This document shows positions 1 through 64,000 of a stretch of DNA of 64,000 bases, in pieces. Under the pieces are notes generated by a model, which saw only the letters and a program-made list of their open reading frames with translations, searched no databases and was not told where the DNA came from. The DNA is from Halobaculum gomorrense (GTDB lineage Archaea; Halobacteriota; Halobacteria; Halobacteriales; Haloferacaceae): the NCBI RefSeq assembly GCF_900129775.1, contig NZ_FQWV01000002.1:186001-250000 (forward strand), read 5' to 3'. Position numbers and translations under genes: made by a program. Each line of letters starts with the position of its first letter. Within the stretch, counting starts at the first letter, position 1.

Positions 1-1986
1 CATCTCCCCCTCGTGGACCGTCTCCCAGCGCGGATCGTCGCCGGCGGCGGCGCCCTCGCCCGCGGTCCGGTTCTCTGGCAGCCGCGAGAGGTCGAGCCCC
101 CGATCCATCGTGATCGCCGTCTCGGGACACCCCTCCTCGCAGAGGCCGCAGTTGACGCAGTCCTCGTGGGCGAACTGGAGGTCTCCGTCGTCGGTCCGAC
201 GGATGGCGTCGGTCGGGCACAGCGTCGAACATGTCGGGGTGAGGTTGCAGGCGTCCGAGACCGACATCACGCCGAAGTCCTTCAGCCCGCGGATCGCGTC
301 GCGCTCGGGATCGGTGAACTCGACGATCCGCCGGACCGATTCGAGCGTCCAGTCGTGGCTGTTGTACTCGGGGTTGGGCTTGTCCGCGCGGACGACGCCG
401 GTGGAGCGGTGCTCGCCCTCCGGCACCGGGTTCGGGTCGAGCGTCAGCTCCGTGAACTGGGACAGCTCCTCCGCGAACGCGCCGGGGTCGTCCGGATCCG
501 GCGCGAAGAAGGCGACGCGCTCGCCGAGGCCCAGGTCGCTCGTCGCGCGGTTGAGGCGCTCGACCAGCTCGGCCTTCGGGTCCGGACCGGAGTGGAGGCA
601 GTCGCCGCCGCAGCCGACGATCGCGACGCCGGCGGCGCCCGCGGCGAGGGCGTGCATGACGTGCCCCTCGCCGACGGTGTCGGTGCAGTTCACCTCGACG
701 GGGAGCACCGGCGGGTAGGCGATGTCCTCGCCGGCGGCGGCGCGGCGGCCGTACTCGTCGAGCGCGGCCGCGGCGCGCTCGTCGCAGGTGAACGCGACCA
801 CCGGCGTCTCGATGCCGCCGTCGCCGCCGGTGAACGGCCAGATGCCGCCGTCGTCGGTCTCGCGGCTGAGCAGCGCCTCGACCTCGCGGGCGATCCGCTC
901 GTTCGAGGGCTCCCGGAGCGAGACCGCGCCCGTGGGACACGAGGAGGTGCACGCCCCGCAGTTCTTGCAGGCCGCGAGGTCGAACGCGACCTCGTCGACG
1001 GCGGGGCGCTCGACGGCCTCGTGGGGACACGCGTCGACGCAGGCGGTGCAGCCCTGTTGGCCCGACTCGCCCGCGGCGCACACGTCCATCTCCAGATCGA
1101 GGTACTTCGGCTTCGTGACCCCGCCCAACAGCGACTCGACGGCGGCGACGGTGCCGGCGTCGACCGGGCCGGTGTAGTAGCCGATGCGCCCCCCGCGGGC
1201 CGTCGACGTGCCGGCGGGGTCGATCACCTGGTCGGCGTCGACGGTTCGCGTGACGCCCGACAGGTCGATCGCGTCCGTCGGGCAGCACTCGGTCCACTCC
1301 CCGTCCGGGGCGTCGGGGTGGATGTCGACGGGGCGGCGGGTGATCATCCCGTCTGGACCCTCCTGCACGCACTTCATGCAAGAGATGCAGTCCTCGGTGA
1401 CGCGGGCCTCGACCTGCACCTCGAACTCGCCGAAGCGCCCCTCGACGGCGACGAGGCGACCCCGCTCGACGGTCACGTCCGAGAGATCCGCTTCCGCATC
1501 GGCGTACTCGGCGCCGTCGGCGAGCAGTGTCACCTCGGCGGAATCGGCCAGCGCGGCCGCGCTCTCGGCGTCGCCGACGACCAGCACGTGCTCGCCGGCC
1601 TCGCGCTCGACGGTCCGCTCGCCGGCCTCGTGTTCGAGACCGGTCCGGCGCGCGTTTATCAGCCGCGCCGTCTTGTCGGTGGCGTCGTCGCGCTCGTGGA
1701 CCCAGCCGGCGCGCTCGCGGTGGTCCACGAACGCCGCGGCCTCCGGATGGAGCCCCTTCGACTCGACGAGGTCGTCGAACTTCGCCTTACAGCCGTCGTC
1801 GCACGCGCCGACGACGAGCTGGTCGAGGTCGTACTCGTCGATCAGCCCGTCGACGGCGGGCAGCGCGTCCCGGCACAGCAGCTCCGAGGATGCCACGACC
1901 TCGACGTCGCGGACCCCGTCGCGCACCGCCTCGAGATCCACGTCGCAGGTCCCGCCGCACGAGCAGACGAATGCCCCGACGTTCAT
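1..1986 (-). CDS. HdrA/MvhD-like multi-cluster iron-sulfur oxidoreductase subunit (partial, C-terminus off window)
   Basis: This is a long open frame of 662 codons that begins at the ATG at 1986 and is still open at the left edge. The translation has an N-terminal Cys motif (VCSCGGTC), then a ferredoxin-like motif (CISCMKC), a 4Fe-4S pair (CTACVDACP and CKNCGACTSSCP), a middle domain with FTCDERA and GCGGDCLH that resembles the MvhD/heterodisulfide reductase-linked FeS subunit, and a further cluster pair (CNLTPTCSTLCP, CVNCGLCEEGCP). Such proteins pass electrons between soluble carriers and larger oxidoreductases. It is divergent from the formate dehydrogenase-like operon with a 195-base shared intergenic region, which suggests a joint role (inference). 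The FAD-binding segment of classical HdrA was not recognised in the visible part. The family is clear; the electron partners are unknown. Confidence 0.8.
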   Translation of the reverse strand, partial: MNVGAFVCSCGGTCDVDLEAVRDGVRDVEVVASSELLCRDALPAVDGLIDEYDLDQLVVGACDDGCKAKFDDLVESKGLHPEAAAFVDHRERAGWVHERDDATDKTARLINARRTGLEHEAGERTVEREAGEHVLVVGDAESAAALADSAEVTLLADGAEYADAEADLSDVTVERGRLVAVEGRFGEFEVQVEARVTEDCISCMKCVQEGPDGMITRRPVDIHPDAPDGEWTECCPTDAIDLSGVTRTVDADQVIDPAGTSTARGGRIGYYTGPVDAGTVAAVESLLGGVTKPKYLDLEMDVCAAGESGQQGCTACVDACPHEAVERPAVDEVAFDLAACKNCGACTSSCPTGAVSLREPSNERIAREVEALLSRETDDGGIWPFTGGDGGIETPVVAFTCDERAAAALDEYGRRAAAGEDIAYPPVLPVEVNCTDTVGEGHVMHALAAGAAGVAIVGCGGDCLHSGPDPKAELVERLNRATSDLGLGERVAFFAPDPDDPGAFAEELSQFTELTLDPNPVPEGEHRSTGVVRADKPNPEYNSHDWTLESVRRIVEFTDPERDAIRGLKDFGVMSVSDACNLTPTCSTLCPTDAIRRTDDGDLQFAHEDCVNCGLCEEGCPETAITMDRGLDLSRLPENRTAGEGAAAGDDPRWETVHEGEM

Positions 1987-2008
1987 CGTCGGAGTCAACG
2001 CGGTCACG

Positions 2009-2020
2009 GGTATATACCTT
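2009..2020 (-). promoter_or_regulatory. TATA box for the HdrA-like gene
   Basis: A GGTATATACC-like sequence is centred about 28 bases upstream of the ATG at 1986 on the minus strand. That is the spacing of an archaeal TATA box driving a leaderless transcript. In the other direction no equally good box is seen for the formate dehydrogenase operon; candidates are weak (ATTAAA near 2112 and TATGATAG near 2140). A small inverted repeat, CACCA at 2150-2154 and TGGTG at 2160-2164, lies just before the operon start at 2182. Confidence 0.55.
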
Positions 2021-2181
2021 GCGTCGGGAAACCAACTGACAGCGATATTGCGGGTGATCTTTCCGGTTGGTTTAGGATGCCCAAAAAATTTCAACTACTC
2101 TTTCACCGAACATTAAAGGGAGATGCTTTCGTTAGCGCGTATGATAGTCCACCAACCAGTGGTGAATGTCAACATAACACA

Positions 2182-5100
2182 ATGAGCACGGAACCGGTCT
2201 CACTGGACCTAGACAGACGGTCGTTCCTGAAGGCGAGCGCGTTGGCCGGCGCGGTCGCCCTCGGGGGCGGTGGCGCGGGACAAGCACTCGCCCAAAGCGG
2301 CGGCGAGGCGGATGGAGCAGACACCGATCACACGGAGTTGACGAAGACGATCTGCAACTTCTGTGCGGTCGGCTGCGGATTCCACGGCGAACGCGACGGC
2401 AACGCGTTCGTCGGGCAGGAGTCGTGGAGCGATCACCCGGTCAATCAGGGGTCACTCTGTTCGAAGGGCGCGTCCATCTACGGGAGCGAACACTCCGAGA
2501 AACGCCTGAAGTCGCCGATGCGACGGACGGCCGACGGCAACTGGGAGAAGCTCTCGTGGAACGATGCCTACGACATCGTCGGCGGCGAACTCGCGCGGAT
2601 CAAAGACGAGTACGGCGCCGACTCGACGATGTGGCTCGGGAGCGCGCACCACTCCAACGAGGAGTCGTACGCGTTCCGGAAGCTCGCGTCGTTCTACGGG
2701 ACGAACAACGTCGACCACCAGGCGCGCATCTGCCACTCGACGACGGTCGCCGGCCTCGCGAACACGTGGGGCTACGGGGCGATGACCAACACGATCAACG
2801 ACTATCGGAACTTCGATATGGACTTGATCATCGGTCAGAACCCGGCCGAAGCCCACCCGATCGCGATGCAGCACATCCTGGAGGGGCAAAAGCGCGGGGG
2901 GAAGATCGTCGTCGTGGACCCGCGGTTCACGAAGACCGCGGCCCACGCCGACTACTACTACCGCCTGCGCCCCGGCACCGACGTGGCGCTGATGATGGGC
3001 GTGATCAAGTGGCTCCGAGACAACGGCGAGCTCGACGACGAGATGCTCACCGAGCGCGTCCAGGCGTGGCCCGATGTCGAGAACGACCTCGACGACTACG
3101 ACCTGGAGACGGTCTCGGACATCACGTGGCTCTCGGTCGAGGAGATCGAGGAGCTGGCCGGCCTCGTGGCCGAGCACAGCCCCAAGATGCAGATCGAGTG
3201 GGCGATGGGCGGGACCCAGCACAACAACGGGACCCAGAACATCCGCTCGTACGCGATGCTGTCGCTGGCCTCCGGGTCGGCCGCGCAGTCCGGCGGCGGT
3301 CTGCAGGTCATGCGCGGGCACGCCAACGTCCAGGGCGCGACCGACCTCGCGGTCGCGAGCCACATCCTGCCGGGGTACTACTCGGTCGGTTCGCCCGGCT
3401 CCTGGCAGTACTGGTGTGACGTGTGGTCCGAGAGCCCGTTCACCTCGGGCACCGTCGAGTTCGAGGAGCTGTATCAAGAGTACGACCAGATGCCGTCCGA
3501 GAAGTACGTCCGGCAGTCGCCGAACACCGAGAACGCCGACGACATCGACGAGTCGTTCCCGGCGGAGAACTCGATGATGTTCCAGAAGGGCCTCACCGTG
3601 GCCCGGTGGTTCGAGGCGGGCCTCCCGCAGGAGGAACGGCTCAACCAGACGCCGATCTACCAGCCGAACAGGCTGAAAGCGGCAATCATCTGGGGCCACT
3701 CGGTCAACTCCATCTCGGAGATGCAGAAGCAGCGCGACGCGATGGGGAACCTCGACTTGGTCGTCATCGTCGACGTGTTCCCGTCGACCGCGTCGGTGCT
3801 GCCCGAACTCGACATCGACGCCGAAGTCGTGCTGCTGTCGGCGTCGAGCCAGTACGAGCACCCCCGGTCGCTGACGAACTCCCACCGCTCGGTGCAGTGG
3901 TCGGAGGCCGTCCGCCCGCCGAGCCACAACACCCGCCCCGACATGCAGATCATGCAGGAGCTGGCGAACTACCTGGGCTTCGGCGACCACTTCGACTGGG
4001 GCAGCGGCCCCGAGATGTACAACGGGAAGTCGACGTACGAGGAGTGTCTGCGGGAGGTGAACCTCGGCGTCCGGACGATCGGCTACTGTCAGGACCCCGA
4101 ACGGCTCCAGCAGCACCTCGAGTACGACTACGCGTTCTCCTCGGAGAACCTGCAGGCCGACTCGCCGGGCACGCCGGTCCACGGCGACTACTGGATGCTC
4201 CCGTGGCCGTGCTGGGGTGAGGGGCACCCGGGCACGCCGATCATCTGGAACGACGACAAGGACCCGCGAAACGGTGGACAGGACTTCCGCGCCCGCTGGG
4301 GCGTGCAGGCGCCGACGCCGGAGGAGTGGGAACAGATGAGCGACAAGCCGTACCCGATGCAGGCGACCTACGACCAGGGCGGCGAGGAGGCGCTCAACAT
4401 GTTGCGGGACCCGTTCACGCCGGATAACTGGGAGTCGGACTGGTCCGGCGAGATCAACGGCGTCCCCCAGTACCCAGGCTTCGCGACGACGATGCCGGAC
4501 GACAAGACGAACCCGGACGCGCTGACGCTCCCGTACGAGTACGCGCTCCGGGAGGACACGTCCGTGTACGACACGGCCGTCGCGATGAACGAGCAGTACG
4601 ACGCCGGCTTCGACGAGGAGTTCTACCAGCAGTACGACTACAAGCAGCCCGACGCGCCGACGGGACGCGGCCGGGCGCGCGGCGTCGTCTGGGGGTTCCT
4701 CGACACCACGCCGGTTCACCGCGAGCCGATCGAGAGCCCGCGCTCGGACCTGGTCCAGCAGTGGCCCGCGAACGGCCAGCAGCGGAACTTCTACCGCCTC
4801 GACCAGAACAACGCGGTGACACAGGAGAAGGCGATGCAGAAGCTGGTCGACCAGGGGCTGGACAACCAGAACAGCGACTGGACGATCATGACCACCGGGC
4901 GCCAGGTCGAACACCAGGGCGGCGGGGCCGAATCGCGGTCCATCGAGTACACGGCGGACCTGCAGCCGCACATGTACGCGGAGATCCATCCGAACATGGC
5001 CGACCGCCTCGGCGTCGACGGCGGCGACATGCTCGTCATCTCGACGACCGACCGCGGCTCGATCATGGTCAAAGCGCGGGTGACGTACCGCCCGAACGAA

Positions 5101-5445
5101 GAGGAGACGTTCCTCCCGTTCCACTGGGGCGGCATCTTCCGCGGCGAGTCCCTCGAGGAGAAGTACCCTGAGGGAACGGTGCCGTACGCGATCGGCGACT
5201 CCGTGAACATCATCACCTCGAAGGGGTACGACGTGGAGACCCAGATGCAGGAGACGAAGCCCGCGATGGTGCGGGTCCAGAAGGCGACGCAGTCGCTCGT
5301 CAACGAGCTCTCGATGCGCGGCGTCGACGAGGGCGGGCTCTCCGACGAGCCGATCGACCTCGACAGCTACGAGTTCCCGCAGGACCGCAACGGCTTCGGC
5401 CAGCAGAAGGACTTCGACGTCCGCGACAACACGACGGTGCAATAA
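2182..5445 (+). CDS. fdhA: Formate dehydrogenase-N-like molybdopterin oxidoreductase, catalytic alpha subunit (Tat-exported)
   Basis: The protein has 1087 residues, close to FDH-N alpha subunits (about 1015). It starts with a twin-arginine signal (DRRSFLKAS, residues 11-19) and a hydrophobic stretch, so it should work outside the membrane. The 4Fe-4S ligands are Cys58, Cys61, Cys65 and Cys93. The active-site segment ARICHSTTVAGL carries Cys184-His185 in the place of the Sec-His pair of E. coli FdnG, followed by GAMTN as in that family, and RGHANVQG is also conserved. Oxidation of formate to CO2 with electrons passed to the beta subunit is therefore the likely reaction. The start was set at the ATG at 2182 because the Tat signal follows directly; the frame is open upstream but that part is noncoding. 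The three following genes are coupled to it. The substrate is inferred, since other members of the superfamily resemble it. Confidence 0.85.
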   Translation: MSTEPVSLDLDRRSFLKASALAGAVALGGGGAGQALAQSGGEADGADTDHTELTKTICNFCAVGCGFHGERDGNAFVGQESWSDHPVNQGSLCSKGASIYGSEHSEKRLKSPMRRTADGNWEKLSWNDAYDIVGGELARIKDEYGADSTMWLGSAHHSNEESYAFRKLASFYGTNNVDHQARICHSTTVAGLANTWGYGAMTNTINDYRNFDMDLIIGQNPAEAHPIAMQHILEGQKRGGKIVVVDPRFTKTAAHADYYYRLRPGTDVALMMGVIKWLRDNGELDDEMLTERVQAWPDVENDLDDYDLETVSDITWLSVEEIEELAGLVAEHSPKMQIEWAMGGTQHNNGTQNIRSYAMLSLASGSAAQSGGGLQVMRGHANVQGATDLAVASHILPGYYSVGSPGSWQYWCDVWSESPFTSGTVEFEELYQEYDQMPSEKYVRQSPNTENADDIDESFPAENSMMFQKGLTVARWFEAGLPQEERLNQTPIYQPNRLKAAIIWGHSVNSISEMQKQRDAMGNLDLVVIVDVFPSTASVLPELDIDAEVVLLSASSQYEHPRSLTNSHRSVQWSEAVRPPSHNTRPDMQIMQELANYLGFGDHFDWGSGPEMYNGKSTYEECLREVNLGVRTIGYCQDPERLQQHLEYDYAFSSENLQADSPGTPVHGDYWMLPWPCWGEGHPGTPIIWNDDKDPRNGGQDFRARWGVQAPTPEEWEQMSDKPYPMQATYDQGGEEALNMLRDPFTPDNWESDWSGEINGVPQYPGFATTMPDDKTNPDALTLPYEYALREDTSVYDTAVAMNEQYDAGFDEEFYQQYDYKQPDAPTGRGRARGVVWGFLDTTPVHREPIESPRSDLVQQWPANGQQRNFYRLDQNNAVTQEKAMQKLVDQGLDNQNSDWTIMTTGRQVEHQGGGAESRSIEYTADLQPHMYAEIHPNMADRLGVDGGDMLVISTTDRGSIMVKARVTYRPNEEETFLPFHWGGIFRGESLEEKYPEGTVPYAIGDSVNIITSKGYDVETQMQETKPAMVRVQKATQSLVNELSMRGVDEGGLSDEPIDLDSYEFPQDRNGFGQQKDFDVRDNTTVQ

Positions 5446-5448
5446 CCA

Positions 5449-6138
5449 ATGGCAACTAACGACACCAGCAAGCAGGTCATGGGTCAGGGGGTGATGAGTA
5501 CCGGCGAGGGTACTCGGATCTTCCCCGACGTGGAGGCCTGCATCGACTGCGGCGGCTGCGTCGTCGCGTGCAAGCGCACGTGGGACGTGCCCCGCGACGA
5601 ACAACGGATCAGCATCTCCACGATGCTGGAGGGACAGCCGGCCGAGCCGATGCAGCGGTACAACACCGACAGCGCGGCCGCGCTCGGAACCGACGGCTCG
5701 CCCGGCGAGACGTCGATCCCGATGCAGTGTTACCACTGCGAGGAGGCGCCGTGCGTCTCGGTGTGTCCGACCGACTCGCTGATCAAGAAAGACAACGGGT
5801 TCGTCGACGTGCGCGACAACCTCTGCGTCGGCTGCCAGTACTGCCTGTCCGCGTGCCCGTTCGGCGCGCCGCAGTTCCCCGGCTCCGACGAGGGCGCCGC
5901 GCGGCTGTTCGGCAACGGCGGCACGATGGACAAGTGTACGATGTGCGAGGAGCGCCAGGACGTCGGCAAGGGGCCGGCCTGCGCCGAGGAGTGCGCGACC
6001 GACGCGCTGCTGGTCGGCGAGGCGAACGAGATCGCCGACGAGCTGGAGAAGCGCGGCTCCGGATCGTTCTTCAACGACGTCGCCATGGGGATCATCTTCG
6101 GCGACGACGCTGACCAGTTCGAGGGGAGCAACGCATGA
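5449..6138 (+). CDS. Four-cluster ferredoxin, beta (electron transfer) subunit of the formate dehydrogenase-like complex
   Basis: The 229-residue protein carries four cysteine groups typical of FdnH/DmsB-like subunits: CIDCGGCVVAC, CYHCEEAPCVSVCP, CVGCQYCLSACP and CTMCEERQ followed by CAEEC. These bind four 4Fe-4S clusters that wire the molybdopterin subunit to a membrane cytochrome b. It starts three bases after the alpha subunit stop. Unlike E. coli FdnH it has no obvious C-terminal membrane helix; the next gene may supply the anchor. It has no signal of its own and probably travels with the alpha subunit through the Tat system (known for this family, inferred here). Confidence 0.85.
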   Translation: MATNDTSKQVMGQGVMSTGEGTRIFPDVEACIDCGGCVVACKRTWDVPRDEQRISISTMLEGQPAEPMQRYNTDSAAALGTDGSPGETSIPMQCYHCEEAPCVSVCPTDSLIKKDNGFVDVRDNLCVGCQYCLSACPFGAPQFPGSDEGAARLFGNGGTMDKCTMCEERQDVGKGPACAEECATDALLVGEANEIADELEKRGSGSFFNDVAMGIIFGDDADQFEGSNA

Positions 6139-6578
6139 GTTACCGCGAACACCTTCCAGAGACCGAGGGCTACCCGCGCGCGGCGATCGCGATCAACGCG
6201 GTCATCGCGATTGCGGTGACGGCGCTGATCCTCTGGTGGGCCTCGGAGTTCGCGGTCTTCTACGAGAACCTCTTCCGCATCCAGCCCGTCGCCGAGGGCG
6301 CCAACGCGGGCGTCGGCTCCGACTGGACCTCGGGCAACCAGATCGCCTGGCTCGACTTCCTGATCGCGATCACGCACGCGGCGGACGTGCTGATGGGCGT
6401 GTTCATCCTGTTCATGATGTTCCTGCACTGGGGCGCGTTCCGCCGGCTCGCCGCACGGATGCGCCAGCCCGGCGACTCGGGCTCCAGCGCGGTCGCCGCC
6501 GACGGCGGGCGCGTCGACGACGAGGCAAGCGCCGGGACCGACGGCGACACCGCCGCAGACGGAGGTGAGCGCGCATGA
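6135..6578 (+). CDS. Small two-helix membrane protein of the formate dehydrogenase-like operon
   Basis: The 147-residue protein has two predicted membrane helices (about residues 18-40 and 73-100) and an acidic, low-complexity C-terminal tail. Its ATG overlaps the stop of the ferredoxin gene (ATGA) and its own stop overlaps the next start in the same way, so it is made as part of the complex. No family was recognised. Because the ferredoxin subunit lacks the usual C-terminal anchor helix, this protein may replace it and dock the exported subunits to the cytochrome b (inference). Confidence 0.7.
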   Translation: MSYREHLPETEGYPRAAIAINAVIAIAVTALILWWASEFAVFYENLFRIQPVAEGANAGVGSDWTSGNQIAWLDFLIAITHAADVLMGVFILFMMFLHWGAFRRLAARMRQPGDSGSSAVAADGGRVDDEASAGTDGDTAADGGERA

Positions 6579-7582
6579 CGCAACTGGATCACGGGAAGTT
6601 CAGCAAGATGACGACCACGTTCCACACGCTGCTGGCGCTGGACGTGTTCGTCCTGTTCTTCTCGGGCTACAGCCTGATGTTCAACGACGAGCTGTGGTGG
6701 ATGGTCGGCCTCATGGGCGGCGCAAGCGGCGTTTCGGCGGTCCACCGCGTCGCCGGCGGCGGCCTGCTGGCGCTCATCGTCTTCTGGATGCTGATGATGG
6801 TGACGACCGACACCGGCCGCGGGAACTTCCGGGAGATCCTCCCGTCGAAGGGGGACTTCGACGCGTTCATCCAAGACGTGCAGTTCCTCCTCGGCAACGT
6901 CGACGAGCGACACCCGAACGCCCGTCAGTTCGCCGGCGGCACAGCCGACGAGATCCCGCTGCTCACCTACATCGGGAAGGGCGTCGTGTTCATCTTCGCC
7001 GCCGAACTGACGCTGCTGTCGATCTCGGGGGTCCTCATCTGGTCGAAGACCGGCGTCATCTCGCTGCTGGCGACGAAGACCGCCGCGGCGGCGTTCGTCA
7101 CGTTCCACGGTCTGCTGGGCGTCATCATGCTGATGGGGGTCATCTTCCACATCTTCGAGCACGGCTTCCACCCGGCGCTGTACCCGGTGGAAGTGAAGGC
7201 GTTCATCCCGCGCTCGATGATCCCGGAGGAGCACGACGACTCGACTGAGGGAACCGGCATCGAGCGGCTCGAACTCGCGCCCTCGTGGAACATGGCCTCG
7301 ACGGTCGTCGGCGCGATGGCGGTCATCGGCATCGTGTCGGTGCTGCTCGGGAGCCTGTTCGACGAAGGCTATCCCGTGCCGCGCGAACTCGCGATCGGCG
7401 GCGGGCCGACCGACGTCCTGCTGACTGTCGGTATCAACATGGGCGTGTTCGTGCTGCTGCTCGGACTCGTCCTCCAGATGTACGGCAACCTCCTGCGCGT
7501 CCGCTGGCAGAAGCAGTTGGAGCAGGAGGCGTCCGAGCCGACGGCCGCCGCGGACGGCGGTCGCGTCGAATCCGACGACTGA
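6575..7582 (+). CDS. Cytochrome b subunit (gamma) of formate dehydrogenase-like complex
   Basis: The protein has 335 residues and about six hydrophobic helices. The first four match the di-haem cytochrome b fold of FDH-N gamma and NiFe hydrogenase cytochrome b, with candidate haem ligands in TTFHTLL, VHRVAGG, TFHGLLG and IFHIFEHGFH. It should take electrons from the ferredoxin subunit and pass them to the quinone pool. Two additional helices and an acidic tail extend the C-terminus beyond the usual 217-residue form. Its ATG overlaps the preceding stop codon, which confirms the four-gene operon. Confidence 0.8.
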   Translation: MTQLDHGKFSKMTTTFHTLLALDVFVLFFSGYSLMFNDELWWMVGLMGGASGVSAVHRVAGGGLLALIVFWMLMMVTTDTGRGNFREILPSKGDFDAFIQDVQFLLGNVDERHPNARQFAGGTADEIPLLTYIGKGVVFIFAAELTLLSISGVLIWSKTGVISLLATKTAAAAFVTFHGLLGVIMLMGVIFHIFEHGFHPALYPVEVKAFIPRSMIPEEHDDSTEGTGIERLELAPSWNMASTVVGAMAVIGIVSVLLGSLFDEGYPVPRELAIGGGPTDVLLTVGINMGVFVLLLGLVLQMYGNLLRVRWQKQLEQEASEPTAAADGGRVESDD

Positions 7583-7679
7583 GGCGACCGAGCGCCTCAC
7601 GGCCCGGCGTTCGTTTGTTGTCGGGACGCGTTCGCTGAAGTCACGCGGGCGCCCGCGACGGCACGGGTCGGGCGCGCCG

Positions 7680-8084
7680 TCAGGCTTCGACGCCGAGACT
7701 CAGCGCCTCGTCGCTGAGTTCGACGGTCACGTCGTTGCTCGTGTGCGTGTTGATCTGCTGGACGTTGCGCGTGAGCACTTCGAGGATATCCTTCGGCTCG
7801 GGGTACACTAGCATGTTGCCGTCGTCGTCCTCCATCACGAGCTGCGTGTCCGACAGCTGGATCTGGTTGCCCTCGATGCTGGCGACGACCGCGGGCAGCG
7901 CCTGCGCGGCGCCGCTGTCGCCCTCGCTCACCTTCGTGATGTAGATGCTGTCCAGGCCGATGAGGTCCTTGTACTCGCGGACGGTCTCGGCGCACTCGAT
8001 CATATCCTTCGATACCTCGGTCTTCGAGGCGTTGCCGTGTTCGCCCGCCAGACAGTGCTTGCAGACGCGTAGCTCCATTCGCAT
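7680..8084 (-). CDS. Conserved hypothetical protein with N-terminal CxxC motif
   Basis: The 134-residue acidic protein begins MRMELRVCKHC, giving a single CxxC close to the N-terminus. The rest is soluble and ends with a short acidic segment. Two ATGs are possible (8084 and 8078); the longer open frame upstream to 8144 reads through Arg-rich noncoding sequence and was not used. A TATA-like ATATATATT lies near 8110-8117. It stands convergent to the formate dehydrogenase operon. The function is unknown. Confidence 0.65.
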   Translation of the reverse strand: MRMELRVCKHCLAGEHGNASKTEVSKDMIECAETVREYKDLIGLDSIYITKVSEGDSGAAQALPAVVASIEGNQIQLSDTQLVMEDDDGNMLVYPEPKDILEVLTRNVQQINTHTSNDVTVELSDEALSLGVEA

Positions 8085-8179
8085 ACCCCGCCGTCGGCGG
8101 CCCGACGGGATATATATTCGCCCCGCGGCACCCCGGTTCCTCACCGAGGTTTAATAGGCGTCGGCGTCACCGAGGGGAC

Positions 8180-8365
8180 ATGGCTTCGACGCTCCTGAAC
8201 ACGGTGTACAGCCTCCTGGTGCTGGTCGTCGCGCTCGGCGGCCTGGCGGTCGTTCTCAGGGCCAGCGGCGCGGACCCCGAGGGAACGACGCGCATGGAGC
8301 TGACGGTGGTCGCGGTGGCGTTGTTCGTCATCGGACTCGTCGCAAGCACGCTGGGATATCTCTGA
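8180..8365 (+). CDS. Small two-helix membrane protein
   Basis: The 61-residue protein is almost entirely two hydrophobic helices (about residues 6-28 and 40-60) joined by a short polar loop with DPEGTT. Such tiny double-helix proteins are common in haloarchaea and are of unknown function. The start follows a typical short upstream region divergent from the CxxC gene. Confidence 0.6.
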   Translation: MASTLLNTVYSLLVLVVALGGLAVVLRASGADPEGTTRMELTVVAVALFVIGLVASTLGYL

Positions 8366-8410
8366 GCCGGAGCGTGCGGTGGCGTCGCCCGCGCGGGCGG
8401 TGGTGAAACG

Positions 8411-8569
8411 GTGCTGCGACGCGAACATGCCTGCGACCGCTGCGGCGACCCGATCCGCCCGGGCGAGGAGTACGCCGCCATCGACGGGATCACGCCCGAT
8501 GGCGACCTCCGGGCGCTGTTGTGCGTCTCCTGTGCCGCTGGACTGTCTCGATTTCTCGACGGGGAGTGA
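8411..8569 (+). CDS. Small CxxC zinc-finger protein (52 aa)
   Basis: A GTG-initiated frame of 52 codons encodes VLRREHACDRCGDP, an acidic middle and LCVSCAAGL near the C-terminus. The two CxxC pairs (CDRC and CVSC) form a likely zinc knuckle, as in the many small haloarchaeal zinc-finger proteins. The frame shows haloarchaeal codon use. The start is chosen on content; no ATG is available in frame close to it. The role is unknown. Confidence 0.6.
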   Translation: MLRREHACDRCGDPIRPGEEYAAIDGITPDGDLRALLCVSCAAGLSRFLDGE

Positions 8570-8682
8570 GTCGGCGTCTCGCGGGGCGACCGACTCGCAC
8601 GGTGCGCACCGCGACCGGAGCGCCCGCCCGACCCCGGTTCGCTCGACGGAAGCCTTTACTCGCGCCCGCCGAACGCGGATGC

Positions 8683-9072
8683 ATGGACGTGGATCTGGAT
8701 CTCGGTATCCCTCGCGGTGTGCTCGACTCGCTCCCCGACGACGACGGCGCCGCAGAGCAAGACATCCGGCGCGCGGTCGCCGGCTACCGACAGGCGCTGG
8801 AGGAGGGCTTCGCAGCCGCCGACGACGAGGCCGAGGCCGCCTCGGTCGCGGTCGACTTCCTCGAATACGCCGAGGAGCGCGCGGACATCTACGACGAATT
8901 CGTGCCCGAACTGCGCGCGTGGGGGCAGTCGCCCATCTACGCCATCGCGTGGCGCGATCTGTATATCGAGTTGGCCGCGCAGGTGCACGAAGTCGACTGG
9001 CTGGCCGAGCGCATCGACCGCGAACGCAACTACCGGCTGGTCGACGACGGGATCCGGTTCGGGCAGGACTAG
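8683..9072 (+). CDS. Conserved haloarchaeal hypothetical protein
   Basis: The 129-residue protein is strongly acidic and mostly helical, with no Cys, no signal and no membrane segment. It reads MDVDLDLGIPRG at the start and ends RFGQD. The start codon at 8683 follows about 110 noncoding bases after the zinc-finger gene. No domain was recognised. Confidence 0.6.
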   Translation: MDVDLDLGIPRGVLDSLPDDDGAAEQDIRRAVAGYRQALEEGFAAADDEAEAASVAVDFLEYAEERADIYDEFVPELRAWGQSPIYAIAWRDLYIELAAQVHEVDWLAERIDRERNYRLVDDGIRFGQD

Positions 9073-9121
9073 TTCGGTACGTTGTCGCGCTCGCCGAAGG
9101 CGCGCGCCGTTCACCCTCGTC

Positions 9122-10516
9122 TCAGTCGTCCGCCGTTGCGCCGCCCTCTCCTCCGCGCTCGCTCAAGAGCGGGGTGCCGTCGGCCTTCGGACCGAGCGAC
9201 GGGCCAAAGGGTGGGCCGTCGTCGGGGTCGATCCGGCGGCGCTCGCGGTAGTCGGTCGACCGCTCGACGGGGATCCGGCCCACGGCGGTGATCAACTCGA
9301 CGTAGTCGTCGAAGCTGCGGAACTCGCCGTAGGAGCCGCCCGCGCGCTTGGTGATCTCCTCGGAGAGGATGGTGCCCATGAAGTCGTTCGCGCCACACGA
9401 GAGCGTCTTCAGGGCCTTCTCGTCGCCGTACTTCACCCACGAGGTCTGGACGTTCTCGACGTTGTCGAGAAAGAGCCGGGAGACGGCGATCAGCAGTTCG
9501 TCCTCGGCGTCCGTGGCGCCGCCCGAGACGACGCCGTGCTCGTACAGCGGTGTGCGCTCGTGGACGAACGAGAGGGGGACGAACTCGGTGATGCCGCCGG
9601 TGCGGTCCTGGAGGTCGCGCACCCGCTTCAGGTGCATCGCGCGGTGCATCTCGTTGTCGACGTGGCCGTACATGATCGTCGCGGTGGTGTCGAGCCCGGC
9701 GGCCATCGCCCCCTCCATCGCCTCGACCCAGCCGTCGGTGTCGATCTTTCCGGGGCAGATCACGTCCCTGACCTCGTCGACGAGGATCTCCGCGGCGGTG
9801 CCGGGAGCGGAGTCGAGGCCGGCGTCTGCGAGTTCCCGGTACACCGCCTCGTAGCTCCAGTCGGTGCCCCGTCGGGCGTGGTACGCCTCCTCGGGCGTCA
9901 TCGAGTGGAGGTGGACGCCGTCGACGCTCATCGCCCGCAGCTGCTCGACGTAGGTGCCCGGATCGGTGGCGTACGTCTCCGGCGGCTTGTAGTTCGCCAC
10001 GCTCGCGGCGTCGTCGATCCCGCGGAGGATCTCGTGGTGCTCCTCGTTCAGCGCGAACGCCGGGTGCAGTCCCGAGACGGACGTGACCTCGTAGACGCCG
10101 CGCTCGACGGCCGCCCGGACCGCTGCGCGCGACTCGGCGGGCGTCTTGGTGAAGCCGGCGTGCTCGCCGTCGTGGTCGGCCTCGAACTGGTGGGCGGTGT
10201 CCTTGAAGTTGCAGAACAGACAGCCCGTGTTGCAGGCGGTGGTGACGTTATTGTTGAGGTTGGCGACGAACGTCACCTCGTCGCCGACGACCTCGGCGCG
10301 GCGACGGTCGGCGGCGACGAGGACCCGCTCCTTCCGCTTGCGGTCGATACCGGCGGTGCCGCTGCCGGTGGTGAGCAGCTCGACCGCGTCGTCGACCGTC
10401 AGCCTGCGCCCGTCGCGCGCCTTCGCCAGCGCGTTCTCGAACGACTGGTCGGTTTCGGGCACGTGCTCGAACCCGAGGTCGTCCGGATCGAGGTCCGCCG
10501 CAGACGGTCGCGTCAT
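9122..10516 (-). CDS. cofH: FO synthase subunit 2 (CofH), F420 chromophore biosynthesis
   Basis: CofH is a radical SAM enzyme that joins a tyrosine-derived hydroxybenzyl unit to 5-amino-6-ribitylaminouracil on the way to the deazaflavin FO of coenzyme F420. The 464-residue protein has the CxxxCxxC cluster motif (CNTGCLFC, about residue 100) preceded by NLNNNVTTACN, and conserved stretches such as SGLHPAFAL, HLHSMTPEE and TATIMYGH that are typical of CofG/CofH/MqnC. The start is the ATG at 10516; the longer frame upstream is noncoding. CofG is not in the window. The C-terminus carries a short acidic extension. Confidence 0.9.
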   Translation of the reverse strand: MTRPSAADLDPDDLGFEHVPETDQSFENALAKARDGRRLTVDDAVELLTTGSGTAGIDRKRKERVLVAADRRRAEVVGDEVTFVANLNNNVTTACNTGCLFCNFKDTAHQFEADHDGEHAGFTKTPAESRAAVRAAVERGVYEVTSVSGLHPAFALNEEHHEILRGIDDAASVANYKPPETYATDPGTYVEQLRAMSVDGVHLHSMTPEEAYHARRGTDWSYEAVYRELADAGLDSAPGTAAEILVDEVRDVICPGKIDTDGWVEAMEGAMAAGLDTTATIMYGHVDNEMHRAMHLKRVRDLQDRTGGITEFVPLSFVHERTPLYEHGVVSGGATDAEDELLIAVSRLFLDNVENVQTSWVKYGDEKALKTLSCGANDFMGTILSEEITKRAGGSYGEFRSFDDYVELITAVGRIPVERSTDYRERRRIDPDDGPPFGPSLGPKADGTPLLSERGGEGGATADD

Positions 10517-10691
10517 CGTCGGAAGGTATCGGTGCGACGTGAAAAACTGGGCGGTAGCGGCCACCGACGGCCGGGACTCTGGATCCCCGAACCGTCGCTT
10601 TCACTCCGAACCGTCGCTCTCACTCCGAACCGTCGACGGGCACGCTCGTTCACCGGTGCGTTGATGACCGTGCCGACGAGTATGTGTGATA

Positions 10692-12107
10692 ATGACATCC
10701 TCGATCGGCGCCGACGCGGATCCGCCGCGCCACGACGTGTCGTTTCTGGCCGATCTCGGCTTGGACGGCGAAGTGAGTCTCGGCGAGTCCGACCGCGACG
10801 AGCACGCGACCGACTACACCACTGACGAGGCCGACGCGGTGCGACCCGACGCCGTCGTCTACCCGGCGTCGACCGCGGACGTGTCGGCCGTCGTCGCCGC
10901 CGCGGACGAGCGCGGGATTCCGGTGACCGCCTACGCCGCCGGTACCGGGCTGGAGGACGGCGCGGTCCCGGCACACGCGGGGATCAGCCTCGATATGACT
11001 CGGATGGACGCCATCCGCGAGATCCGCCCGGACGACCTTCAGGTCGACGTGGGGCCGGGCGCGATCGGCGCCGACGTGGACGAGGCGGTCGCGAAACACG
11101 GTCTCTTTTTCCCGCCGCTCCCCTCCTCGGGCGATATCTCCACGATCGGCGGGATGATCGCCACCGACGCCTCTGGTATGGGGACGGTGAAGTACGGCGA
11201 GGTGGCCGACTGGGTGCTCGAACTGGAGGTCGTCCTCGCGGACGGCTCCGTGACGACCGTGGGATCGAAGGCCGCGAAGTCGTCCTCCGGCTACAACCTG
11301 AAGGAACTGATCGTCGGCAGCGAGGGGACGCTCGGCATCGTCACACGCGCGACGCTCGAACTCGCTGGCAGACCCGAGCAGATCCGCGGCGGCCGCGCCG
11401 TGTTCCCGACGCTCGACGACGCGACCGCCGCCATCTCCGACGCCGTCACCGCCGGCGTCGACGTGGCGAAGATCGAGCTGTTCGACGCCGAGACGGCGAT
11501 GCTCGCCAACGACTACAGCGACGCCGACCTCCCCGAGCGCCCGATGGTGTTCGTCGAGTTCCACGCGAACCACGGGATCGACGAGGAGATCGACTTCTGT
11601 CGGGCCGTCTTCGAGGCGCACGACGTGGCACAGTTCGAGATTGCGAGCGGCGACCGGATGGACGACCTGTGGCGGGCGCGAAAGGACATCACCTACGCGG
11701 CGGAGGCGTACGACCCCCAGCGCGAGATGGGCCAGCCGGGCGACGTGACCGTCCCGATCGGCTCGTACCCCGAGATGATCCGGGCGGTGAAGGAGGTCGC
11801 CGACGAGTACGACCTCTTCGTCCCCTGCTTTGGCCACGCCGGCGACGGGAATCTCCACTACTTCGTCCTGCAGAACCCGGACGACCCCGAGGAGGTCGCG
11901 CGCGCGGAGGCGGTCTACGGCGAGTTGGTCGAGCGCGCCCTGGAGTTGAGCGGCACCGCCACCGGCGAACACGGCATCGGCGCGGGGAAACGGACGTACC
12001 TCGAACGGGAGCACGGCGAGACCGCCGTCGGGGCGATGCGGGCGATCAAGGAGGCGCTCGACCCGAACGGGACGCTCAACCCCGGAACCGTCGTGCCGGA
12101 GGAGTAG
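10692..12107 (+). CDS. FAD-linked oxidase, D-lactate/glycolate dehydrogenase type
   Basis: The 471-residue protein has an N-terminal PCMH-type FAD-binding domain (VYPASTADVSAV, TGLEDGAVP, GGMIATDASGMG, IVGSEGTLGIVT) and a C-terminal cap of the GlcD/Dld type (CFGHAGDGNLHY, GEHGIGAGK, LDPNGTLNPG). Enzymes of this family oxidise D-lactate, glycolate or related 2-hydroxy acids. A GTG at 10686 is in frame two codons earlier; the ATG at 10692 was preferred. It is divergent from cofH. No FeS partner gene lies nearby, and the exact substrate cannot be told. Confidence 0.85.
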   Translation: MTSSIGADADPPRHDVSFLADLGLDGEVSLGESDRDEHATDYTTDEADAVRPDAVVYPASTADVSAVVAAADERGIPVTAYAAGTGLEDGAVPAHAGISLDMTRMDAIREIRPDDLQVDVGPGAIGADVDEAVAKHGLFFPPLPSSGDISTIGGMIATDASGMGTVKYGEVADWVLELEVVLADGSVTTVGSKAAKSSSGYNLKELIVGSEGTLGIVTRATLELAGRPEQIRGGRAVFPTLDDATAAISDAVTAGVDVAKIELFDAETAMLANDYSDADLPERPMVFVEFHANHGIDEEIDFCRAVFEAHDVAQFEIASGDRMDDLWRARKDITYAAEAYDPQREMGQPGDVTVPIGSYPEMIRAVKEVADEYDLFVPCFGHAGDGNLHYFVLQNPDDPEEVARAEAVYGELVERALELSGTATGEHGIGAGKRTYLEREHGETAVGAMRAIKEALDPNGTLNPGTVVPEE

Positions 12108-12210
12108 CGGCCACGGATAGCCCACAACCGTGGATCAATCTGCGTGTGGTACCCCCGAGATACGCACGTGAGTGGAAGGATTCTTGCCCCCCGCGCACGC
12201 CCCCACGACC

Positions 12211-13230
12211 ATGACGAGCGTCAAGGAGTTCGTCGTCGAGCGCGAGCCGACCGCCGACGACCTCGGCGCGGGGCGGTTCGCCTTCACCGACGACTACTCC
12301 GTCTTCGACTGGGGGAAGATGCCCGACCCGATCCCGGGAAAGGGGGCGTCGTTGTGCACGATGGGCGCGTACAACTTCGAGCTGCTGGAGGAATCCGGCG
12401 TCCCCACGCACTACCGCGGCGTCGGGCCGGACGCCGAGCCGTTGTCGGCGGTCGCGGAGCCGCCGCGCGAACTCGCCATCGAGCTGGCGACGGTGCCGGA
12501 CCTCCCGTTCGCCGACGGCGCGTACGACTACGACGCCTTCCACGCCGAGGCCCGCGAGGCGGCCGGCTTCGTCGTCCCCCTCGAGATCGTCTTCCGCAAC
12601 ACCGTCCCCGTCGGCTCCAGCCTCCGCTCGCGGACCGCGCCGCGAGAGGTGGGGCTCGACTGCGACGAGTGGCCCGACGAGGTCGTCGACCTCCCGGAGC
12701 CGATCGTGGAGTTCTCGACGAAGTACGAGGAGCAGGATCGGTACCTCGACGAGGCGGAAGCCGACCGGATCGCCGGCGCGGCGCCGCTGTCGGAGCTGGA
12801 GTCGGTCGCCCGCGAGGTGAACGACCTCGTCACCGAGCGCGCCGCCGAGGCCGGGTTCGTCCACGAGGACGGAAAGATCGAGTGCGTGTACGCGGACGGC
12901 GAGGTCCGCGTCGCCGACGTGGTCGGCACGTTCGACGAGAACCGCTTCGCCTACGACGGTCAGGAGGTGTCCAAGGAGGTCGTCCGCCAGCACTACAAGC
13001 GGGTCGCGCCGGAGTGGGTCGACGCGGTCGGCGACGCGAAGGCGCGCGCCGACGCCGAGGGGGTCGCTGACTGGCGGCCGCTGTGTGAGCTGTCGCCGCC
13101 GTCGCTCGACCTCGCGGTCGTGGAGACGGTGGCGGACATGTACGCCGCGGGGACGAACGCCTACACCGGCGCCGACTGGTTCGACGCCCCGCCGGTCGCC
13201 GACGCGGTCGACGCTGTCCGCGACCTGTAG
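12211..13230 (+). CDS. purC: Phosphoribosylaminoimidazole-succinocarboxamide synthase (SAICAR synthetase)
   Basis: PurC couples aspartate to CAIR with ATP in purine synthesis. The 339-residue protein shows family landmarks: [18 protein letters not shown] near the N-terminus, [15 protein letters not shown] in the middle and [13 protein letters not shown]. The ATG at 12211 gives the usual start; an upstream in-frame ATG at 12172 would add 13 residues lacking similarity. The gene ends inside a 39-base tandem repeat that includes the stop codon. It lies near purS and purQ, though on the other side of the opposite-strand purU. Confidence 0.88.
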
Positions 13231-13303
13231 GTCGTCGCCGACGCGGTCGACGCTGTCCGCGACCTGTAGGTCGTCGCCGACGCGGTCGACGCCGTGCGCG
13301 ACC
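13192..13303. repeat. 39-bp tandem repeat across the purC stop codon (about 2.9 copies)
   Basis: The last 12 codons and stop of purC (from about 13195 to 13230) are repeated almost exactly at 13231-13269, again ending in TAG, and a third, slightly diverged copy follows to about 13303. The period is 39 bases, 13 codons, so the frame is kept and each full copy brings its own stop. It appears to have arisen by slippage or unequal crossover at the gene end. Confidence 0.9.
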
Positions 13304-13326
13304 GCGCTCCTCCCGGTTCGCGGGTG

Positions 13327-14253
13327 TTAGTCCGCGCCCGCGACGACGCCGCCCAGATCGTACGCCTCGGGATCGACGCCCTCGCGGAAGTGCGTGCGTC
13401 CGCGGCGGACGACGACCGCGTCGTCGAGGTGCGCTCGAAGCCCGGCGACGAGCGCCTCCGCCTCCAGCGGCTGGCCCCGCTCTTTCAGGTCGTCGGGATC
13501 GTCGTCGGGGGCGACCGAGAACGCCCGCTGGGCGATGATCGGTCCCTGGTCGAGGTCGGTCGTCACGTAGTGCGCCGTCGCGCCGTGGACGCGCGCGCCG
13601 CCCTCGACGGCCTGTCGGTACGCCTCCGCGCCGGGGTACGCCGGCAGCAGCGACGGGTGGACGTTGATGATTCGGCCTTCGTAGCGGAAGACGACCTCCG
13701 GCGAGAGGATGCGCATGAACCGCGCGAGCACGAGGCAGTCCACGTCGTACTCGTCGAGCACGCGCAGCAGCTCGCGCTCGTCGTGGGAGCCGCCGGAATC
13801 GCCCACGTCGACGAACGGCACGTCGTACTCGTCGGCCAGCGGCGAGAGTGTGCTGTGGTTGCCGATCACCACCGGCACCTCCGCGTCGAGCGTGCCGTCC
13901 TCGCACGCCTCCAACACGGCGCGCGGGGCGTGGTCCTCTTTCGTCACGAGCAGCGCGGCCTTGCGCGCAGCCTCCGCGTCGGCGAGGCGAACCCGGATGT
14001 CGACGCCGAGCTCGTCGCCGAGGTCGGCGAGGTCCTCCTCCAGCGTCGCCGGCTTGCACACCATCCCGTCGGTGTCGGCGTGCAGGCGCATCCGGAACAC
14101 GCCGTCGCGCACGTCCTGGTCGAGGTCTTCGATGTTGCATCCCCGCTCGAACAACAGCGAGGTGACGCGGGCGACCAGTCCGGTCGCGTCGTCCCCGACG
14201 ACGACGATCTCGGTGTCCCAGCGCCTCGGATTCGGACGGTCGGCCGCTACCAT
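13327..14253 (-). CDS. purU: Formyltetrahydrofolate deformylase (ACT plus formyltransferase domains)
   Basis: The 308-residue protein has an N-terminal ACT domain (VVGDDATGLVARVTSL) and a C-terminal formyltransferase fold with the motifs VIGNHSTL, INVHPSLLPAYPG and VTTDLDQGPIIAQ, which hold the Asn-His-Asp catalytic set. PurU releases formate from 10-formyltetrahydrofolate; in haloarchaea homologues may instead support the formylation steps of purine synthesis. The GTG at 14259 is two codons before the preferred ATG at 14253. It is divergent from purS. The family is certain, the exact cellular role less so. Confidence 0.85.
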   Translation of the reverse strand: MVAADRPNPRRWDTEIVVVGDDATGLVARVTSLLFERGCNIEDLDQDVRDGVFRMRLHADTDGMVCKPATLEEDLADLGDELGVDIRVRLADAEAARKAALLVTKEDHAPRAVLEACEDGTLDAEVPVVIGNHSTLSPLADEYDVPFVDVGDSGGSHDERELLRVLDEYDVDCLVLARFMRILSPEVVFRYEGRIINVHPSLLPAYPGAEAYRQAVEGGARVHGATAHYVTTDLDQGPIIAQRAFSVAPDDDPDDLKERGQPLEAEALVAGLRAHLDDAVVVRRGRTHFREGVDPEAYDLGGVVAGAD

Positions 14254-14374
14254 ACCCACGTTTGCTCACCCGCGAGTAAACCGGTGTCGCTCCGCACGAC
14301 GACTGCCATCCACGAACGTGGATATCGAATCGGTCCCGAAACGGATTTTGCGCATGAACTCGCAGAGTCCGACG

Positions 14375-14629
14375 ATGACCGGCTACACCGCCACGGTGAC
14401 GGTCCGCCTGAAACACGGCGTGCTCGATCCGGAGGCAGAGACGACCCAGCGCGCGCTGGAACGCCTCGGCTTCGAGTTGGACGATCTGCGCTCGGCAGAC
14501 CGCTTCGAGATCGACCTTGACGCCGCCGACGCCGACGAAGCGGGCGAGCGCGCCGGCGAGATGGCCGACCGCCTGCTGGCGAACCCGACCATCCACGACT
14601 ACGAGGTCGAGGTCGCGGAGCGCGAATGA
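14375..14629 (+). CDS. purS: Phosphoribosylformylglycinamidine synthase subunit PurS
   Basis: The 84-residue protein matches PurS in length and pattern: MTGYTATVTVRLKHGVLDPEAE at the N-terminus and DRLLANPTIHDYEVEV at the end. PurS bridges PurQ and PurL in the multi-subunit FGAM synthase. The ATG at 14375 was chosen over one at 14354 because family members begin right at this beta strand. The gene overlaps purQ by four bases (ATGA). Confidence 0.92.
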   Translation: MTGYTATVTVRLKHGVLDPEAETTQRALERLGFELDDLRSADRFEIDLDAADADEAGERAGEMADRLLANPTIHDYEVEVAERE

Positions 14630-15303
14630 CCGTTTCAGTGATCCAGTTCGGCGGCTCCAACTGCGACCGCGACGCCGTGCGGGCGCTCTCGCACCTCGGC
14701 GTCGACGCCGAGCGCGTCTGGCACGCCGACGGCCTCCCGACAGACACCGACGGGATCGTGATCCCCGGCGGCTTCTCGTACGGCGACTACCTCCGCGCCG
14801 GCGCGATGGCCGCGCGCCAGCCGATCATGGGCGAGGTGCGTGAGGCGGCCGCGGACGGCACGCCAGTGCTCGGCGTCTGTAACGGCGCGCAGATCGGCTG
14901 TGAAACCGGCCTCACCGACGGCGCGTTCACGACGAACCGCTCGGCGCGCTTCCAGTGCGAGCACGTCCACCTCCGGATCGAGCGCGCGGACACGCCGTGG
15001 ACCGCCGCCTACGACGAGGGCGACGTGATCGAGGTGCCCATCGCCCACGGCGAGGGCCGCTTCGAGATCCGTGAGGACCGTCTCGACACGCTGGAGGCGG
15101 AGGACCGCGTCCTCTTCCGCTACTGCGACGCCGACGGCGACGCCACCCAGGGGGCCAACCCGAACGGCTCGACGGCGAACGTCGCGGGCATCCTCGGCGC
15201 GCGCGAGACAGTCGCCGTGATGATGCCCCACCCCGAGCGGGCGACCCTGCCCGACATCGGCGGCACCGACGGGCAGGGCGTGCTGCGGGCGTTCGCGGAG
15301 TAA
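14626..15303 (+). CDS. purQ: Phosphoribosylformylglycinamidine synthase glutaminase subunit PurQ
   Basis: PurQ is the glutaminase that feeds ammonia to FGAM synthase. The 225-residue class I amidotransferase has the nucleophile elbow GVCNGAQIG, the FSYGDYLRAGA segment and the terminal MMPHPERA with the catalytic His and Glu. Its start overlaps the purS stop, which shows translational coupling. The synthase subunit PurL is not in this window. Confidence 0.95.
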   Translation: MTVSVIQFGGSNCDRDAVRALSHLGVDAERVWHADGLPTDTDGIVIPGGFSYGDYLRAGAMAARQPIMGEVREAAADGTPVLGVCNGAQIGCETGLTDGAFTTNRSARFQCEHVHLRIERADTPWTAAYDEGDVIEVPIAHGEGRFEIREDRLDTLEAEDRVLFRYCDADGDATQGANPNGSTANVAGILGARETVAVMMPHPERATLPDIGGTDGQGVLRAFAE

Positions 15304-15487
15304 CGGTCCGCGTCGCCCCGGAGGCGGTCCGCCCCACCGGGCGCTGGGTGGTGCGGCGACACCGGCGTCCGGAGGAACGGCACAGTGAGTCGAGGCGGGA
15401 GGCAACGCTCCCACCGACTGCCGGCCCTCCTCGAACGAGACCCGAGCAGCGTCCGCCGATCGCGGGTCAGACGGACGCGACGACGGG

Positions 15488-15664
15488 CTACCGCGCGGTC
15501 GCCGACTTCTCGCCGAGACGCCGGCGCGCCAGCGGCCCGACCGCGGTCTCACATCTCGGGCACACCGGGTACCCGAGGGTGTCGTACTCGATCCCGAACG
15601 ACGGCGCCGACGCGCCACAGTCGTCGCAGGTGAAGACCGCTCGGTCGACTATCTCCATATACAT
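15488..15664 (-). CDS. Small zinc-ribbon protein (58 aa)
   Basis: The short protein reads MYMEIVDRAVFTCDDCG, then an acidic/aromatic linker and PVCPRCETAVG. The CxxC pairs CDDC and CPRC are spaced as in a zinc ribbon. Upstream of the start there is an AT-rich stretch with TATCTTGACA-like sequence, consistent with a promoter. Such small proteins are typical of haloarchaea; the function is unknown. The frame is open further upstream but without haloarchaeal composition. Confidence 0.65.
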   Translation of the reverse strand: MYMEIVDRAVFTCDDCGASAPSFGIEYDTLGYPVCPRCETAVGPLARRRLGEKSATAR

Positions 15665-15823
15665 GTCAAACGGTGTCAAGATACATAACTGTATGCCAGC
15701 CGTCTGACGCGAGCGGAACGGACGCGTGCGGTGCGCAACGGGACGGGATCGACAGAAATCGGCGGAGTCGGCCGACACGGAGCGATCGTCAGAGTCGTGC
15801 GGTCGGCGGCGACGGGTCGGTCT

Positions 15824-16900
15824 TCAACGAGCCAGCGGTTGGTTGAACGCGGTTTCCTCCGCCAGTACCAGCTCCCAGGTCCGCTCGCACTCACAGGACA
15901 CCTGCTCGAACACCGAGGGGTCCTGCCGGAGGTCGAAGTCCTTGATCGCCGTCTGGACGCGGTCGTCGCACTCGCCGCAGTTGTGCGGGCCGCGGTCGCT
16001 CCCGTGGCCGACGGGGTCGGAGACGACGATGGCGTCGGCGTCGACGGTGCGTTCGAGGACCGCCGCGACCGACCAGAGCCACGGCGGGCGGTAGCCCCCG
16101 CGGAAGTGGAGTTCGTCCACCATCGTGTACCGCTGGACGTTGCAGGGGTTCATCGACACCGTGTGGCAGTTGTCGACGGCCGCACAGCGCTCGACCGACG
16201 AGACCATGTCGTCGAGGGCCTCGGATTCGGCGAGAAACGGCGGCTTCATCAGGAGGTACGCCTTCACCCCCGCGCCGGCCTCGGCGGCCTCTGTGCAGGC
16301 GTCCTCGAAGTCAGAGAAGGCGAAGTACTTGTTCACGCAGTCGTGGCGGACGCGGTCGGTGGCGGTCTCCAGCCCGATCGCCACGTCGGTTTCGAGGCCG
16401 CGCTCGGTGAACTCCGAGAGCTTCGCCGCGGAGACGAAGTCGGGGAGCGACTCGACGACCATGCGCTCGCGGTCGGCGAACGTCTCGGCGATCGCCCGCC
16501 GGCTCTCGGCGGGCACCTCGCGCTCGTCGAGGAACGAGCCGGAGGTGTAGATCTTGATCAGCTCCGCCGGCTCGTCGGCGTTGTCGCGCTCGTGCTCCAG
16601 GCAGGCGTCGATCTGGTCCATGAGCGCCTCGTGGGAGACGCTGCCGCCCTCGACGGACTCGGCGACGTAGCCGCACATTGTGCAGCCGCCGGCGCGGGCC
16701 CACCGGCAGCCGCCGGTGTTGAGGATGATCGTAAGACTCGTCTTGACGCCGTCGGGCGTGTTGTCCTCGTCGAGCCACACGCGGGTGGGCTCGTGGGCGT
16801 CGTACGTCTCGTCGCGCTCGGCTCGGATGTCGCGCATCACCGCGTTGTGGGCGTCCATCCCGCGGTCCCGCTCGTAGACCTCGGGGCTCGGCTGACTCAT
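15824..16900 (-). CDS. Archaeosine biosynthesis radical SAM protein RaSEA
   Basis: RaSEA works with ArcS to turn the lysine adduct of preQ0 at position 15 of tRNA into archaeosine. The 358-residue protein has the family's radical SAM segment with three cysteines (CRWARAGGCTMCGY, spacing 8 and 2), then KIYTSGSFLDEREV and IGLETATD. A C-terminal Cys set (HNCGECDD and CECE) is also present. The start was placed at the ATG at 16900, just before MSQPSPEVYERDRGMD, because the longer frame upstream is antisense to a neighbour. Confidence 0.88.
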   Translation of the reverse strand: MSQPSPEVYERDRGMDAHNAVMRDIRAERDETYDAHEPTRVWLDEDNTPDGVKTSLTIILNTGGCRWARAGGCTMCGYVAESVEGGSVSHEALMDQIDACLEHERDNADEPAELIKIYTSGSFLDEREVPAESRRAIAETFADRERMVVESLPDFVSAAKLSEFTERGLETDVAIGLETATDRVRHDCVNKYFAFSDFEDACTEAAEAGAGVKAYLLMKPPFLAESEALDDMVSSVERCAAVDNCHTVSMNPCNVQRYTMVDELHFRGGYRPPWLWSVAAVLERTVDADAIVVSDPVGHGSDRGPHNCGECDDRVQTAIKDFDLRQDPSVFEQVSCECERTWELVLAEETAFNQPLAR

Positions 16901-16938
16901 TGTCCCCTCTGGGCGACAGCCGCGGAAAACCGCTTCGC

Positions 16939-17352
16939 TCACGCGTCGTCGGCGCGAGCGGCTCCGTCGACGCGCCACCGCCAGGCGAGCGCGCCGACGA
17001 CCGCGCCGACCGCGTTGACGACGCCGTCCAGCGCCGAGGGATCGCGGCCGGGGACGACGCCCTGCGCCACCTCGACGCCCGCGCCCAGCGCCGTCGCCGC
17101 GGCGGCGACACCCGCCAGCGCGACGAGCGGCGGGGCTCCCCCGCCGCGCCGCCACCGCGCCGGGAGCGCCCGCCCCATCGTGTACGCGACGGCGGCGTAG
17201 CCGGCGGCGTGGGCCGACTTGTCGCTCCCGGGCGGCAGCACGTCGGTCGGAGACGCCTGATCCGGCGTCGCGGGGACGGGGATGAGCGACGAGGTAACGA
17301 CGATGACCGTCACCGCGGCAAATACCGCGAGCCGTCGAGCGTCGGTGTGCAT
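16939..17352 (-). CDS. VanZ-like family membrane protein
   Basis: The 137-residue protein has about four membrane helices and the VanZ-family pattern: SSLIPVP after the first helix, SDKSAHAAGYAAVAY for the second, and GAGVEVAQGVVPGRDPSALDGVVNAVG for the third and fourth. VanZ-like proteins are of unknown general function. The ATG at 17352 is chosen because the signal-like first helix follows at once. It is divergent from the aldehyde oxidoreductase gene. Confidence 0.8.
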   Translation of the reverse strand: MHTDARRLAVFAAVTVIVVTSSLIPVPATPDQASPTDVLPPGSDKSAHAAGYAAVAYTMGRALPARWRRGGGAPPLVALAGVAAAATALGAGVEVAQGVVPGRDPSALDGVVNAVGAVVGALAWRWRVDGAARADDA

Positions 17353-17467
17353 CGATCGGAATCGGTGACTGCACGGCAAAAGCTCTCCTCCTGTAGCCGC
17401 GGCCAGCGCCCAGGAAGAGAAACTGGAAACGGTTACATCTGCGTGACAACGGCTAACAGAATTCAGA

Positions 17468-17478
17468 CCCATATAACT
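17468..17478 (+). promoter_or_regulatory. TATA box for the aldehyde ferredoxin oxidoreductase gene
   Basis: An AT-rich CCATATAAC element lies about 20-25 bases before the ATG at 17493 in an otherwise GC-rich region, which fits an archaeal TATA box and a leaderless transcript. Confidence 0.5.
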
Positions 17479-17492
17479 AATGTAGATTAACC

Positions 17493-19421
17493 ATGACAGA
17501 CCTCGGCGGATTCCGGGACCACGTCGCGCACGTGGACCTCTCGGCGGGCGACGTATCGTACGCGGGCATCGACGACGAGGATGCCAAGAAATACATCGGC
17601 GCGCGCGGTCTCGGCGTGAAGTACGTCTTCGACGCGGGTCCGGACGTGGAGCCGCTGGAGCCGGAGAACCGACTGTGCTTCATGAACGGGCCGCTCACGG
17701 GCACCCAAACCGTGATGAGCGGCCGGATCGCGGTGGTGACGAAGTCGCCCCTTACGGGCACCGTCACCGACAGTCACCACGGCGGCTGGTCGGGCGCGCG
17801 CCTGAAGTGGTCGGGCTTCGACGGCCTGGTGTTCGACGGCGCGAGCGACGATCCGGTGTACGCGTTCGTTGAGGACGGCGAGGTGGAACTGCGCGACGCC
17901 TCCCACGTCGCGGGTAAGGGCGTCCACGACACCATCGACGCCCTCGGTGAGGAGGTCGACGGCACCGTCGGACGCAACGTCTCCGTGATGGCGATCGGCC
18001 CCGGCGGCGAGAACGGCGTGAAGTACGCCTGCATCGTCAACGAGGACGACCGGGCCTCCGGCCGCGGCGGCACGGGCGCGGTGATGGGCTCGAAGAACCT
18101 CAAGGCGGTCGTCGTCAAGTCGGGCACCAAGATGCCCAAGCCGGAGAAGCCCGACGTGTTCCAGGAGGGGTACCAGCAGGCGATGGAAGTCATCCAGGAG
18201 TCCGACGTGACCGCGCCCAACGAGGGCGGCCTCTCGCTGTACGGGACGAACGTCCTGATGAACGCCGGCGAGGAGATGGACGGCCTCCCGACGAAGAACG
18301 GGAAGTACACCTCGACGGCCGCGATGCGCGACGCCGAGGGCGCCGATGTCGACGCCGAGCGCGTCTCCGGCGAGAACGTCCGCGAGAACATCCTCGTCGA
18401 CGAGCCGACGTGTCACTCCTGTCCGGTCGCCTGCAAGAAGGAGGTCGAGGTGTCGGTGATGCACAAGGGCGAGGAGCTGAACGTTCGCACCGAGTCGTAC
18501 GAGTACGAGTCGGCGTACGCGCTGGGCCCCAACTCCGCGCACACCGAGCGCGACGAGATCGCCGTCATGATCGAGCGCTGCAACGACATGGGCCTCGACA
18601 CCATCGAGATGGGCAACATGATGGCCATGGCGATGGAGATGTCCGAGGAGGGTAAGCTCGACGGCCTCGACGAGCAGCTCGACTGGGGCGACACCGAGCG
18701 CATGATCGACCTCATCGACGAGGTCGCCCACCGGGACGGCGAGCTTCCCGACGCGCTCGCGGAGGGCGCAAACGGCCTCGCCGAGCGCTTCGACGCGCAC
18801 GACAACTCCCTGGCGGTCAAGGGCCAGACGATCCCCGCGTACGACCCGCGCTGCATGAAGGGAATGGGCATCGCGTACGCCACCTCCAACCGCGGCGCGT
18901 GCCACCTGCGCGCGTACACGCCGTCGGCTGAGATCCTCGGCATCCCGCAGAAGGTCGACCCCTACGAGCACGAGGGCAAAGGCGAGCTGACGGTCACCTT
19001 CCAGGACCTGCACGCCATCTCGGACTCGTTCGACATCTGCAAGTTCAACGCCTTCGCCGAGGGGATCGAGGAGTACGTCATGCAGTACAGCGGCATGACG
19101 GGCCTCGACGTGACCGAGGACGACCTCATCGAGGCCGGCAAGCGGATCTACACCCTCGAGCGCTACTACAACAACCTCAACGGCTTCGACGGCGAGGACG
19201 ACTCGCTGCCCGCGCGGTTCCTCGAAGGCGGCATCCCCGGGCAGGGCGCCTCCGAGGGTGAGTATTGCGAGCTCCCCGAGATGAAAGCGGAGTACTACGA
19301 GACCCGCGGCTGGGTCGACGGCGTCGTCCCGGACGAGCGCCTCGACGAGCTCGACATCGACGTCGGGCCGGGCACGGGCGTCTCCTCGGGCGACTCGGGC
19401 GTCGCGCCCGCTGACGACTAG
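17493..19421 (+). CDS. aor: Aldehyde ferredoxin oxidoreductase family tungsten enzyme
   Basis: The 642-residue protein is of standard length for AOR-family enzymes, which oxidise aldehydes to acids at a tungstopterin and pass electrons to ferredoxin. The N-terminal domain has GARGLGVKYVFD and the segment STGPLTG-like MNGPLTGTQTVMSG; the 4Fe-4S motif is CHSCPVACKK with the fourth Cys in DICKFNAF. GRGGTGAVMGSKNLKAV is also family-typical. A MoaD/ThiS-family gene that could serve pterin cofactor synthesis lies 4 kb downstream. The actual aldehyde is unknown. Confidence 0.9.
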   Translation: MTDLGGFRDHVAHVDLSAGDVSYAGIDDEDAKKYIGARGLGVKYVFDAGPDVEPLEPENRLCFMNGPLTGTQTVMSGRIAVVTKSPLTGTVTDSHHGGWSGARLKWSGFDGLVFDGASDDPVYAFVEDGEVELRDASHVAGKGVHDTIDALGEEVDGTVGRNVSVMAIGPGGENGVKYACIVNEDDRASGRGGTGAVMGSKNLKAVVVKSGTKMPKPEKPDVFQEGYQQAMEVIQESDVTAPNEGGLSLYGTNVLMNAGEEMDGLPTKNGKYTSTAAMRDAEGADVDAERVSGENVRENILVDEPTCHSCPVACKKEVEVSVMHKGEELNVRTESYEYESAYALGPNSAHTERDEIAVMIERCNDMGLDTIEMGNMMAMAMEMSEEGKLDGLDEQLDWGDTERMIDLIDEVAHRDGELPDALAEGANGLAERFDAHDNSLAVKGQTIPAYDPRCMKGMGIAYATSNRGACHLRAYTPSAEILGIPQKVDPYEHEGKGELTVTFQDLHAISDSFDICKFNAFAEGIEEYVMQYSGMTGLDVTEDDLIEAGKRIYTLERYYNNLNGFDGEDDSLPARFLEGGIPGQGASEGEYCELPEMKAEYYETRGWVDGVVPDERLDELDIDVGPGTGVSSGDSGVAPADD

Positions 19422-19423
19422 GA

Positions 19424-19450
19424 CGAGACGCGAGCGTAGCGAGCGTCTCG
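19424..19450. terminator. Hairpin just after the aldehyde oxidoreductase stop, 11-base loop
   Basis: Perfect 8-base arms CGAGACGC (19424-19431) and GCGTCTCG (19443-19450) enclose the loop GAGCGTAGCGA. It begins three bases after the stop codon, so it may act as a transcript 3' end. The loop is nearly the reverse complement of the loop shared by two hairpins about 110-180 bases further on. Confidence 0.55.
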
Positions 19451-19552
19451 GCAGAACGGCGGCGAGGTGTGTGCGGCCGACCGGAGGTCGGCCGCACGGC
19501 CCGAGCCGCCCACGAACGACCACTTTTGCGGGGGCATGTCCTCGCGCGCCTC

Positions 19553-19607
19553 CGGAAGACTCGCTCCGCTCGTCTTCCGTGTTCTCGTTCGCTCCGCTCA
19601 CGAGAAC
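19553..19607. repeat. Two adjacent hairpins with different stems and an identical 11-base loop
   Basis: The first hairpin has arms CGGAAGAC (19553-19560) and GTCTTCCG (19572-19579); the second has arms GTTCTCGT (19581-19588) and ACGAGAAC (19600-19607). Both enclose exactly TCGCTCCGCTC. The stem sequences are unrelated, so the loop is what is conserved. Confidence 0.85.
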
Positions 19608-19801
19608 TCCGGCGCGCTGCGGCCAGAACCCGCAAAAATCCGTCGATGATCAAAAGGCCGCTCGCTCGCCAGCCTCACGGCTGGCTCGCTCGCGGTACAA
19701 CTGCTAGTGATCAGTGGATTCTCAGCTTCGTCGATCGCTCTCTCGTCTCCCGTTCGCACCTACCGCCCAGATTTTTCACCTCCCCGTGAGGATGGCGGCC
19801 C

Positions 19802-20185
19802 GTGTCCAGCGAGTCCCCGCTCACCCTCCGACAGTCGCTGAGCTCCCGAACCGGGATCGCGGTCGTCGTCCTGGTCGTCCTGTTCACCCTCTATGCCGTC
19901 CTGATTCAGGCGCAGGTGCTGGTGGTCGTGTACCTGCTCTCGGTCGCGTTCCTGCTGTGGCTGCTGTCTCGATTCGTCCGCGCCCACGAGCGCATCGCGG
20001 TCGCGCAGGAACGCCGCGCTGCGGTCGCCACCGACGACAGTGCGGGCGACGTTGACCGGTCGGGTACCGCCGGCGACGCGACCGCCGACACGGCACCGGC
20101 GGACGCCGACGGCGTGGACCGCCCCGCCTCAGGCGTCGCTGAACCGGGCGATCAGCCAGACGGTGAGGACGACCGCGAGGAGTGA
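19802..20185 (+). CDS. Small membrane protein with acidic C-terminal tail
   Basis: The 127-residue protein starts at a GTG and has two close hydrophobic helices (about residues 17-37 and 38-57), a basic stretch (RFVRAHERIAVAQERR) and then a long Asp/Ala-rich disordered tail. No family was recognised. Its 3' end overlaps the convergent MFS gene by 57 bases, unusual spacing that could mean that the true stop of one of the two genes lies elsewhere. Confidence 0.55.
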   Translation: MSSESPLTLRQSLSSRTGIAVVVLVVLFTLYAVLIQAQVLVVVYLLSVAFLLWLLSRFVRAHERIAVAQERRAAVATDDSAGDVDRSGTAGDATADTAPADADGVDRPASGVAEPGDQPDGEDDREE

Positions 20186-21108
20186 GACGCCGGCGACCGC
20201 GAGGAACGCCGCCCGTCGGCCGGCCGTCTCGATGAGGTAGCCGAACGCCGGCGGCGCCACGGCGTTGCCCAGCATCACCCCGATAGTCGTGATCGCGAAG
20301 CTGGTTCCGGTCGTCCCGTCGGGCGCGAACGCGTCGGTGAGCTTCGAGCGCGCCGGTCCGGCGATCGACCGCGCCTCGCCGACGAGCAGCACGAGCACGA
20401 CGGCGACGAGCGGGCCGACCGTGCCGAGCGCGAACAGACCGACGAGCCCGGCGACCGCGGCGAAGCTGGCGACCATCACCGGCCCGGCGCTGATCCGGTC
20501 GGAGAGGTCGCCGCCGACGGCGGCGGACTCGTCGTCGTTCCCCTCGCGGTTCGGCGCCGTCACCGCGCCGTCGACGCGGGCGGCGAACAGCCACGTGAGG
20601 TTCGGGGAGGCGACGAGGCCGCCGGCGCCGATGAGGCCGACGCCGACGCGCCAGGAGTAGCCCGCGGCGACGACGCCCGCGATGAGCACCGGCGGCGTCG
20701 CGAAGCCGAGCGACCCCCGAAGCCGTAGAGGCTGTACGCGCGACCCATCAGGTCGTCGGGCGTGGAATCGGAGATGAGGGGGTAGTGCGCCGGGTGATGC
20801 CCCGCGACGCCGATCCCGATGACCGCCTGCGCGACGAGGAGCCACTCGTAGGTGGGCGCCGCGGCGGCCGCGAGCACGCCGACGGCCCTGACCACCGACG
20901 AGAGCCCGAACGCGAGCGTGCGGTCGTAGCGGTCCGCGAGTCGGCCGAAGGGGAGCTGAAACGCCGTGTTGGTCGCCCCTTGCACGCCGAGCGCGACGCC
21001 CAGTGCGGCGAGCCCGACTTCGAACTCGCCGGACAGCACCGCGAGGATCGGCGGGAACAACACGAGGTACGCGTGGTTGAGGTACTGCGAGGCCGAGACG
21101 GCGCTCAC
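20129..21108 (-). pseudogene. Major facilitator superfamily transporter, frameshifted
   Basis: The N-terminal half (from about 21108, SASQYLNHAYLVLFPPILAV, then GRLADRYDRT, the loop motif between helices 2 and 3) and the C-terminal half (LGFATPPVLIAGVVAAGYSW to IARFSDA) are in different frames. They join without gap if one C is added to the run of five C at 20714-20718 (plus strand). The N-terminal frame has no ATG; the GTG at 21108 is the only start and a short open stretch precedes it. A full-length product would have about 12 helices and 330 residues. Either the gene is recently broken or the base run was misread. Confidence 0.8.
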
Positions 21109-21268
21109 GACGACCCACGTCTCTCGGGGGGCGCGGCGCGCGGCGGCCAGCGGCGACTCCGTTATCGTCCGATCCTCCGGTCGGTCGCTCCTCTGCTCGC
21201 GGGCGTCGGCAAGCGCCGCCGCCTCCGGGTCTGGGTGCGGTCACTTCGACCAGTGGGCATCGGGTCGA

Positions 21269-21604
21269 TCACAGGAGGAAGCGCGCGAGGTGGAGCCCGG
21301 CCATTCCGGCGGCGACCGTCCACAGCACGTCCTCGGTCTGCCACGCCGCCGCGACCGCGGCGGCGCCGCCGACGATCTCCGGGGACACGAGCGCCCCGAT
21401 GGTCGCGCCCGCCGGCGTGAAGTCCGGAACGACCAGCGCGGCCAGCACCGCCGCGGGGACGTACACGAGCGCGCGCTCCAGCCACCCGGGAACCTCATCG
21501 ACGCGGCCGAACAGGTGGATGAACGACAGGCGGATGGCGAACGTGGCCAGCCCCCCGGCGACGATGACCGCCCAGACCGACAGCGGGCCGTAGCTCGTCG
21601 CCAT
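21269..21604 (-). CDS. azlD: AzlD-family branched-chain amino acid transport protein
   Basis: The 111-residue protein has about four hydrophobic helices and the AzlD pattern TFAIRLSFIHLFG, VPGWLERALVYVPAAVLAALVVPD. AzlD is the small partner of AzlC in an exporter of branched-chain amino acids. The ATG shares its first base with the azlC stop (TGATG), which shows coupling. Confidence 0.85.
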   Translation of the reverse strand: MATSYGPLSVWAVIVAGGLATFAIRLSFIHLFGRVDEVPGWLERALVYVPAAVLAALVVPDFTPAGATIGALVSPEIVGGAAAVAAAWQTEDVLWTVAAGMAGLHLARFLL

Positions 21605-22437
21605 CAGCGTCCCCCCGCCCGGTCGCTCTGGCCGTCGTGGTCGCCCCCGCCGTCGGCGTCGGTGTCGTCGCTGTCGACCCCGTCGTTGCCGTCGACCCCG
21701 TCGCCACCGATCCCGTCGTCGTCGCCCTCGCCGGCAGCCCCGAGGCCCGCTTCGTCGACGGCGATCCCGGTCGCGACGCCGCCGACGGCGCCGACGATCA
21801 GCCCGGCGTTGAACGGGAGTCCCGCGCCCGCCACCGCGACCGCGGCGGCGACGAGGGCGGCCGCGAGACTCGGGGCGTCGGAGACGGCGGGGACGAGCAG
21901 CGCGAGGAACACGAGCGGCACGGCGAAGCCGAGGCGCCACCCGTCGGGGACGGCGGCGCCGAAGACGACGCCGACGACGGTGCCGACCTGCCAGACGACC
22001 CACAGCGTGAGCGCGACGCCGAGGTAGTAGTAGGGGCGGCGGGTGGTGCCCTCGCGGTCGCGGTCGCTCGCGTAGCGGGCCAGCGCCAGCGCGTACGCCT
22101 GGTCGGTGAGCAGGTACGCACAGCCGGCTCGCACGCGCGCCGAGAGGTCGCGGAAGTACGGCGCGATCGACGCCGAGTACATCAGCATTCGGAGGTTCAC
22201 GACGACGACGGTGAGCACGACGACGCCGAGTGCGGCGTCCTGTCCGAGCAGCTCGATGGCTGCGAGCTGGGAGGCGCCGGCGAAGACGACGACGGAGAGG
22301 CCGGCGGTCTGCAGCGGCGTGAGGCCCGCCTCGACGCCCGCGACGCCGGCGACGAGCGCGAACGGCACGATCCCGAGCAGCAGCGGGAGCGTGTCGCGGA
22401 CCCCAGCGCGCAGGTCCGGTGGGAAGCGGCTGTCCAT
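21604..22437 (-). CDS. azlC: AzlC-family branched-chain amino acid exporter subunit
   Basis: The 277-residue protein has seven to eight hydrophobic helices and family stretches such as LPLLLGIVPFALVAG, VFAGASQLAAIELL, NLRMLMYSASIAP and LLTDQAYALAL. It ends with a tail of about 40 residues almost wholly Asp and Gly, an addition not typical of bacterial AzlC. It sits directly before azlD and both are read on the minus strand. Confidence 0.87.
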   Translation of the reverse strand: MDSRFPPDLRAGVRDTLPLLLGIVPFALVAGVAGVEAGLTPLQTAGLSVVVFAGASQLAAIELLGQDAALGVVVLTVVVVNLRMLMYSASIAPYFRDLSARVRAGCAYLLTDQAYALALARYASDRDREGTTRRPYYYLGVALTLWVVWQVGTVVGVVFGAAVPDGWRLGFAVPLVFLALLVPAVSDAPSLAAALVAAAVAVAGAGLPFNAGLIVGAVGGVATGIAVDEAGLGAAGEGDDDGIGGDGVDGNDGVDSDDTDADGGGDHDGQSDRAGGR

Positions 22438-22502
22438 GGGTCACGGCCGGCGCGCGCACTCAAGGCGGCAGCGATCTCGGCAGCGGCGTGGGAGTCGGAG
22501 AG

Positions 22503-22994
22503 TTATCGCCCGACGACGACCGCCTCGCGCAGTTCGAGCGCGGACTCGAATTCCCGGCGTCGCCGCCGCTGCGTCCCGACCCGGAGGAGGTGCTGCTCGT
22601 GGGCGCGGCGGAGGGCGTCGACCTCGCGGCGGTTCACGCCGAGTTCGTCGCCGATCTCCTTCCAGTGCCCCTCCGGCACGAGGAACGTCACGGCGCCGCG
22701 GTCGGCGCCCTCATCGACGCACTCGTAGGCCCGCTCGTACTCGTCGAGGTGCCCGCGGAGGTGCTCGTCGGCCGCCCGGAGGAGTTCGGGGAGCCGGCCG
22801 GCGCCGACGCTCGCCTTCGCCGCAGCGATCATGAGCGCGTTCGGGTCGATCGGGTGGCCCATCGCCCGCGTCTCGGGGTCGTACGACGGGTCCGCGTCGC
22901 CCGCGCGGTCGGTGCCGTCCCCGTCCTCGCGGTCGGTGCCGTCCTCGTCCTCGCGGTCGGTGCCGTCCCCGTCCTCGCGGTCGCGCCCGGGCAT
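22503..22994 (-). CDS. Conserved haloarchaeal hypothetical protein with repetitive acidic N-terminus
   Basis: The 163-residue protein begins with about 3 copies of an eight-residue repeat (DREDGDGT-like) and continues into a conserved-looking helical part (IDPNALMIAAAKASVGAGRLPELL, VTFLVPEGHWKEIGDELGVNRREVDALRRAHEQ). The last part resembles a helix-turn-helix. Its ATG overlaps the stop of the MoaD-like gene (TGATG), so the two are coupled. The function is unknown. Confidence 0.65.
   Translation of the reverse strand: MPGRDREDGDGTDREDEDGTDREDGDGTDRAGDADPSYDPETRAMGHPIDPNALMIAAAKASVGAGRLPELLRAADEHLRGHLDEYERAYECVDEGADRGAVTFLVPEGHWKEIGDELGVNRREVDALRRAHEQHLLRVGTQRRRRREFESALELREAVVVGR
22904..22983. 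repeat. 24-bp in-frame tandem repeat (about 3.3 copies)
   Basis: A 24-base unit starting CGCGGTCGGT begins at 22904, 22928, 22952 and, truncated, 22976. It encodes the Asp/Glu/Arg-rich octapeptide repeat at the N-terminus of the hypothetical protein and keeps the frame. Confidence 0.9.
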
Positions 22995-23659
22995 CACCCG
23001 CCGGCGCGCATCGCCTTCTGTCCGAACCGGTCGATCAGGTCGTCGAGGACGGCGGGGTCGCCCTCGAAAGTGACCGTCACTTCGGTGAGCGTGATGGCGC
23101 CCGCGGCGGCGACCTTCTCGGCGGCGACGGAGGCGCGCCAGCCGTCGCCGACGACCTCGGTCACCGCCTCGTCGGGACCGTCCGCGTCGCCGCCGAGGTT
23201 CCGGAGGTAGTGAACCGCGAGGCGTCGGGAAATCCCGCGGTAGGCCTCAGTTCGGGTCTCCGAGGAGACTGCGGTCGCCGCGCCGTCGTCGCCCTCGCCG
23301 TCGCAATCGCCGTCAGACGCCGCTTCGGCGTCTCCGCCGTCGGTCCGCACGGCGGCCGACGCCGGTCGGTCGCGGTCGACGCTGCCGCCGGCGACGGGGG
23401 GGAACACCGCGAGCGTGTCGCCGTCGTCGACCGCCGTCTCGATTCCGTCCATGTGCAGGACCTCGCGGCCGTTGAGCAGGACGTTGATCTGCGGCTTGAG
23501 GTCGCCGTTCTGGAGGAGGTTGCCCGCGAGGCCGTCGTACTCGGCCTCCAGTGCCTCCAGCACGTCTCCGACGGTGCTGGCGTCGGGGAACGATCGGTCG
23601 ACGGTCTTCGAGCCGACCGCCTCCCGGAACGTGGCGAAGAACTTCAGCGTGAGCTCCAT
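22994..23659 (-). CDS. MoaD/ThiS-family ubiquitin-like protein fused to a MoaD-related C-terminal domain
   Basis: Residues 1-92 form a beta-grasp MoaD-like domain (MELTLKFFATFREAVG, LLNGREV, DDGDTLAVFPPVAGG) ending in Gly91-Gly92, the position at which sulfur carriers and SAMPs normally end. Here the chain goes on through an acidic linker into a second domain (YRGISRRLAVHYLRNLGG to the end) like the extra domain of some MoaD-related proteins, and the whole protein again ends in AGG. It may serve molybdopterin or tungstopterin synthesis or protein conjugation; an AOR gene and a molybdopterin enzyme are in the same window. The 221-residue length is over twice the usual. Confidence 0.75.
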   Translation of the reverse strand: MELTLKFFATFREAVGSKTVDRSFPDASTVGDVLEALEAEYDGLAGNLLQNGDLKPQINVLLNGREVLHMDGIETAVDDGDTLAVFPPVAGGSVDRDRPASAAVRTDGGDAEAASDGDCDGEGDDGAATAVSSETRTEAYRGISRRLAVHYLRNLGGDADGPDEAVTEVVGDGWRASVAAEKVAAAGAITLTEVTVTFEGDPAVLDDLIDRFGQKAMRAGG

Positions 23660-23871
23660 GATCGAATGTGGGTGGAGACAGATAAAAAGGTGCACGGGGA
23701 GCGTGAGGCCGACCGGAGTGCGGTCTCGACACGACGGCGACGAGCTCGCGGGCGAGTCGCCCACGCGACGCGCGGCTGACCGGCGGGGGCCTCGAACGTG
23801 CGAACGGGGAGCGTCGCGACGCCGACGCGGAAACCGTCATCCGTATCACTCTGCTGGACCGACGAGTCGAC

Positions 23872-24270
23872 ATGTCGGACCCCATCGACACGGACCTCTA
23901 CGAGCGGACGAAGGCGCTGTTGGAACCCGGCGATATCGAACTGCTCGGCATGGTCGTTCACACCGACCTGGGCGGTCAGGAAGACCTGGAGATGCAGGAG
24001 CTGACCGTCGACCTCAACGAGGTCATCGCCGAACACGCCGGCAAGGGCGAGTCGTACATCCACGCCGGCAACGAGGACACGGACTTCTCGTCGAACCAGT
24101 TTCAGGGGCGCACGCTCGACGACGAGGAGTTCGTCTGGGAGTGCCAGCAGCTGCTGCGGGAGGGTACTTTCGACCTCGTGTTCTACTACGAGGCCGGCGT
24201 CGACCAGGCGTCCCTGGGCGATGACGTGCGCGCGCTCGACGCCGTCCGCGACGTGACGCTCGTCCCCTGA
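23872..24270 (+). CDS. Conserved haloarchaeal protein (DUF5778-like)
   Basis: The 132-residue acidic soluble protein begins MSDPIDTDLYERTKALL and contains MVVHTDLGGQEDLEMQ and LVFYYEAGVDQ. It resembles a family restricted to halophilic archaea (DUF5778, recalled, not checked). It has no Cys and no membrane segment. The function is unknown. Confidence 0.65.
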   Translation: MSDPIDTDLYERTKALLEPGDIELLGMVVHTDLGGQEDLEMQELTVDLNEVIAEHAGKGESYIHAGNEDTDFSSNQFQGRTLDDEEFVWECQQLLREGTFDLVFYYEAGVDQASLGDDVRALDAVRDVTLVP

Positions 24271-24353
24271 CCGCGCGGACAAGCTCGCCGGCACCGTATG
24301 TGAGAACCCACCACGAACGCGACGCTTATCCTCGCGGCGTTCGCAGCGTCGGT

Positions 24354-25448
24354 ATGGACCAAGTCGGGACGGATGTCGACCTCTCGACGCTCGAACGCGC
24401 CGTCGTCAACGCCTTCCAGGGCGGCTTCCCTGTCGTCGAACGGCCGTGGGAGCCGGCTGCGGCGGCGCTCTCGGAGCGCGGGGTCGACGTGGACGCCGAC
24501 GAACTGCTCGCGACCGTCCGTGACCTGGACGAGCGCGGCGTGCTCTCGCGGTTCGGCGCGCTGGTGAACGCCGAGGAGATCGGCGGCACCGCGACGCTCG
24601 TGGCGATGCACGCCCCAGAGGACCGCTACGACGAAATCGCCGAGACGGTCAACGGCTTTCGCGAGGTGGCGCACAACTACGAGCGCGAACACCCGCACCT
24701 CAACATGTGGTTCGTGGTCTCGGTCGCCAGCGAGGACGAGGTAGAGCGCGTCCTCGGCGACATCGAGGCGGCGACCGGCCAGGAGACGTACAACCTCCCG
24801 AAGCAAGAGGAGTTCCACGTCGGCGCGACGTTCCTGCTCGACGGCCCTGTGAGCGACGGCGACCTCGACCTCTCACACCTCGGGCCCGAGGTCACGCCCG
24901 CCGAGGAGCGCGGCATCACCGCCCGCGAGCGCGACCTCGTCGTCGAGATCCAGGGCGGCCTCCCGGTGACGGAGACGCCGTACGCGGATGTGGCTGACGC
25001 GGTCGGTCAGCCCGTCGAGTGGGTCGTCGAGACGCTCACGCGCTTCAACGAGGAGGGGAAGGTGCGCCGCGTCGGCGTCATCCCGAACCACTACGCGCTC
25101 GGCTACACCGAGAACGGGATGACCGTCTGGGACGTGCCCGACGAGCTGCTCGGTGAGGTCGGCCCCGCCGTGGCGTCGCTGGGGTTCGTCACCCACTGCT
25201 ACCACCGGCCGCGACACGAGGGCGTGTGGCCGTACAACTTCTTCGCGATGACCCACGGTCGCGACGAGGCGGAGTCCGAGCGTCGCATCGAACAGGTGCG
25301 CGAGGTGATGGCGGAGTTCTGGGACGTGGGCGACGACGAGTGGGACTCGCTGTTCTCCACGCGCATCCTGAAGAAAACCGGGATCCGGCTCGACGAGCGC
25401 GCCGACGCGCAGGTGCGCCACGAGGGTGCGGGTCCCACGGACGCGTGA
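24354..25448 (+). CDS. Siroheme decarboxylase, fused AhbA-AhbB (Lrp/AsnC-like halves)
   Basis: The 364-residue protein is two tandem Lrp-like units. Each has an HTH-like part followed by an alpha-beta domain: the first contains SRFGALVNAEEIG and HNYEREHPHLNMWFVV, the second RRVGVIPNHYALGY and HCYHRPRHEGVWPYNFFAMTHG. This is the pattern of AhbA/AhbB, which remove two carboxyl groups from sirohaem in the alternative haem pathway of archaea. The ATG at 24354 gives a start at MDQVGTDVDLS. The next two genes act in the same pathway, which strengthens the assignment over a plain regulator. Confidence 0.87.
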   Translation: MDQVGTDVDLSTLERAVVNAFQGGFPVVERPWEPAAAALSERGVDVDADELLATVRDLDERGVLSRFGALVNAEEIGGTATLVAMHAPEDRYDEIAETVNGFREVAHNYEREHPHLNMWFVVSVASEDEVERVLGDIEAATGQETYNLPKQEEFHVGATFLLDGPVSDGDLDLSHLGPEVTPAEERGITARERDLVVEIQGGLPVTETPYADVADAVGQPVEWVVETLTRFNEEGKVRRVGVIPNHYALGYTENGMTVWDVPDELLGEVGPAVASLGFVTHCYHRPRHEGVWPYNFFAMTHGRDEAESERRIEQVREVMAEFWDVGDDEWDSLFSTRILKKTGIRLDERADAQVRHEGAGPTDA

Positions 25449-25605
25449 CCGTGGTCGGCACGCGGTCGCAGAGCGCGCCGGGCGACCGGCGAGCGCGGCC
25501 GCTGCTCCGACCCGAACGCGTTCGCTCACGGTCCACGGATCGTGGTCCGGCGGCCAAGAACTATCACCCCCGGATGGAATCGTCGACCGATGCGGAGGGA
25601 GTACC

Positions 25606-26244
25606 GTGATACCGCTGCTGCACGACTTCACGGACGAAACGGTGCTCGTCGTCGGCGGCGGCCCAGTCGGCGCGCGCAAGGCGCGCACGTTCGCGCGAGA
25701 GTCGCGGACCGTCGTCGTCAGCCCCGCGTTTGGCGAGCGAGAGTTCGGCGACGCAGAACTGGTGCGGGCGGCACCCGGCCCCGGGGAGGTGGCCGACTGG
25801 GTCGACCGCCTCGACCCGGCGCTGGTCGTCGCCGCGACGAGCGACGAGGCCGTGAACGAGGCGGTCGAGCGGGCCGCGCGGGAGGCGGGCGCGCTCGTCA
25901 ACCGGGCGGACCGCTCGGGCGGTCGCGACGCCGGCAGTGTCGTCGTGCCGGCGACGGTTCGCGACGATCCCGTCGTCGCGGCCGTCGCGACCGGCGGGGC
26001 CGCGCCCGCGCTCTCGAAGGAACTGCGTCGGCGGATCGAATCGGAGATCGATGGCGCGGGGCCGATGGCCGACCTGCTGGCGGAGATCCGCGCCGACCTG
26101 AAGGCGGCAAACGTCGATCCAACCGACCGACGGGATGCGGTTCGCGCGGTGGTCGGATCGTCGGCGGTTTGGAAGGCTTTACAAGAGGGACTCTCCAAGG
26201 CACGACAGGAAGCGGATCGAATCATGGAGGCGACCGATGATTGA
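25606..26244 (+). CDS. Precorrin-2 dehydrogenase / sirohydrochlorin-type NAD-dependent enzyme
   Basis: The 212-residue protein begins with a Rossmann fold (VLVVGGGPVGARKA) and has VAATSDEAVNEAV, VNRADRSG and ATGGAAPALSKELRRRIE, the signature of the CysG/SirC dehydrogenase domain that oxidises precorrin-2 to sirohydrochlorin. The GTG at 25606 is the only suitable start in frame before HDFTDETVLVVG. Its end overlaps hemA by eight bases. Confidence 0.87.
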   Translation: MIPLLHDFTDETVLVVGGGPVGARKARTFARESRTVVVSPAFGEREFGDAELVRAAPGPGEVADWVDRLDPALVVAATSDEAVNEAVERAAREAGALVNRADRSGGRDAGSVVVPATVRDDPVVAAVATGGAAPALSKELRRRIESEIDGAGPMADLLAEIRADLKAANVDPTDRRDAVRAVVGSSAVWKALQEGLSKARQEADRIMEATDD

Positions 26245-27568
26245 CACCGGCGTCATTGCGGGCGTGAGCGTCAGCCACGCGAACGCGTCCGTCGAGGAGA
26301 TCGAAGCCGCCCAGACCGCGGATTCGACGACGCTCGTGTCAGCCCTGCTCGCTCGCGAGGGGGTCGAGGAGGCGTTCGCCATCCAGACGTGCAACCGGGC
26401 GGAGGCGTTCGTCGCGGCCGACGACGCCGCCGCCGCGCGCGCGGCCGTCGAGGAGTTCGCCCCCGAGGTGCGCGAGGGAGCGATCGTCCACTTCGACCAC
26501 GAGGCCAGCCTGCGGCACCTCATGCGCGTCGCCGCGGGGCTGGAGTCGCTCGTGCTCGGCGAGGATCAGATCCTCGGGCAGGTGAGCGACGCCGCCGAGG
26601 CGGCCCGCGGCGTCGGCGGGCTTCGCGGCGGCGTGCTCGACGACGCGCTCTCGAAGGCCCAGCACGTCGGCAAGCGCGCTCGCGCGGAGACGGCGATTAA
26701 CGAGGGGTCGCTGTCGCTCGGCTCGGCGGCGGTCGAACTCGCCGAGCGCGAGACCGACCTCGCCGGCGCCTCCGCGCTGGTCGTCGGCGCCGGCGAGATG
26801 GGGCTGCTCTCGGCGCGAGCCTTGGACGCCTCGCCGGTCTCGCGGATCGTCGTCGCGAACAGGACCCTCCGAACCGCCGAGCACATCGCCTCGGATCTCG
26901 ACACCGACTCGGCAGCGATCAACCTCGACGCGCTGTCGGCGGAGGCGGCCGCAGCGGACCTCATCATCGCCGCCACCGGCGCCGTCGATCACACCGTCAC
27001 CGACGAGATGGTCGCCGGCGCCGGCGAGACGCTGTGCATCGACCTGGGACAGCCGCGCGATGTTGTCCCCGACGCCGGCGACGAGCGCGTCGCCGTCCGC
27101 GACATCGACGACCTCGAGACCGTCACCGACGAGGCGCGCGAGCGTCGCTCGAGCGCCGCCGAGGCAGTCGAAGAGATGATCGATGCGGAGTTCGACCGAC
27201 TCCTCGAGGAGTTCAAGCGCAAGCGCGCCGACGACGCGGTCTCCGCGATGTACGAGTCCGCCGAGCGGACGAAACAGCGCGAACTCCGCGAGGCGATGGC
27301 GAAGCTGGAGGCGCAGGGCGACCTCACCGACGACCAGCGCGAGACGGTCGCCGGCCTCGCGGACGCGCTCGTCGGCCAGCTCCTCGCGGCGCCGACGAAG
27401 AGCCTCCGGGAGGCGGCCGCCGAAGACGACTGGACGACGATCCACACCGCGATGCAGCTGTTCGACCCCGGGTTCGACAGTCCGCCGGCGGAGATCGACT
27501 CGGCGCATTCGGCGGACGACGCCACCGATGCCACAGACGGCGGGCTCGAACACCTCCCGGAAGACTAA
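26237..27568 (+). CDS. hemA: Glutamyl-tRNA reductase
   Basis: HemA reduces glutamyl-tRNA to glutamate-1-semialdehyde, the first step of tetrapyrrole synthesis. The 443-residue protein has the catalytic Cys52 in QTCNRAEA, LVLGEDQILGQV, the NADP fold VVGAGEMG and the domain linker, then a long helical dimerisation domain. The acidic C-terminal tail extends beyond bacterial forms. It starts inside the end of the preceding dehydrogenase gene, which shows coupling. Confidence 0.93.
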   Translation: MIDTGVIAGVSVSHANASVEEIEAAQTADSTTLVSALLAREGVEEAFAIQTCNRAEAFVAADDAAAARAAVEEFAPEVREGAIVHFDHEASLRHLMRVAAGLESLVLGEDQILGQVSDAAEAARGVGGLRGGVLDDALSKAQHVGKRARAETAINEGSLSLGSAAVELAERETDLAGASALVVGAGEMGLLSARALDASPVSRIVVANRTLRTAEHIASDLDTDSAAINLDALSAEAAAADLIIAATGAVDHTVTDEMVAGAGETLCIDLGQPRDVVPDAGDERVAVRDIDDLETVTDEARERRSSAAEAVEEMIDAEFDRLLEEFKRKRADDAVSAMYESAERTKQRELREAMAKLEAQGDLTDDQRETVAGLADALVGQLLAAPTKSLREAAAEDDWTTIHTAMQLFDPGFDSPPAEIDSAHSADDATDATDGGLEHLPED

Positions 27569-27666
27569 GTCGCAGTCCGGTAGTTTTCGGTTGGTCGATG
27601 TTGAAAATTCCGTCGGATCTCTCGATAGGGGAAATGGTGATGTGCGATGCCGTCGCATGTGTGCGT

Positions 27667-28587
27667 ATGCGTGGAGCGAGTCACGGCGTCGGTCGGCTCT
27701 CGATCGAGCCGGTCGAACTGGGAGTGGAGGCGATGTGCCGGGCGACCGCGTGCGATCATCCGGACCTCGCCATCGGGCTCGCCGTGCTGGGTGTGACGGC
27801 CGCGTTCCTGCTCGTCGCGGGGGCGGTGATCTCGCGGCTCGACGGCGCGCGCGAGGCGCTCGCACGCGAAGCGACGCGAACGCGCGCCGAGCGCGACGCG
27901 TTCGCACGGTTCCGTCGTCGGGTCGCGAAGCTCGAACCGGGCGAGCGCGCGTGGCCGTCGCCGACCGGCGGGGGGACGAACGTGTTGACGGTGCCGGCCG
28001 GAAGCGGCGCCGGCTCTGACGACGCGTTGGCGAGCGCCCGCCAGGCGTACCGGGAGACCGTAATGTCGACGCCCCACTACGAGGAGGAGTACGGCGAACC
28101 CATCGCGGTGAACGTCGCCGAGGAGTTCTCCGGACCGGTCGCGAGCGCGCTCGTCGAGGACGGCGCGACGCTGACACCGTCGCTTCGGGCGACGCTCGCG
28201 GACGGCGCACGGCGGGCCTGCGAGGATCGGACGGAGCTGCTCTCCCGGCTCGAAACGGAACGCTCGGCGGTTTCGGACGCCGAATCGACGCTCGCTCCGG
28301 CGGCGGAGGCCGGAGAGCGGATCGTCGACCGCGACCTCTCGACGGCGAGCTACACCGACATCGTCAGCGAGTACGAGCGCCTCGAGTGGCACGAGGGACG
28401 CGTCGAGACACTGCTGACGGACCGACAGGGTCGGATCCACGACGAGGAGGGCGACAGTCGCTACTGGTTCGAGTACCTCTATCGCTCGCTTCCGGCGACG
28501 TACCCCGTCCTCTCGGCCGGTGCGGACGCGCTCTCGACGATCGACGAGGCGAAAGGACGGCTCGCGTCGGCCGCGGGCGGGCGCTGA
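27667..28587 (+). CDS. Haloarchaeal membrane-anchored hypothetical protein (DUF7260-like)
   Basis: The 306-residue protein has one N-terminal hydrophobic helix (LAIGLAVLGVTAAFLLVAGAVI) and a long charged helical region with ARTRAERDAFARFRRRVAKLEP and CRETV-like RQAYRETVMSTPHYEEEYGE, which recalls the DUF7260 family common in halophilic archaea. Several in-frame ATGs exist (27598, 27667, 27733); 27667 was chosen because codon third positions become GC-rich there. The family label is from memory and the function is unknown. Confidence 0.6.
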   Translation: MRGASHGVGRLSIEPVELGVEAMCRATACDHPDLAIGLAVLGVTAAFLLVAGAVISRLDGAREALAREATRTRAERDAFARFRRRVAKLEPGERAWPSPTGGGTNVLTVPAGSGAGSDDALASARQAYRETVMSTPHYEEEYGEPIAVNVAEEFSGPVASALVEDGATLTPSLRATLADGARRACEDRTELLSRLETERSAVSDAESTLAPAAEAGERIVDRDLSTASYTDIVSEYERLEWHEGRVETLLTDRQGRIHDEEGDSRYWFEYLYRSLPATYPVLSAGADALSTIDEAKGRLASAAGGR

Positions 28588-28647
28588 GCGTCGGCTCCCC
28601 CCGACAGCAGCCTCCCGGTTACCTGCGACGGTTCTCGCGCCCCGCCA

Positions 28648-28672
28648 CCCTGGGGTACGTTTTTCCCCAGGG
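28648..28672. terminator. Perfect 8-bp hairpin with T-rich loop before the pterin dehydratase gene
   Basis: Arms CCCTGGGG (28648-28655) and CCCCAGGG (28665-28672) enclose TACGTTTTT. It is 60 bases after the preceding stop and 17 bases before the next start, so it may end the upstream transcript or act in the short leader of the next gene. Confidence 0.5.
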
Positions 28673-28689
28673 CGGCCGTCCGTGTGCGC

Positions 28690-28974
28690 GTGAGCGACGT
28701 ACTCGATGCCGACGAGATCGCGGCAGAACTGCCCGACGGCTGGCACCACGACGCCGAGGCCGACGAGATCGCACGCACCTTCGAGTTCGACTCCTATCTC
28801 GAGGGCGTCGGCTTCGCCGCCGGCGCGGGCGGCCTCGCGGAGGAGGCGTTTCACCACCCGACGATGACCGTCGAGTGGCGCGAGGTCGAGGTGCGCCTCA
28901 CCACCCACGACGCCGGCGGCGTCACCGCGAAGGACATCGACTTGGCCGAGCGGCTGAACGGGCTCGTGGAGTGA
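28690..28974 (+). CDS. phhB: Pterin-4a-carbinolamine dehydratase
   Basis: The 94-residue protein fits the small PCD family, which dehydrates 4a-hydroxytetrahydropterin. The His motif EEAFHHPTMTVEW and VRLTTHDAGGVTAKDIDLA are the family's core. Two GTG starts (28684 and 28690) are possible; the second gives a more typical N-terminus. No aromatic amino acid hydroxylase was seen nearby, so the role may be in molybdopterin or another pterin pathway. Confidence 0.88.
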   Translation: MSDVLDADEIAAELPDGWHHDAEADEIARTFEFDSYLEGVGFAAGAGGLAEEAFHHPTMTVEWREVEVRLTTHDAGGVTAKDIDLAERLNGLVE

Positions 28975-28987
28975 GCGGGGCGGGCAG

Positions 28988-29395
28988 GTGGACGCGTCGT
29001 ACGTGTTTCGGGTGCGGTTCACGCTCTCGCCGCGGCGCGCGCGGATCGACCCGGACGCCTTCGAAACGGTGGTTCGGATCCCCGCGCCGCCGCCGGGCGA
29101 GGAGGGGTGGCTGCTGTTTCGCGACGCCCTGTGGCGCGGGGAGGCCTCCGACGCGGAGCACGCGCGGCGCCTCTGCGGCGACCGGCTGCCGGCGGGCGTC
29201 GAGGTACTGTCAGCGACGTTCGCTGAGTTCGAGACCGACGAGACGTATCTCGAGGCGCTGCGCGCGGCGATCGACGAGGACCCCGCGGCGTTCCGCGCCG
29301 ACTCGGCGCGCGAGGCGCTGCACAAGTACTTCGGCTCCTCGATCCGCGTGGGCTCGGGCGAGGAGGCGTCGGCCGGGGGGTCGAAGGGGGAGTGA
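28988..29395 (+). CDS. LWR-salt family hypothetical protein
   Basis: The 135-residue protein has the FRVRFTLSPRRARIDPDAFETVVRIPAPPPGEEGWLLFRDALWRG region with the LWR motif that gives its name to a haloarchaeal family, and ends in a Ser/Gly/Glu-rich tail. It begins with GTG 13 bases after the pterin dehydratase stop and is probably cotranscribed. The function is unknown. Confidence 0.7.
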   Translation: MDASYVFRVRFTLSPRRARIDPDAFETVVRIPAPPPGEEGWLLFRDALWRGEASDAEHARRLCGDRLPAGVEVLSATFAEFETDETYLEALRAAIDEDPAAFRADSAREALHKYFGSSIRVGSGEEASAGGSKGE

Positions 29396-29523
29396 CGCCG
29401 CGGGCGGGTCCGTTCGCGACGCCGAGCCCGGACTCGCCAGACAGCGTCGGGCTAGGCGGTGACAAACCGGGGAGTAGGGTGCGAAGATATAACAGCGGGA
29501 ACGACCTACTCCAGACCCCGCTG

Positions 29524-30249
29524 ATGGTCCCCGACACGTACGACTTCTGGCTGTTCGACCTCGACGGCACGCTCGTCGACGCCGAGTGGTCGTACATCCG
29601 CGAGGTGTTCGACCGGGTCGGCTCCCGCATCGGCTACGAGTTCTCCGACCGGCAGGCCGAGGTGCTGTGGCACGGCCTCTCCGGCGCGCGCGACCCCCTC
29701 CTGCGCGAGTGGGGGCTCGACCCCGAGACGTTCTGGCCGGCGTTCCACGCCGTCGAGGACCCGCAGGCGCGCGCCGAGGCGACGCACCTCCACGATGACG
29801 CCGCGCGGCTGCTCGCCGACCTCCACGAGCGGGACGTGCCGCTGGGGCTCGTCACTCACTGCGCGGAGTTCCTCGCGCGCCCGGTCGCCGACCGCCTCAG
29901 TCTGACCGGCCACTTCGACACCTTCCTCTCGTGCTCCGACGACACCGGGTGGAAGCCCGCGCCCGACCCCCTCCACGCCGCGATAAACGACATCGGCGTC
30001 GACCCGGCGGCCCAGCGGGGGGTCTACCTCGGCGACGGCGCGAGCGACGTGGGCGCCGCCTGGAACGCCGGCCTCGACGCCATCCACGTGGAGCGCCACG
30101 GCCACGAGCAGCGCGGGCGCTGCGTCAGGGCCGACCACCGGGTGTGGAGCTTCGACGACCTCCCCCGGACGGGCGTCGCCGGCGCCGACTGGGCGACGAG
30201 CACCGCCCGCGCGGACGGCTCCGGATTCGACGGCGACGCGACCGACTGA
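29524..30249 (+). CDS. HAD-superfamily hydrolase, phosphoglycolate phosphatase-like
   Basis: The 241-residue protein has HAD motif I (FDLDGTLVD), motif II (GLVTHC), a Lys in GWKPAPDPL and the acidic motif (YLGDGASDVGAAWNAG). It belongs to the Gph-like phosphatases; the substrate cannot be read. The ATG at 29524 lies directly before the first strand; the longer frame upstream is noncoding. Confidence 0.85.
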   Translation: MVPDTYDFWLFDLDGTLVDAEWSYIREVFDRVGSRIGYEFSDRQAEVLWHGLSGARDPLLREWGLDPETFWPAFHAVEDPQARAEATHLHDDAARLLADLHERDVPLGLVTHCAEFLARPVADRLSLTGHFDTFLSCSDDTGWKPAPDPLHAAINDIGVDPAAQRGVYLGDGASDVGAAWNAGLDAIHVERHGHEQRGRCVRADHRVWSFDDLPRTGVAGADWATSTARADGSGFDGDATD

Positions 30250-30271
30250 TCGGGAGCGTCGGCGGCGTCGG

Positions 30272-32101
30272 TCAGTCGTCCGCGCTCACCCCGGCGTCCG
30301 AGGGCTCTGCGTCCTCCGCGGCGTCCACCCGCTCCCCGCGCAACAGTCGCGCGGCGATGGAAAACGTCTGCTCGCGCGAGCGGCGCGTCGGGTAGTTGGC
30401 GGCCATGTAGCGCGCGGCGGCGACGAGGCAGTCGCGTTGGTCGTCGGTAACGCCTTCACCGCTGCCGGCGCTGCCGGCGTCCGCCGCGCGTCGGTCGAAC
30501 TGCCGACACGCCGCCTCGTACGCCTGGAACGTGTGGAAGTTCGTATCCTCGACGAGCAGCGCGTTCCCGAGTTCGGCTTTCAGCCGGTCGGGGTCGCCGC
30601 CGGCGGCGAGGAAGTCGGCGACGGCGTCGCCGGCCTGCTGCACCCTCCCTTGTTGTTCGAACGCCATCCGGAGCGACTCCAGCGCCGCCTCGGGATCGGC
30701 GTCGGGGTCGCCCGTCGCCTCGGGCGCCGGCGGCGTGTTGAGGAAGCGGTCGAGGTAGACGTTCACCGCGGCGTCGAACACGCCCCGGTACAGCGCCGTC
30801 GCGTCCGTCCGCTCGGCCGCGCGGTGGACCGCGTTCGCGAACGTGAACGTGTGGTGGACCGTGTTCCAGTCGGCGAACTCGTTGCTGGTGGCGAACAGCG
30901 CCACCCGCTTGGCGGCCGCGAACGACACCGCGCTCGCGAGTTGTTCGACCGTCGCTCCCGAGCGGATGGCCCCCTCCAGCGCGTCGAACACCATCTCCGG
31001 GTCGGCCGCGTGTAGTCGTTCGGTGAAGTCGTCGGGCTCGGTCCACGTCTCCCCCTCGCCGGCGGCGACGAGGTCGTCGAGGCGGCCGAACGTCTCCGCG
31101 CACATCGCCGCGAGGTCGTCCGGCTGGCGCCACGAGGCGGTCTCCTCGGCGCGGTCGGCGGTCGCGAGCCCGCGCACGAGCGAGGAGAGCACCTCGGCGG
31201 TCCGTTCCTCGTCGTCCCAGCCGACCAGGTCCAGCGCCTCGGTCGCCTTGTTCACGTAGTCGAACGCGTGGCCCGTGTCGAGGTAGCGGTGGTCGGTGGC
31301 CGCGGCGACGAGCAGTTCGGTGAGCTTCTCGGGGTCATACCCGGCGGCGACGGCGGTGCGGAGGACGCGCTCGGCGCCGTCGGCGTCGCGCACCTCGACG
31401 TTCTCGCGGAACCACGAGCGAAGGCGCTCGACCGACACGTCCGTCGCGGCGAACGCCTCCTGATCGAACTTCGGCGCCTCTCCGTCGCAGTCGCCGGCGA
31501 CCTCCGTGAGCCCCTGGTAGAGCGCGCGCTTGCGATCCTGCTCGTCCAGGTCGGGGAGGCGGTTCGCCAGCGCCGTGAGGATCGTGAGCCCGGAGCTCCA
31601 GCCGTCGGCGCGGTTTCGGACGCCGAACGTGACGCCCCGCTCGACGATCTCGGCGGGATCGACCCCGCTGTCGAGGAGCGCGACGGCCGACTTCGCGAGC
31701 ACGAGCCGGAGGTTCTGTTCGAGACCGTCATCGAGGCGGTCTCGCCAGTGGATCTCGGGCGGTTCAGCGCGTTGCGGTTCGGGCGAGACGTAGACGACCC
31801 CATCTCGCACCTCCGTCGGGTACGTGTCCACGTCGTCGGCCCAGGGGTCGAACGTGTCGCCGCAGGAGAGTTCGAATCGGGCGTGGTGCCAGTGACAGGT
31901 GAGTACGCCCTCCTCGACGCTCCCCTCGGTGAGCGGGAAGCCCATGTGGGGGCAGCGGTTGTTCACCGCCCGCACCTCGCCCTCGTGGTAGAACAGCGCG
32001 ATCGGCGTCCCGTCGACGGCAGTCAGCGTCCGACCCTCCTCGCGGAGGTCCGCGAGGTCGACCGCCTCGGTGAAGCCCTCTGCTGTGTCATCGACTGCCA
32101 T
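30272..32101 (-). CDS. Rieske [2Fe-2S] protein with a large helical, His-rich C-terminal domain
   Basis: Residues 1-110 form a soluble Rieske ferredoxin domain with Cys50-Pro-His52 and Cys69-His-Trp-His72 as cluster ligands. The remaining 500 residues are helical and of no family I recognise. They hold repeated His/aromatic motifs (DHRYLDTGHAFDY, HHTFTFANAVH and NFHTFQAYEA) that could bind metal or haem. There is no signal or membrane helix. It is read alone and convergent to a HAD gene; carA lies upstream. An oxygenase-like or redox role is possible but not shown. Confidence 0.75.
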   Translation of the reverse strand: MAVDDTAEGFTEAVDLADLREEGRTLTAVDGTPIALFYHEGEVRAVNNRCPHMGFPLTEGSVEEGVLTCHWHHARFELSCGDTFDPWADDVDTYPTEVRDGVVYVSPEPQRAEPPEIHWRDRLDDGLEQNLRLVLAKSAVALLDSGVDPAEIVERGVTFGVRNRADGWSSGLTILTALANRLPDLDEQDRKRALYQGLTEVAGDCDGEAPKFDQEAFAATDVSVERLRSWFRENVEVRDADGAERVLRTAVAAGYDPEKLTELLVAAATDHRYLDTGHAFDYVNKATEALDLVGWDDEERTAEVLSSLVRGLATADRAEETASWRQPDDLAAMCAETFGRLDDLVAAGEGETWTEPDDFTERLHAADPEMVFDALEGAIRSGATVEQLASAVSFAAAKRVALFATSNEFADWNTVHHTFTFANAVHRAAERTDATALYRGVFDAAVNVYLDRFLNTPPAPEATGDPDADPEAALESLRMAFEQQGRVQQAGDAVADFLAAGGDPDRLKAELGNALLVEDTNFHTFQAYEAACRQFDRRAADAGSAGSGEGVTDDQRDCLVAAARYMAANYPTRRSREQTFSIAARLLRGERVDAAEDAEPSDAGVSADD

Positions 32102-32180
32102 GGCTGACGGGACGACGCCAGCTGGGAAGTAGCTTCTCGGAAGCCAAGTTATGTAAGAATGAGAACGTTTTTGGCGCCCG

Positions 32181-33248
32181 CTAATCGGCGGTGGCCGGGG
32201 TCCGCGATCCGTTCTCGGCCATCTCCAGCACGTCGTCGAAGAAGCTGAGCGAGTCGTGCGGGCCGGGGTTCGCCTCGGGGTGGTACTGCCGGGTGACGAC
32301 CGCGCACTCGTCGCTCTCGAGCCCCTCGGCGGTGTCGTCGTTCACGTTCACCTGCGTCACCTCGAGGTCGCCGGGGTCGGCGACGCTGTAGCCGTGGTTC
32401 TGCGTCGTCATGACGACCTGCCCCGTCTCGAGGTCGCGCACGGGCTGGTTGACGCCGTGGTGGCCGAACGCCATCTTCTCGGTGTCGCCGCCGAACGCGC
32501 GGGCGACGATCTGCTGGCCGAGGCAGATGCCGGCCAGCGGGATCTCCCCGGCGAACTCCTCGACGAGCGCCTGCGCCGATTCGAAGTTCGCGGGGTCGCC
32601 GGGGCCGTTCGAGATGAACAGCACGTCCGGGTCCAGCTCCGCGACGGTCTCGGCGTCCACGTCGTACGGGAGCACGTGCACGTCGGCGCCGCGCTCGGTC
32701 AGCGAACTCGGGATGGAGCCTTTCATGCCGCAGTCGACGAGCGCCACGTCGTGCTCGCCGTCGCCCTCGACGGTGTACGGTTCGTCGGTCGATACCTGCT
32801 TGCCGATGTCGAGGTGGTCCGACATCTCGACGCACTGCCCCAGTTCCTCCTTCGCGGCTTCCGGAGTCGCGTCCGGGCCGGCGGCGATGCCGCAGGCCAT
32901 CGCGCCCTCTTCGCGCACGCTCGTGACGATGTCGCGGGTGTCGAGGTGGTCGACCGCGGGCACGCCCTCCGACTCGAGCCACTCGGCCACGTCGTCGGTG
33001 AACTCGCGGGCGATCGCAGCGTTCGGGTGGACGCGATCGGACTCAAATCGCTCTTCTCGGACGCCGTAGTTGCCGATCAGCGGGTAGGAGAAGGTGAGGA
33101 CCTGCTCCTCGTAGGAGGGGTCCGTCAGCGACTCCTCGTACCCGGTGTACGCGGTCGTAAAGACCAATTCACCACGTGTCCGGCCCGGCGCGCGGGCGCG
33201 TGCCTCGAAGACACGGCCGTCGGCCAGGGCGACGTAGGCGTCCGCCAT
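32181..33248 (-). CDS. carA: Carbamoyl-phosphate synthase small (glutaminase) subunit
   Basis: The 355-residue protein has the CarA N-terminal domain (FTTAYTGYEESLTDPSYEEQ, NYGVREE) and the class I amidotransferase domain with GICLGQQ (nucleophile Cys) and RQYHPEANPGP. It supplies ammonia for carbamoyl phosphate. The start at the ATG at 33248 (MADAYVALADG) was preferred over one further up. It is divergent from an Lrp-type regulator. carB is not in the window. Confidence 0.95.
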   Translation of the reverse strand: MADAYVALADGRVFEARARAPGRTRGELVFTTAYTGYEESLTDPSYEEQVLTFSYPLIGNYGVREERFESDRVHPNAAIAREFTDDVAEWLESEGVPAVDHLDTRDIVTSVREEGAMACGIAAGPDATPEAAKEELGQCVEMSDHLDIGKQVSTDEPYTVEGDGEHDVALVDCGMKGSIPSSLTERGADVHVLPYDVDAETVAELDPDVLFISNGPGDPANFESAQALVEEFAGEIPLAGICLGQQIVARAFGGDTEKMAFGHHGVNQPVRDLETGQVVMTTQNHGYSVADPGDLEVTQVNVNDDTAEGLESDECAVVTRQYHPEANPGPHDSLSFFDDVLEMAENGSRTPATAD

Positions 33249-33345
33249 TACGAGATACACATCGTTGGGCGGCACATAAGTGCGTCGTTCGAAGATTCGT
33301 TACGAAATTCGCAATCTCTTTGGCGCACCTCCGGCAAGGGCGTGC
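33249..33345. promoter_or_regulatory. Divergent promoter region of carA and the Lrp regulator, with palindromic site
   Basis: The region holds the perfect palindrome TTCGTTACGAA at 33296-33306 next to a TTCGAA at 33288-33293, in a locally AT-rich stretch. Lrp/AsnC proteins bind dyad sites near their own genes, so this is a candidate operator for the neighbouring regulator. A CACTTATGTG stretch (minus strand, about 33272) is a possible TATA-like element for carA. Confidence 0.5.
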
Positions 33346-33759
33346 ATGGACGATCTGGACCGGCGCATCCTGAACCTCCTTCGACGGGACGCCCGGACGC
33401 CGTACACGGAGATCGCCGAGGAGGTCGGCACGAGCGAGGGGACGGTGCGCAACCGCGTCGATCGGATGACCGACGAGGGAGTGATCGAGCGGTTCACCGT
33501 CACTACGCGCACGGGGAACGTGAAGGCGATGGTGGAGATCAGCGTCGACATGAACGTCAACACGAGCGCCGTCTCCGACCGGTTGGCAGACTGGGAGGAG
33601 GTCGACTTCGTCTGGCAGGTCTCGGGGCAAGAGGACATCGTGCTCATTGTCGACTGCGTGGACACCCGCGCGGTGAACGAACTCATCACGCGCGCCCGTG
33701 AATTGGAAGAGATTGAGGGGACGAAAACGCGGCTCATTCTGGACGAGCGGCTCGGCTGA
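33346..33759 (+). CDS. Lrp/AsnC family transcriptional regulator
   Basis: The 137-residue protein begins MDDLDRRILNLLRRDART, the HTH of Lrp proteins (YTEIAEEVGTSEGTVRNRVDRM), followed by the AsnC ligand-binding domain (FVWQVSGQEDIVLIVDC). Its position divergent from carA suggests control of carA or of itself. The ATG at 33346 is a short distance downstream of the palindrome. Confidence 0.9.
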   Translation: MDDLDRRILNLLRRDARTPYTEIAEEVGTSEGTVRNRVDRMTDEGVIERFTVTTRTGNVKAMVEISVDMNVNTSAVSDRLADWEEVDFVWQVSGQEDIVLIVDCVDTRAVNELITRARELEEIEGTKTRLILDERLG

Positions 33760-33772
33760 CCGACCGTCGGCG

Positions 33773-34447
33773 CTACTCCCACTCGGCGTCGACGCGCCGT
33801 CTTCTCGCGTGTATCGCGGTGTACGCCCGATCGACGACGCGCTGGAGGCCGTCGTATCGGAGCACCGGTTCGGTTCGACCGGCCCGAACCGCGTCGGCGA
33901 CCGCCCGGGGCGTCGGTTCGTCGCCGTCGACCTCGACGACCGTGTACGCCCGCCCGACCTCGATCGGGTAGTGCGCGTCGCTCCCGCCGACCAGCGGGAG
34001 GTCGAGTCGGTCGGCGAGCCGGCGGGTTCGCTCCGCGTGCTCGGGGTTCTTCCCGTTAATTTCGATGGCGTCGAAGCTCGCACCGCTCTTGCGGGCCGTG
34101 CTCCCGCGGAACGGGTGCGCGAGGATCGCCGCACAGTCACGCTCGTGTGCGAGCGCGACGGCCTCCGCGGGGGTGTGCTCCCCGGGCGTCGTCCGCGCCT
34201 GTGGGTTCGGCCCGACGATCAGCACGTGTCCCCGCGTCGTCGACACCTCGATCCCCGGCACCGTCGGGAACGTCGTTTCCGCGGAGTAGGCGTAGTCGTG
34301 ATTCGTCACGGCGAGGGCGTCGAGGCCGCGTCGGCGGGCCATCGCCGTCTGGAGGCGCAGCCCGATCGGATCGTAGGCGGTCGGGCGGCCGCGTCGGCCG
34401 TGGAAGAAGCGGGTGTGGCTGTGGAGGTCGACGGCGAACCGGGTCAC
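33773..34447 (-). CDS. PHP-domain metal-dependent hydrolase
   Basis: The 224-residue protein has the PHP motifs DLHSHTRF near the N-terminus, VTNHDYAY, ILAHPFRG and GSDAHYP, which bind two or three metal ions. Family members are phosphoesterases such as histidinol phosphatase-like enzymes. It starts with GTG at 34447 (TRFAVDLHSH); the longer open frame upstream is antisense to the next gene. The substrate is unknown. Confidence 0.82.
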   Translation of the reverse strand: MTRFAVDLHSHTRFFHGRRGRPTAYDPIGLRLQTAMARRRGLDALAVTNHDYAYSAETTFPTVPGIEVSTTRGHVLIVGPNPQARTTPGEHTPAEAVALAHERDCAAILAHPFRGSTARKSGASFDAIEINGKNPEHAERTRRLADRLDLPLVGGSDAHYPIEVGRAYTVVEVDGDEPTPRAVADAVRAGRTEPVLRYDGLQRVVDRAYTAIHARRRRVDAEWE

Positions 34448-34525
34448 GCCGGCGATGCTCGCCCCGAGGGCTTCGGTGTTGCGGCTGCCGGCAGAGCCTT
34501 TGTCTGTGACACCGACGACACGTCC

Positions 34526-35471
34526 ATGCGCGTCCTCGTCAGGAACCCCAACAGCGGCGACGGAAAACGAAGCGCCCGCGCCGCCGATCTCGCCCGCGAC
34601 CGCGGGTTCGACGTCCGCGACTCGACGAGGGCCGGCGAGACGTACGACCTCGCACGGGAGGCCGCCGCCGAGGGCGCCGAGCTCGTCGCGGCCTGCGGCG
34701 GGGACGGCACGCTCAACGAGGTGGTTCACGGCGTCGACGACGCCGACCGCCTGGACGACACCGAACTCGGCGTGGTCCCCGCCGGCACCGGCAACGACTT
34801 CGCCGACAACGTCGGGATCCGCGGGGTCGACCACGCCTTCGAGGTGCTGGCGTCGGGCGAGCGCCGCCGGATCGACTTGGGGAGCGTCGACCTGCCGGGG
34901 GATCCGGAGATCGACCGGGATGATCCGCTCCCGCCGCGACCGTTCCTCAACTCCTGTGTCGGCGGGCTGACCGCCGAGTCGAGCGCGCGGACGAAGCCGG
35001 CGTCCAAGCGGCGACTCGGCGTGCTCGCGTACGTCCTCACGACGCTGGCGCACACGCGGAGCTTCGAGGGACTGGAACTGGAGGTCCGCGTGGGGTCCGA
35101 GCGCGACCCGACGTGGGAGGGGACGGCCGCGATGCTGCTCGTCGGCAACGGCCGACGGTTCCCGGGGGAGCAGCGCCGGCAGGCGAACATGGAGGACGGC
35201 AAGCTCAACGTCGTCGTGGTCGAGGACGCGCCCGCGATCGATTACCTCGCCCGCGGTGCAGCCGACCGGTTCCTGCGGCGCGTCCCACCTCACGCGGGTG
35301 AAGGCGTCGTCGCTCGTCGTCGATGCCGCCAGGCCGCGGCAGTTCTCGCTCGACGGCGAGCTCGTCGAGCGCCGCCACGTCGAGTTCGGGTGTCGACCGC
35401 GCGCGATGCAGTTCGCCGTCGGCGAGGCGTACGACACCCACCCGGAGGAGAACCCGCCGGACATCTCCTGA
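34526..35471 (+). pseudogene. Diacylglycerol kinase/lipid kinase (DAGK catalytic domain), frameshifted near the C-terminus
   Basis: The protein starts MRVLVRNPNSGDGKRSARAA and shows the DAGK core: ACGGDGTLNEVVHGV, GVVPAGTGNDFADNV and LLVGNGRRFPGE. At about 35265-35290 the coding potential passes to another frame, where SHLTRVKASSLVVDA and the usual C-terminus (ENPPDIS, stop at 35471) continue. The shift corresponds to one extra base. With the frame restored the protein would be about 315 residues, normal for the family. It could be a sequencing error or a young pseudogene. Confidence 0.8.
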
Positions 35472-35571
35472 CACGTCGAGCCGCCCGTCCGGTCGCGCGG
35501 ACGCTGCCCGACCGCCCCCCGCGTCGCGGTCGACCGAAGCGGTCATGGTCTACCCTGACGCAGAACGCGCT

Positions 35572-36165
35572 ATGAGCACCGAGGACGCCGGCGCGAGCGA
35601 CGCCGCGGCGACCGCGAGTGAGGAACCGGAACACGAGAACGCGATGCAGGAGGTGATCGCCGTCGACAGCGACGACGAGCCGCAGGGAACGGTGAACCGA
35701 CTGGACGCCCACACCGGCGACGGCGTCCGCCACCGCGCGTTCACCTGCCTCGTCTTCGACTCGAACGGTCGGCTCCTGCTGGGCCAACGCGCGCCCGGAA
35801 AGCGGCTGTGGGGCACCTACTGGGACGGCACAGTCGCCTCCCACCCCGTCGAGGGACAGACGCAGAAGGAGGCCACCCGACAGCGGCTGGAGGAGGAGCT
35901 CGGCATCACCCCGGACCAGTACGGCGACGTGTCGCTCACCGACCGCTTCGAGTACAAGCGATACTTCGAGAACGCGGGCCTGGAGTGGGAGGTCTGCGCC
36001 GTCCTGAAGGTCACCTTGGAAGACGACGCGCTCGCCCCCGACGAGGAGGAGATCGCCGGCCTCCTGTGGGTCGACTACGAGCACCTCCACGACCACCCCG
36101 AGTGGTACCGCCAACTGCGCCTGTGCCCGTGGTTCGAGATCGCCATGCGGCGCGACTCCGAGTGA
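35572..36165 (+). CDS. idi: Isopentenyl-diphosphate delta-isomerase, type I
   Basis: The 197-residue Nudix-fold enzyme interconverts IPP and DMAPP for archaeal lipids. It has HRAFTCLVF with the active Cys, WDGTVASHPVEGQ and WEVCAVLKV with the second key residues, and LPDE-like LAPDEEEIAGLLWVD. The N-terminus carries an acidic, Ala-rich extension of about 30 residues. The ATG at 35572 is preferred over one upstream at about 35545. Confidence 0.9.
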   Translation: MSTEDAGASDAAATASEEPEHENAMQEVIAVDSDDEPQGTVNRLDAHTGDGVRHRAFTCLVFDSNGRLLLGQRAPGKRLWGTYWDGTVASHPVEGQTQKEATRQRLEEELGITPDQYGDVSLTDRFEYKRYFENAGLEWEVCAVLKVTLEDDALAPDEEEIAGLLWVDYEHLHDHPEWYRQLRLCPWFEIAMRRDSE

Positions 36166-36184
36166 GGCCGCGGAGCTGACCTCC

Positions 36185-36622
36185 GTGCCGGCGGACCGAC
36201 TGCGCCTCCCGGCCGATGTTCGCGACGCGCTCCACGAGCGCCGCGACGCGGGCGCGCCCGCGGAGGTGTGCGGCGTCCTCTTGGGCGACCGCGCGGGCGA
36301 CGCGGGCGCGGCCGCGGAGACACCCGCCGCCGGTCGCGTCGCCGAGGCCGTCCCCGTCGACAACGTCGCCGACGACCCCGAGCGCTTCTACGAACTCGAC
36401 CCCGCCGAGACCGTCGCCGCCATCGAGGACGGCGAGGACCGGGGACTCGACGTGATCGGCTTCTACCACAGCCACCCGCGTGGCCCGGCCGCGCCCTCGG
36501 AGACCGACCGCGACCGCGCGACGTGGACGGGGTACGTCTACGCGATCGTCGCGCCCGAGACCGTCGTCGCGTACCGCTGGACCCGCGAGGCGTTCCGGCG
36601 GCTCCGGGTCGAAACGCCGTAA
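36185..36622 (+). CDS. JAMM/MPN-domain metallopeptidase (Mov34 family)
   Basis: The 145-residue protein has the JAMM signature: Glu in AEVCGVLLG near residue 27 and FYHSHPRGPAAPSETDRD, which gives the HxHx7-Sx2D zinc site. Archaeal members can cleave ubiquitin-like SAMP conjugates or act in cysteine metabolism. The start is GTG at 36185. A MoaD-like fusion protein lies 13 kb away, so a link is only speculative. Confidence 0.85.
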   Translation: MPADRLRLPADVRDALHERRDAGAPAEVCGVLLGDRAGDAGAAAETPAAGRVAEAVPVDNVADDPERFYELDPAETVAAIEDGEDRGLDVIGFYHSHPRGPAAPSETDRDRATWTGYVYAIVAPETVVAYRWTREAFRRLRVETP

Positions 36623-36645
36623 TGTCGTGACTCCGTACACCGGGT

Positions 36646-37404
36646 ATGACCGACGCCGACGCCGACGCGGGCGCCCCCGACGCCGCCGCTCGCGGCGCCG
36701 ATCTCTCCGCCGAGCCGGACCTGTACGACGACCTCTCGGGCCAGGCCGCGCTCGTCACGGGCGCCAACCGCGGCATCGGCGCCGAGATCGCGGGCAACCT
36801 CGCCGAGCTGGGCGCGACCGTCTACGCGGGCGTGCGCAGCGTCACCTACGACCTCCCCGACGAGTACGAGCGCGTCACCCTCGACGTGAGTCAGGAGGGC
36901 GACATTCAGGACGCGCTCAACCGGATCGGGGAGTCCGAGGACGGCCTCGACATCCTCGTCAACAACGCCGGCGTCGGCCACTTCGGGGCGGCGCTCCACG
37001 AGGAGCAGACGCACCACCTCGACCACTCCATCTCGGTGAATCTCCGCGGGCCGATGCTGCTGTGTAAGTACGCGCTCCCGCCGATGCTGAACACCGAGTC
37101 CCCGCGGATCGTCAACGTCTCCTCGGGGATGGGCACGCTCGGCGAGGAACAGTCCGGCGGGTCGCCCGCCTACCGCGTGACGAAGACGGGGATAAACGGC
37201 CTCACGAAGTACCTCCACGGCGAGTACGCCGAGGAGGGACTGATCGCCAACTCGGTGTGTCCCGGCTGGGTCCACACGGAGCTTGGCGGCGAAGAGGCAC
37301 CGCGCACGCCCGCCCAGGGCGCCGAGACGCCGACGTGGCTCGCGCGATTCCGCGACGGTCCCGGGGGGCGGTTCTGGCGCGACCGCGAGGTCATCGACTG
37401 GTGA
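36646..37404 (+). CDS. Short-chain dehydrogenase/reductase
   Basis: The 252-residue protein has the SDR cofactor motif TGANRGIG, the NNAGVG strand and the catalytic YRVTK (Tyr and Lys) with Ser in VSSGMG. An acidic N-terminal extension of about 30 residues precedes the fold. The substrate is unknown. It follows the JAMM gene by 23 bases. Confidence 0.87.
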   Translation: MTDADADAGAPDAAARGADLSAEPDLYDDLSGQAALVTGANRGIGAEIAGNLAELGATVYAGVRSVTYDLPDEYERVTLDVSQEGDIQDALNRIGESEDGLDILVNNAGVGHFGAALHEEQTHHLDHSISVNLRGPMLLCKYALPPMLNTESPRIVNVSSGMGTLGEEQSGGSPAYRVTKTGINGLTKYLHGEYAEEGLIANSVCPGWVHTELGGEEAPRTPAQGAETPTWLARFRDGPGGRFWRDREVIDW

Positions 37405-37411
37405 CGGCGGC

Positions 37412-37460
37412 GCGGGCGGCTCTGGCGTCGCGGGCGGCTCTGGCGTCGCGGGCGGCGCTG
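37412..37460. repeat. Short 18-bp tandem repeat after the SDR gene
   Basis: The unit GCGGGCGGCTCTGGCGTC occurs about 2.5 times directly after the SDR stop codon. It may be a slippage product at the gene end, similar in kind to the repeat after purC. Confidence 0.75.
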
Positions 37461-37498
37461 GAGGGCGGCGCCGTCGCAGATGGTTCTGCCGCCGCGCC

Positions 37499-37906
37499 TC
37501 ACAGCGGGAGCAGATCGCGGAACTCCCGTGTCTCCCCGTCCATGACGCCGTAGGCGGCGACGCGCCTGCCGTTGTGCGAGAAGGCGGTGTACCGCGGGCT
37601 GCGAACGCCGACGATCCGGTCGATCGGGATCGAGACGTAGTCGTAGCCGTCGGTGCCGGCCTGGTCGAAGCCGACGACCCACGGCCAGTCCTCGATGACG
37701 AACGCCGCCGCGAGCATCACCGGCTCGCCGTCCTCGTAGTACACCTTCGCCACCGGCGTTTCGTCGTCGGGCACGGGGTCGGACGCCGCCGCGCTCGCCT
37801 CGCCGATCGTTCCCGGAACGGCCTCGGTGTCGTCCCGGACGACCTCGTCGCCGTCTTCGGATCGGGTACGTGCGTCGTCGGTCGGCGTCTCCGTGTCGTC
37901 GGTCAT
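37499..37906 (-). CDS. Conserved haloarchaeal hypothetical protein
   Basis: The 135-residue protein has an acidic disordered N-terminal part (about 55 residues) and a compact domain (PVAKVYYEDGEPVMLAAAFVIEDWPWVVGFDQ, VSIPIDRIVGVRSPRYTAFSHNGRRVAAYG). No function is recognised. The ATG at 37906 was chosen; further upstream the frame loses haloarchaeal composition. It is divergent from the aIF5A gene. Confidence 0.65.
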   Translation of the reverse strand: MTDDTETPTDDARTRSEDGDEVVRDDTEAVPGTIGEASAAASDPVPDDETPVAKVYYEDGEPVMLAAAFVIEDWPWVVGFDQAGTDGYDYVSIPIDRIVGVRSPRYTAFSHNGRRVAAYGVMDGETREFRDLLPL

Positions 37907-38036
37907 GATACCCCGTTCGTCGTGGCGGGAGATAATCACGTAGTGAGCCGTGCTCGCTCGCCGCAGCGCGTGGCGGATCTCCCGCGCCTCCGGCGCTATC
38001 AAACCGTTTATACCGTCCGGACGGGAACCGCGTGGT

Positions 38037-38414
38037 ATGCCGAGAGAGCAGAAGCAGGTCCGCGAACTGCAAGAGGGGAGCTACGTCATGATGGAGGACT
38101 CTCCCTGCAAGATCAACGCCTACAGCACCGCCAAACCCGGCAAGCACGGCAGTGCGAAGGCTCGCATCGAGGGCAAGGGCGTGTTCGACGACAAGAAGCG
38201 CTCGCTCTCCCAGCCCGTCGACGCGAAGGTCTGGGTCCCGATCATCCAGCGAAAGCAGGGGCAGGTCGTCTCCATCTCCGGCGAGGACGCGCAGGTCATG
38301 GACCTCGACACCTACGAGACGTTCACGATGCGCGTCCCCGAGGGCGAGGACTTCACGCCCGACCAGAACATCGAGTACCTCGAGTACGAGGGACAGCGGA
38401 AAGTCGTCGGATAG
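38037..38414 (+). CDS. Translation initiation factor aIF5A
   Basis: The 125-residue protein is a full-length archaeal IF5A, with the modification loop [13 protein letters not shown] in which Lys36 becomes deoxyhypusine or hypusine. IF5A relieves ribosome stalling. It precedes an agmatinase by four bases, and deoxyhypusine synthase is 5 kb downstream, so the gene sits with its modification machinery. Confidence 0.95.
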
Positions 38415-38418
38415 TTCC

Positions 38419-39291
38419 ATGCGGTTCCCCGGCGCGTCCGTCGATCGCGACGAGGCGGCGTACGTCCTCACGGGCGCCCCGCTCGACGCGACGACGACGT
38501 TCCAGCCGGGGACCCGCTTCGGACCCGACAGGGTCCGAAAGTTCGCTTCCACCTACGACGACTACGACCGACGAACCGACTCGTTCTTCTCCGATCTCCG
38601 CGTCCACGACGCGGGCGACGTGCCCGCGTGGGACGCACTCGACGAATACCTGGATCACCTGACTGCCGAACTGCGCTCGGCCGTCATCAACGATGCCGTC
38701 CCGCTCCTCCTGGGAGGCGAGCACACCGTCACCTGGGCGGGCGTGCGCGCGACCGACCCTGACGTGCTCGTCACGGTCGACGCGCACCTCGATCTCCGCG
38801 ACGCCTACGACGGCAACCCGCTGAACCACGCCTGTGTCGTCCGGCGCTGTCTCGACGGATACGACGCCGACGATGGCTCGGGAGGCGACTACCCCACCGT
38901 CGACGAGGTCGTGGTCCTCGGCGCGCGAACCGGCTCCCCGGAGGAGTGGGAGCGCGCGGACGCGCCCGACGTGACCGTCGTCGCGCCCGAGGACGTGACC
39001 GACTGGACGGGCGAGTTCGACGGGTTCGACGGCCGCGACGCGTACCTCTCGATCGACATCGACGGCGCCGACCCCGGCTTTGCGCCCGGAACCGGGACGA
39101 TGGAGCCGTTCGGGCTCTCCCCGCGGGAAATGCGCGACGCCGTGCGCGCGGTCGCGCCCCACTGCGTCGGCGTCGATGCGGTGGAGGTGAACGACCGCGA
39201 CGACGGACAGGCGGCGGCGCTGGCCGGGAAGCTGCTGCGCGAGGCGGTGTACAGCCACGCCGACGCTGCGGCGCCCGCGGACGCGAACTGA
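38419..39291 (+). CDS. speB: Agmatinase / ureohydrolase family
   Basis: The 290-residue protein has the binuclear manganese site of the family: GGEHTVTW, VDAHLDLRD and SIDIDGADP. Agmatinases convert agmatine to putrescine and urea. In haloarchaea a homologue takes part in making the deoxyhypusine of IF5A from an aminopropyl-agmatine intermediate (from the literature as I recall it), and the start lies only four bases after the aIF5A stop, which agrees with that role. Confidence 0.88.
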   Translation: MRFPGASVDRDEAAYVLTGAPLDATTTFQPGTRFGPDRVRKFASTYDDYDRRTDSFFSDLRVHDAGDVPAWDALDEYLDHLTAELRSAVINDAVPLLLGGEHTVTWAGVRATDPDVLVTVDAHLDLRDAYDGNPLNHACVVRRCLDGYDADDGSGGDYPTVDEVVVLGARTGSPEEWERADAPDVTVVAPEDVTDWTGEFDGFDGRDAYLSIDIDGADPGFAPGTGTMEPFGLSPREMRDAVRAVAPHCVGVDAVEVNDRDDGQAAALAGKLLREAVYSHADAAAPADAN

Positions 39292-39367
39292 CTGCTCCTC
39301 GCGGTTCCGGACCGACCCATATTGCCGACGCGGTGGCTACAAACGGTCGCCGCCCGTCCGGCCGGAC

Positions 39368-40135
39368 ATGCAGCGCTCGGAGTTCGTCGATCGACTCGAC
39401 GCAGAACTGGACACCGACGCGTACGCCGACCTCGACGCCTCACCCAACGGCCTCCAGGTCGGGTCGCGCGCCGGAGAGATCGGGACCGTTGCGTTCGCCG
39501 TCGACGCCGTCGCGGCGACCGCGGAGGCCGCCGTCGATCTGGGCGCCGACGCGCTCGTCACCCACCACGGGCTGATCTGGGGCGGCCTCGACCGGGTGAC
39601 CGGCCGCGAGTACGACCGCATCGAGCCGCTCGTCGCGAACGACATCGCGCTGTACGTCTCGCACCTCCCGCTCGACGGCCACCAGGCGGTGGGGAACGCC
39701 GCCGGCGTCGCCGACGTGCTCGGGCTCGTCGACCGCGAGCCGTTCGGCGAGATAGGGCCGGAGTGCGTCGGCCAGCGCGGGGTCGCCCCCGACGGCTACG
39801 CCGCCGACGAGCTCGTCGGGACGCTGGAGGCGGCCCTGGATCACGGCGGCGAGGGGGTGCAGGTGCTCGACTGCGGGCCCGAGGAGATCGAGACTGTCGG
39901 GATCGTCACGGGCAGCGGGAGCGACTGGCTCCGCGAGGCCGAGGAGCTGGGCCTCGACGCGCTCGTCACTGGCGAGGGGAAGGGGAAGGCGTACCACGAG
40001 GCGCGCGAGGCCGGCGTCTCGGTGTTCCTCGCGGGCCACTACGCCACCGAGACGTTCGGCGTTCGTGCGCTCCAGCGCCTCGTCGACGACTGGGGGCTGG
40101 AGACGCACTACGTCGACCACCCCACCGGGCTGTAG
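39368..40135 (+). CDS. Nif3-like dinuclear metal-centre protein
   Basis: The 255-residue protein has the conserved metal-site motifs of the NIF3/YbgI family (THHGLIWGG, SHLPLDGHQAVGN, GHYATETFG). It is shorter than bacterial forms and lacks the inserted domain. The family is widespread, and some members act as GTP cyclohydrolase-like or metal-binding proteins. The true substrate is unknown. Confidence 0.85.
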   Translation: MQRSEFVDRLDAELDTDAYADLDASPNGLQVGSRAGEIGTVAFAVDAVAATAEAAVDLGADALVTHHGLIWGGLDRVTGREYDRIEPLVANDIALYVSHLPLDGHQAVGNAAGVADVLGLVDREPFGEIGPECVGQRGVAPDGYAADELVGTLEAALDHGGEGVQVLDCGPEEIETVGIVTGSGSDWLREAEELGLDALVTGEGKGKAYHEAREAGVSVFLAGHYATETFGVRALQRLVDDWGLETHYVDHPTGL

Positions 40136-40220
40136 CGACCTGCGCGTCGCGCTCGCGTAATATTCGAGGTTGATACTCAGAGACGCGCTTTCTTGAGTGT
40201 CTCACGTGAGTCTGTGTCCG
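40136..40220 (+). promoter_or_regulatory. Promoter region of the transducer-rhodopsin operon with a CTCACGTGAG palindrome
   Basis: The region contains a GCGTAATATTCG stretch (about 40158-40169) that is a candidate TATA box and the perfect 10-base palindrome CTCACGTGAG at 40201-40210, which ends 10 bases before the start codon. It may be an operator; no binder is known. Confidence 0.45.
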
Positions 40221-42482
40221 ATGCAATTCACAACCGTCTGGGGCTGGCTGGTCCCGGACTGGCTTCGCCGGCGCTACGCGGCGAAGCTGACGGTGGCGTT
40301 GCTGGTGGTCGTGGTGCTCACGGTCGCGTTCGGCGCGGTCGTGCAGGCGCAGATGAACGCCCTACTGCGACAGGACGTGGACGAAGAGCTCTCGACGACT
40401 GCGTCCGTGCGCGCGGACACGCTCGACACGTGGCTCAGCGGCGTCAAGAAACAGACCGTGTTGACTTCGCGCCACCCCGACATGGCGTCTGGCGACCTCG
40501 GCCGGGTGAACGACCACCTGGCGACGATACAAGCCAGCGGGGCGCTCCCGGCGGGCGTCGCGGCGGTCCACTACTACGACACGGCCGACAAGCGGATCGT
40601 CGCGTCGACGAGCGACAAGCTCGTCGGCGTGAGTCCCGCCGAGCAGGGCGCGCCGTTCGCGACGAACCCGCCGACGTTCGACGGCGTCGACGACACGTAC
40701 GTGACGAAGCCGTTCGAGGTTGCGGTCGTCGACCACCCGGTCGTCGCCGTCGTCTCGCCGGTTGCGGGCGCCGAGAACCGGGCGGTCGTGTACATGCTCA
40801 ACATCAAGACGTACTCCGCCGCGCTCGCGGGCACCTCCGGAACTGAGACGCTCGTCGTCGACGGCGACGGCGAGTACGTCGTCCACCCCGACCCGAGCCG
40901 GATCGGCGAGGCGTTCCCCGCCGCCGACGCGCTGCTCGGCGACACCGACCTCCTCCAGCGCGACGACGCCGTGATGGCGTCGGCGTCGCTCTCGGAGACC
41001 GACTGGACGGTCGTGACGCGGACGCCGACGGCGCAGGCGTACGCGCTCGGCCACAGCGTCGCCTCGAACGTCATCGGCCTCATCTTGGTGACCGTCATCG
41101 GACTGGCGGTCGTGGGCGTCACCATCGGGTCGAACACGGTCATCTCGCTGCGGCGCGTCGCCGACAAGGCCGACGCGATGGCCGGCGGCGACCTCGACGT
41201 GGAGATGACGACCGCCCGCGAGGACGAACTCGGGCGCGTCGTCGCGTCGTTCGACACGATGCGCAACTCGCTGCGCTCGACCATCGCCGACGCCGAGGCC
41301 GCCCGTGCGGAGGCGGAGGCGGCGCAGGCGCGCGCCCAGGAGACCGCAGCGGATCTGGAGGAGACGGCCGACGAGTACGGCGCGGTGATGCGGTCGGTCG
41401 CGGACGGCGACCTCACCCGCCGGGTCGACCCCGACGCCGACAGCGAGGCGATGCGCGCGGTCGGCGACGCGTTCAACGAGATGGTGTCGGCGATCGAAGA
41501 CACCCTCGCCGACGTGAAGCGCTTCTCCGGCCACGTCGTCGACGAGGCGGAGACGGCCGACGAGAACGCCGCCGAGGTGCGCGAGGCGAGCGAGTCCGTC
41601 GCCGTCTCGGTCGACGAGATAGCGGCCGGCGCGGACGAGCAGTCTCGCCATCTCCACACCGTCGAATCGGAGATGGCTGACCTCTCTGCGTCCGCCGAGG
41701 AGGTCGCCGCGACCGTGGTGTCCGTGTCGGAGACGGCCAGTCGCGCCGCCGCCGCGGGCGACGCGGGTCAAGAGACCGCCGAGGAGGCGCTCGACGAGAT
41801 GGATGCTGTCCGCGAGCGGACGGCCAAGACGATGAGCGAGCTGGATGCGCTCGACGAGGAGGTCGAAGAGATCGGAGAGATCGCCGAGGTGATCGGCGAC
41901 ATCGCCGAGCAGACGAACCTGCTGGCGCTCAACGCCTCCATCGAGGCCGCCCGAACCGGCGCAGAGGGCGACGGCTTCGCCGTCGTCGCCGACGAGGTGA
42001 AGTCGCTCGCAGAGGAGACGAAGGAGTCGGCCGAGGCCGTCGAGGCGCGCATCGACCGCGTCCAGACGCGCACCGGCGAGACGGTCGAGGGGATGCGCGC
42101 GACCGACGACCGCGTCCGCGCGGGCGTCGAGACGGTCGAGGGCGCTATCGAGTCGCTGTCGACGGTCGCGGGCCACGTCGACGGCATCGACGACGACCTG
42201 AGCGAGATCGAACGCGTGACCGGCCAACAAGCCGAGGCCGTCGAGTCCGTCGTCGAGACGGCAGAGGAGGTCGCCGCCATCGGCGACCAGACGACCGCCG
42301 AGGCGGAGCGGGCCGCCGCCGCGACCGACCAGCAGACCGCCGCCATCTCCGACGTCGACGCCGCCGCGACCGACCTGGCCGCGCGCGCGAGACGGCTCCG
42401 AGGATTGCTCACGGAGTTCGACGTCGCCAGGGATGCGACACTCGATGCGAGTACTCGCGGCGTCGTGGAGGCCGACGACTGA
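40221..42482 (+). CDS. Methyl-accepting phototaxis transducer (Htr type) with extracellular sensor domain
   Basis: The 753-residue protein has two membrane helices (about 22-43 and 282-303) around a large extracellular domain (44-281) with the YVVHPDP segment typical of Cache sensors, then two HAMP units (VADKADAMAGGDLDVEM and VADGDLTRRVDPDADSEAM) and a signalling domain whose tip reads IGDIAEQTNLLALNASIEAA. Its stop overlaps the ATG of the rhodopsin gene (TGATG), the arrangement of htr-sop pairs, so it relays light signals to CheA. An extracellular sensor is like H. salinarum HtrII rather than HtrI. It may also sense a chemical. The ATG at 40221 gives the best N-terminus; a start at 40197 is possible. 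Confidence 0.88.
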   Translation: MQFTTVWGWLVPDWLRRRYAAKLTVALLVVVVLTVAFGAVVQAQMNALLRQDVDEELSTTASVRADTLDTWLSGVKKQTVLTSRHPDMASGDLGRVNDHLATIQASGALPAGVAAVHYYDTADKRIVASTSDKLVGVSPAEQGAPFATNPPTFDGVDDTYVTKPFEVAVVDHPVVAVVSPVAGAENRAVVYMLNIKTYSAALAGTSGTETLVVDGDGEYVVHPDPSRIGEAFPAADALLGDTDLLQRDDAVMASASLSETDWTVVTRTPTAQAYALGHSVASNVIGLILVTVIGLAVVGVTIGSNTVISLRRVADKADAMAGGDLDVEMTTAREDELGRVVASFDTMRNSLRSTIADAEAARAEAEAAQARAQETAADLEETADEYGAVMRSVADGDLTRRVDPDADSEAMRAVGDAFNEMVSAIEDTLADVKRFSGHVVDEAETADENAAEVREASESVAVSVDEIAAGADEQSRHLHTVESEMADLSASAEEVAATVVSVSETASRAAAAGDAGQETAEEALDEMDAVRERTAKTMSELDALDEEVEEIGEIAEVIGDIAEQTNLLALNASIEAARTGAEGDGFAVVADEVKSLAEETKESAEAVEARIDRVQTRTGETVEGMRATDDRVRAGVETVEGAIESLSTVAGHVDGIDDDLSEIERVTGQQAEAVESVVETAEEVAAIGDQTTAEAERAAAATDQQTAAISDVDAAATDLAARARRLRGLLTEFDVARDATLDASTRGVVEADD

Positions 42483-43213
42483 TGATCGAGTTCACCAAGA
42501 CGCTGTGGCTGACGCTCGGGTTCGCGGGGATGGCGCTCGGGACGGTGCCGCCGCTGTGGCAACTGCTCGTCGACGCCGAGCGACGCACACACTACCTCGT
42601 GCTCGCGGGCATCACGGGCGTCGCCGCCGTCGCGTACGCCGGGATGGCGCTCGAAATCGGGACGCTGTCCGTGGACGGGCGGCCGCTGTACACGCTGCGG
42701 TACGCCGACTGGTTCTTGACGACGCTGCTGCTGGTCGGCTACCTCTGGCTGTTGACGGGGGCCGGCCGACGCGCTCTCGTGCGCGTGCTCGCACTGGACG
42801 CGGCGGTCATCCTGCTCGGCGTCGGAGCCGTCGTGTTGCCCGACCCGTTGCGGTTCGTCGTGTTCACGGCCGGCGGAGTGGCGTTCCTCGCCCTCGCTCG
42901 CGACCTCGTGGTGACGCTTCCGGCGCGGGCGACGGCGACCGACGCTCGCCGGGTCGCCACGTTCGAGAAACTCCGCAACCTCACGGTCGTGTTGTGGACG
43001 CTGTACCCCGTCGTCTGGCTGCTCGGCCCCGCCGGCCTCGGACTGCTCGTGCCGGCGACGGAGGTGCTGGTGTTCGTCTACCTCGACGTCGTCGCGAAAG
43101 CCGGCTTCGTCGTCATCGCGGTCAACTGGCTCGCCGGCACGACCGGTTCTGCTGAGGGCGTCGACGCCGGTTCGGAGGAGGAACAGGAGTCGGTCGTCGT
43201 CTCGGCCGACTGA
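42482..43213 (+). CDS. Sensory rhodopsin (microbial rhodopsin, SRI-like with SRII features)
   Basis: The 243-residue protein has seven helices with the retinal Lys206 in LDVVAKAG, the counterion Asp76 in RYADWFLTT, and helix F with LWTLYPVVWL. Tyr87 and Asp106 fit SRI numbering, and there is no proton donor at the BR Asp96 position, so it is a sensor and not a pump. It differs from SRI by having Leu166-type residue (RNLTVV) where SRI has the functional His, and from nearly all relatives by Leu82 in place of the helix C proline. It is cotranscribed with the transducer through a one-base overlap. The photocycle and colour are not predictable. Confidence 0.9.
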   Translation: MIEFTKTLWLTLGFAGMALGTVPPLWQLLVDAERRTHYLVLAGITGVAAVAYAGMALEIGTLSVDGRPLYTLRYADWFLTTLLLVGYLWLLTGAGRRALVRVLALDAAVILLGVGAVVLPDPLRFVVFTAGGVAFLALARDLVVTLPARATATDARRVATFEKLRNLTVVLWTLYPVVWLLGPAGLGLLVPATEVLVFVYLDVVAKAGFVVIAVNWLAGTTGSAEGVDAGSEEEQESVVVSAD

Positions 43214-43295
43214 ACCGGCTCGTTCTCGAACTCCTCCGGGCGCGGCGTGGCCCAGAACCACGCGGTTCAAGCGCCCCGCCGCCGCAGCCACGCCC

Positions 43296-44363
43296 ATGAG
43301 CGACGAGGGTCACGACGACCACGCGGACGACACAGACCACGACGCGGACGGGTACGAGACGCCCCACCGCGAGGCGTTCGACCACGACCCGCTCGGACAC
43401 GCGCGGGTCCGGGGCGGCATGACCGTCGGCGAACTGGTCGAGCAGTACGGCCACGCCGGCATCGGGGCGGAGTCGGTCCACGGCGCCGCGGACGTGCTCG
43501 CGGAGATGTGGGCTGACGACGACTGCACCGTGTTCGTCTCGCTGGCGGGCGCGATGGTGCCGACCGGGATGCGGCGGATCGTCGCGGACCTCATCCGCGA
43601 CGGCTACGTCGACGCGCTCGTAACGACGGGGGCGAACCTCACCCACGACGCGATCGAAGCGATCGGCGGGAAGCACCATCACGGAGCAGAACGGCAGGAG
43701 GGGAAGACGTTGCGGGAGCACGACGAGCAGTTGCGCGACGAGGAGGTCGACCGCATCTACAACGTCTACCTCCCGCAAGAGCACTTCGCGGCGTTTGAGG
43801 CGCACCTCCGCGAGGAGGTGTTCCCGCCGCTGGCCGAGCGCGACGGCGCGGTCTCTATCGCCGAGCTGTGTGCGGAACTGGGCCGCGCGAACGCCGACGT
43901 GAACGACCGTGATGGGATCGCCGAGGATCCCGGGGTCGCGGCCGCGGCCTACGAACACGACGTGCCGGTGTACTGCCCCGCAGTGCAAGACTCCGTGTTC
44001 GGGTTACAGGCGTGGATGTACAGCCAAACCTCCGACCTGACGCTCGACGCGCTCGCGGACATGACGCCGCTGACGGACCAGGCGTTCGAGGCGGACACCG
44101 CGGGCTGTCTGCTGATCGGCGGCGGCGTCCCGAAGAATTTCACCCTCCAGACGATGCTCGTAACGCCGCGCGCGTACGACTACGCTGTCCAGATCACGAT
44201 GGACCCCGAAGCGACCGGCGGCCTGTCGGGGGCGACGCTGGAGGAGGCCCGCTCGTGGGGGAAGCTAGAGCGGGACGCGGAGAACGCCTCCGTCTACGGG
44301 GACGCGACGGTGTTCCTGCCGCTGTTGGTCGCGGCGGCGCGCGAACGGGTCGAAGCCGAGTAG
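43296..44363 (+). CDS. dys: Deoxyhypusine synthase
   Basis: Deoxyhypusine synthase transfers an aminobutyl group to the aIF5A lysine. The 355-residue protein has an acidic His-rich N-terminal extension, then VSLAGAMVPTGMRRIV, TTGANLTHD, the VYCPAVQDS region and the catalytic Lys in LLIGGGVPKNF. It lies 5 kb from aIF5A and agmatinase. The start at 43296 gives the extension; a start at an internal ATG would be less conserved. Confidence 0.92.
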   Translation: MSDEGHDDHADDTDHDADGYETPHREAFDHDPLGHARVRGGMTVGELVEQYGHAGIGAESVHGAADVLAEMWADDDCTVFVSLAGAMVPTGMRRIVADLIRDGYVDALVTTGANLTHDAIEAIGGKHHHGAERQEGKTLREHDEQLRDEEVDRIYNVYLPQEHFAAFEAHLREEVFPPLAERDGAVSIAELCAELGRANADVNDRDGIAEDPGVAAAAYEHDVPVYCPAVQDSVFGLQAWMYSQTSDLTLDALADMTPLTDQAFEADTAGCLLIGGGVPKNFTLQTMLVTPRAYDYAVQITMDPEATGGLSGATLEEARSWGKLERDAENASVYGDATVFLPLLVAAARERVEAE

Positions 44364-44375
44364 GACTGGTAGCCG

Positions 44376-44483
44376 CTACCCGTCGATCTGCTTCTCGCGT
44401 ACGTGTCGTTCGAGTTCCGCTGCGGAGTCGAACCCCCTGCCACAGTCGTGACAGAAGACGCGGTCGGATCCGGTGAGGCTCAT
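44376..44483 (-). CDS. Tiny C2H2-type zinc-finger-like protein (35 aa)
   Basis: The frame reads MSLTGSDRVFCHDCGRGF and then AAELERHVREKQIDG. Cys11, Cys14 and His27 match a classical zinc finger (Cx2Cx12H), but Gln32 stands where the second His is expected, so the finger is degenerate or uses another ligand. It lies between deoxyhypusine synthase and an ATP-grasp gene on the opposite strand. Shortness makes this less certain. Confidence 0.5.
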   Translation of the reverse strand: MSLTGSDRVFCHDCGRGFDSAAELERHVREKQIDG

Positions 44484-44532
44484 GCGTAACGGTAGCATAC
44501 CATCGAGGTGCTCTTGAAGCCGGCGGCTCCCG

Positions 44533-45789
44533 TCAACGGTTGCCACGTCGTGTTCGATCGCCGACTGGACCGGGGAGCGTCATCGCCGGGATCGCGCCGG
44601 TCGGGAGGGCGTTGCGCATGCCGGCGAGGAACGGGCCGGGATCGTCGAGCCGGAGGTAATCGAATCGGGGCTCGCGGGCGATCGAGGAGCCGATCTCCCA
44701 GAGCGTCCGGGGGATCGACGGGCGCGCCACGTGGGGCGACTCCTCGGTGAAGACGCTGGTCAGGTAGCCGACTTCGCCGTGGAGCATGTGCGTCCCGACA
44801 CCGATTTGGTAGTCGTCGTCGATCTCGTCGGCGCGCCCGGTCGCCGCGAGCCAGTAGTACCACGGGTAGTCGGCGCCGGCGTGGACCGTCGACGGGAGCG
44901 ACTGCCACATCCGAGGATTGATCTCCGTGAGGACGTACTCGCCCGTCTCGGCGTCGCGCATGTACTCGATGCACGCGAGGCCGTACCAGTCGAGTTCCGA
45001 CAGCAACGCCCGCCCGACCCGCTCCAGTTCCGGGTCGCGGATCGACCGCCGGTAGACGCCCCCGCCGTCGGTGTAAGAGTTGCCGCGGATCTGGCGGTGC
45101 TGGAACGTCGCGAGCGGCTCGCCGCGGTCGTACAGCCCGGTGAACATGAACTCGCCGTCGGTGCGGACGAACTCCTGGATGATGGGATCGTGGCGCATCG
45201 CCGTCCGGATCTCCTCGGCGTCGGGCGTCTCGCCGCGGCCGACGTGGTGGATGTGTTTCACCACGTCAATGTCGTCCGGTCCCCACTGCGAGAGGTACGA
45301 GTCCGCGAGGACGTTGTACCGCGACTTCACGAGCAGCTCCGGCGTCCAGTCATCCACCTCCGAGAGGAGCCGCGTTTCCGGAACCGGGACGCCAGCGGCC
45401 TCCGCCGCCGCCGCGAGCTGCAGTCGGTCGTACACGCGCTCCAGTTGCGACATCGACGGCACGACGAGCGAGACGTGTTCTGCGAACGCGTCCTCGTAGC
45501 GCGACAGCAGATAGCTGTCTTCCGGACGGACCGGGATGACCGTCCGAACGTCCTCACGCTCGGCCAGCGCGAGCAGCGCGTCGCGGTAGGCCAGCAGTCC
45601 CTCCCGCGGCGGCGGCAGCGAGACGGCCTCGTCGCAGTAGCGGGACGCCGCCGCCGGCGCGGTCGCCTTCTCGGAGGCGACGACGGTGCCGACCCCCTGC
45701 CGGGCGAGCGACCGGACACAGGTGTAACTCGACGCGTCGTGACCCGTCGGAATCAGCGCGCGATCTCTCTCGGGGGTCGTGTCCGCCAT
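44533..45789 (-). CDS. ATP-grasp carboxylate-amine ligase family protein
   Basis: The 418-residue protein has a carbamoyl-phosphate synthase L-chain-like ATP-grasp architecture: an N-terminal domain with PTGHDASSYTCVRSLARQGV, the central LVKSRYNV with ATP-binding Lys, and YGLACIEYMRDAETGEYVLTEINPRMW with metal-binding Glu and Asn. Such enzymes ligate an amine to a carboxylate, for instance in peptide or cell-surface modification. The partner gene downstream on the same strand is unrelated. The substrate is unknown. Confidence 0.8.
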   Translation of the reverse strand: MADTTPERDRALIPTGHDASSYTCVRSLARQGVGTVVASEKATAPAAASRYCDEAVSLPPPREGLLAYRDALLALAEREDVRTVIPVRPEDSYLLSRYEDAFAEHVSLVVPSMSQLERVYDRLQLAAAAEAAGVPVPETRLLSEVDDWTPELLVKSRYNVLADSYLSQWGPDDIDVVKHIHHVGRGETPDAEEIRTAMRHDPIIQEFVRTDGEFMFTGLYDRGEPLATFQHRQIRGNSYTDGGGVYRRSIRDPELERVGRALLSELDWYGLACIEYMRDAETGEYVLTEINPRMWQSLPSTVHAGADYPWYYWLAATGRADEIDDDYQIGVGTHMLHGEVGYLTSVFTEESPHVARPSIPRTLWEIGSSIAREPRFDYLRLDDPGPFLAGMRNALPTGAIPAMTLPGPVGDRTRRGNR

Positions 45790-45904
45790 GTTGTCGGTCC
45801 GATCGACGGGGCGGGCGATTAGTATGGAGTCGCCAGTCACCGGTACGATGTGGATAACGGGACAAGCGCGGGCCGTCTGTCCTCGGTCGACACCGACGGG
45901 AGGA

Positions 45905-47634
45905 CTACGTCGCCGCCTCAACCGCCGAGCGGGCGGAACCGACCGCGGCGGGGTCGATCGCCTGCGACTCCGTTCGGCGGTCGTCCCCGTCGCCCGAGTC
46001 GCCTCTGTCACGCGAGTCGTCGCCATCGACGGACTCCTCCCCGGTTGTCGACTCCGTACCGTTCGACTCTTGGATCACGTACCGCTGGCCGACCATCGGG
46101 TCAAGAAGGCTGTCGACGGGCGCGCGGTCGTCGCGGAGCACGGGCACGTCGTCGGTCGGCGGCGGCGGGGCATACGTCCAGACCTCCGCGCGTAGGTCGA
46201 TACCGATGTCCCGGCGTTCGTTTCGGGCGAGCAACTCCGCCTCGGAGATCCGGGTGTCGTTGTTCGTCGCGACGATCTCGATGTTCTGGACGACGCCGCC
46301 CCCGACGGTCGGGAAGCCGTACACCTGCGGACACACCCGCGACATGGTGCGATACTCAGCCCGGTAGAACTGCGAGGCGGGCCCGCTCGCGGCCGAGATG
46401 ACGTTCGCGAAGAGGATGCCGTCCTCGTCGAGGCGGCTGCTCGCGAGCGACATGAACTCCCGCGTGGTCAACTCGAACGGCACTTTGTCCCGCTGGTAGG
46501 CGTCGAGGACGACCAGGTCGTACGTCCGGTTCGTCTCTCGGAGGAACTGTCGACCGCCCCGGTTGTAGATGTTCAGCCGCGGCGACTCCTCGACGCCGAA
46601 GTACTCCGTCGCGGCAGCGATCACCTCGGGATCGATCTCGGCCACGTCGACGGTAACGTTCTTATACTCGTGGACGAACCGCCTCGGGCCGGTGAAGCCG
46701 CCGCCGCCGACGAACAGCACCCGGTCGATCTCGTCGGGGTCGCCGGCGAAGAGGTACGGGAGGTGGAAGTAGCGGGTGTACTCGAAGACGTGACGGTACG
46801 GCTCCTCCAGATCTATCGCGCTGTGTCGCTGTCCGCCGAGGTACCGCCTCCGGGTGTCGCCGAGGTCCACGACCCGAAGCTGCTGGTACGGCGTCTGCGT
46901 CTCGTAGACGACCTCGCCCTGCCCTGCACGGTGTAGCCGGCGGCGCCCGTCGCCGCCGGCACGAGCAGCAGCGCCAGGAAGCCGGTGACTGCCACCCGCT
47001 CGCGACCGATCGGCCGCCCGACAGCCAGCGCCGCCGCGATCGAGAGCGCGCCGAACACCAGCGCGATCCGGTCGATGCCGAGCGACGGGATCAGGAGGTA
47101 CGTGGTCGCGAACGCGCCGACGATGCTCCCGACGGTGCCGAGCATGTATACGTGGCCCGACGCCTCGCCGAACCCCTCTTTCGCGGACAGTTCGGCGGCG
47201 TACGGGCTGACGTAGCCGAGGAGGTACGTCGGCGGGCCGAAGAGGAGGACGACCGCCGGCAGCGACGCGACCCGGCTCGGCAGCGAGAAGCCCGAGGTAG
47301 CCCGGAGGAGCACGTCGCCAACGAGGATCAGCCCCGCGACGTACACCGCGGTCAGGAGGAACACGCGGGCCATCCGCCCGTTCGTCGCGCGCTCGGCGGC
47401 CAGCTTGCCGCCGCGGTGGTAGCCGTAGCTGAGCGCCGCGAGGAAGACCCCGATGATTGTGCCCCACGTGTAGATGCTGCTGCCGAACTGCGGGGCGATC
47501 ATCCGCCCGGCGAGGATATCGAGACCCATGCTCGCGACCCCCGAGACGAACACGGCGATCTCCGGCCTGTTCAGACGGAGGGCGTCGACGGCGCGGGTCG
47601 ATCTCATCACCGATGCCACGCGTCCGAGCGGCAT
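45905..47634 (-). pseudogene. Spermidine synthase-like protein with N-terminal transporter-like membrane domain, frameshifted
   Basis: The N-terminal part (MPLGRVAS, then about eight helices from VFVSGVASMGLDILAGRM to FLALLLVPAATGAAGY) and the C-terminal aminopropyltransferase/methyltransferase-like part (RVLFVGGGGFTGPRRF, VAEIDPEV, LVVLDAYQRDKVPFELTTREF) are in different frames. They rejoin as VQGQGEVVYETQTPYQ if one base is restored near 46918-46925. The full product would be about 575 residues, the usual membrane-anchored spermidine synthase-like fusion of unknown substrate. Error or pseudogene cannot be told apart. Confidence 0.8.
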
Positions 47635-48054
47635 AACTGTTCGACGGGCGCGGTGCGGGTATGGGTCCGACAAGAGAAACGCACTTGAGTCGCAACGGGG
47701 TAGGTGCGGGTGGCCGATGACGAGGTGACCGCTCCGAGCCCGGGTGGCTCCGGCGCGACGACGAGCCCTATGAGTGCCGAGGCCACCGCTTTCGACGGTC
47801 GACGGCGTCTCTGGGGGTATCTGTTCGTGGAAACGGGAGACCTCGTCCCCGTCGATGAAGAGTCAGCCAGTCGAACTCGACTCGCTCGGCGAACTATCTC
47901 GGGCCGGTGGCCCGGCTCCTCGTCGTATTCGCTGTCTGGCAGATGCGAATCTTCGAGGAATCGGAATAGCCGCATCGTCCGAAACAGACGCCGAATTCGC
48001 GGGTATATTAATTCCCGATACTATTATATAATAACATATGTTATTGCCTGAGTG
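47635..48054. other. Intergenic stretch with possible gene remnants, AT-rich at its right end
   Basis: These 420 bases have no convincing gene. A plus-strand frame from a GTG at 47704 (ADDEVTAPSP, then WGYLFVETGDLVPV) looks locally protein-like, and a second frame from 47855 (MKSQPVELDSLGELSR) continues to 48031, which could be pieces of one decayed gene. From about 48000 the sequence becomes AT-rich and holds a promoter. Confidence 0.5.
48023..48045 (+). promoter_or_regulatory. TATA box plus perfect 16-bp palindrome before the lipoprotein gene
   Basis: ATTATATA at about 48023-48030 sits some 25-30 bases before the start at 48055. It is followed directly by AATAACATATGTTATT (48030-48045), a perfect palindrome. 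A binder there would cover the transcription start region and so could block the operon. Confidence 0.65.
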
Positions 48055-48462
48055 ATGCTGCCACCTGACCAGTCTGAAAAATCACTGGTGGAGGGTTCGG
48101 ACTCCTCGACGGCGAGCGACAGACCGGCCCGAGGGTCGGTATTCGACCGCCGTGGCTTGCTGCGTCTCGTCTCGGTGACGACGGTAACCAGTCTCGCCGG
48201 CTGCAGTCGGCTCGGTGACTTCCTTGACGGCGACGACGCCGGGGGTCCCACGTCCACCTACGGCTACGGAGGAAGTCCGACGGCAGCGACCACCGCCACG
48301 CCGATCGCTACCGCGACTCGAACGGGTGGAGCCACTTCCACGACCACGCGGACCAACACGCAGGCCGGTACGGACACAGCGGCCCGAACGGCGACGTCTG
48401 TGCCGGAAGACGACTACGGCGAGCAGGGCTACGGACAGTACGGCTACGGGGGAACACGATGA
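48055..48462 (+). CDS. Tat-exported lipoprotein with Thr-rich and Tyr-Gly-rich regions
   Basis: The protein (about 135 residues) has a Tat signal (FDRRGLLRLVS) and a lipobox (SLAGC), so it should be exported and lipid-anchored. After the Cys comes an acidic stretch, STYGYGG, a Thr/Ala-rich spacer and a C-terminal YGEQGYGQYGYGG. The Thr-rich part is a likely glycosylation zone and the Tyr-Gly repeats suggest adhesion or self-association. The frame begins with GTG at 48052 or ATG at 48055. It is followed 7 bases later by a C1q-like protein gene. Confidence 0.7.
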   Translation: MLPPDQSEKSLVEGSDSSTASDRPARGSVFDRRGLLRLVSVTTVTSLAGCSRLGDFLDGDDAGGPTSTYGYGGSPTAATTATPIATATRTGGATSTTTRTNTQAGTDTAARTATSVPEDDYGEQGYGQYGYGGTR

Positions 48463-48469
48463 CAGTGCT

Positions 48470-49282
48470 ATGACCGACAATCACAGCTACAACACACCCG
48501 CGAAGGGGGCGACAGACTGGCACGCACCGCTGAATGATAACTTCGAGCGGCTCGACGGCGACGTCGAGGTCCGCGACCGCGAGGCTAACCGGGGGGATTA
48601 CCTGGCCAAGGCCGGTGCGAAGTTTTTCGCGACCGACACGGGGGCGACCTACATCGGCGACGGAAGCAACTGGAACCGGCTGGCGACTTCGGGGGAGGAC
48701 CCGACGTTCAATTCGCTGCGCGTCGAAAGCGCGCCGAGTTCGAACACCGACGTCGTTCGGCAGTCTGAACTCTCTGATAAGGCCGATTTGGTCCACTCTC
48801 ACTCCGGCGACGACATCTCTCCGGACACGGTCAGCGCCACCCGCGTGAAGGCCGATACGGTCGTCGCGACAGACGTCGGCACGACCGTCTGGGACGCCTA
48901 CGGCCAGTCGGTTCCGTCTGGGAGCCCGACGACGATCGAGTTCCAGAACGTCGAGGTCGACCAGCGAAGCCAATGGAGCAGTTCGAACTACACTATCGAG
49001 GTCACCGAGCCAGGGAACTATCTGGTCTCCGGCGGTATCTTCTGGCGCGACCAGCCCTCGTCCGGAACGAACCACTGGTTCACCGTCAGGAGGAACGGCA
49101 ATGTCGGGGTGGCACAGGCGTTCGCAGAGGGTCCAAACGACTGGCAGCTCCAGGCGAGCCGTCCCGTCCTCGACGTCGATAGCGGCGACTCGTTCCACCT
49201 GGAGGTCGAACAGTACGAGGGCAGTCCGCTCCGTATCGGGGGGAGTCGGGTCTCTACGTACTTGTCCGTCGTGCAGCTGTAG
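48470..49282 (+). CDS. Putative C1q/TNF-like surface or tail-fibre-like protein
   Basis: The 270-residue protein has no signal. The first part (NTPAKGATDWHAPLNDNFERLDGDVEVRD) resembles the start of phage-tail-fibre and haloarchaeal beta-helix proteins, a middle Ser/Asp-rich region with VRQSELSDKADLVHSHSG looks like a collagen- or fibre-like spacer, and the C-terminus (IEFQNVEVD, NYLVSGGIFWRDQ, DSGDSFHLEVEQY, STYLSVVQL) fits a C1q-like jelly roll, which forms trimers. It is coupled in one operon with the lipoprotein. The link to C1q is by pattern only. Confidence 0.6.
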   Translation: MTDNHSYNTPAKGATDWHAPLNDNFERLDGDVEVRDREANRGDYLAKAGAKFFATDTGATYIGDGSNWNRLATSGEDPTFNSLRVESAPSSNTDVVRQSELSDKADLVHSHSGDDISPDTVSATRVKADTVVATDVGTTVWDAYGQSVPSGSPTTIEFQNVEVDQRSQWSSSNYTIEVTEPGNYLVSGGIFWRDQPSSGTNHWFTVRRNGNVGVAQAFAEGPNDWQLQASRPVLDVDSGDSFHLEVEQYEGSPLRIGGSRVSTYLSVVQL

Positions 49283-49479
49283 GCGGGGCCTGCCGACAGA
49301 GCGGACAACCGCGGACACGCGCGTGCTCGGCTTGCGGCGGAGACTTAGACTGAGTCGCCTTGACAGCGGCGCCACCCACGTTCGCTATGGACAGATCCCG
49401 AGTCGTGAGTGCCGAGGCCGATCCGCTGCCGTCGACGGCGGGGCCCCCGCGGACGCCGACGAGTTGGATGCTTTAGAAG

Positions 49480-49840
49480 GTGTCATAGAAGTCTTAACAA
49501 GGTGTTCGTTACTCTTCTGAGATTCATAAAATAGCCGGTGAGATCACGAACCTACCAATCCGATCTCGTTTCAGTTACAATTGGGGCAAACTGAAATCGT
49601 AGCGCCAGCATAGTATGTCTTCTCCGCCAATTCCGTTCCACAGGTGCCACAGCTTTCTTCTTGTCTGTCAACAGAAGTGCCGTCGGTCGTCTCAGACCCA
49701 CAACCACAATTTGCCCCGACAACGTTCTGCATACCAAGATCGTTCGAACGGATCACAATAAGAGTCAGTCGGACGCCAGAATCCTTGTCCATGCTCTGTA
49801 CGTACCGTTCAAACCAGGGGCGAGAGCGGTTCTATGACAC
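49480..49840. repeat. Pair of 11-bp inverted repeats flanking a small zinc-ribbon gene
   Basis: GTGTCATAGAA at 49480-49490 recurs as its reverse complement at 49830-49840. The enclosed about 340 bases are AT-richer than the surroundings and hold one short gene. This might be a small mobile cassette or chance; no target duplication was found on inspection. Confidence 0.35.
49571..49792 (-). CDS. Small zinc-ribbon protein (73 aa)
   Basis: The protein has NCGCGSET, then SCGTCGTELAEK and SVCPNCN at the very C-terminus. The pairs CGTC and CPNC form a likely zinc ribbon, with a third Cys pair before. Codon use is AT-richer than in neighbours, which suggests recent acquisition. The N-terminus may start at Met22 instead (MQNVVGANCG). 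Confidence 0.55.
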   Translation of the reverse strand: MDKDSGVRLTLIVIRSNDLGMQNVVGANCGCGSETTDGTSVDRQEESCGTCGTELAEKTYYAGATISVCPNCN

Positions 49841-50307
49841 TCCGTGGGTTAGCCTTCCGCGTCGCAGTCAGTGAGATGAACGGCCATCCCTCTGGGAGTG
49901 CGCCGCGAGCGTCCCGCAAGCGGGTGCGATTCTACAGGCAGAGCAGGCCGAGCGCCTCGGGACTTGACCACGAAGCAGTTCACCAGGTGTACGAGTCGAC
50001 GTGATGACTGGCGCCCGGGGTACAGCCCCGCCGGCGCCGCGCGCTCGACCCGAATCTCCCACGACCGAACGGGTGAGGTATGAACACATGGATCGGGCGG
50101 TATCGGCCCGCACGGAGCTGATTCCTCCGGATCACGGGGATCGAGGGATCGTTGTGACTGATCAGGCACCCTACTCCCGCGTAACCGACTGACTATGGTT
50201 GAATGACCACGAGAAGATGTTCTCTCAGAATGTTCGTCCGGAAAGAATTTCGTTAAAAAAACGAATGCGGAACCCTTATCGGGTAGACAGTCATTTGTTT
50301 AGTTGCA
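49793..50307. other. Gene-free intergenic region before the cold-shock gene
   Basis: About 515 bases contain only short Arg- or Ser-rich frames on both strands that look noncoding. A direct GGATCACGGGGATCGAGGGATC stretch near 50128-50150 and local hairpins are seen, but no known element. The right end carries the cold-shock promoter. Confidence 0.6.
50249..50282 (+). promoter_or_regulatory. Promoter of the cold-shock protein gene with a TTCGTT-AACGAA dyad
   Basis: The arms TTCGTT (50249-50254) and AACGAA (50260-50265) flank an A-run, and CCTTATC (about 50274-50280) stands some 27-33 bases before the ATG, as a TATA element would. The dyad resembles the TTCGTTACGAA palindrome beside carA. Confidence 0.45.
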
Positions 50308-50502
50308 ATGGCAAACGGTAAGGTTGATTTCTTCAACGACACTGGCGGCTACGGTTTCATTACGACTGAGGACTCCGACGACGACGTGTTCTTCCACATG
50401 GAGGATGTCGGCGGCGAGGATCTGACCGAGGGAACCGAGATCGAGTTCGACATCGAACAGGCCCCCAAGGGCCCGCGCGCGACGAACGTCGTCCGCGCAT
50501 AA
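50308..50502 (+). CDS. cspA: Cold-shock domain protein (CspA family)
   Basis: The 64-residue protein is a complete cold-shock domain with the RNA-binding motifs GYGFIT and DVFFHM and the closing PKGPRATNV. It binds single-stranded nucleic acid and acts as an RNA chaperone. The typical N-terminus MANGKVDFFNDTGGYG confirms the start. Confidence 0.95.
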   Translation: MANGKVDFFNDTGGYGFITTEDSDDDVFFHMEDVGGEDLTEGTEIEFDIEQAPKGPRATNVVRA

Positions 50503-50624
50503 TCCGGTTTCACACGGTCGCCTGACGGCGACACACTGATTCCGTTTCTTCAGGACCCGCTGACGACGAGCGACGCGTGCCGTCCGTCGCGACGGGGACA
50601 AACGGTCGTTGCCGAGCCGGCGGC

Positions 50625-52060
50625 TTACTCGTTGCCGGTCTGGGGTCTCAGTTTCGTTTCCGGTCGCGGTTTCGGTCTCAGCTTTGTTCCCGGTCTCGCC
50701 GTCGGCTTCACTCCTGTCGTCCTCGGGCGGGCCTGCTTCCTCTGGCGGGGCCTCGACCGGGAGGATTACCTCGGTCGTCGCGTCCGGCGTCAGCGCGACA
50801 GTGAACGATTCGTTGTCCTCTGCGCCGGCGAAGCTCCCGATCGCGTACGCCGTGTACGCCGTCTCCTCCTCGAGTTCGACGTCGACGGTGGCGACGACCG
50901 AGCCGTTGTTCTCGGCGGTCGCCGCGCGGATCTCCAGCGTGTAGTTGCCGGCGGGCACAGTCACGTAGTCGGTGACGCTCCCGTAAGACACGTTGTCGGC
51001 GACGACGACGTCAGTGCCGGCCACGGTGACGTCGACCGTCGGCGCGTCGGGCGAGAGGTGCGCGACGGCCACGGCGCTCTCGTTGTCCGCCGGTGTGTAC
51101 GCGTCGTCGTTGATGAACACCGGCGCGAACGGCTCGCTCGCGTTCTCGCTCACCTGCTCGGCGGCCGCGACGGTGGTCACGCTCCGGGGATCGACGGTGA
51201 TGTTCTCCGCGTACACCACATCGCCGCCCTCCGCGGTCGTGACGGTGAGGTTGTACTCCCCGCTGGCGACAGCGAGGTAGTCGGTGGTGGTACCGAACTC
51301 GAGGTTGGTCACGACCGTCTCGTTGTTCAACGACACGTTGACCGCGGGCGCGTCCGGCGACGCGTGCAGGACCCGCAGGTACGCCGTCTCCTGTGTCGAC
51401 GGACCGTCGTCGGTGTGGTTCATCGCCGTCGCCGCCGGCGACGCCGACACTCACCGGCGGCGCGTCGGGCGAGGCGTGCACCACGCGCACCGCTGCCGTC
51501 TCCTCGGCGGGCGGCTCGACGCGGTCCTCCAGCGGCGTCACGGCGAACGCCTGGTTCTGCCCGGACACCTCGCCGAAGGCGGCGACGGTGAACGCGCCGT
51601 TGTCGAACTGGATCTCCTGTTCGAACACCGCTTCCTCCTCGCCGGCGGCGGTCATAGTCACCCCATACGTTCCCGGTTCGAGCACGTAGTACCCGCTCAC
51701 CGAACCGTACGCGATGTCGGTGAGTATCTCTGTCCCCCCGACTGCCACGTCGACGTTCGGCGCGTCCGGCGAGAGGTGTGCGACGCGGACGACCACCATG
51801 CCGTCCTCGACCGCAGCGGCCGGATCGTCGGTTGCCTCGGGCGGCTCGGGCGTTTCAGTCTCCGCGTCTGTCGCTTCGCCTTCGGTCTCGGTTTCCTCCG
51901 CTGCGGTCTCCTCGCCGGTCACCTCCTCGACCGTGCCGACCGTCGCGTTCGTCGCGTTCGTGCTGTTGTTCGTCCCTGCGCCGCATCCCGCGAGGCCGAC
52001 GCCGGCCGCCGCGCCCAGCGCCGCCGCGAACTGTCGCCGTGACACCGTTCGTCGAGTCAT
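50625..52060 (-). pseudogene. DUF4397-domain secreted lipoprotein, frameshifted (possibly two fused genes)
   Basis: The N-terminus has a Tat signal (TVSRRQFAAALGAAAG) and lipobox (LAGCG), then a Thr/Glu-rich spacer and a first DUF4397-like unit (VRVAHLSPDAPNVDVAVGG, SGYYVLEPGTYGV). At about 51425-51450 the coding potential moves to another frame that continues with AYLRVLHASPDAPAVNVSLNN and a further unit (VAHLSPDAPTVDVTVAG). The second frame runs on past the expected end; removing one G from the run at 50642-50645 (plus strand) gives an acidic tail ending at the stop at 50625. Whether this is one gene with two indels, or two tandem genes joined by a deletion, is open. Confidence 0.7.
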
Positions 52061-52256
52061 GCAGGCAGACAGGTCCGGCGGCTGTCGCTTTGTTATGAAG
52101 CGGCGGGAACTACACACGCACGGATTACGCGCGGGACACGCTCGGACTCGACCGAGGCGATTTCTTTCTGCGGCGCGCTCGCGTTCGTTCGGTAGGCTCG
52201 ACCGAGCACGGCGGCTCCTGAGTAAGCCGCTCGTATGCGCGCTCGTCCGCTCGACG

Positions 52257-53456
52257 TTAGCCGGTCGTGACGATCTCGACCACGTCGCGGTGGTCGAGGA
52301 CGGTGTCGGCGCCGACCTGCCGTCCGCTCCGACAGTCGATCCCGTGGAGGAAGCCGTCGCCGATGTCCGAGTGCAGCGTGTACGCGAAGTCCTCGGCGGT
52401 CGCGTAGTCCGGGAGGACGAAGCAGTCGCGGAACGGACCCTTGCTCCAACTGCCGCTGGCGCTGCCGGGGAACACCGCCTTCGCGTCGAGCTCGTCGAAC
52501 AGCGCCGCCTCGATCACCGACTGCACGCCGGTGCCGCCGTACTCGGTGACGAACTCGCGGATGACCTCCAGCCCGGCCTCCTGCTCGTCGCTCACGTCGC
52601 CGACGATGTCGAAGTCAGCGTCGCCCTGCGTGTACTCGACGACGCCCGCCTCGTCGGCCGTCTTCAGCGACCCCTCCGCGTGGGCGCTCGCGGGGACGAT
52701 CGTCAGGTGTTCGTACTCGGGATCGCTCGTGATTGACTCGTAGTTATCGCGGGCGGCGGGCGTGTCCATCTTGTTCGCCGCGATCACCATCGGCTTCGTT
52801 CGCTTGCGGATCTCGCGGGCGAGCTCGAAGCGATCGTCGTCGTCCCACGTCTCGGGGTCCAGCTCTAGGTCCAGCGACAGGACGACCTGCTTGATCTCGT
52901 CCTTGTTCGTCCGGAACGCGCTCAGCTGCTCGGCGAGTACCTCCTCGACGCCGACCTCGTCGCCGGGGTTCGGCCCTTGATACATCGACTCGAACTTCTC
53001 GATCCCCTTCTCCAAGATGTCGAGGTACCACTGATCGAGCTCCGCCTCGAGGAAGTCGATGTCCTCGCGGGGGTCGTGGCCCTCGGTCGGTTCCCCCTCG
53101 ATGTCTGTCTCGCCCGAGAAATCGACGACGTGGACGAGCACGTCCGCCTCGTTGAGGTCTGAGAGGAACTGGTTTCCAAGCCCCTTCCCCTCGTGGGCGC
53201 CGGGGATGAGGCCCGCCACGTCGACGAGTTTCACGGGGACGAACCGGGTGTCGTCGCGGCAGAAGCCGTGGTTCGGCTCGCACGTCTCGTCGAACTCCGG
53301 CGCGGGGCAGTCGACGCCAACGTACGCCTCGCCGACGCTGGGGTCGATCGTCGTGAAGGGGTACGCGCCCTCGGGCACGTCGTTCATCGTCGCGGCGTTG
53401 AAGAAGCTCGACTTCCCGACGGACGGCTTCCCGACGAGACCGATCTTGTAGCTCAT
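52257..53456 (-). CDS. YchF/Obg-family translation-associated GTPase (archaeal, with TGS domain)
   Basis: The 399-residue protein has G1 GLVGKPSVGKSSFFNA, DVAGLIPGAHEGKGLGNQFL (G3) and ANKMD (G4, NKxD), and a C-terminal TGS-like domain (AYTLHSDIGDGFLHGIDCRSGRQVG). YchF-type GTPases bind ATP or GTP and associate with ribosomes. The ATG at 53456 is preceded by noncoding sequence in the same frame. It is divergent from aIF-2beta, another translation gene. Confidence 0.92.
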   Translation of the reverse strand: MSYKIGLVGKPSVGKSSFFNAATMNDVPEGAYPFTTIDPSVGEAYVGVDCPAPEFDETCEPNHGFCRDDTRFVPVKLVDVAGLIPGAHEGKGLGNQFLSDLNEADVLVHVVDFSGETDIEGEPTEGHDPREDIDFLEAELDQWYLDILEKGIEKFESMYQGPNPGDEVGVEEVLAEQLSAFRTNKDEIKQVVLSLDLELDPETWDDDDRFELAREIRKRTKPMVIAANKMDTPAARDNYESITSDPEYEHLTIVPASAHAEGSLKTADEAGVVEYTQGDADFDIVGDVSDEQEAGLEVIREFVTEYGGTGVQSVIEAALFDELDAKAVFPGSASGSWSKGPFRDCFVLPDYATAEDFAYTLHSDIGDGFLHGIDCRSGRQVGADTVLDHRDVVEIVTTG

Positions 53457-53704
53457 TACGAGCGCTGGGCAGCCGCGACTGAAACGCGTTTCTACCGCAG
53501 GGCGCCCGTGACGCCCGTTCACATGGGGACTACACGGGAGCGTTTCGAGTGGAGTCCGCGGCCCGCACGCGATGTCGGACGCGTCTGTCGTCGCGGCGGC
53601 CTCCGGCTCGACCGGCGCCACTCGGCCGCAGTCCTCTAATCCCGCTGGAGCCACGGTACGGACTCTCTCGGAAGCCCTATACGTGAAACTGCCCTCCATC
53701 GCCT

Positions 53705-54319
53705 ATGAACTACGCCGACGCGCTCGACCGCGCTTACGACGAGCTGCCCGACACGCCCGCCGACGCCGGCGAACGCCTGCAAGTCCCCGACCCCGAGGGA
53801 CAGACCGACGGGGCGTTCACTCGCCTGACGAACCTCTCGGACATCGCCGATGCGCTCTCTCGTGACCCCGAGCACCTCCACAGCGCCATCCAGCGACAGC
53901 TTGGGACCAACGGTCAGTTCGAGGACGGCGTTGCCCGCTACAACGGGTCGTTCTCCATCGCCGACTTCGACGCCGCCATCGACGAGTACGTCGCCGAGTT
54001 CGTCACCTGCTCGGAGTGCGGCCTCCCCGACACCGTCCTCAAGACCGAGGACGGCGTCCGGATGCTCCGCTGTCAGGCGTGCGGTGCGTTCCGTCCGGTC
54101 CAGAAGCGGTCGTCGGCCGCGAGTCAGCAGTCGCAGGGTCCCGACATCGAGGAGGGGAAGACGTACGAACTGGAGATCACCGGAACCGGCCGCAAGGGCG
54201 ACGGCGTCGCCGAGAAGGGCAAGTTCACCGTGTTCGTCTCCGGCGCCCAGGAGGGACAGACGGTCCAGGCGTACGTCCACAACGTCTCCGGCAACCTCGC
54301 GTTCGCGCGTCCGACGTAA
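53705..54319 (+). CDS. Translation initiation factor aIF-2 beta subunit with C-terminal TRAM-like domain
   Basis: The 204-residue protein has the aIF-2beta core, with the central fold and the zinc ribbon TCSECGLPDT and RCQACGAF, and adds after PVQKRSS an extra domain (YELEITGTGRKGDGVAEKGKFTVFVSGAQEG) that matches a TRAM nucleic-acid-binding domain, as in haloarchaeal forms. aIF-2 brings initiator tRNA to the ribosome. Confidence 0.92.
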   Translation: MNYADALDRAYDELPDTPADAGERLQVPDPEGQTDGAFTRLTNLSDIADALSRDPEHLHSAIQRQLGTNGQFEDGVARYNGSFSIADFDAAIDEYVAEFVTCSECGLPDTVLKTEDGVRMLRCQACGAFRPVQKRSSAASQQSQGPDIEEGKTYELEITGTGRKGDGVAEKGKFTVFVSGAQEGQTVQAYVHNVSGNLAFARPT

Positions 54320-54384
54320 GCGCCGAAGCGCCCCGACCGCGGCGGCCGTCACGCACTTCCGACGAGCGTCCCAGACACCCGTCT

Positions 54385-54711
54385 GTGTCTGACCCCGAGA
54401 CAGACGCAGACGAGCTGTTTGACGCACTGCGCGCTCGGCTCGAATCGGGCGAAGAGACGCTCGAATCGCTGCTCGCCGAGCTGACCGACGACGGCGCCGA
54501 CGAGGAGCCAGTCGGTGACCCCCGAGTGGCGCTCTCGCGGACCCTCCGCCGCGAGATGCGAGAGACGGGGCACGGGCCGGCGAAGACGGCCACGGAGATC
54601 AGAGAGCGCGCCGCAGCCAGCGACCGCAGCCCCGTCGAGCAGCTCCGCGCCGACTACGGCGCCCCGGGCGCGCCCGACCACCGCGACGAAGCGGGCGGGG
54701 ACGACGACTGA
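54385..54711 (+). CDS. Acidic haloarchaeal hypothetical protein
   Basis: The 108-residue protein starts with GTG (SDPETDADELFDALRARLESGEETLESLLAEL) and is Asp/Glu-rich and helical with a disordered tail. It follows aIF-2beta by 65 bases. No domain was recognised. Confidence 0.55.
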   Translation: MSDPETDADELFDALRARLESGEETLESLLAELTDDGADEEPVGDPRVALSRTLRREMRETGHGPAKTATEIRERAAASDRSPVEQLRADYGAPGAPDHRDEAGGDDD

Positions 54712-54782
54712 GCGGGCCCTCCGGTTCTCGGCGTTGACAGTCGGGACACAACCTACTTTCCTCCCGATCGCGGTCCCGCGGT

Positions 54783-55028
54783 ATGGCGCGGCTCGACATT
54801 GCCGACGGTTTCGACGTACACGACTACCGGAGCAAGCTGAAGCTCATCACGCAGGACGCCGGGTCGATGACGCTCGCGAACCGCGAGGGGCTGGGCTGCC
54901 CCGCCTGCGGCGACCCCTTCGAGCGCCTGTTCGTCAGCGACGACGAGACGGTGAGGTTCGCGTCGGCGCCGAACGGACCGATCTGCCTGGCCCGAACCGA
55001 CGAACGACTGCTCGTGTTGACCCACTGA
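54783..55028 (+). CDS. Small haloarchaeal protein with a single CxxC (DUF7385-like)
   Basis: The 81-residue protein reads MARLDIADGFDVHDYRSKLKLITQDAG and has GCPACGDPFERLFV, a single CxxC, plus Cys68 in GPICLART as a possible third ligand. It looks like a small haloarchaeal family of unknown function (label recalled, not checked). Confidence 0.65.
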   Translation: MARLDIADGFDVHDYRSKLKLITQDAGSMTLANREGLGCPACGDPFERLFVSDDETVRFASAPNGPICLARTDERLLVLTH

Positions 55029-55159
55029 GCGGCGCGCTCGTCCCCGCTCGCGCCGGTCGATCGCGGGAAAGAACGCCCCGGTAGCCCCCGTTCCGGTGCC
55101 TCCACGGACGCCCCGCTCGGCGGTGGCTCCGCCGTGGTCCAGGATCGGCGGTGGCGCGC

Positions 55160-55576
55160 CTACTCGTCGGGCTCGAAGTCGAGCGCGGCGGAGTTGATGC
55201 AGAAGCGCTCGCCGGTGGGCTCGGGGCCGTCTTGGAAGACGTGCCCGAGGTGGCCGTCGCAGACGGCGCACTTCACCTCGACCCGGGACATCCCGTGGCG
55301 GTCGTCGTCCTCCAGAGTGACCTTCGACTCGTCGGCGGCGTAGAAGCTGGGCCACCCGCAGCCGGAGTCGTACTTCGTCTCCGACTCGAAGATGACGGTG
55401 CCGCAGCCGGCGCACTCGTAGACGCCGTCGTCGTCGCGGTCGACGTGCTCGCCGGAGAACCGCGCCTCCGTCCCGCGCTCGCGGAGGATCTCGTACTCCT
55501 CGTCGGTCAGTCGATCGCGCCACTCCTCATCGGTCTCCGGGAGGTCCTCCGGTGCCTGCTCGGCGAAATCGCTCAT
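55160..55576 (-). CDS. msrB: Peptide methionine (R)-S-oxide reductase
   Basis: MsrB reduces the R-form of methionine sulfoxide in proteins. The 138-residue enzyme has zinc ligand pairs CAGC and CAVC, SGCGWPSFYA, VKCAVCDGHLGHVF and the catalytic Cys in RFCINSAAL. The ATG at 55576 is the usual start; the frame further upstream is noncoding. Confidence 0.93.
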   Translation of the reverse strand: MSDFAEQAPEDLPETDEEWRDRLTDEEYEILRERGTEARFSGEHVDRDDDGVYECAGCGTVIFESETKYDSGCGWPSFYAADESKVTLEDDDRHGMSRVEVKCAVCDGHLGHVFQDGPEPTGERFCINSAALDFEPDE

Positions 55577-55682
55577 ACCCGCAGTGGGGGCTACAGCGGC
55601 ATGAACCCCCGGTCGCCGGCGGCCCCGCACACGGGGGCGACGCCCCCGGGTGCCTCGCGGCGGGCACGCGCCCCGCGCCGAC

Positions 55683-56480
55683 TCACTCCGGGAACAGCTC
55701 CGCCTCGCGCTCGACGGCGTCGATGCGGGCCTCGTCCTCGGGTTCGAGGTCGAGGTCGGCCGCCGGGAGGTTCGCGCGGAGGTGCGCCTCGCTGGAGGCC
55801 TTCGGGACGGTGACGACGCCCTCCTTGCCGGTGAGCCACGCGATGCTCACCGCCTCCGGCGTCGCGTCGTGCTTGGTCGCGACCGCGCGGACCGCATCGA
55901 CCTCGCGGACGCGACCGCCGGCCAGCGGCGAGTACGCGACCAGCGGGTAGCCGTGGTCGACGGCGTGCTCGCGGAGGGCGGGGCGCCGGAACAGCGGGTG
56001 GTACTCTGTCTGGTGGGCCGCCAGTGGAGCGTCGAGCAGGTCGATCGCCTCGTCGAGCTCGTCGAGGTCGAAGTTCGAGACGCCGACGTGGCCCGCGAGG
56101 CCGTCGTCGACGAGCGCGTCGAACGCCGCGAGCGTGCCGGCGGGGTCGTAGCCGCCCTTCGGTCGGTGGACATACAGCAGATCGACCGCGTCGAGGCCGA
56201 GCCGGTCCAGGCTCGCTTCCGTCGACGGGCGGACATCCTCGGGCGCGAGGCGGTCGATCCAGGTCTTCGTCGCGACGGTGACCGCGTCGCGGTCGCCGCC
56301 GCCGCCGTCGAGGGCCGCGGCAAGGCCGGCGCCGACGGTCGCCTCGTTCTCGTACACCTGGGCGGTGTCGAAGTGGCGGTAGCCCGCTCGCAGCGCCGTC
56401 TCGACTGCGGCGGCACCCTCGTCGCCGTCGAGGCCCATCGTGCCGAGGCCGACAGGCGGGAGATCGAGGTCCGTGTTCAT
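55683..56480 (-). CDS. Aldo/keto reductase
   Basis: The 265-residue protein has the AKR barrel and tetrad: Asp in HFDTAQVYENE with catalytic Tyr, Lys in VATKTWID, and His in YVHRPKGG. The cofactor end shows VPKASSEAHLRANL. It is of the AKR5-like bacterial/archaeal type; the substrate is unknown. Upstream is the oppositely placed HAD gene on the same strand. Confidence 0.9.
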   Translation of the reverse strand: MNTDLDLPPVGLGTMGLDGDEGAAAVETALRAGYRHFDTAQVYENEATVGAGLAAALDGGGGDRDAVTVATKTWIDRLAPEDVRPSTEASLDRLGLDAVDLLYVHRPKGGYDPAGTLAAFDALVDDGLAGHVGVSNFDLDELDEAIDLLDAPLAAHQTEYHPLFRRPALREHAVDHGYPLVAYSPLAGGRVREVDAVRAVATKHDATPEAVSIAWLTGKEGVVTVPKASSEAHLRANLPAADLDLEPEDEARIDAVEREAELFPE

Positions 56481-56537
56481 ATGCGGTGATCGGGGGGCGG
56501 CGAGAAAGTGTCGCCGGTCGTGGGGCGGAGTCGGCGG

Positions 56538-57191
56538 TCAGGCACAGATCGCCCGGAGGTCGGCGAACCCGTCGATGTCGTACGTCGGCGTGACCGAGAG
56601 GGTCCAGTCCTCGCGGTGCGGGCGGCGGATGAACGCCGAGTCGATGCCGGCGTTGTCTGCGGCCTCGATGTCGGACTCGTTGTCGCCGACGAACAGCGCT
56701 GTGTCGGCGTTCAGGTCCGCGAGCGCCCGGTCGATGTAGTGGCTGTTGGGCTTCTTGCGCCGGAGGCTCTCGACGGTCGGCTCGCGGCCGTAGGCGGTGT
56801 CGAAGAGGTCGGCGACACCGAAGTGGTCGAGGAGGAACTCCACCGTCTCGTGTTGGTTCGAGGAGACGATCCCGAGCGGCGCCGAGAGGTCGCGGAGCAC
56901 GTCGATGTCGTCGTACAGGCGCTTGTTGCCCGCGCGGACCTCGCGGCGCTGGGCCTCGAAGGCGGTCCGGTCGCGCATGGCCCAGAACTCCCGGGGCGTG
57001 AGGTCGTAGGTGTCGCACACCTCCTCGACCTGCCCGGGGGAGACGCCGACGACCATCGACTCGACGTGCTCGGGGTCCGGGTCGGCCACCGAGAGCGCCT
57101 CGAAGGCGTCCCAGGCGGCCTCGTGGAGCACGTCGTAGTGGGTGCGCCCCACGAGTACCCCGTCGTTGTCGAAGACGATCGCGTCGTACAT
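56538..57191 (-). CDS. HAD-superfamily hydrolase
   Basis: The 217-residue protein begins MYDAIVFDNDGVLVG (motif I with Asp nucleophile) and has GIVSSN (motif II), RKKPNS with Lys, and FVGDNESDIEAADNAG (motif III/IV). It resembles Gph/PPase-type phosphatases of unknown substrate. The ATG at 57191 leads directly into motif I. Confidence 0.85.
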   Translation of the reverse strand: MYDAIVFDNDGVLVGRTHYDVLHEAAWDAFEALSVADPDPEHVESMVVGVSPGQVEEVCDTYDLTPREFWAMRDRTAFEAQRREVRAGNKRLYDDIDVLRDLSAPLGIVSSNQHETVEFLLDHFGVADLFDTAYGREPTVESLRRKKPNSHYIDRALADLNADTALFVGDNESDIEAADNAGIDSAFIRRPHREDWTLSVTPTYDIDGFADLRAICA

Positions 57192-57387
57192 GCCGGTTAC
57201 TGGCGCGTCATTGCGGATAAGCGTTTCACCCGGGTGTCGAGAGCGTTCCACGGGAACGCCACTCACGACGGTCGCCCGTTGGCGCCGCTCGTACCTCGGC
57301 CCCGCCCGCTCGTCGCTGCCTCCTCGGCACTGCTCGCTCGGTCGACCGCCCGCAAGCGATACGGAGCCGCCGTCCGTGATCACGGTG

Positions 57388-58512
57388 ATGGCACACCTCG
57401 GCATCGTCGGCGCCGGCCTCGCGGGCGCAGGCGCGGCGTACGCGCTCCGCGACACCGACCACGACGCGACGATCCTTGAGAAGTCCCGCGGCGTCGGCGG
57501 TCGCGCGGCGACCAGGCGACGGGACGGCTGCCGCTACGACCACGGCGCCAACTACGTGAAGCTCCCCGACGAGCGGACCGGTGACCTGATCCGCGACCTC
57601 GGCGACGATGGGCTCGTCGACATCGCGGAACCGGTGTGGACGTTCGGCGCTGACGGAGAGATCGCCCCCGGCGACGGCGACGACGAGCACAAGTACACCT
57701 GGGAGGCAGGGATCACCCAGTTCGCCAAGCGACTGCTCGCGGAGACGGACGCCGAGGTGCGCAAGACGACGCGCGCCGAGTCGATCGTTCGCGACGGCGG
57801 GGGCGCCCGGGACGGGACGGCCGACGGCGACACCGGTCCGGGCGGCGACCGCGGGGGCGCCTGGACGGTCACCGACGCCGACGGCGACGACCACGGCCCG
57901 TTCGACGCGCTCGTGCTCACGCCGCCGGCGCCCCAGACGGCCGACCTGCTCGCGGCGACGGAGTGGCCCGACGACGGCGGCGCGCTCGCTGACCTGCGCG
58001 CGGCCGTCGAGGCGACCGAGTTCCGCACAGTCCGGACCCTCGCGTTGCACTACCCGTTTGAACTCGACGTGCCGTGGTACGGCCTGGTCGACGTGGAGAA
58101 GACCCACGAGATCGGGTGGCTCTCGCGCGAGGAGTGCAAGCGCGGACACGTCCCCGACGGCGAGGGGCTACTGATCGTCCAGCTGAGCCCCGAGTGGTCG
58201 ACCGCCCACTACGACGACTCGCTGGAGGCGGCCGCCGCCGAGGCGGCGACGCTCGCGGCCGACCTGGTCGGGGACGACCGACTCGCGGATCCCGACTGGG
58301 CGGACGACCAGGGCTGGCGCTACGCGCTCCCGAACGAGGGGCTGGTCGGCGACGGCGGACCCGACGCCGCCGCCGGCGCGGTCGCGGCCGCCCGCGAGGC
58401 GGGGTTGTACCTCGCCGGCGACTGGGTCGCCGGGCGGGGGCGCGCCGCCGCGGCGCTGTGGAACGGGATCGACGCCGGCGAGTCGATCGCCGAGCGCCTG
58501 TCGGGCCGCTGA
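57388..58512 (+). CDS. FAD-dependent oxidoreductase (renalase/amine-oxidase-like)
   Basis: The 374-residue protein begins with a dinucleotide fold (GIVGAGLAGAGAAYAL) and SRGVGGRAATRR, then DHGANYVKL; near the end YLAGDWVAGRGRAAAALWNGIDAGESIAE binds the FAD tail. This is the renalase-like NAD(P)/FAD family. The ATG at 57388 directly precedes the fold. The substrate is unknown. Confidence 0.85.
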   Translation: MAHLGIVGAGLAGAGAAYALRDTDHDATILEKSRGVGGRAATRRRDGCRYDHGANYVKLPDERTGDLIRDLGDDGLVDIAEPVWTFGADGEIAPGDGDDEHKYTWEAGITQFAKRLLAETDAEVRKTTRAESIVRDGGGARDGTADGDTGPGGDRGGAWTVTDADGDDHGPFDALVLTPPAPQTADLLAATEWPDDGGALADLRAAVEATEFRTVRTLALHYPFELDVPWYGLVDVEKTHEIGWLSREECKRGHVPDGEGLLIVQLSPEWSTAHYDDSLEAAAAEAATLAADLVGDDRLADPDWADDQGWRYALPNEGLVGDGGPDAAAGAVAAAREAGLYLAGDWVAGRGRAAAALWNGIDAGESIAERLSGR

Positions 58513-58644
58513 GACGGCCGAGGCGGCTGAGGGGGCCGAGACGGTCGAAGACGACCGAGAGAGACCGCCGGCGACGACGGCGTCCGTATTGTCCGCTGTC
58601 GAAACCGACTCCCCGGCGTCGCCCGGAGACGGATCAGAGACGCG

Positions 58645-59664
58645 ATGTCGGACGACACCCACGCCCGCCGAACGGACGCGCCCGCCGTCACGGTCGAGTC
58701 CGGCGCGCGCCTCCACTTCGGCTTCGGCACCCTCTCGCTGGCGCACGAGCGCCTGTACGGCGCCGTCGGGGTCGGCCTCGACGCGCCCCGGGTCAGGCTC
58801 CGGGTCGCGCCCGCCGACGCAGTCGAGAGCGACCACGGCACCGCCCGCGAGTACACCGCGCGCGCGTGCGACCTGCTGGGCGTCGACGGCGCCCGCGTCG
58901 CCGTCGAGGCGGAGCTCCCCCGCCACATGGGGCTGGGGAGCGGGACGCAACTGGCGCTCGCGACGCTCGCGGGCGTCGCCCGCGCGCACGACCTCGACCC
59001 GACGGTTCGCGATCGCGCGCCGGAACTCGGCCGCGGTGGACGCTCGGGCGTCGGCGTCGCGACGTTCGAGAACGGCGGCTTCGTCCTCGACGCCGGCCAC
59101 CCGACCGGGCGGTTCACCACGGACCGCCCCGCCGACGGCGACTGGACCGTCCCCGCCGTCGCCGCCCGTCACCGCGTGCCCGACCACTGGCGGTTCCTGC
59201 TCGTGATCCCGGAGGCGGACCCGGGACGCGCCGGCGACGACGAGGACTCCGCCATCCGCCGTGCGGTCGAGGACGCCGACCCCGCCGTCGCCGACCGCGT
59301 CGCGGGCGTGATCCAGCGCCGTCTGCTCCCTGCGGTCGCGGAGGGCTCGGCCGAGCGCTTCGGCGCCGCCGTCGAGGAGGTCGGCCGGCTCAACGGCGCG
59401 TGGTTCGCCGACGAGCAGGGCGGCGTCTACCGCCCGCCCGTCGGCGACATCGTGGCTGAAATCGGCGACGACCCGGCCGTCTACGGCGCCGGACAGTCCT
59501 CGTGGGGGCCGGTCGTGTACGGCGTCACCGATGCCAACCGGGCCGACGGGGCGCGCGAGGCCGGCGCCGACGCGCTCGCGGCCGCGGGCGTCGACGGGGA
59601 GGTGCGGGTCGTCCGGCCGCGCAACCGCGGCGCCGAGATCGGCGCCGATCGGCACAACGCCTAA
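58645..59664 (+). CDS. Beta-ribofuranosylaminobenzene 5'-phosphate synthase (GHMP-fold)
   Basis: The 339-residue protein belongs to the GHMP superfamily, with RLHFGFGTLSLAHERLYGAVG near the start and the ATP/phosphate loop PRHMGLGSGTQLALA. RFAP synthase joins PRPP and 4-hydroxybenzoate or pABA in the methanopterin-type pterin pathway. Many haloarchaea carry it though not methanogenic. The next gene is a separate KaiC-like protein. Confidence 0.82.
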   Translation: MSDDTHARRTDAPAVTVESGARLHFGFGTLSLAHERLYGAVGVGLDAPRVRLRVAPADAVESDHGTAREYTARACDLLGVDGARVAVEAELPRHMGLGSGTQLALATLAGVARAHDLDPTVRDRAPELGRGGRSGVGVATFENGGFVLDAGHPTGRFTTDRPADGDWTVPAVAARHRVPDHWRFLLVIPEADPGRAGDDEDSAIRRAVEDADPAVADRVAGVIQRRLLPAVAEGSAERFGAAVEEVGRLNGAWFADEQGGVYRPPVGDIVAEIGDDPAVYGAGQSSWGPVVYGVTDANRADGAREAGADALAAAGVDGEVRVVRPRNRGAEIGADRHNA

Positions 59665-59688
59665 GCGCGCGCCCGAGCGAGCAGTGGC

Positions 59689-60525
59689 ATGGATCGGATC
59701 CCGTTCGGCGTCGCCGAGCTCGACTCGGTGCTCGGCGGCGGCGCCCCCGAGGGCAGCGTCGTGCTCGTCGCCGGCGAGTCCGGCGCCGGCGCCCGGGAGT
59801 TCGCCTACACGAGCGCCGCGATGAACGCTCTCGCCCGCGTCGACGCGGAGACGTTCGACCTCTACTACGGCGACGTGGCCGACTCCGCCGCCGTCCCGCC
59901 GGCGGTCCACTACCTCTCGTTCACCACCGACGCCGACTACATCGAGCGCGAACTGCGCTACACGATGGCCGACGAGATCGTCGACGCCGCCGTCGAGGGG
60001 ATCGAGTTCGCCGACCTCTCGCCGGAGTACTTCCAGCTGTCGCCCATCCCGCGCGAGTGGTACATGGGGGCGACGAGCAGCATTCACGACCTCGGTAGCG
60101 CCGGCAACCGCGACGGCGTCCTCTCGGCGCTGGGGGAGTATCTCTCGGCGAACGCCGCGGGCAATCTCGTCGTCGTCGACGCCGTCACCGACCTCGTCGG
60201 CGCCTCCGGCGGCGAGGTGGAGTGGGCGGACGTGGCGATGCTGGTGCGCGGGCTCGCGAAGGCAGTCCACTCGTGGGGCGGGCTGCTGCTCGCGCTCGTC
60301 AACATCGACACGATCTCCGACCGGCAGCTCGGCCAACTCGTCGACGGCAGCGGCGGGACCCTCCAGTTCAGCTGGGAGTCCGGCGGCTCCAAGCGGGCAC
60401 GGACGATGGTCGTCCGGGAGTTCCGCGGTGTGCTCTCCCAACTGGAGTCGGAGAACATCGTCCGCTTCGAGACGGAAATCCACGACGGCGGGCTCGACAT
60501 CAGCGATGTGCGGAAGATCCGGTGA
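59689..60525 (+). CDS. KaiC/RAD55-like protein with degenerate Walker A (HTR-like)
   Basis: The 278-residue protein starts MDRIPFGVAELDSVLGGGAPEGSVVLVAGE, the RecA/KaiC-type entry, but the Walker A reads GESGAGAR, with Ala35 and Arg36 in the place of the essential Lys and Ser/Thr. Walker B-like hydrophobic strand is NLVVVDAVTD. It is therefore unlikely to hydrolyse ATP in the usual way. It may be a scaffold for signalling. Just downstream is a coiled-coil zinc-ribbon gene under its own promoter. Confidence 0.75.
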   Translation: MDRIPFGVAELDSVLGGGAPEGSVVLVAGESGAGAREFAYTSAAMNALARVDAETFDLYYGDVADSAAVPPAVHYLSFTTDADYIERELRYTMADEIVDAAVEGIEFADLSPEYFQLSPIPREWYMGATSSIHDLGSAGNRDGVLSALGEYLSANAAGNLVVVDAVTDLVGASGGEVEWADVAMLVRGLAKAVHSWGGLLLALVNIDTISDRQLGQLVDGSGGTLQFSWESGGSKRARTMVVREFRGVLSQLESENIVRFETEIHDGGLDISDVRKIR

Positions 60526-60638
60526 CGAACGCACGGGCGGGGGACCGCGCCGCGTGGGAGCCGTTCGGGACCGCCCGAGCGGGGTCGACGACTCGCGGTT
60601 CACACAGTACGATACCACTACCGATAGCCGGGCCGGTA

Positions 60639-60650
60639 GTATTTATATGC
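60639..60650 (+). promoter_or_regulatory. TATA box of the coiled-coil zinc-ribbon gene
   Basis: ATTTATATG at about 60641-60649 lies 24-31 bases before the ATG at 60672 and stands out in a GC-rich background, so it should give a leaderless transcript. Confidence 0.7.
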
Positions 60651-60671
60651 ACACCACCTACATGACGGTAG

Positions 60672-61487
60672 ATGGACGGTGAGCAGGTCGAGGGGCTGCC
60701 GAGCGTCCTTCGTGACTGGATCGAGACCCGCGCGGACGAGACCGGTCGCTCCCGCGACGAGCTGTTGGCTCGCGCCGTCGCGGTCGATCGACTGCTCGAG
60801 GACGACGGCGACTCGCTTCCCGATCCGGCGGTGCTCGACGAGGCCGACGCGGTCGCTTCCCGGCTCGATGTGATCGAGGCGCGCGTCGACGAGTTGAACG
60901 AGGAACTCGACGAGAAGATCGACGACGTTCGCTCCCGGGTGATCCAGGTCAAACGCGAGACCGACGCGAAGGCGGAGGCGGGTCACGATCACCCGGACCT
61001 GCGCGAGACGGCCGAGTTGGCACCGGATATCGCCGCCGATGTCGACGAGTTGCGCGACCGGCTGGCGGAGCTCGACGAGGCCGTCGAGGACGGCTTCGCG
61101 AACTACGAGGAGGTGCTGGAGTACCTCACAGACACCGCCGACGACCACGACGCGAAGCTCTCCACGGTCGCGACCGTGCTCGCGGACGTTCGCGCTCGAG
61201 TGTCGACGCTAGAGGCGCGCGAGGCGCGCCGCCGCGCGGCGGCGGACCTGAAAGCCGAGGCCAACCGTCTGGGGGTGACGACGGCCGACTGCGAGGGCTG
61301 CGGCTCGACCATCCGGCTCGGGCTGCTGTCGACTCCGGAGTGCCCGCACTGCGGGAGCATCTTCGAGGCGGTCGAGCCGGCGTCGGGATTTTTCGGGTCG
61401 CCGTCGCTCACGGTCGGCGCACAACCCGCGCTGGAGGGTGAGACGGTCGACGACGACGACCCGGACGCGATCTTCGACGAGGGATAG
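60672..61487 (+). CDS. Coiled-coil protein with C-terminal zinc ribbon (CopG/RHH-like start)
   Basis: The 271-residue protein has a short N-terminal helix region (LPSVLRDWIETRADETGRSRDELLARA) like a ribbon-helix-helix, then about 140 residues of predicted coiled coil with a Lys/Glu pattern, and a zinc ribbon (CEGCGSTIRLG and CPHCGSIF) before an acidic tail. It looks like a haloarchaeal regulator or structural protein of unknown function. The next gene starts directly after its stop. Confidence 0.7.
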   Translation: MDGEQVEGLPSVLRDWIETRADETGRSRDELLARAVAVDRLLEDDGDSLPDPAVLDEADAVASRLDVIEARVDELNEELDEKIDDVRSRVIQVKRETDAKAEAGHDHPDLRETAELAPDIAADVDELRDRLAELDEAVEDGFANYEEVLEYLTDTADDHDAKLSTVATVLADVRARVSTLEAREARRRAAADLKAEANRLGVTTADCEGCGSTIRLGLLSTPECPHCGSIFEAVEPASGFFGSPSLTVGAQPALEGETVDDDDPDAIFDEG

Positions 61488-62231
61488 ATGTCGGGGGACG
61501 ACGCCGGCGGTCCGGACGGCGGGGCCGAACGCGGCGACGGACCCGACGGCGAGGACAGCCCCGACGGCGAGGACAGCCCCGACGGCGGAGACGGAGACGA
61601 CGCGCCGCGGGTGCAGAACCCGTTCGCCGGAGCGGAGGCAGCTCGCGGCGGAGGCGGCACGGGCGACGGAGGCGACGGAAGCGGCGCGGGCGACCGGGGT
61701 GACGCCGACGAGGACGCCGACGGCTCCCGTCGCGACGCCCCGCTCGACGACCTCGCCCGGCGGGTCGGCGAGCGATCCAGCGGTCACGACCGCGACTCGC
61801 GCGGGCGCTCGGACCTGTTCGAGGAGGTCGACGTGGGCGACGTGGACACGGAGGCGCTGTGGGCGTCGCTCGCGGCTACTGAGTCGACAGCGTCCGACGC
61901 CGGCGCCGGCGGTTCCGCCGCCAGCCCCGCCGACCACGATCACGGCCACGGCGCCGCGCCGGGCGTCGCCGAGTCCGTCGAGGAACCGATCGACCCGAAG
62001 GACTCCCGACCCGAGCACGTGGTCGACAAGCGGAAGTACTGTCAGCGCTGCCCGTACCTCTCGGACCCTCCGAACGTCGTGTGCGGCCGCGACGGCACCG
62101 ACATCATCGAGGTCGTCGACGCCGAGCGCTTCCGGGTTCGCGGCTGTCCAATGGTGACGACCGAGGTGAAGCCGAACTTCGCCGCCGCCGAGGAGGCCGA
62201 GGGCGGGCCGCCGCCGGGCGACGACGCGTAA
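61488..62231 (+). CDS. Acidic haloarchaeal protein with C-terminal Cys cluster
   Basis: The 247-residue protein begins with a 150-residue Gly/Asp-rich disordered region with short repeats (DGEDSP twice) and ends in a compact domain (RKYCQRCPYLSDPPNVVCGRDG, RGCPMVTTE) with four Cys that could bind zinc or FeS. Its ATG directly follows the stop of the coiled-coil gene (TAGATG), so both are in one operon. The function is unknown. Confidence 0.65.
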   Translation: MSGDDAGGPDGGAERGDGPDGEDSPDGEDSPDGGDGDDAPRVQNPFAGAEAARGGGGTGDGGDGSGAGDRGDADEDADGSRRDAPLDDLARRVGERSSGHDRDSRGRSDLFEEVDVGDVDTEALWASLAATESTASDAGAGGSAASPADHDHGHGAAPGVAESVEEPIDPKDSRPEHVVDKRKYCQRCPYLSDPPNVVCGRDGTDIIEVVDAERFRVRGCPMVTTEVKPNFAAAEEAEGGPPPGDDA

Positions 62232-62263
62232 CACATACCGGTGCGGCCCGAGTAGCGCGGGGT

Positions 62264-62587
62264 ATGCAGTTTTGCGACGACTGCGGCTCGATGATGCGCA
62301 CCGAAGACGGGGTGATGGTGTGCGCCTCCTGCGGCGCGACCGCCGACCGCGACGAGGATCTGGCCGCGCGGTACGTCTCCACCGAGGAGCAAACCGACGA
62401 TGACGTGATTGAGACCGAGGAAGGCGCGAACTTCGAGGGGAAGCCTACCTCCGACGACGTGATCTGCGACGAGTGCGGTCACACCGTCGCCTGGTACACG
62501 ATCAAACAGACCGGCGCCGCCGACGAGCCGCCGACGCGCTTCTTCAAGTGCAAGGAGTGCGGCTACCGCTGGAGAGAATACAACTGA
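62264..62587 (+). CDS. tfs: Transcription factor S (TFS), RNA polymerase cleavage factor
   Basis: The 107-residue protein has an N-terminal zinc ribbon (FCDDCGS, CASCGA) and a C-terminal one (CDECGH, CKECGY), with the Asp-Glu pair of the catalytic hairpin in GAADEPPTRFFKC. TFS is the archaeal TFIIS analogue that rescues backtracked polymerase. A GTG upstream is possible but the ATG at 62264 is standard. Confidence 0.92.
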   Translation: MQFCDDCGSMMRTEDGVMVCASCGATADRDEDLAARYVSTEEQTDDDVIETEEGANFEGKPTSDDVICDECGHTVAWYTIKQTGAADEPPTRFFKCKECGYRWREYN

Positions 62588-62605
62588 TGGTCTAGCGGGA
62601 CCGGC

Positions 62606-63241
62606 TCACAGCGCGTCCGACAGCCACGCTCCGACCGCGTCGCCGACCTTCCCCGCCTGGCCGACGAAGAAGTGGTCGGCAGACCACTCCACCGTCTCGA
62701 CCCCCAGTTCCCGCGCGCGTTCGACGACGGGCTTCCAGTCGGCAGTGTCGTCGCGGGTCGCGTACACCACCTGCGTGGGACAGTCGATGTCCTCCAGCGC
62801 CGCGACGGCGTCCAGATCGGAGGCGATCCGTGCCGTGGGCGCGAGCGCCGAAACGGCGTCCACGTCGCCCTCGCTCGCTCCGCTCTCGCTGGCGACGAGC
62901 AGCGCGAGCGTCCCCCCGAAGCTGAAGCCGAACAGGCCGACGCGGTCGTACCGTTCGCGCGCCCATGCGACGGCGTTGCGTGCGTCGGCGCGCTCGCCGT
63001 ACCCTCCGTCCCAGTCGCCGTAGTCGAACCGGAAGCAGTCGACGCCGCCGGCGGTGAGTGCCGACGAGACCGCGCGGAGCCGCTCGTCGCCGCGGTGGCC
63101 GCGGTGCTGCGGATGTGGCGGGCACGCGACGACGCAGGCGTCGGCGTCGCTCGCCGTCGAGGCCGCGCCTCGCTTGGCCTCGCTCGTACGGTCCAGCGAC
63201 CCCCGAACGTCGCGGCCGCCGGGGACGAGTACGTCGGTCAC
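62606..63241 (-). CDS. Alpha/beta hydrolase, dienelactone hydrolase-like
   Basis: The 211-residue protein has the nucleophile elbow GFSFGGTLAL, HPQHRGHRGD near the N-terminus, and His in SADHFFVGQ with Asp in ATRDD, a probable catalytic triad. It belongs to the small hydrolases like those near CsrA-type stress genes; substrate unknown. The start at GTG 63241 avoids overlap with the PspA promoter; an ATG at 63322 would cross it. Confidence 0.75.
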   Translation of the reverse strand: MTDVLVPGGRDVRGSLDRTSEAKRGAASTASDADACVVACPPHPQHRGHRGDERLRAVSSALTAGGVDCFRFDYGDWDGGYGERADARNAVAWARERYDRVGLFGFSFGGTLALLVASESGASEGDVDAVSALAPTARIASDLDAVAALEDIDCPTQVVYATRDDTADWKPVVERARELGVETVEWSADHFFVGQAGKVGDAVGAWLSDAL

Positions 63242-63302
63242 GCCGTCGCCCTCGCTCGCGCGGGTGAAAATGGTAGCGGGTGGCGTCTTCTCGGCCGGGT
63301 GA

Positions 63303-63311
63303 GATTTATAC
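63303..63311 (+). promoter_or_regulatory. TATA box of the PspA gene
   Basis: GATTTATAC about 25-30 bases before the ATG at 63335 is in the position of an archaeal TATA box and fits a leaderless mRNA. Confidence 0.65.
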
Positions 63312-63334
63312 GGCCAGTTCACCTACTTCGGGTT

Positions 63335-64000
63335 ATGGGTATCCTCTCGCGCACCTCCTACGTCATCCGCTCGAAGATCAATTTGATCCTCAACCGAGCG
63401 GAGGACCCGACGGAGACGCTCGACTACAGCTACGAACAGATGCGCGACGAGCTGCAGGATGTCAAGCAGGGCATCGCCGACCTGACGACCCAGAAGAAGC
63501 GCCTCGAGATCCAGAAGCGCCGACTGGAAGAGAACGTCGAGAAGCACAACGAGCAGGCGCGAGAGGCCGTCCAGCAGGACCGCGACGACCTCGCGCGAAA
63601 GGCGCTGGAAAAGAAGAAGTCGAAGATGAACCAGATCGAGGACTTGGAGTCGCAGATCGCCGAGCTGCAGAACACCCAGGATCAGCTCGTCGATAAGAAA
63701 GATGAGCTCCAGGGTCGCATCGAGGAGTTCAAGACAAAAAAGGAGACGATGAAGGCGCGCTACGAGGCCGCCGAGGCGTCGACGAGGGTGTCGGAGGCGA
63801 TGTCGGGCGTCGGCGACGAGATGGAAGACGTCGGGCGCGCGATCGAGCGCGCCGAGGACCGCACCGAGGAGATGGAGGCGCGCTCGCAGGCGATGGACGA
63901 ACTGCAAGACTCTGGCGCGTTCGACGACGCGCTCTCCGACGAGGACGAGATCGACCGGGAACTGGAGTCCGGGCGAACCGACCGCGAGGTCGACGCCGAG
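63335..64000 (+). CDS. pspA: PspA/IM30 (Vipp1) family membrane stress protein, partial
   Basis: The visible 222 residues form the long helical coiled coil of PspA/IM30 (MGILSRTSYVIRSKINLILNRAEDPTETLDYSYEQM, then KKRLEIQKRRLEENVEKHNEQA), which assembles on stressed membranes. The C-terminal part is Asp/Glu-rich and the frame is still open at the right edge. The ATG at 63335 follows a clear TATA box. Confidence 0.9.
   Translation, partial: MGILSRTSYVIRSKINLILNRAEDPTETLDYSYEQMRDELQDVKQGIADLTTQKKRLEIQKRRLEENVEKHNEQAREAVQQDRDDLARKALEKKKSKMNQIEDLESQIAELQNTQDQLVDKKDELQGRIEEFKTKKETMKARYEAAEASTRVSEAMSGVGDEMEDVGRAIERAEDRTEEMEARSQAMDELQDSGAFDDALSDEDEIDRELESGRTDREVDAE

Follow-up and report, generated by a model that had tools for sequence, protein, structure and literature searches.

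The SRII-HtrII pairs of H. salinarum and N. pharaonis are the closest described relatives of the locus presented here. A review describes HtrII of H. salinarum both as a phototransducer and as a serine chemoreceptor (PMC3274258, citing Hou et al. 1998). The light relay of SRII runs through Thr204 and Tyr174, and mutation of either residue in the N. pharaonis protein (NpSRII) disrupts negative phototaxis (PMC3274258). A further pair, SRM-HtrM of Haloarcula, has its transducer downstream of the rhodopsin and without an MCP domain (PMC6450946), while amino-acid sensors of the dCache_1AA type carry the motif [YFWL]xxx(x)[RK]xW[YFW]..[YFW]..D (PMC11237719). Here, we analyse a transducer-rhodopsin gene pair in a stretch of 64,000 nucleotides from Halobaculum gomorrense (contig NZ_FQWV01000002.1, positions 186,001 to 250,000; hereafter the window). 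The original prediction saw in it an SRI-like rhodopsin joined to a transducer with a Cache-like extracellular domain; the anatomy was sound and the SRI label mistaken, for we find nothing more unusual than another SRII-HtrII pair of the known type.

The gene pair and its surroundings

The transducer has the hallmarks of HtrII, namely two TM helices, a HAMP domain and an MCP signalling domain. Its start was placed at the ATG at 40221, with an alternative in-frame GTG at 40197 that gives 761 aa, and its ORF overlaps that of the rhodopsin by one base (TGATG). The features, all on the + strand of the window, are as follows.

40221..42482 (+): htrII-type phototaxis/chemotaxis transducer, ORF of 753 aa plus stop with MCPsignal, HAMP and weak dCache_1 matches
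40287..40343 (+): TM1, transducer residues 23-41, from hydropathy and a weak phmmer pairing with NpHtrII TM1 (PDB 2f93_B)
40350..41063 (+): extracellular dCache domain, residues 44-281 (Pfam dCache_1 E 2.4e-07 and 1.7e-08 in two scans; AlphaFold2; Foldseek)
41070..41126 (+): TM2, residues 284-302, from hydropathy and a weak phmmer pairing with NpHtrII TM2
41148..41276 (+): HAMP domain, residues 310-352 (Pfam PF00672, 1.9e-13)
41760..42278 (+): MCP signalling domain, residues 514-686, with the conserved tip EQTNLLALNASIEAAR, from sequence and Pfam PF00015 (MCPsignal, 1.8e-38)
42482..43213 (+): sopII-type sensory rhodopsin II, 243 aa plus stop (Pfam Bac_rhodopsin, 6.7e-45)
42707..42709 (+): Asp76, the counterion, equivalent to NpSRII Asp75 (alignment)
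43094..43096 (+): Ala205, at the position of NpSRII Thr204 (alignment)
43097..43099 (+): Lys206, the retinal Schiff-base lysine, equivalent to NpSRII Lys205 (alignment)

By hydropathy, about 242 residues lie between TM1 and TM2, in keeping with the two-TM transducer with about 240 extracellular residues that had been predicted. The comparison locus L141, which we take to be of H. salinarum type, carries a rhodopsin identical to the H. salinarum SRII sequence that we used as a label, and its genome also holds an SRI. The sequences of H. salinarum SRI and bacteriorhodopsin served as further labels, and those of NpSRII were taken from PDB entries.

The window, four loci of its genus, further members of its family and L141 all show the gene order Nif3-htrII-sopII. 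Deoxyhypusine synthase follows the pair in the window and in many other loci, whereas in L141 a search of about 3 kb did not turn it up. The neighbouring genes were also examined with Pfam. Both flanks are kept across several genera, and in the window the stretch from 38037 to 44363 places htrII-sopII amid eIF5A, an arginase-family (agmatinase-like) gene, Nif3 and deoxyhypusine synthase, a polyamine/hypusine group. A transducer on the same strand lies immediately upstream of almost every SRII gene sampled, the one in the window included, where the one-base overlap points to a single transcription unit. We considered and rejected a kinship with SRM-HtrM, as the window transducer lies upstream of its rhodopsin and is complete.

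Elsewhere in the genome of the window, locus L095 on another contig holds an SRI-clade rhodopsin together with a hairpin transducer without an ectodomain. The genome further contains a bacteriorhodopsin-like gene (L096), several archaellin genes, CheW and a CheA-like frame. With an SRII pair, an SRI-clade pair, CheW, the CheA-like frame and archaellins, the genome is therefore equipped like that of H. salinarum for two-colour phototaxis. The SRI-clade rhodopsin of this second pair (L095:4035-4808, contig C12) is divergent and, by inspection, has Phe in place of SRI His166.

Affiliation of the rhodopsin and distribution of the architecture

The window rhodopsin scored 268 bits with a profile built from 76 SRII rows, from which the genus of the window had been left out, versus 154 bits with a profile of 20 SRI rows; bacteriorhodopsin controls reached 179-181 bits with the SRII profile. 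In a tree of 96 rows, it falls in a clade of 39 rows (support 100/99), the smallest well-supported large clade containing it, which includes H. salinarum SRII, while the SRI rows lie outside as a separate group. It is 41.8% identical to the H. salinarum-type SRII and 41.9% identical to NpSRII, versus 29.9-38.9% for 18 SRI-clade sequences, and its nearest solved structures are those of NpSRII (41% identity). By alignment, the equivalents of Arg72, Trp76, Tyr174, the counterion Asp and the Schiff-base Lys are all present. Differences from NpSRII include Ala for Thr204 and Asp for Asn105.

The SRI-like label is thus contradicted by profile score, tree, identity and synteny alike, and we reject an SRI assignment. 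Since the rhodopsin is an SRII, the supposed mismatch between an SRI and an HtrII-like transducer vanishes. What remains is a regular SRII-HtrII pair of the kind known from H. salinarum, which the original prediction had named as the contrasting case. An AU test did not reject a single clade of the window's genus and SRI (lnL 12.6 lower, p 0.18), and the SRI branch is long in the rhodopsin tree; synteny settles the SRII assignment despite this non-significant result.

An ectodomain is present in 53 of the 76 non-redundant SRII-type pairs, the remaining 23 having a short loop, which makes the architecture seen in the window the commoner form of HtrII in this sample. As the pairs were collected for their resemblance to the rhodopsin of the window, the 53:23 ratio is no census. 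The gap between TM1 and TM2 spans 239-258 residues where an ectodomain is present and 4-23 residues in the short loops, SRI pairs being counted among the latter. On the tree, presence and absence of the ectodomain among SRII pairs require at least four switches. The SRI-clade pairs, from about 19 genomes, showed hairpins only and no ectodomain wherever the transducer N-terminus was readable (the frame of L213 is broken and that of L199 split); H. salinarum HtrI has no ectodomain either. The combination, whose occurrence in many SRI systems would have counted against the original prediction, is indeed common, but in SRII and not in SRI systems. In the SRI locus L199, the HtrI frame appears to fall into two ORFs, of 344 aa and 315 aa, which may reflect a frameshift or sequencing error.

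The extracellular domain and position 204

The window ectodomain scored 34.7 bits with Pfam dCache_1 (PF02743), under the curated cut-off of 45; matches at E <= 0.01 were obtained for it and for each of the six relatives that we scanned. An AlphaFold2 model of the domain, built on a seven-sequence alignment, reached a pLDDT of 87 and a pTM of 0.84, and its top Foldseek matches in the PDB were the dCache domains of the bacterial amino-acid chemoreceptors CtaA, PctA, Mlp24 and Mlp37 (E about 1e-11 to 1e-9, TM about 0.67-0.75, identity 14-19%). The Cache fold predicted for residues 44-281 is thus confirmed, as a double-Cache (dCache) fold, by the modelled structure and the structure search. We know of no rhodopsin partner for these four receptors. 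The window domain differs from theirs in being without the canonical [YFWL]x3-4[RK]xW[YFW] motif.

This amino-acid motif occurs in none of the 55 HtrII ectodomains examined, that of the window among them, and the serine ligand is therefore not simply transferable from H. salinarum. A different conserved core, HY..[ST]S..G..QGAPFA..PP.F..PF.V..D.P, is found in its place (n=55). In a class-wide search, HtrII ectodomains scored at least 139 bits versus at most 83 bits for the ectodomains of other transducers, a gap that makes the HtrII ectodomains a distinct subfamily. Among the papers that our literature search covered, none calls the HtrII ectodomain a Cache domain.

In the rhodopsin, the Tyr174 equivalent is kept and the Thr204 equivalent is Ala, a residue shared with SRI and bacteriorhodopsin and retained throughout the window's genus. 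Across the 76 transducer-linked SRIIs this position holds Ser in 27, Thr in 26 and Ala in 23, with at least seven changes on the SRII tree; because the residue varies in this way, Thr204 does not define the SRII family as sampled. The frequency of Ala204 is the one point that might be unexpected to specialists. A comparison of ectodomain loss with Thr204 yielded at most four supported independent pairs and no significance, in a run in which L119 and L145 were mislabelled; the counts and changes given above rest on the corrected labels.

Explanations compared

The reading that we favour, at a probability of about 0.93, is that the window pair is the orthologue of H. salinarum htrII-sopII and that light and, probably, a small molecule act as inputs through HtrII. 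The two systems share gene order, the upstream Nif3 neighbour, a dual-input architecture and a two-TM transducer with an ectodomain of about 245 residues in H. salinarum; the transducers are 45.7% identical overall (measured against L141) and 40% in the ectodomain, and position 204 differs, with Ser there and Ala in the window. The closeness of the ectodomain fold to serine-binding Mlp37 and CtaA also speaks for this reading. NpHtrII, whose TM1 and TM2 align with those of the window transducer, has a short TM1-TM2 loop only. In such a pair, light would isomerise retinal on Lys206, and the rhodopsin, touching both TM helices of its HtrII, would shift TM2; HAMP would hand the change on to the signalling tip, from which it would reach CheA/CheW and the archaellum. 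A second input into this TM2/HAMP path would come from the dCache domain, probably for an amino-acid-like small-molecule attractant. By homology, we infer sensitivity to blue to blue-green light, a repellent sign, complex formation and a chemical ligand. The dual light and chemical role proposed at the outset is plausible, and a 1998 study is reported to have shown the same duality in H. salinarum HtrII (Hou et al., cited in PMC3274258). With such a transducer known since then, and being the commoner form of HtrII in our sample, the original observation matters little.

That an SRI-type rhodopsin took on a Cache-bearing transducer of HtrII type, as first proposed, is very improbable. The window rhodopsin has Ala204 in common with H. 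salinarum SRI, as well as Tyr where bacteriorhodopsin has Asp96 (a Tyr found also in H. salinarum SRII), and the AU test did not reject the grouping; profile, tree, identity and synteny nevertheless all point to SRII. The SRI-HtrI pair of H. salinarum is likewise built as a rhodopsin-transducer operon and belongs to a separate clade. The window rhodopsin lacks the SRI motif VSS-x-x-H (the His166 position was located by inspection in an ungapped helix), no SRI-type transducer with a readable N-terminus bears an ectodomain, and an SRI-clade pair already exists elsewhere in the genome. The dCache domain could have ceased to bind a ligand and serve as a mere structural spacer beside a working rhodopsin, as its missing amino-acid motif, its repeated switching on the tree and the many SRII pairs without it, including NpHtrII, might suggest. 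We consider this unlikely, given that the core (HY, SS, QGAPFA, PP, PF, D-P) is strongly conserved over 55 HtrIIs, which suggests selection, and that H. salinarum HtrII is reported as a serine receptor (PMC3274258).

The opposite case, in which the chemical arm works and light signalling has weakened, vanished or switched sign, would follow from Ala at position 204, given the effect of Thr204 and Tyr174 mutations on NpSRII phototaxis noted above. It appears more doubtful still, since the equivalents of Tyr174, Asp75 and Lys205 are intact, Ala204 is frequent among intact pairs (23/76) and constant in the window's genus, and H. salinarum SRII itself has Ser there. Returning to the orthologue reading, we suggest tentatively, and with rather less than even confidence, that pairs with Ala204 would relay light without the Thr204-Tyr174 hydrogen bond, and that HtrII ectodomains would constitute a subfamily of dCache with a non-canonical ligand site around the QGAPFA core. 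If Ala204 pairs do signal, that bond is one solution and not a rule for SRII. Two facts from the comparison are of use. Presence of the ectodomain changed four times or more among SRII pairs, and Thr204 of the relay is not a general feature of them. Each supplies natural variants with which to study the merging of light and chemical inputs in a single transducer.

Among other haloarchaeal genomes, three loci (L146:4010-4723, L152:2952-3662 and L171:3006-3731) encode related sensory rhodopsins with Gln for the counterion Asp75 and Ala for Thr79, and in two of them Arg72 is altered as well. These rhodopsins adjoin short transducers with QKTNILAVNARIESSR or RKTNILAVNARIESSR at the signalling tip in place of EQTNLLALNASIEAAR.
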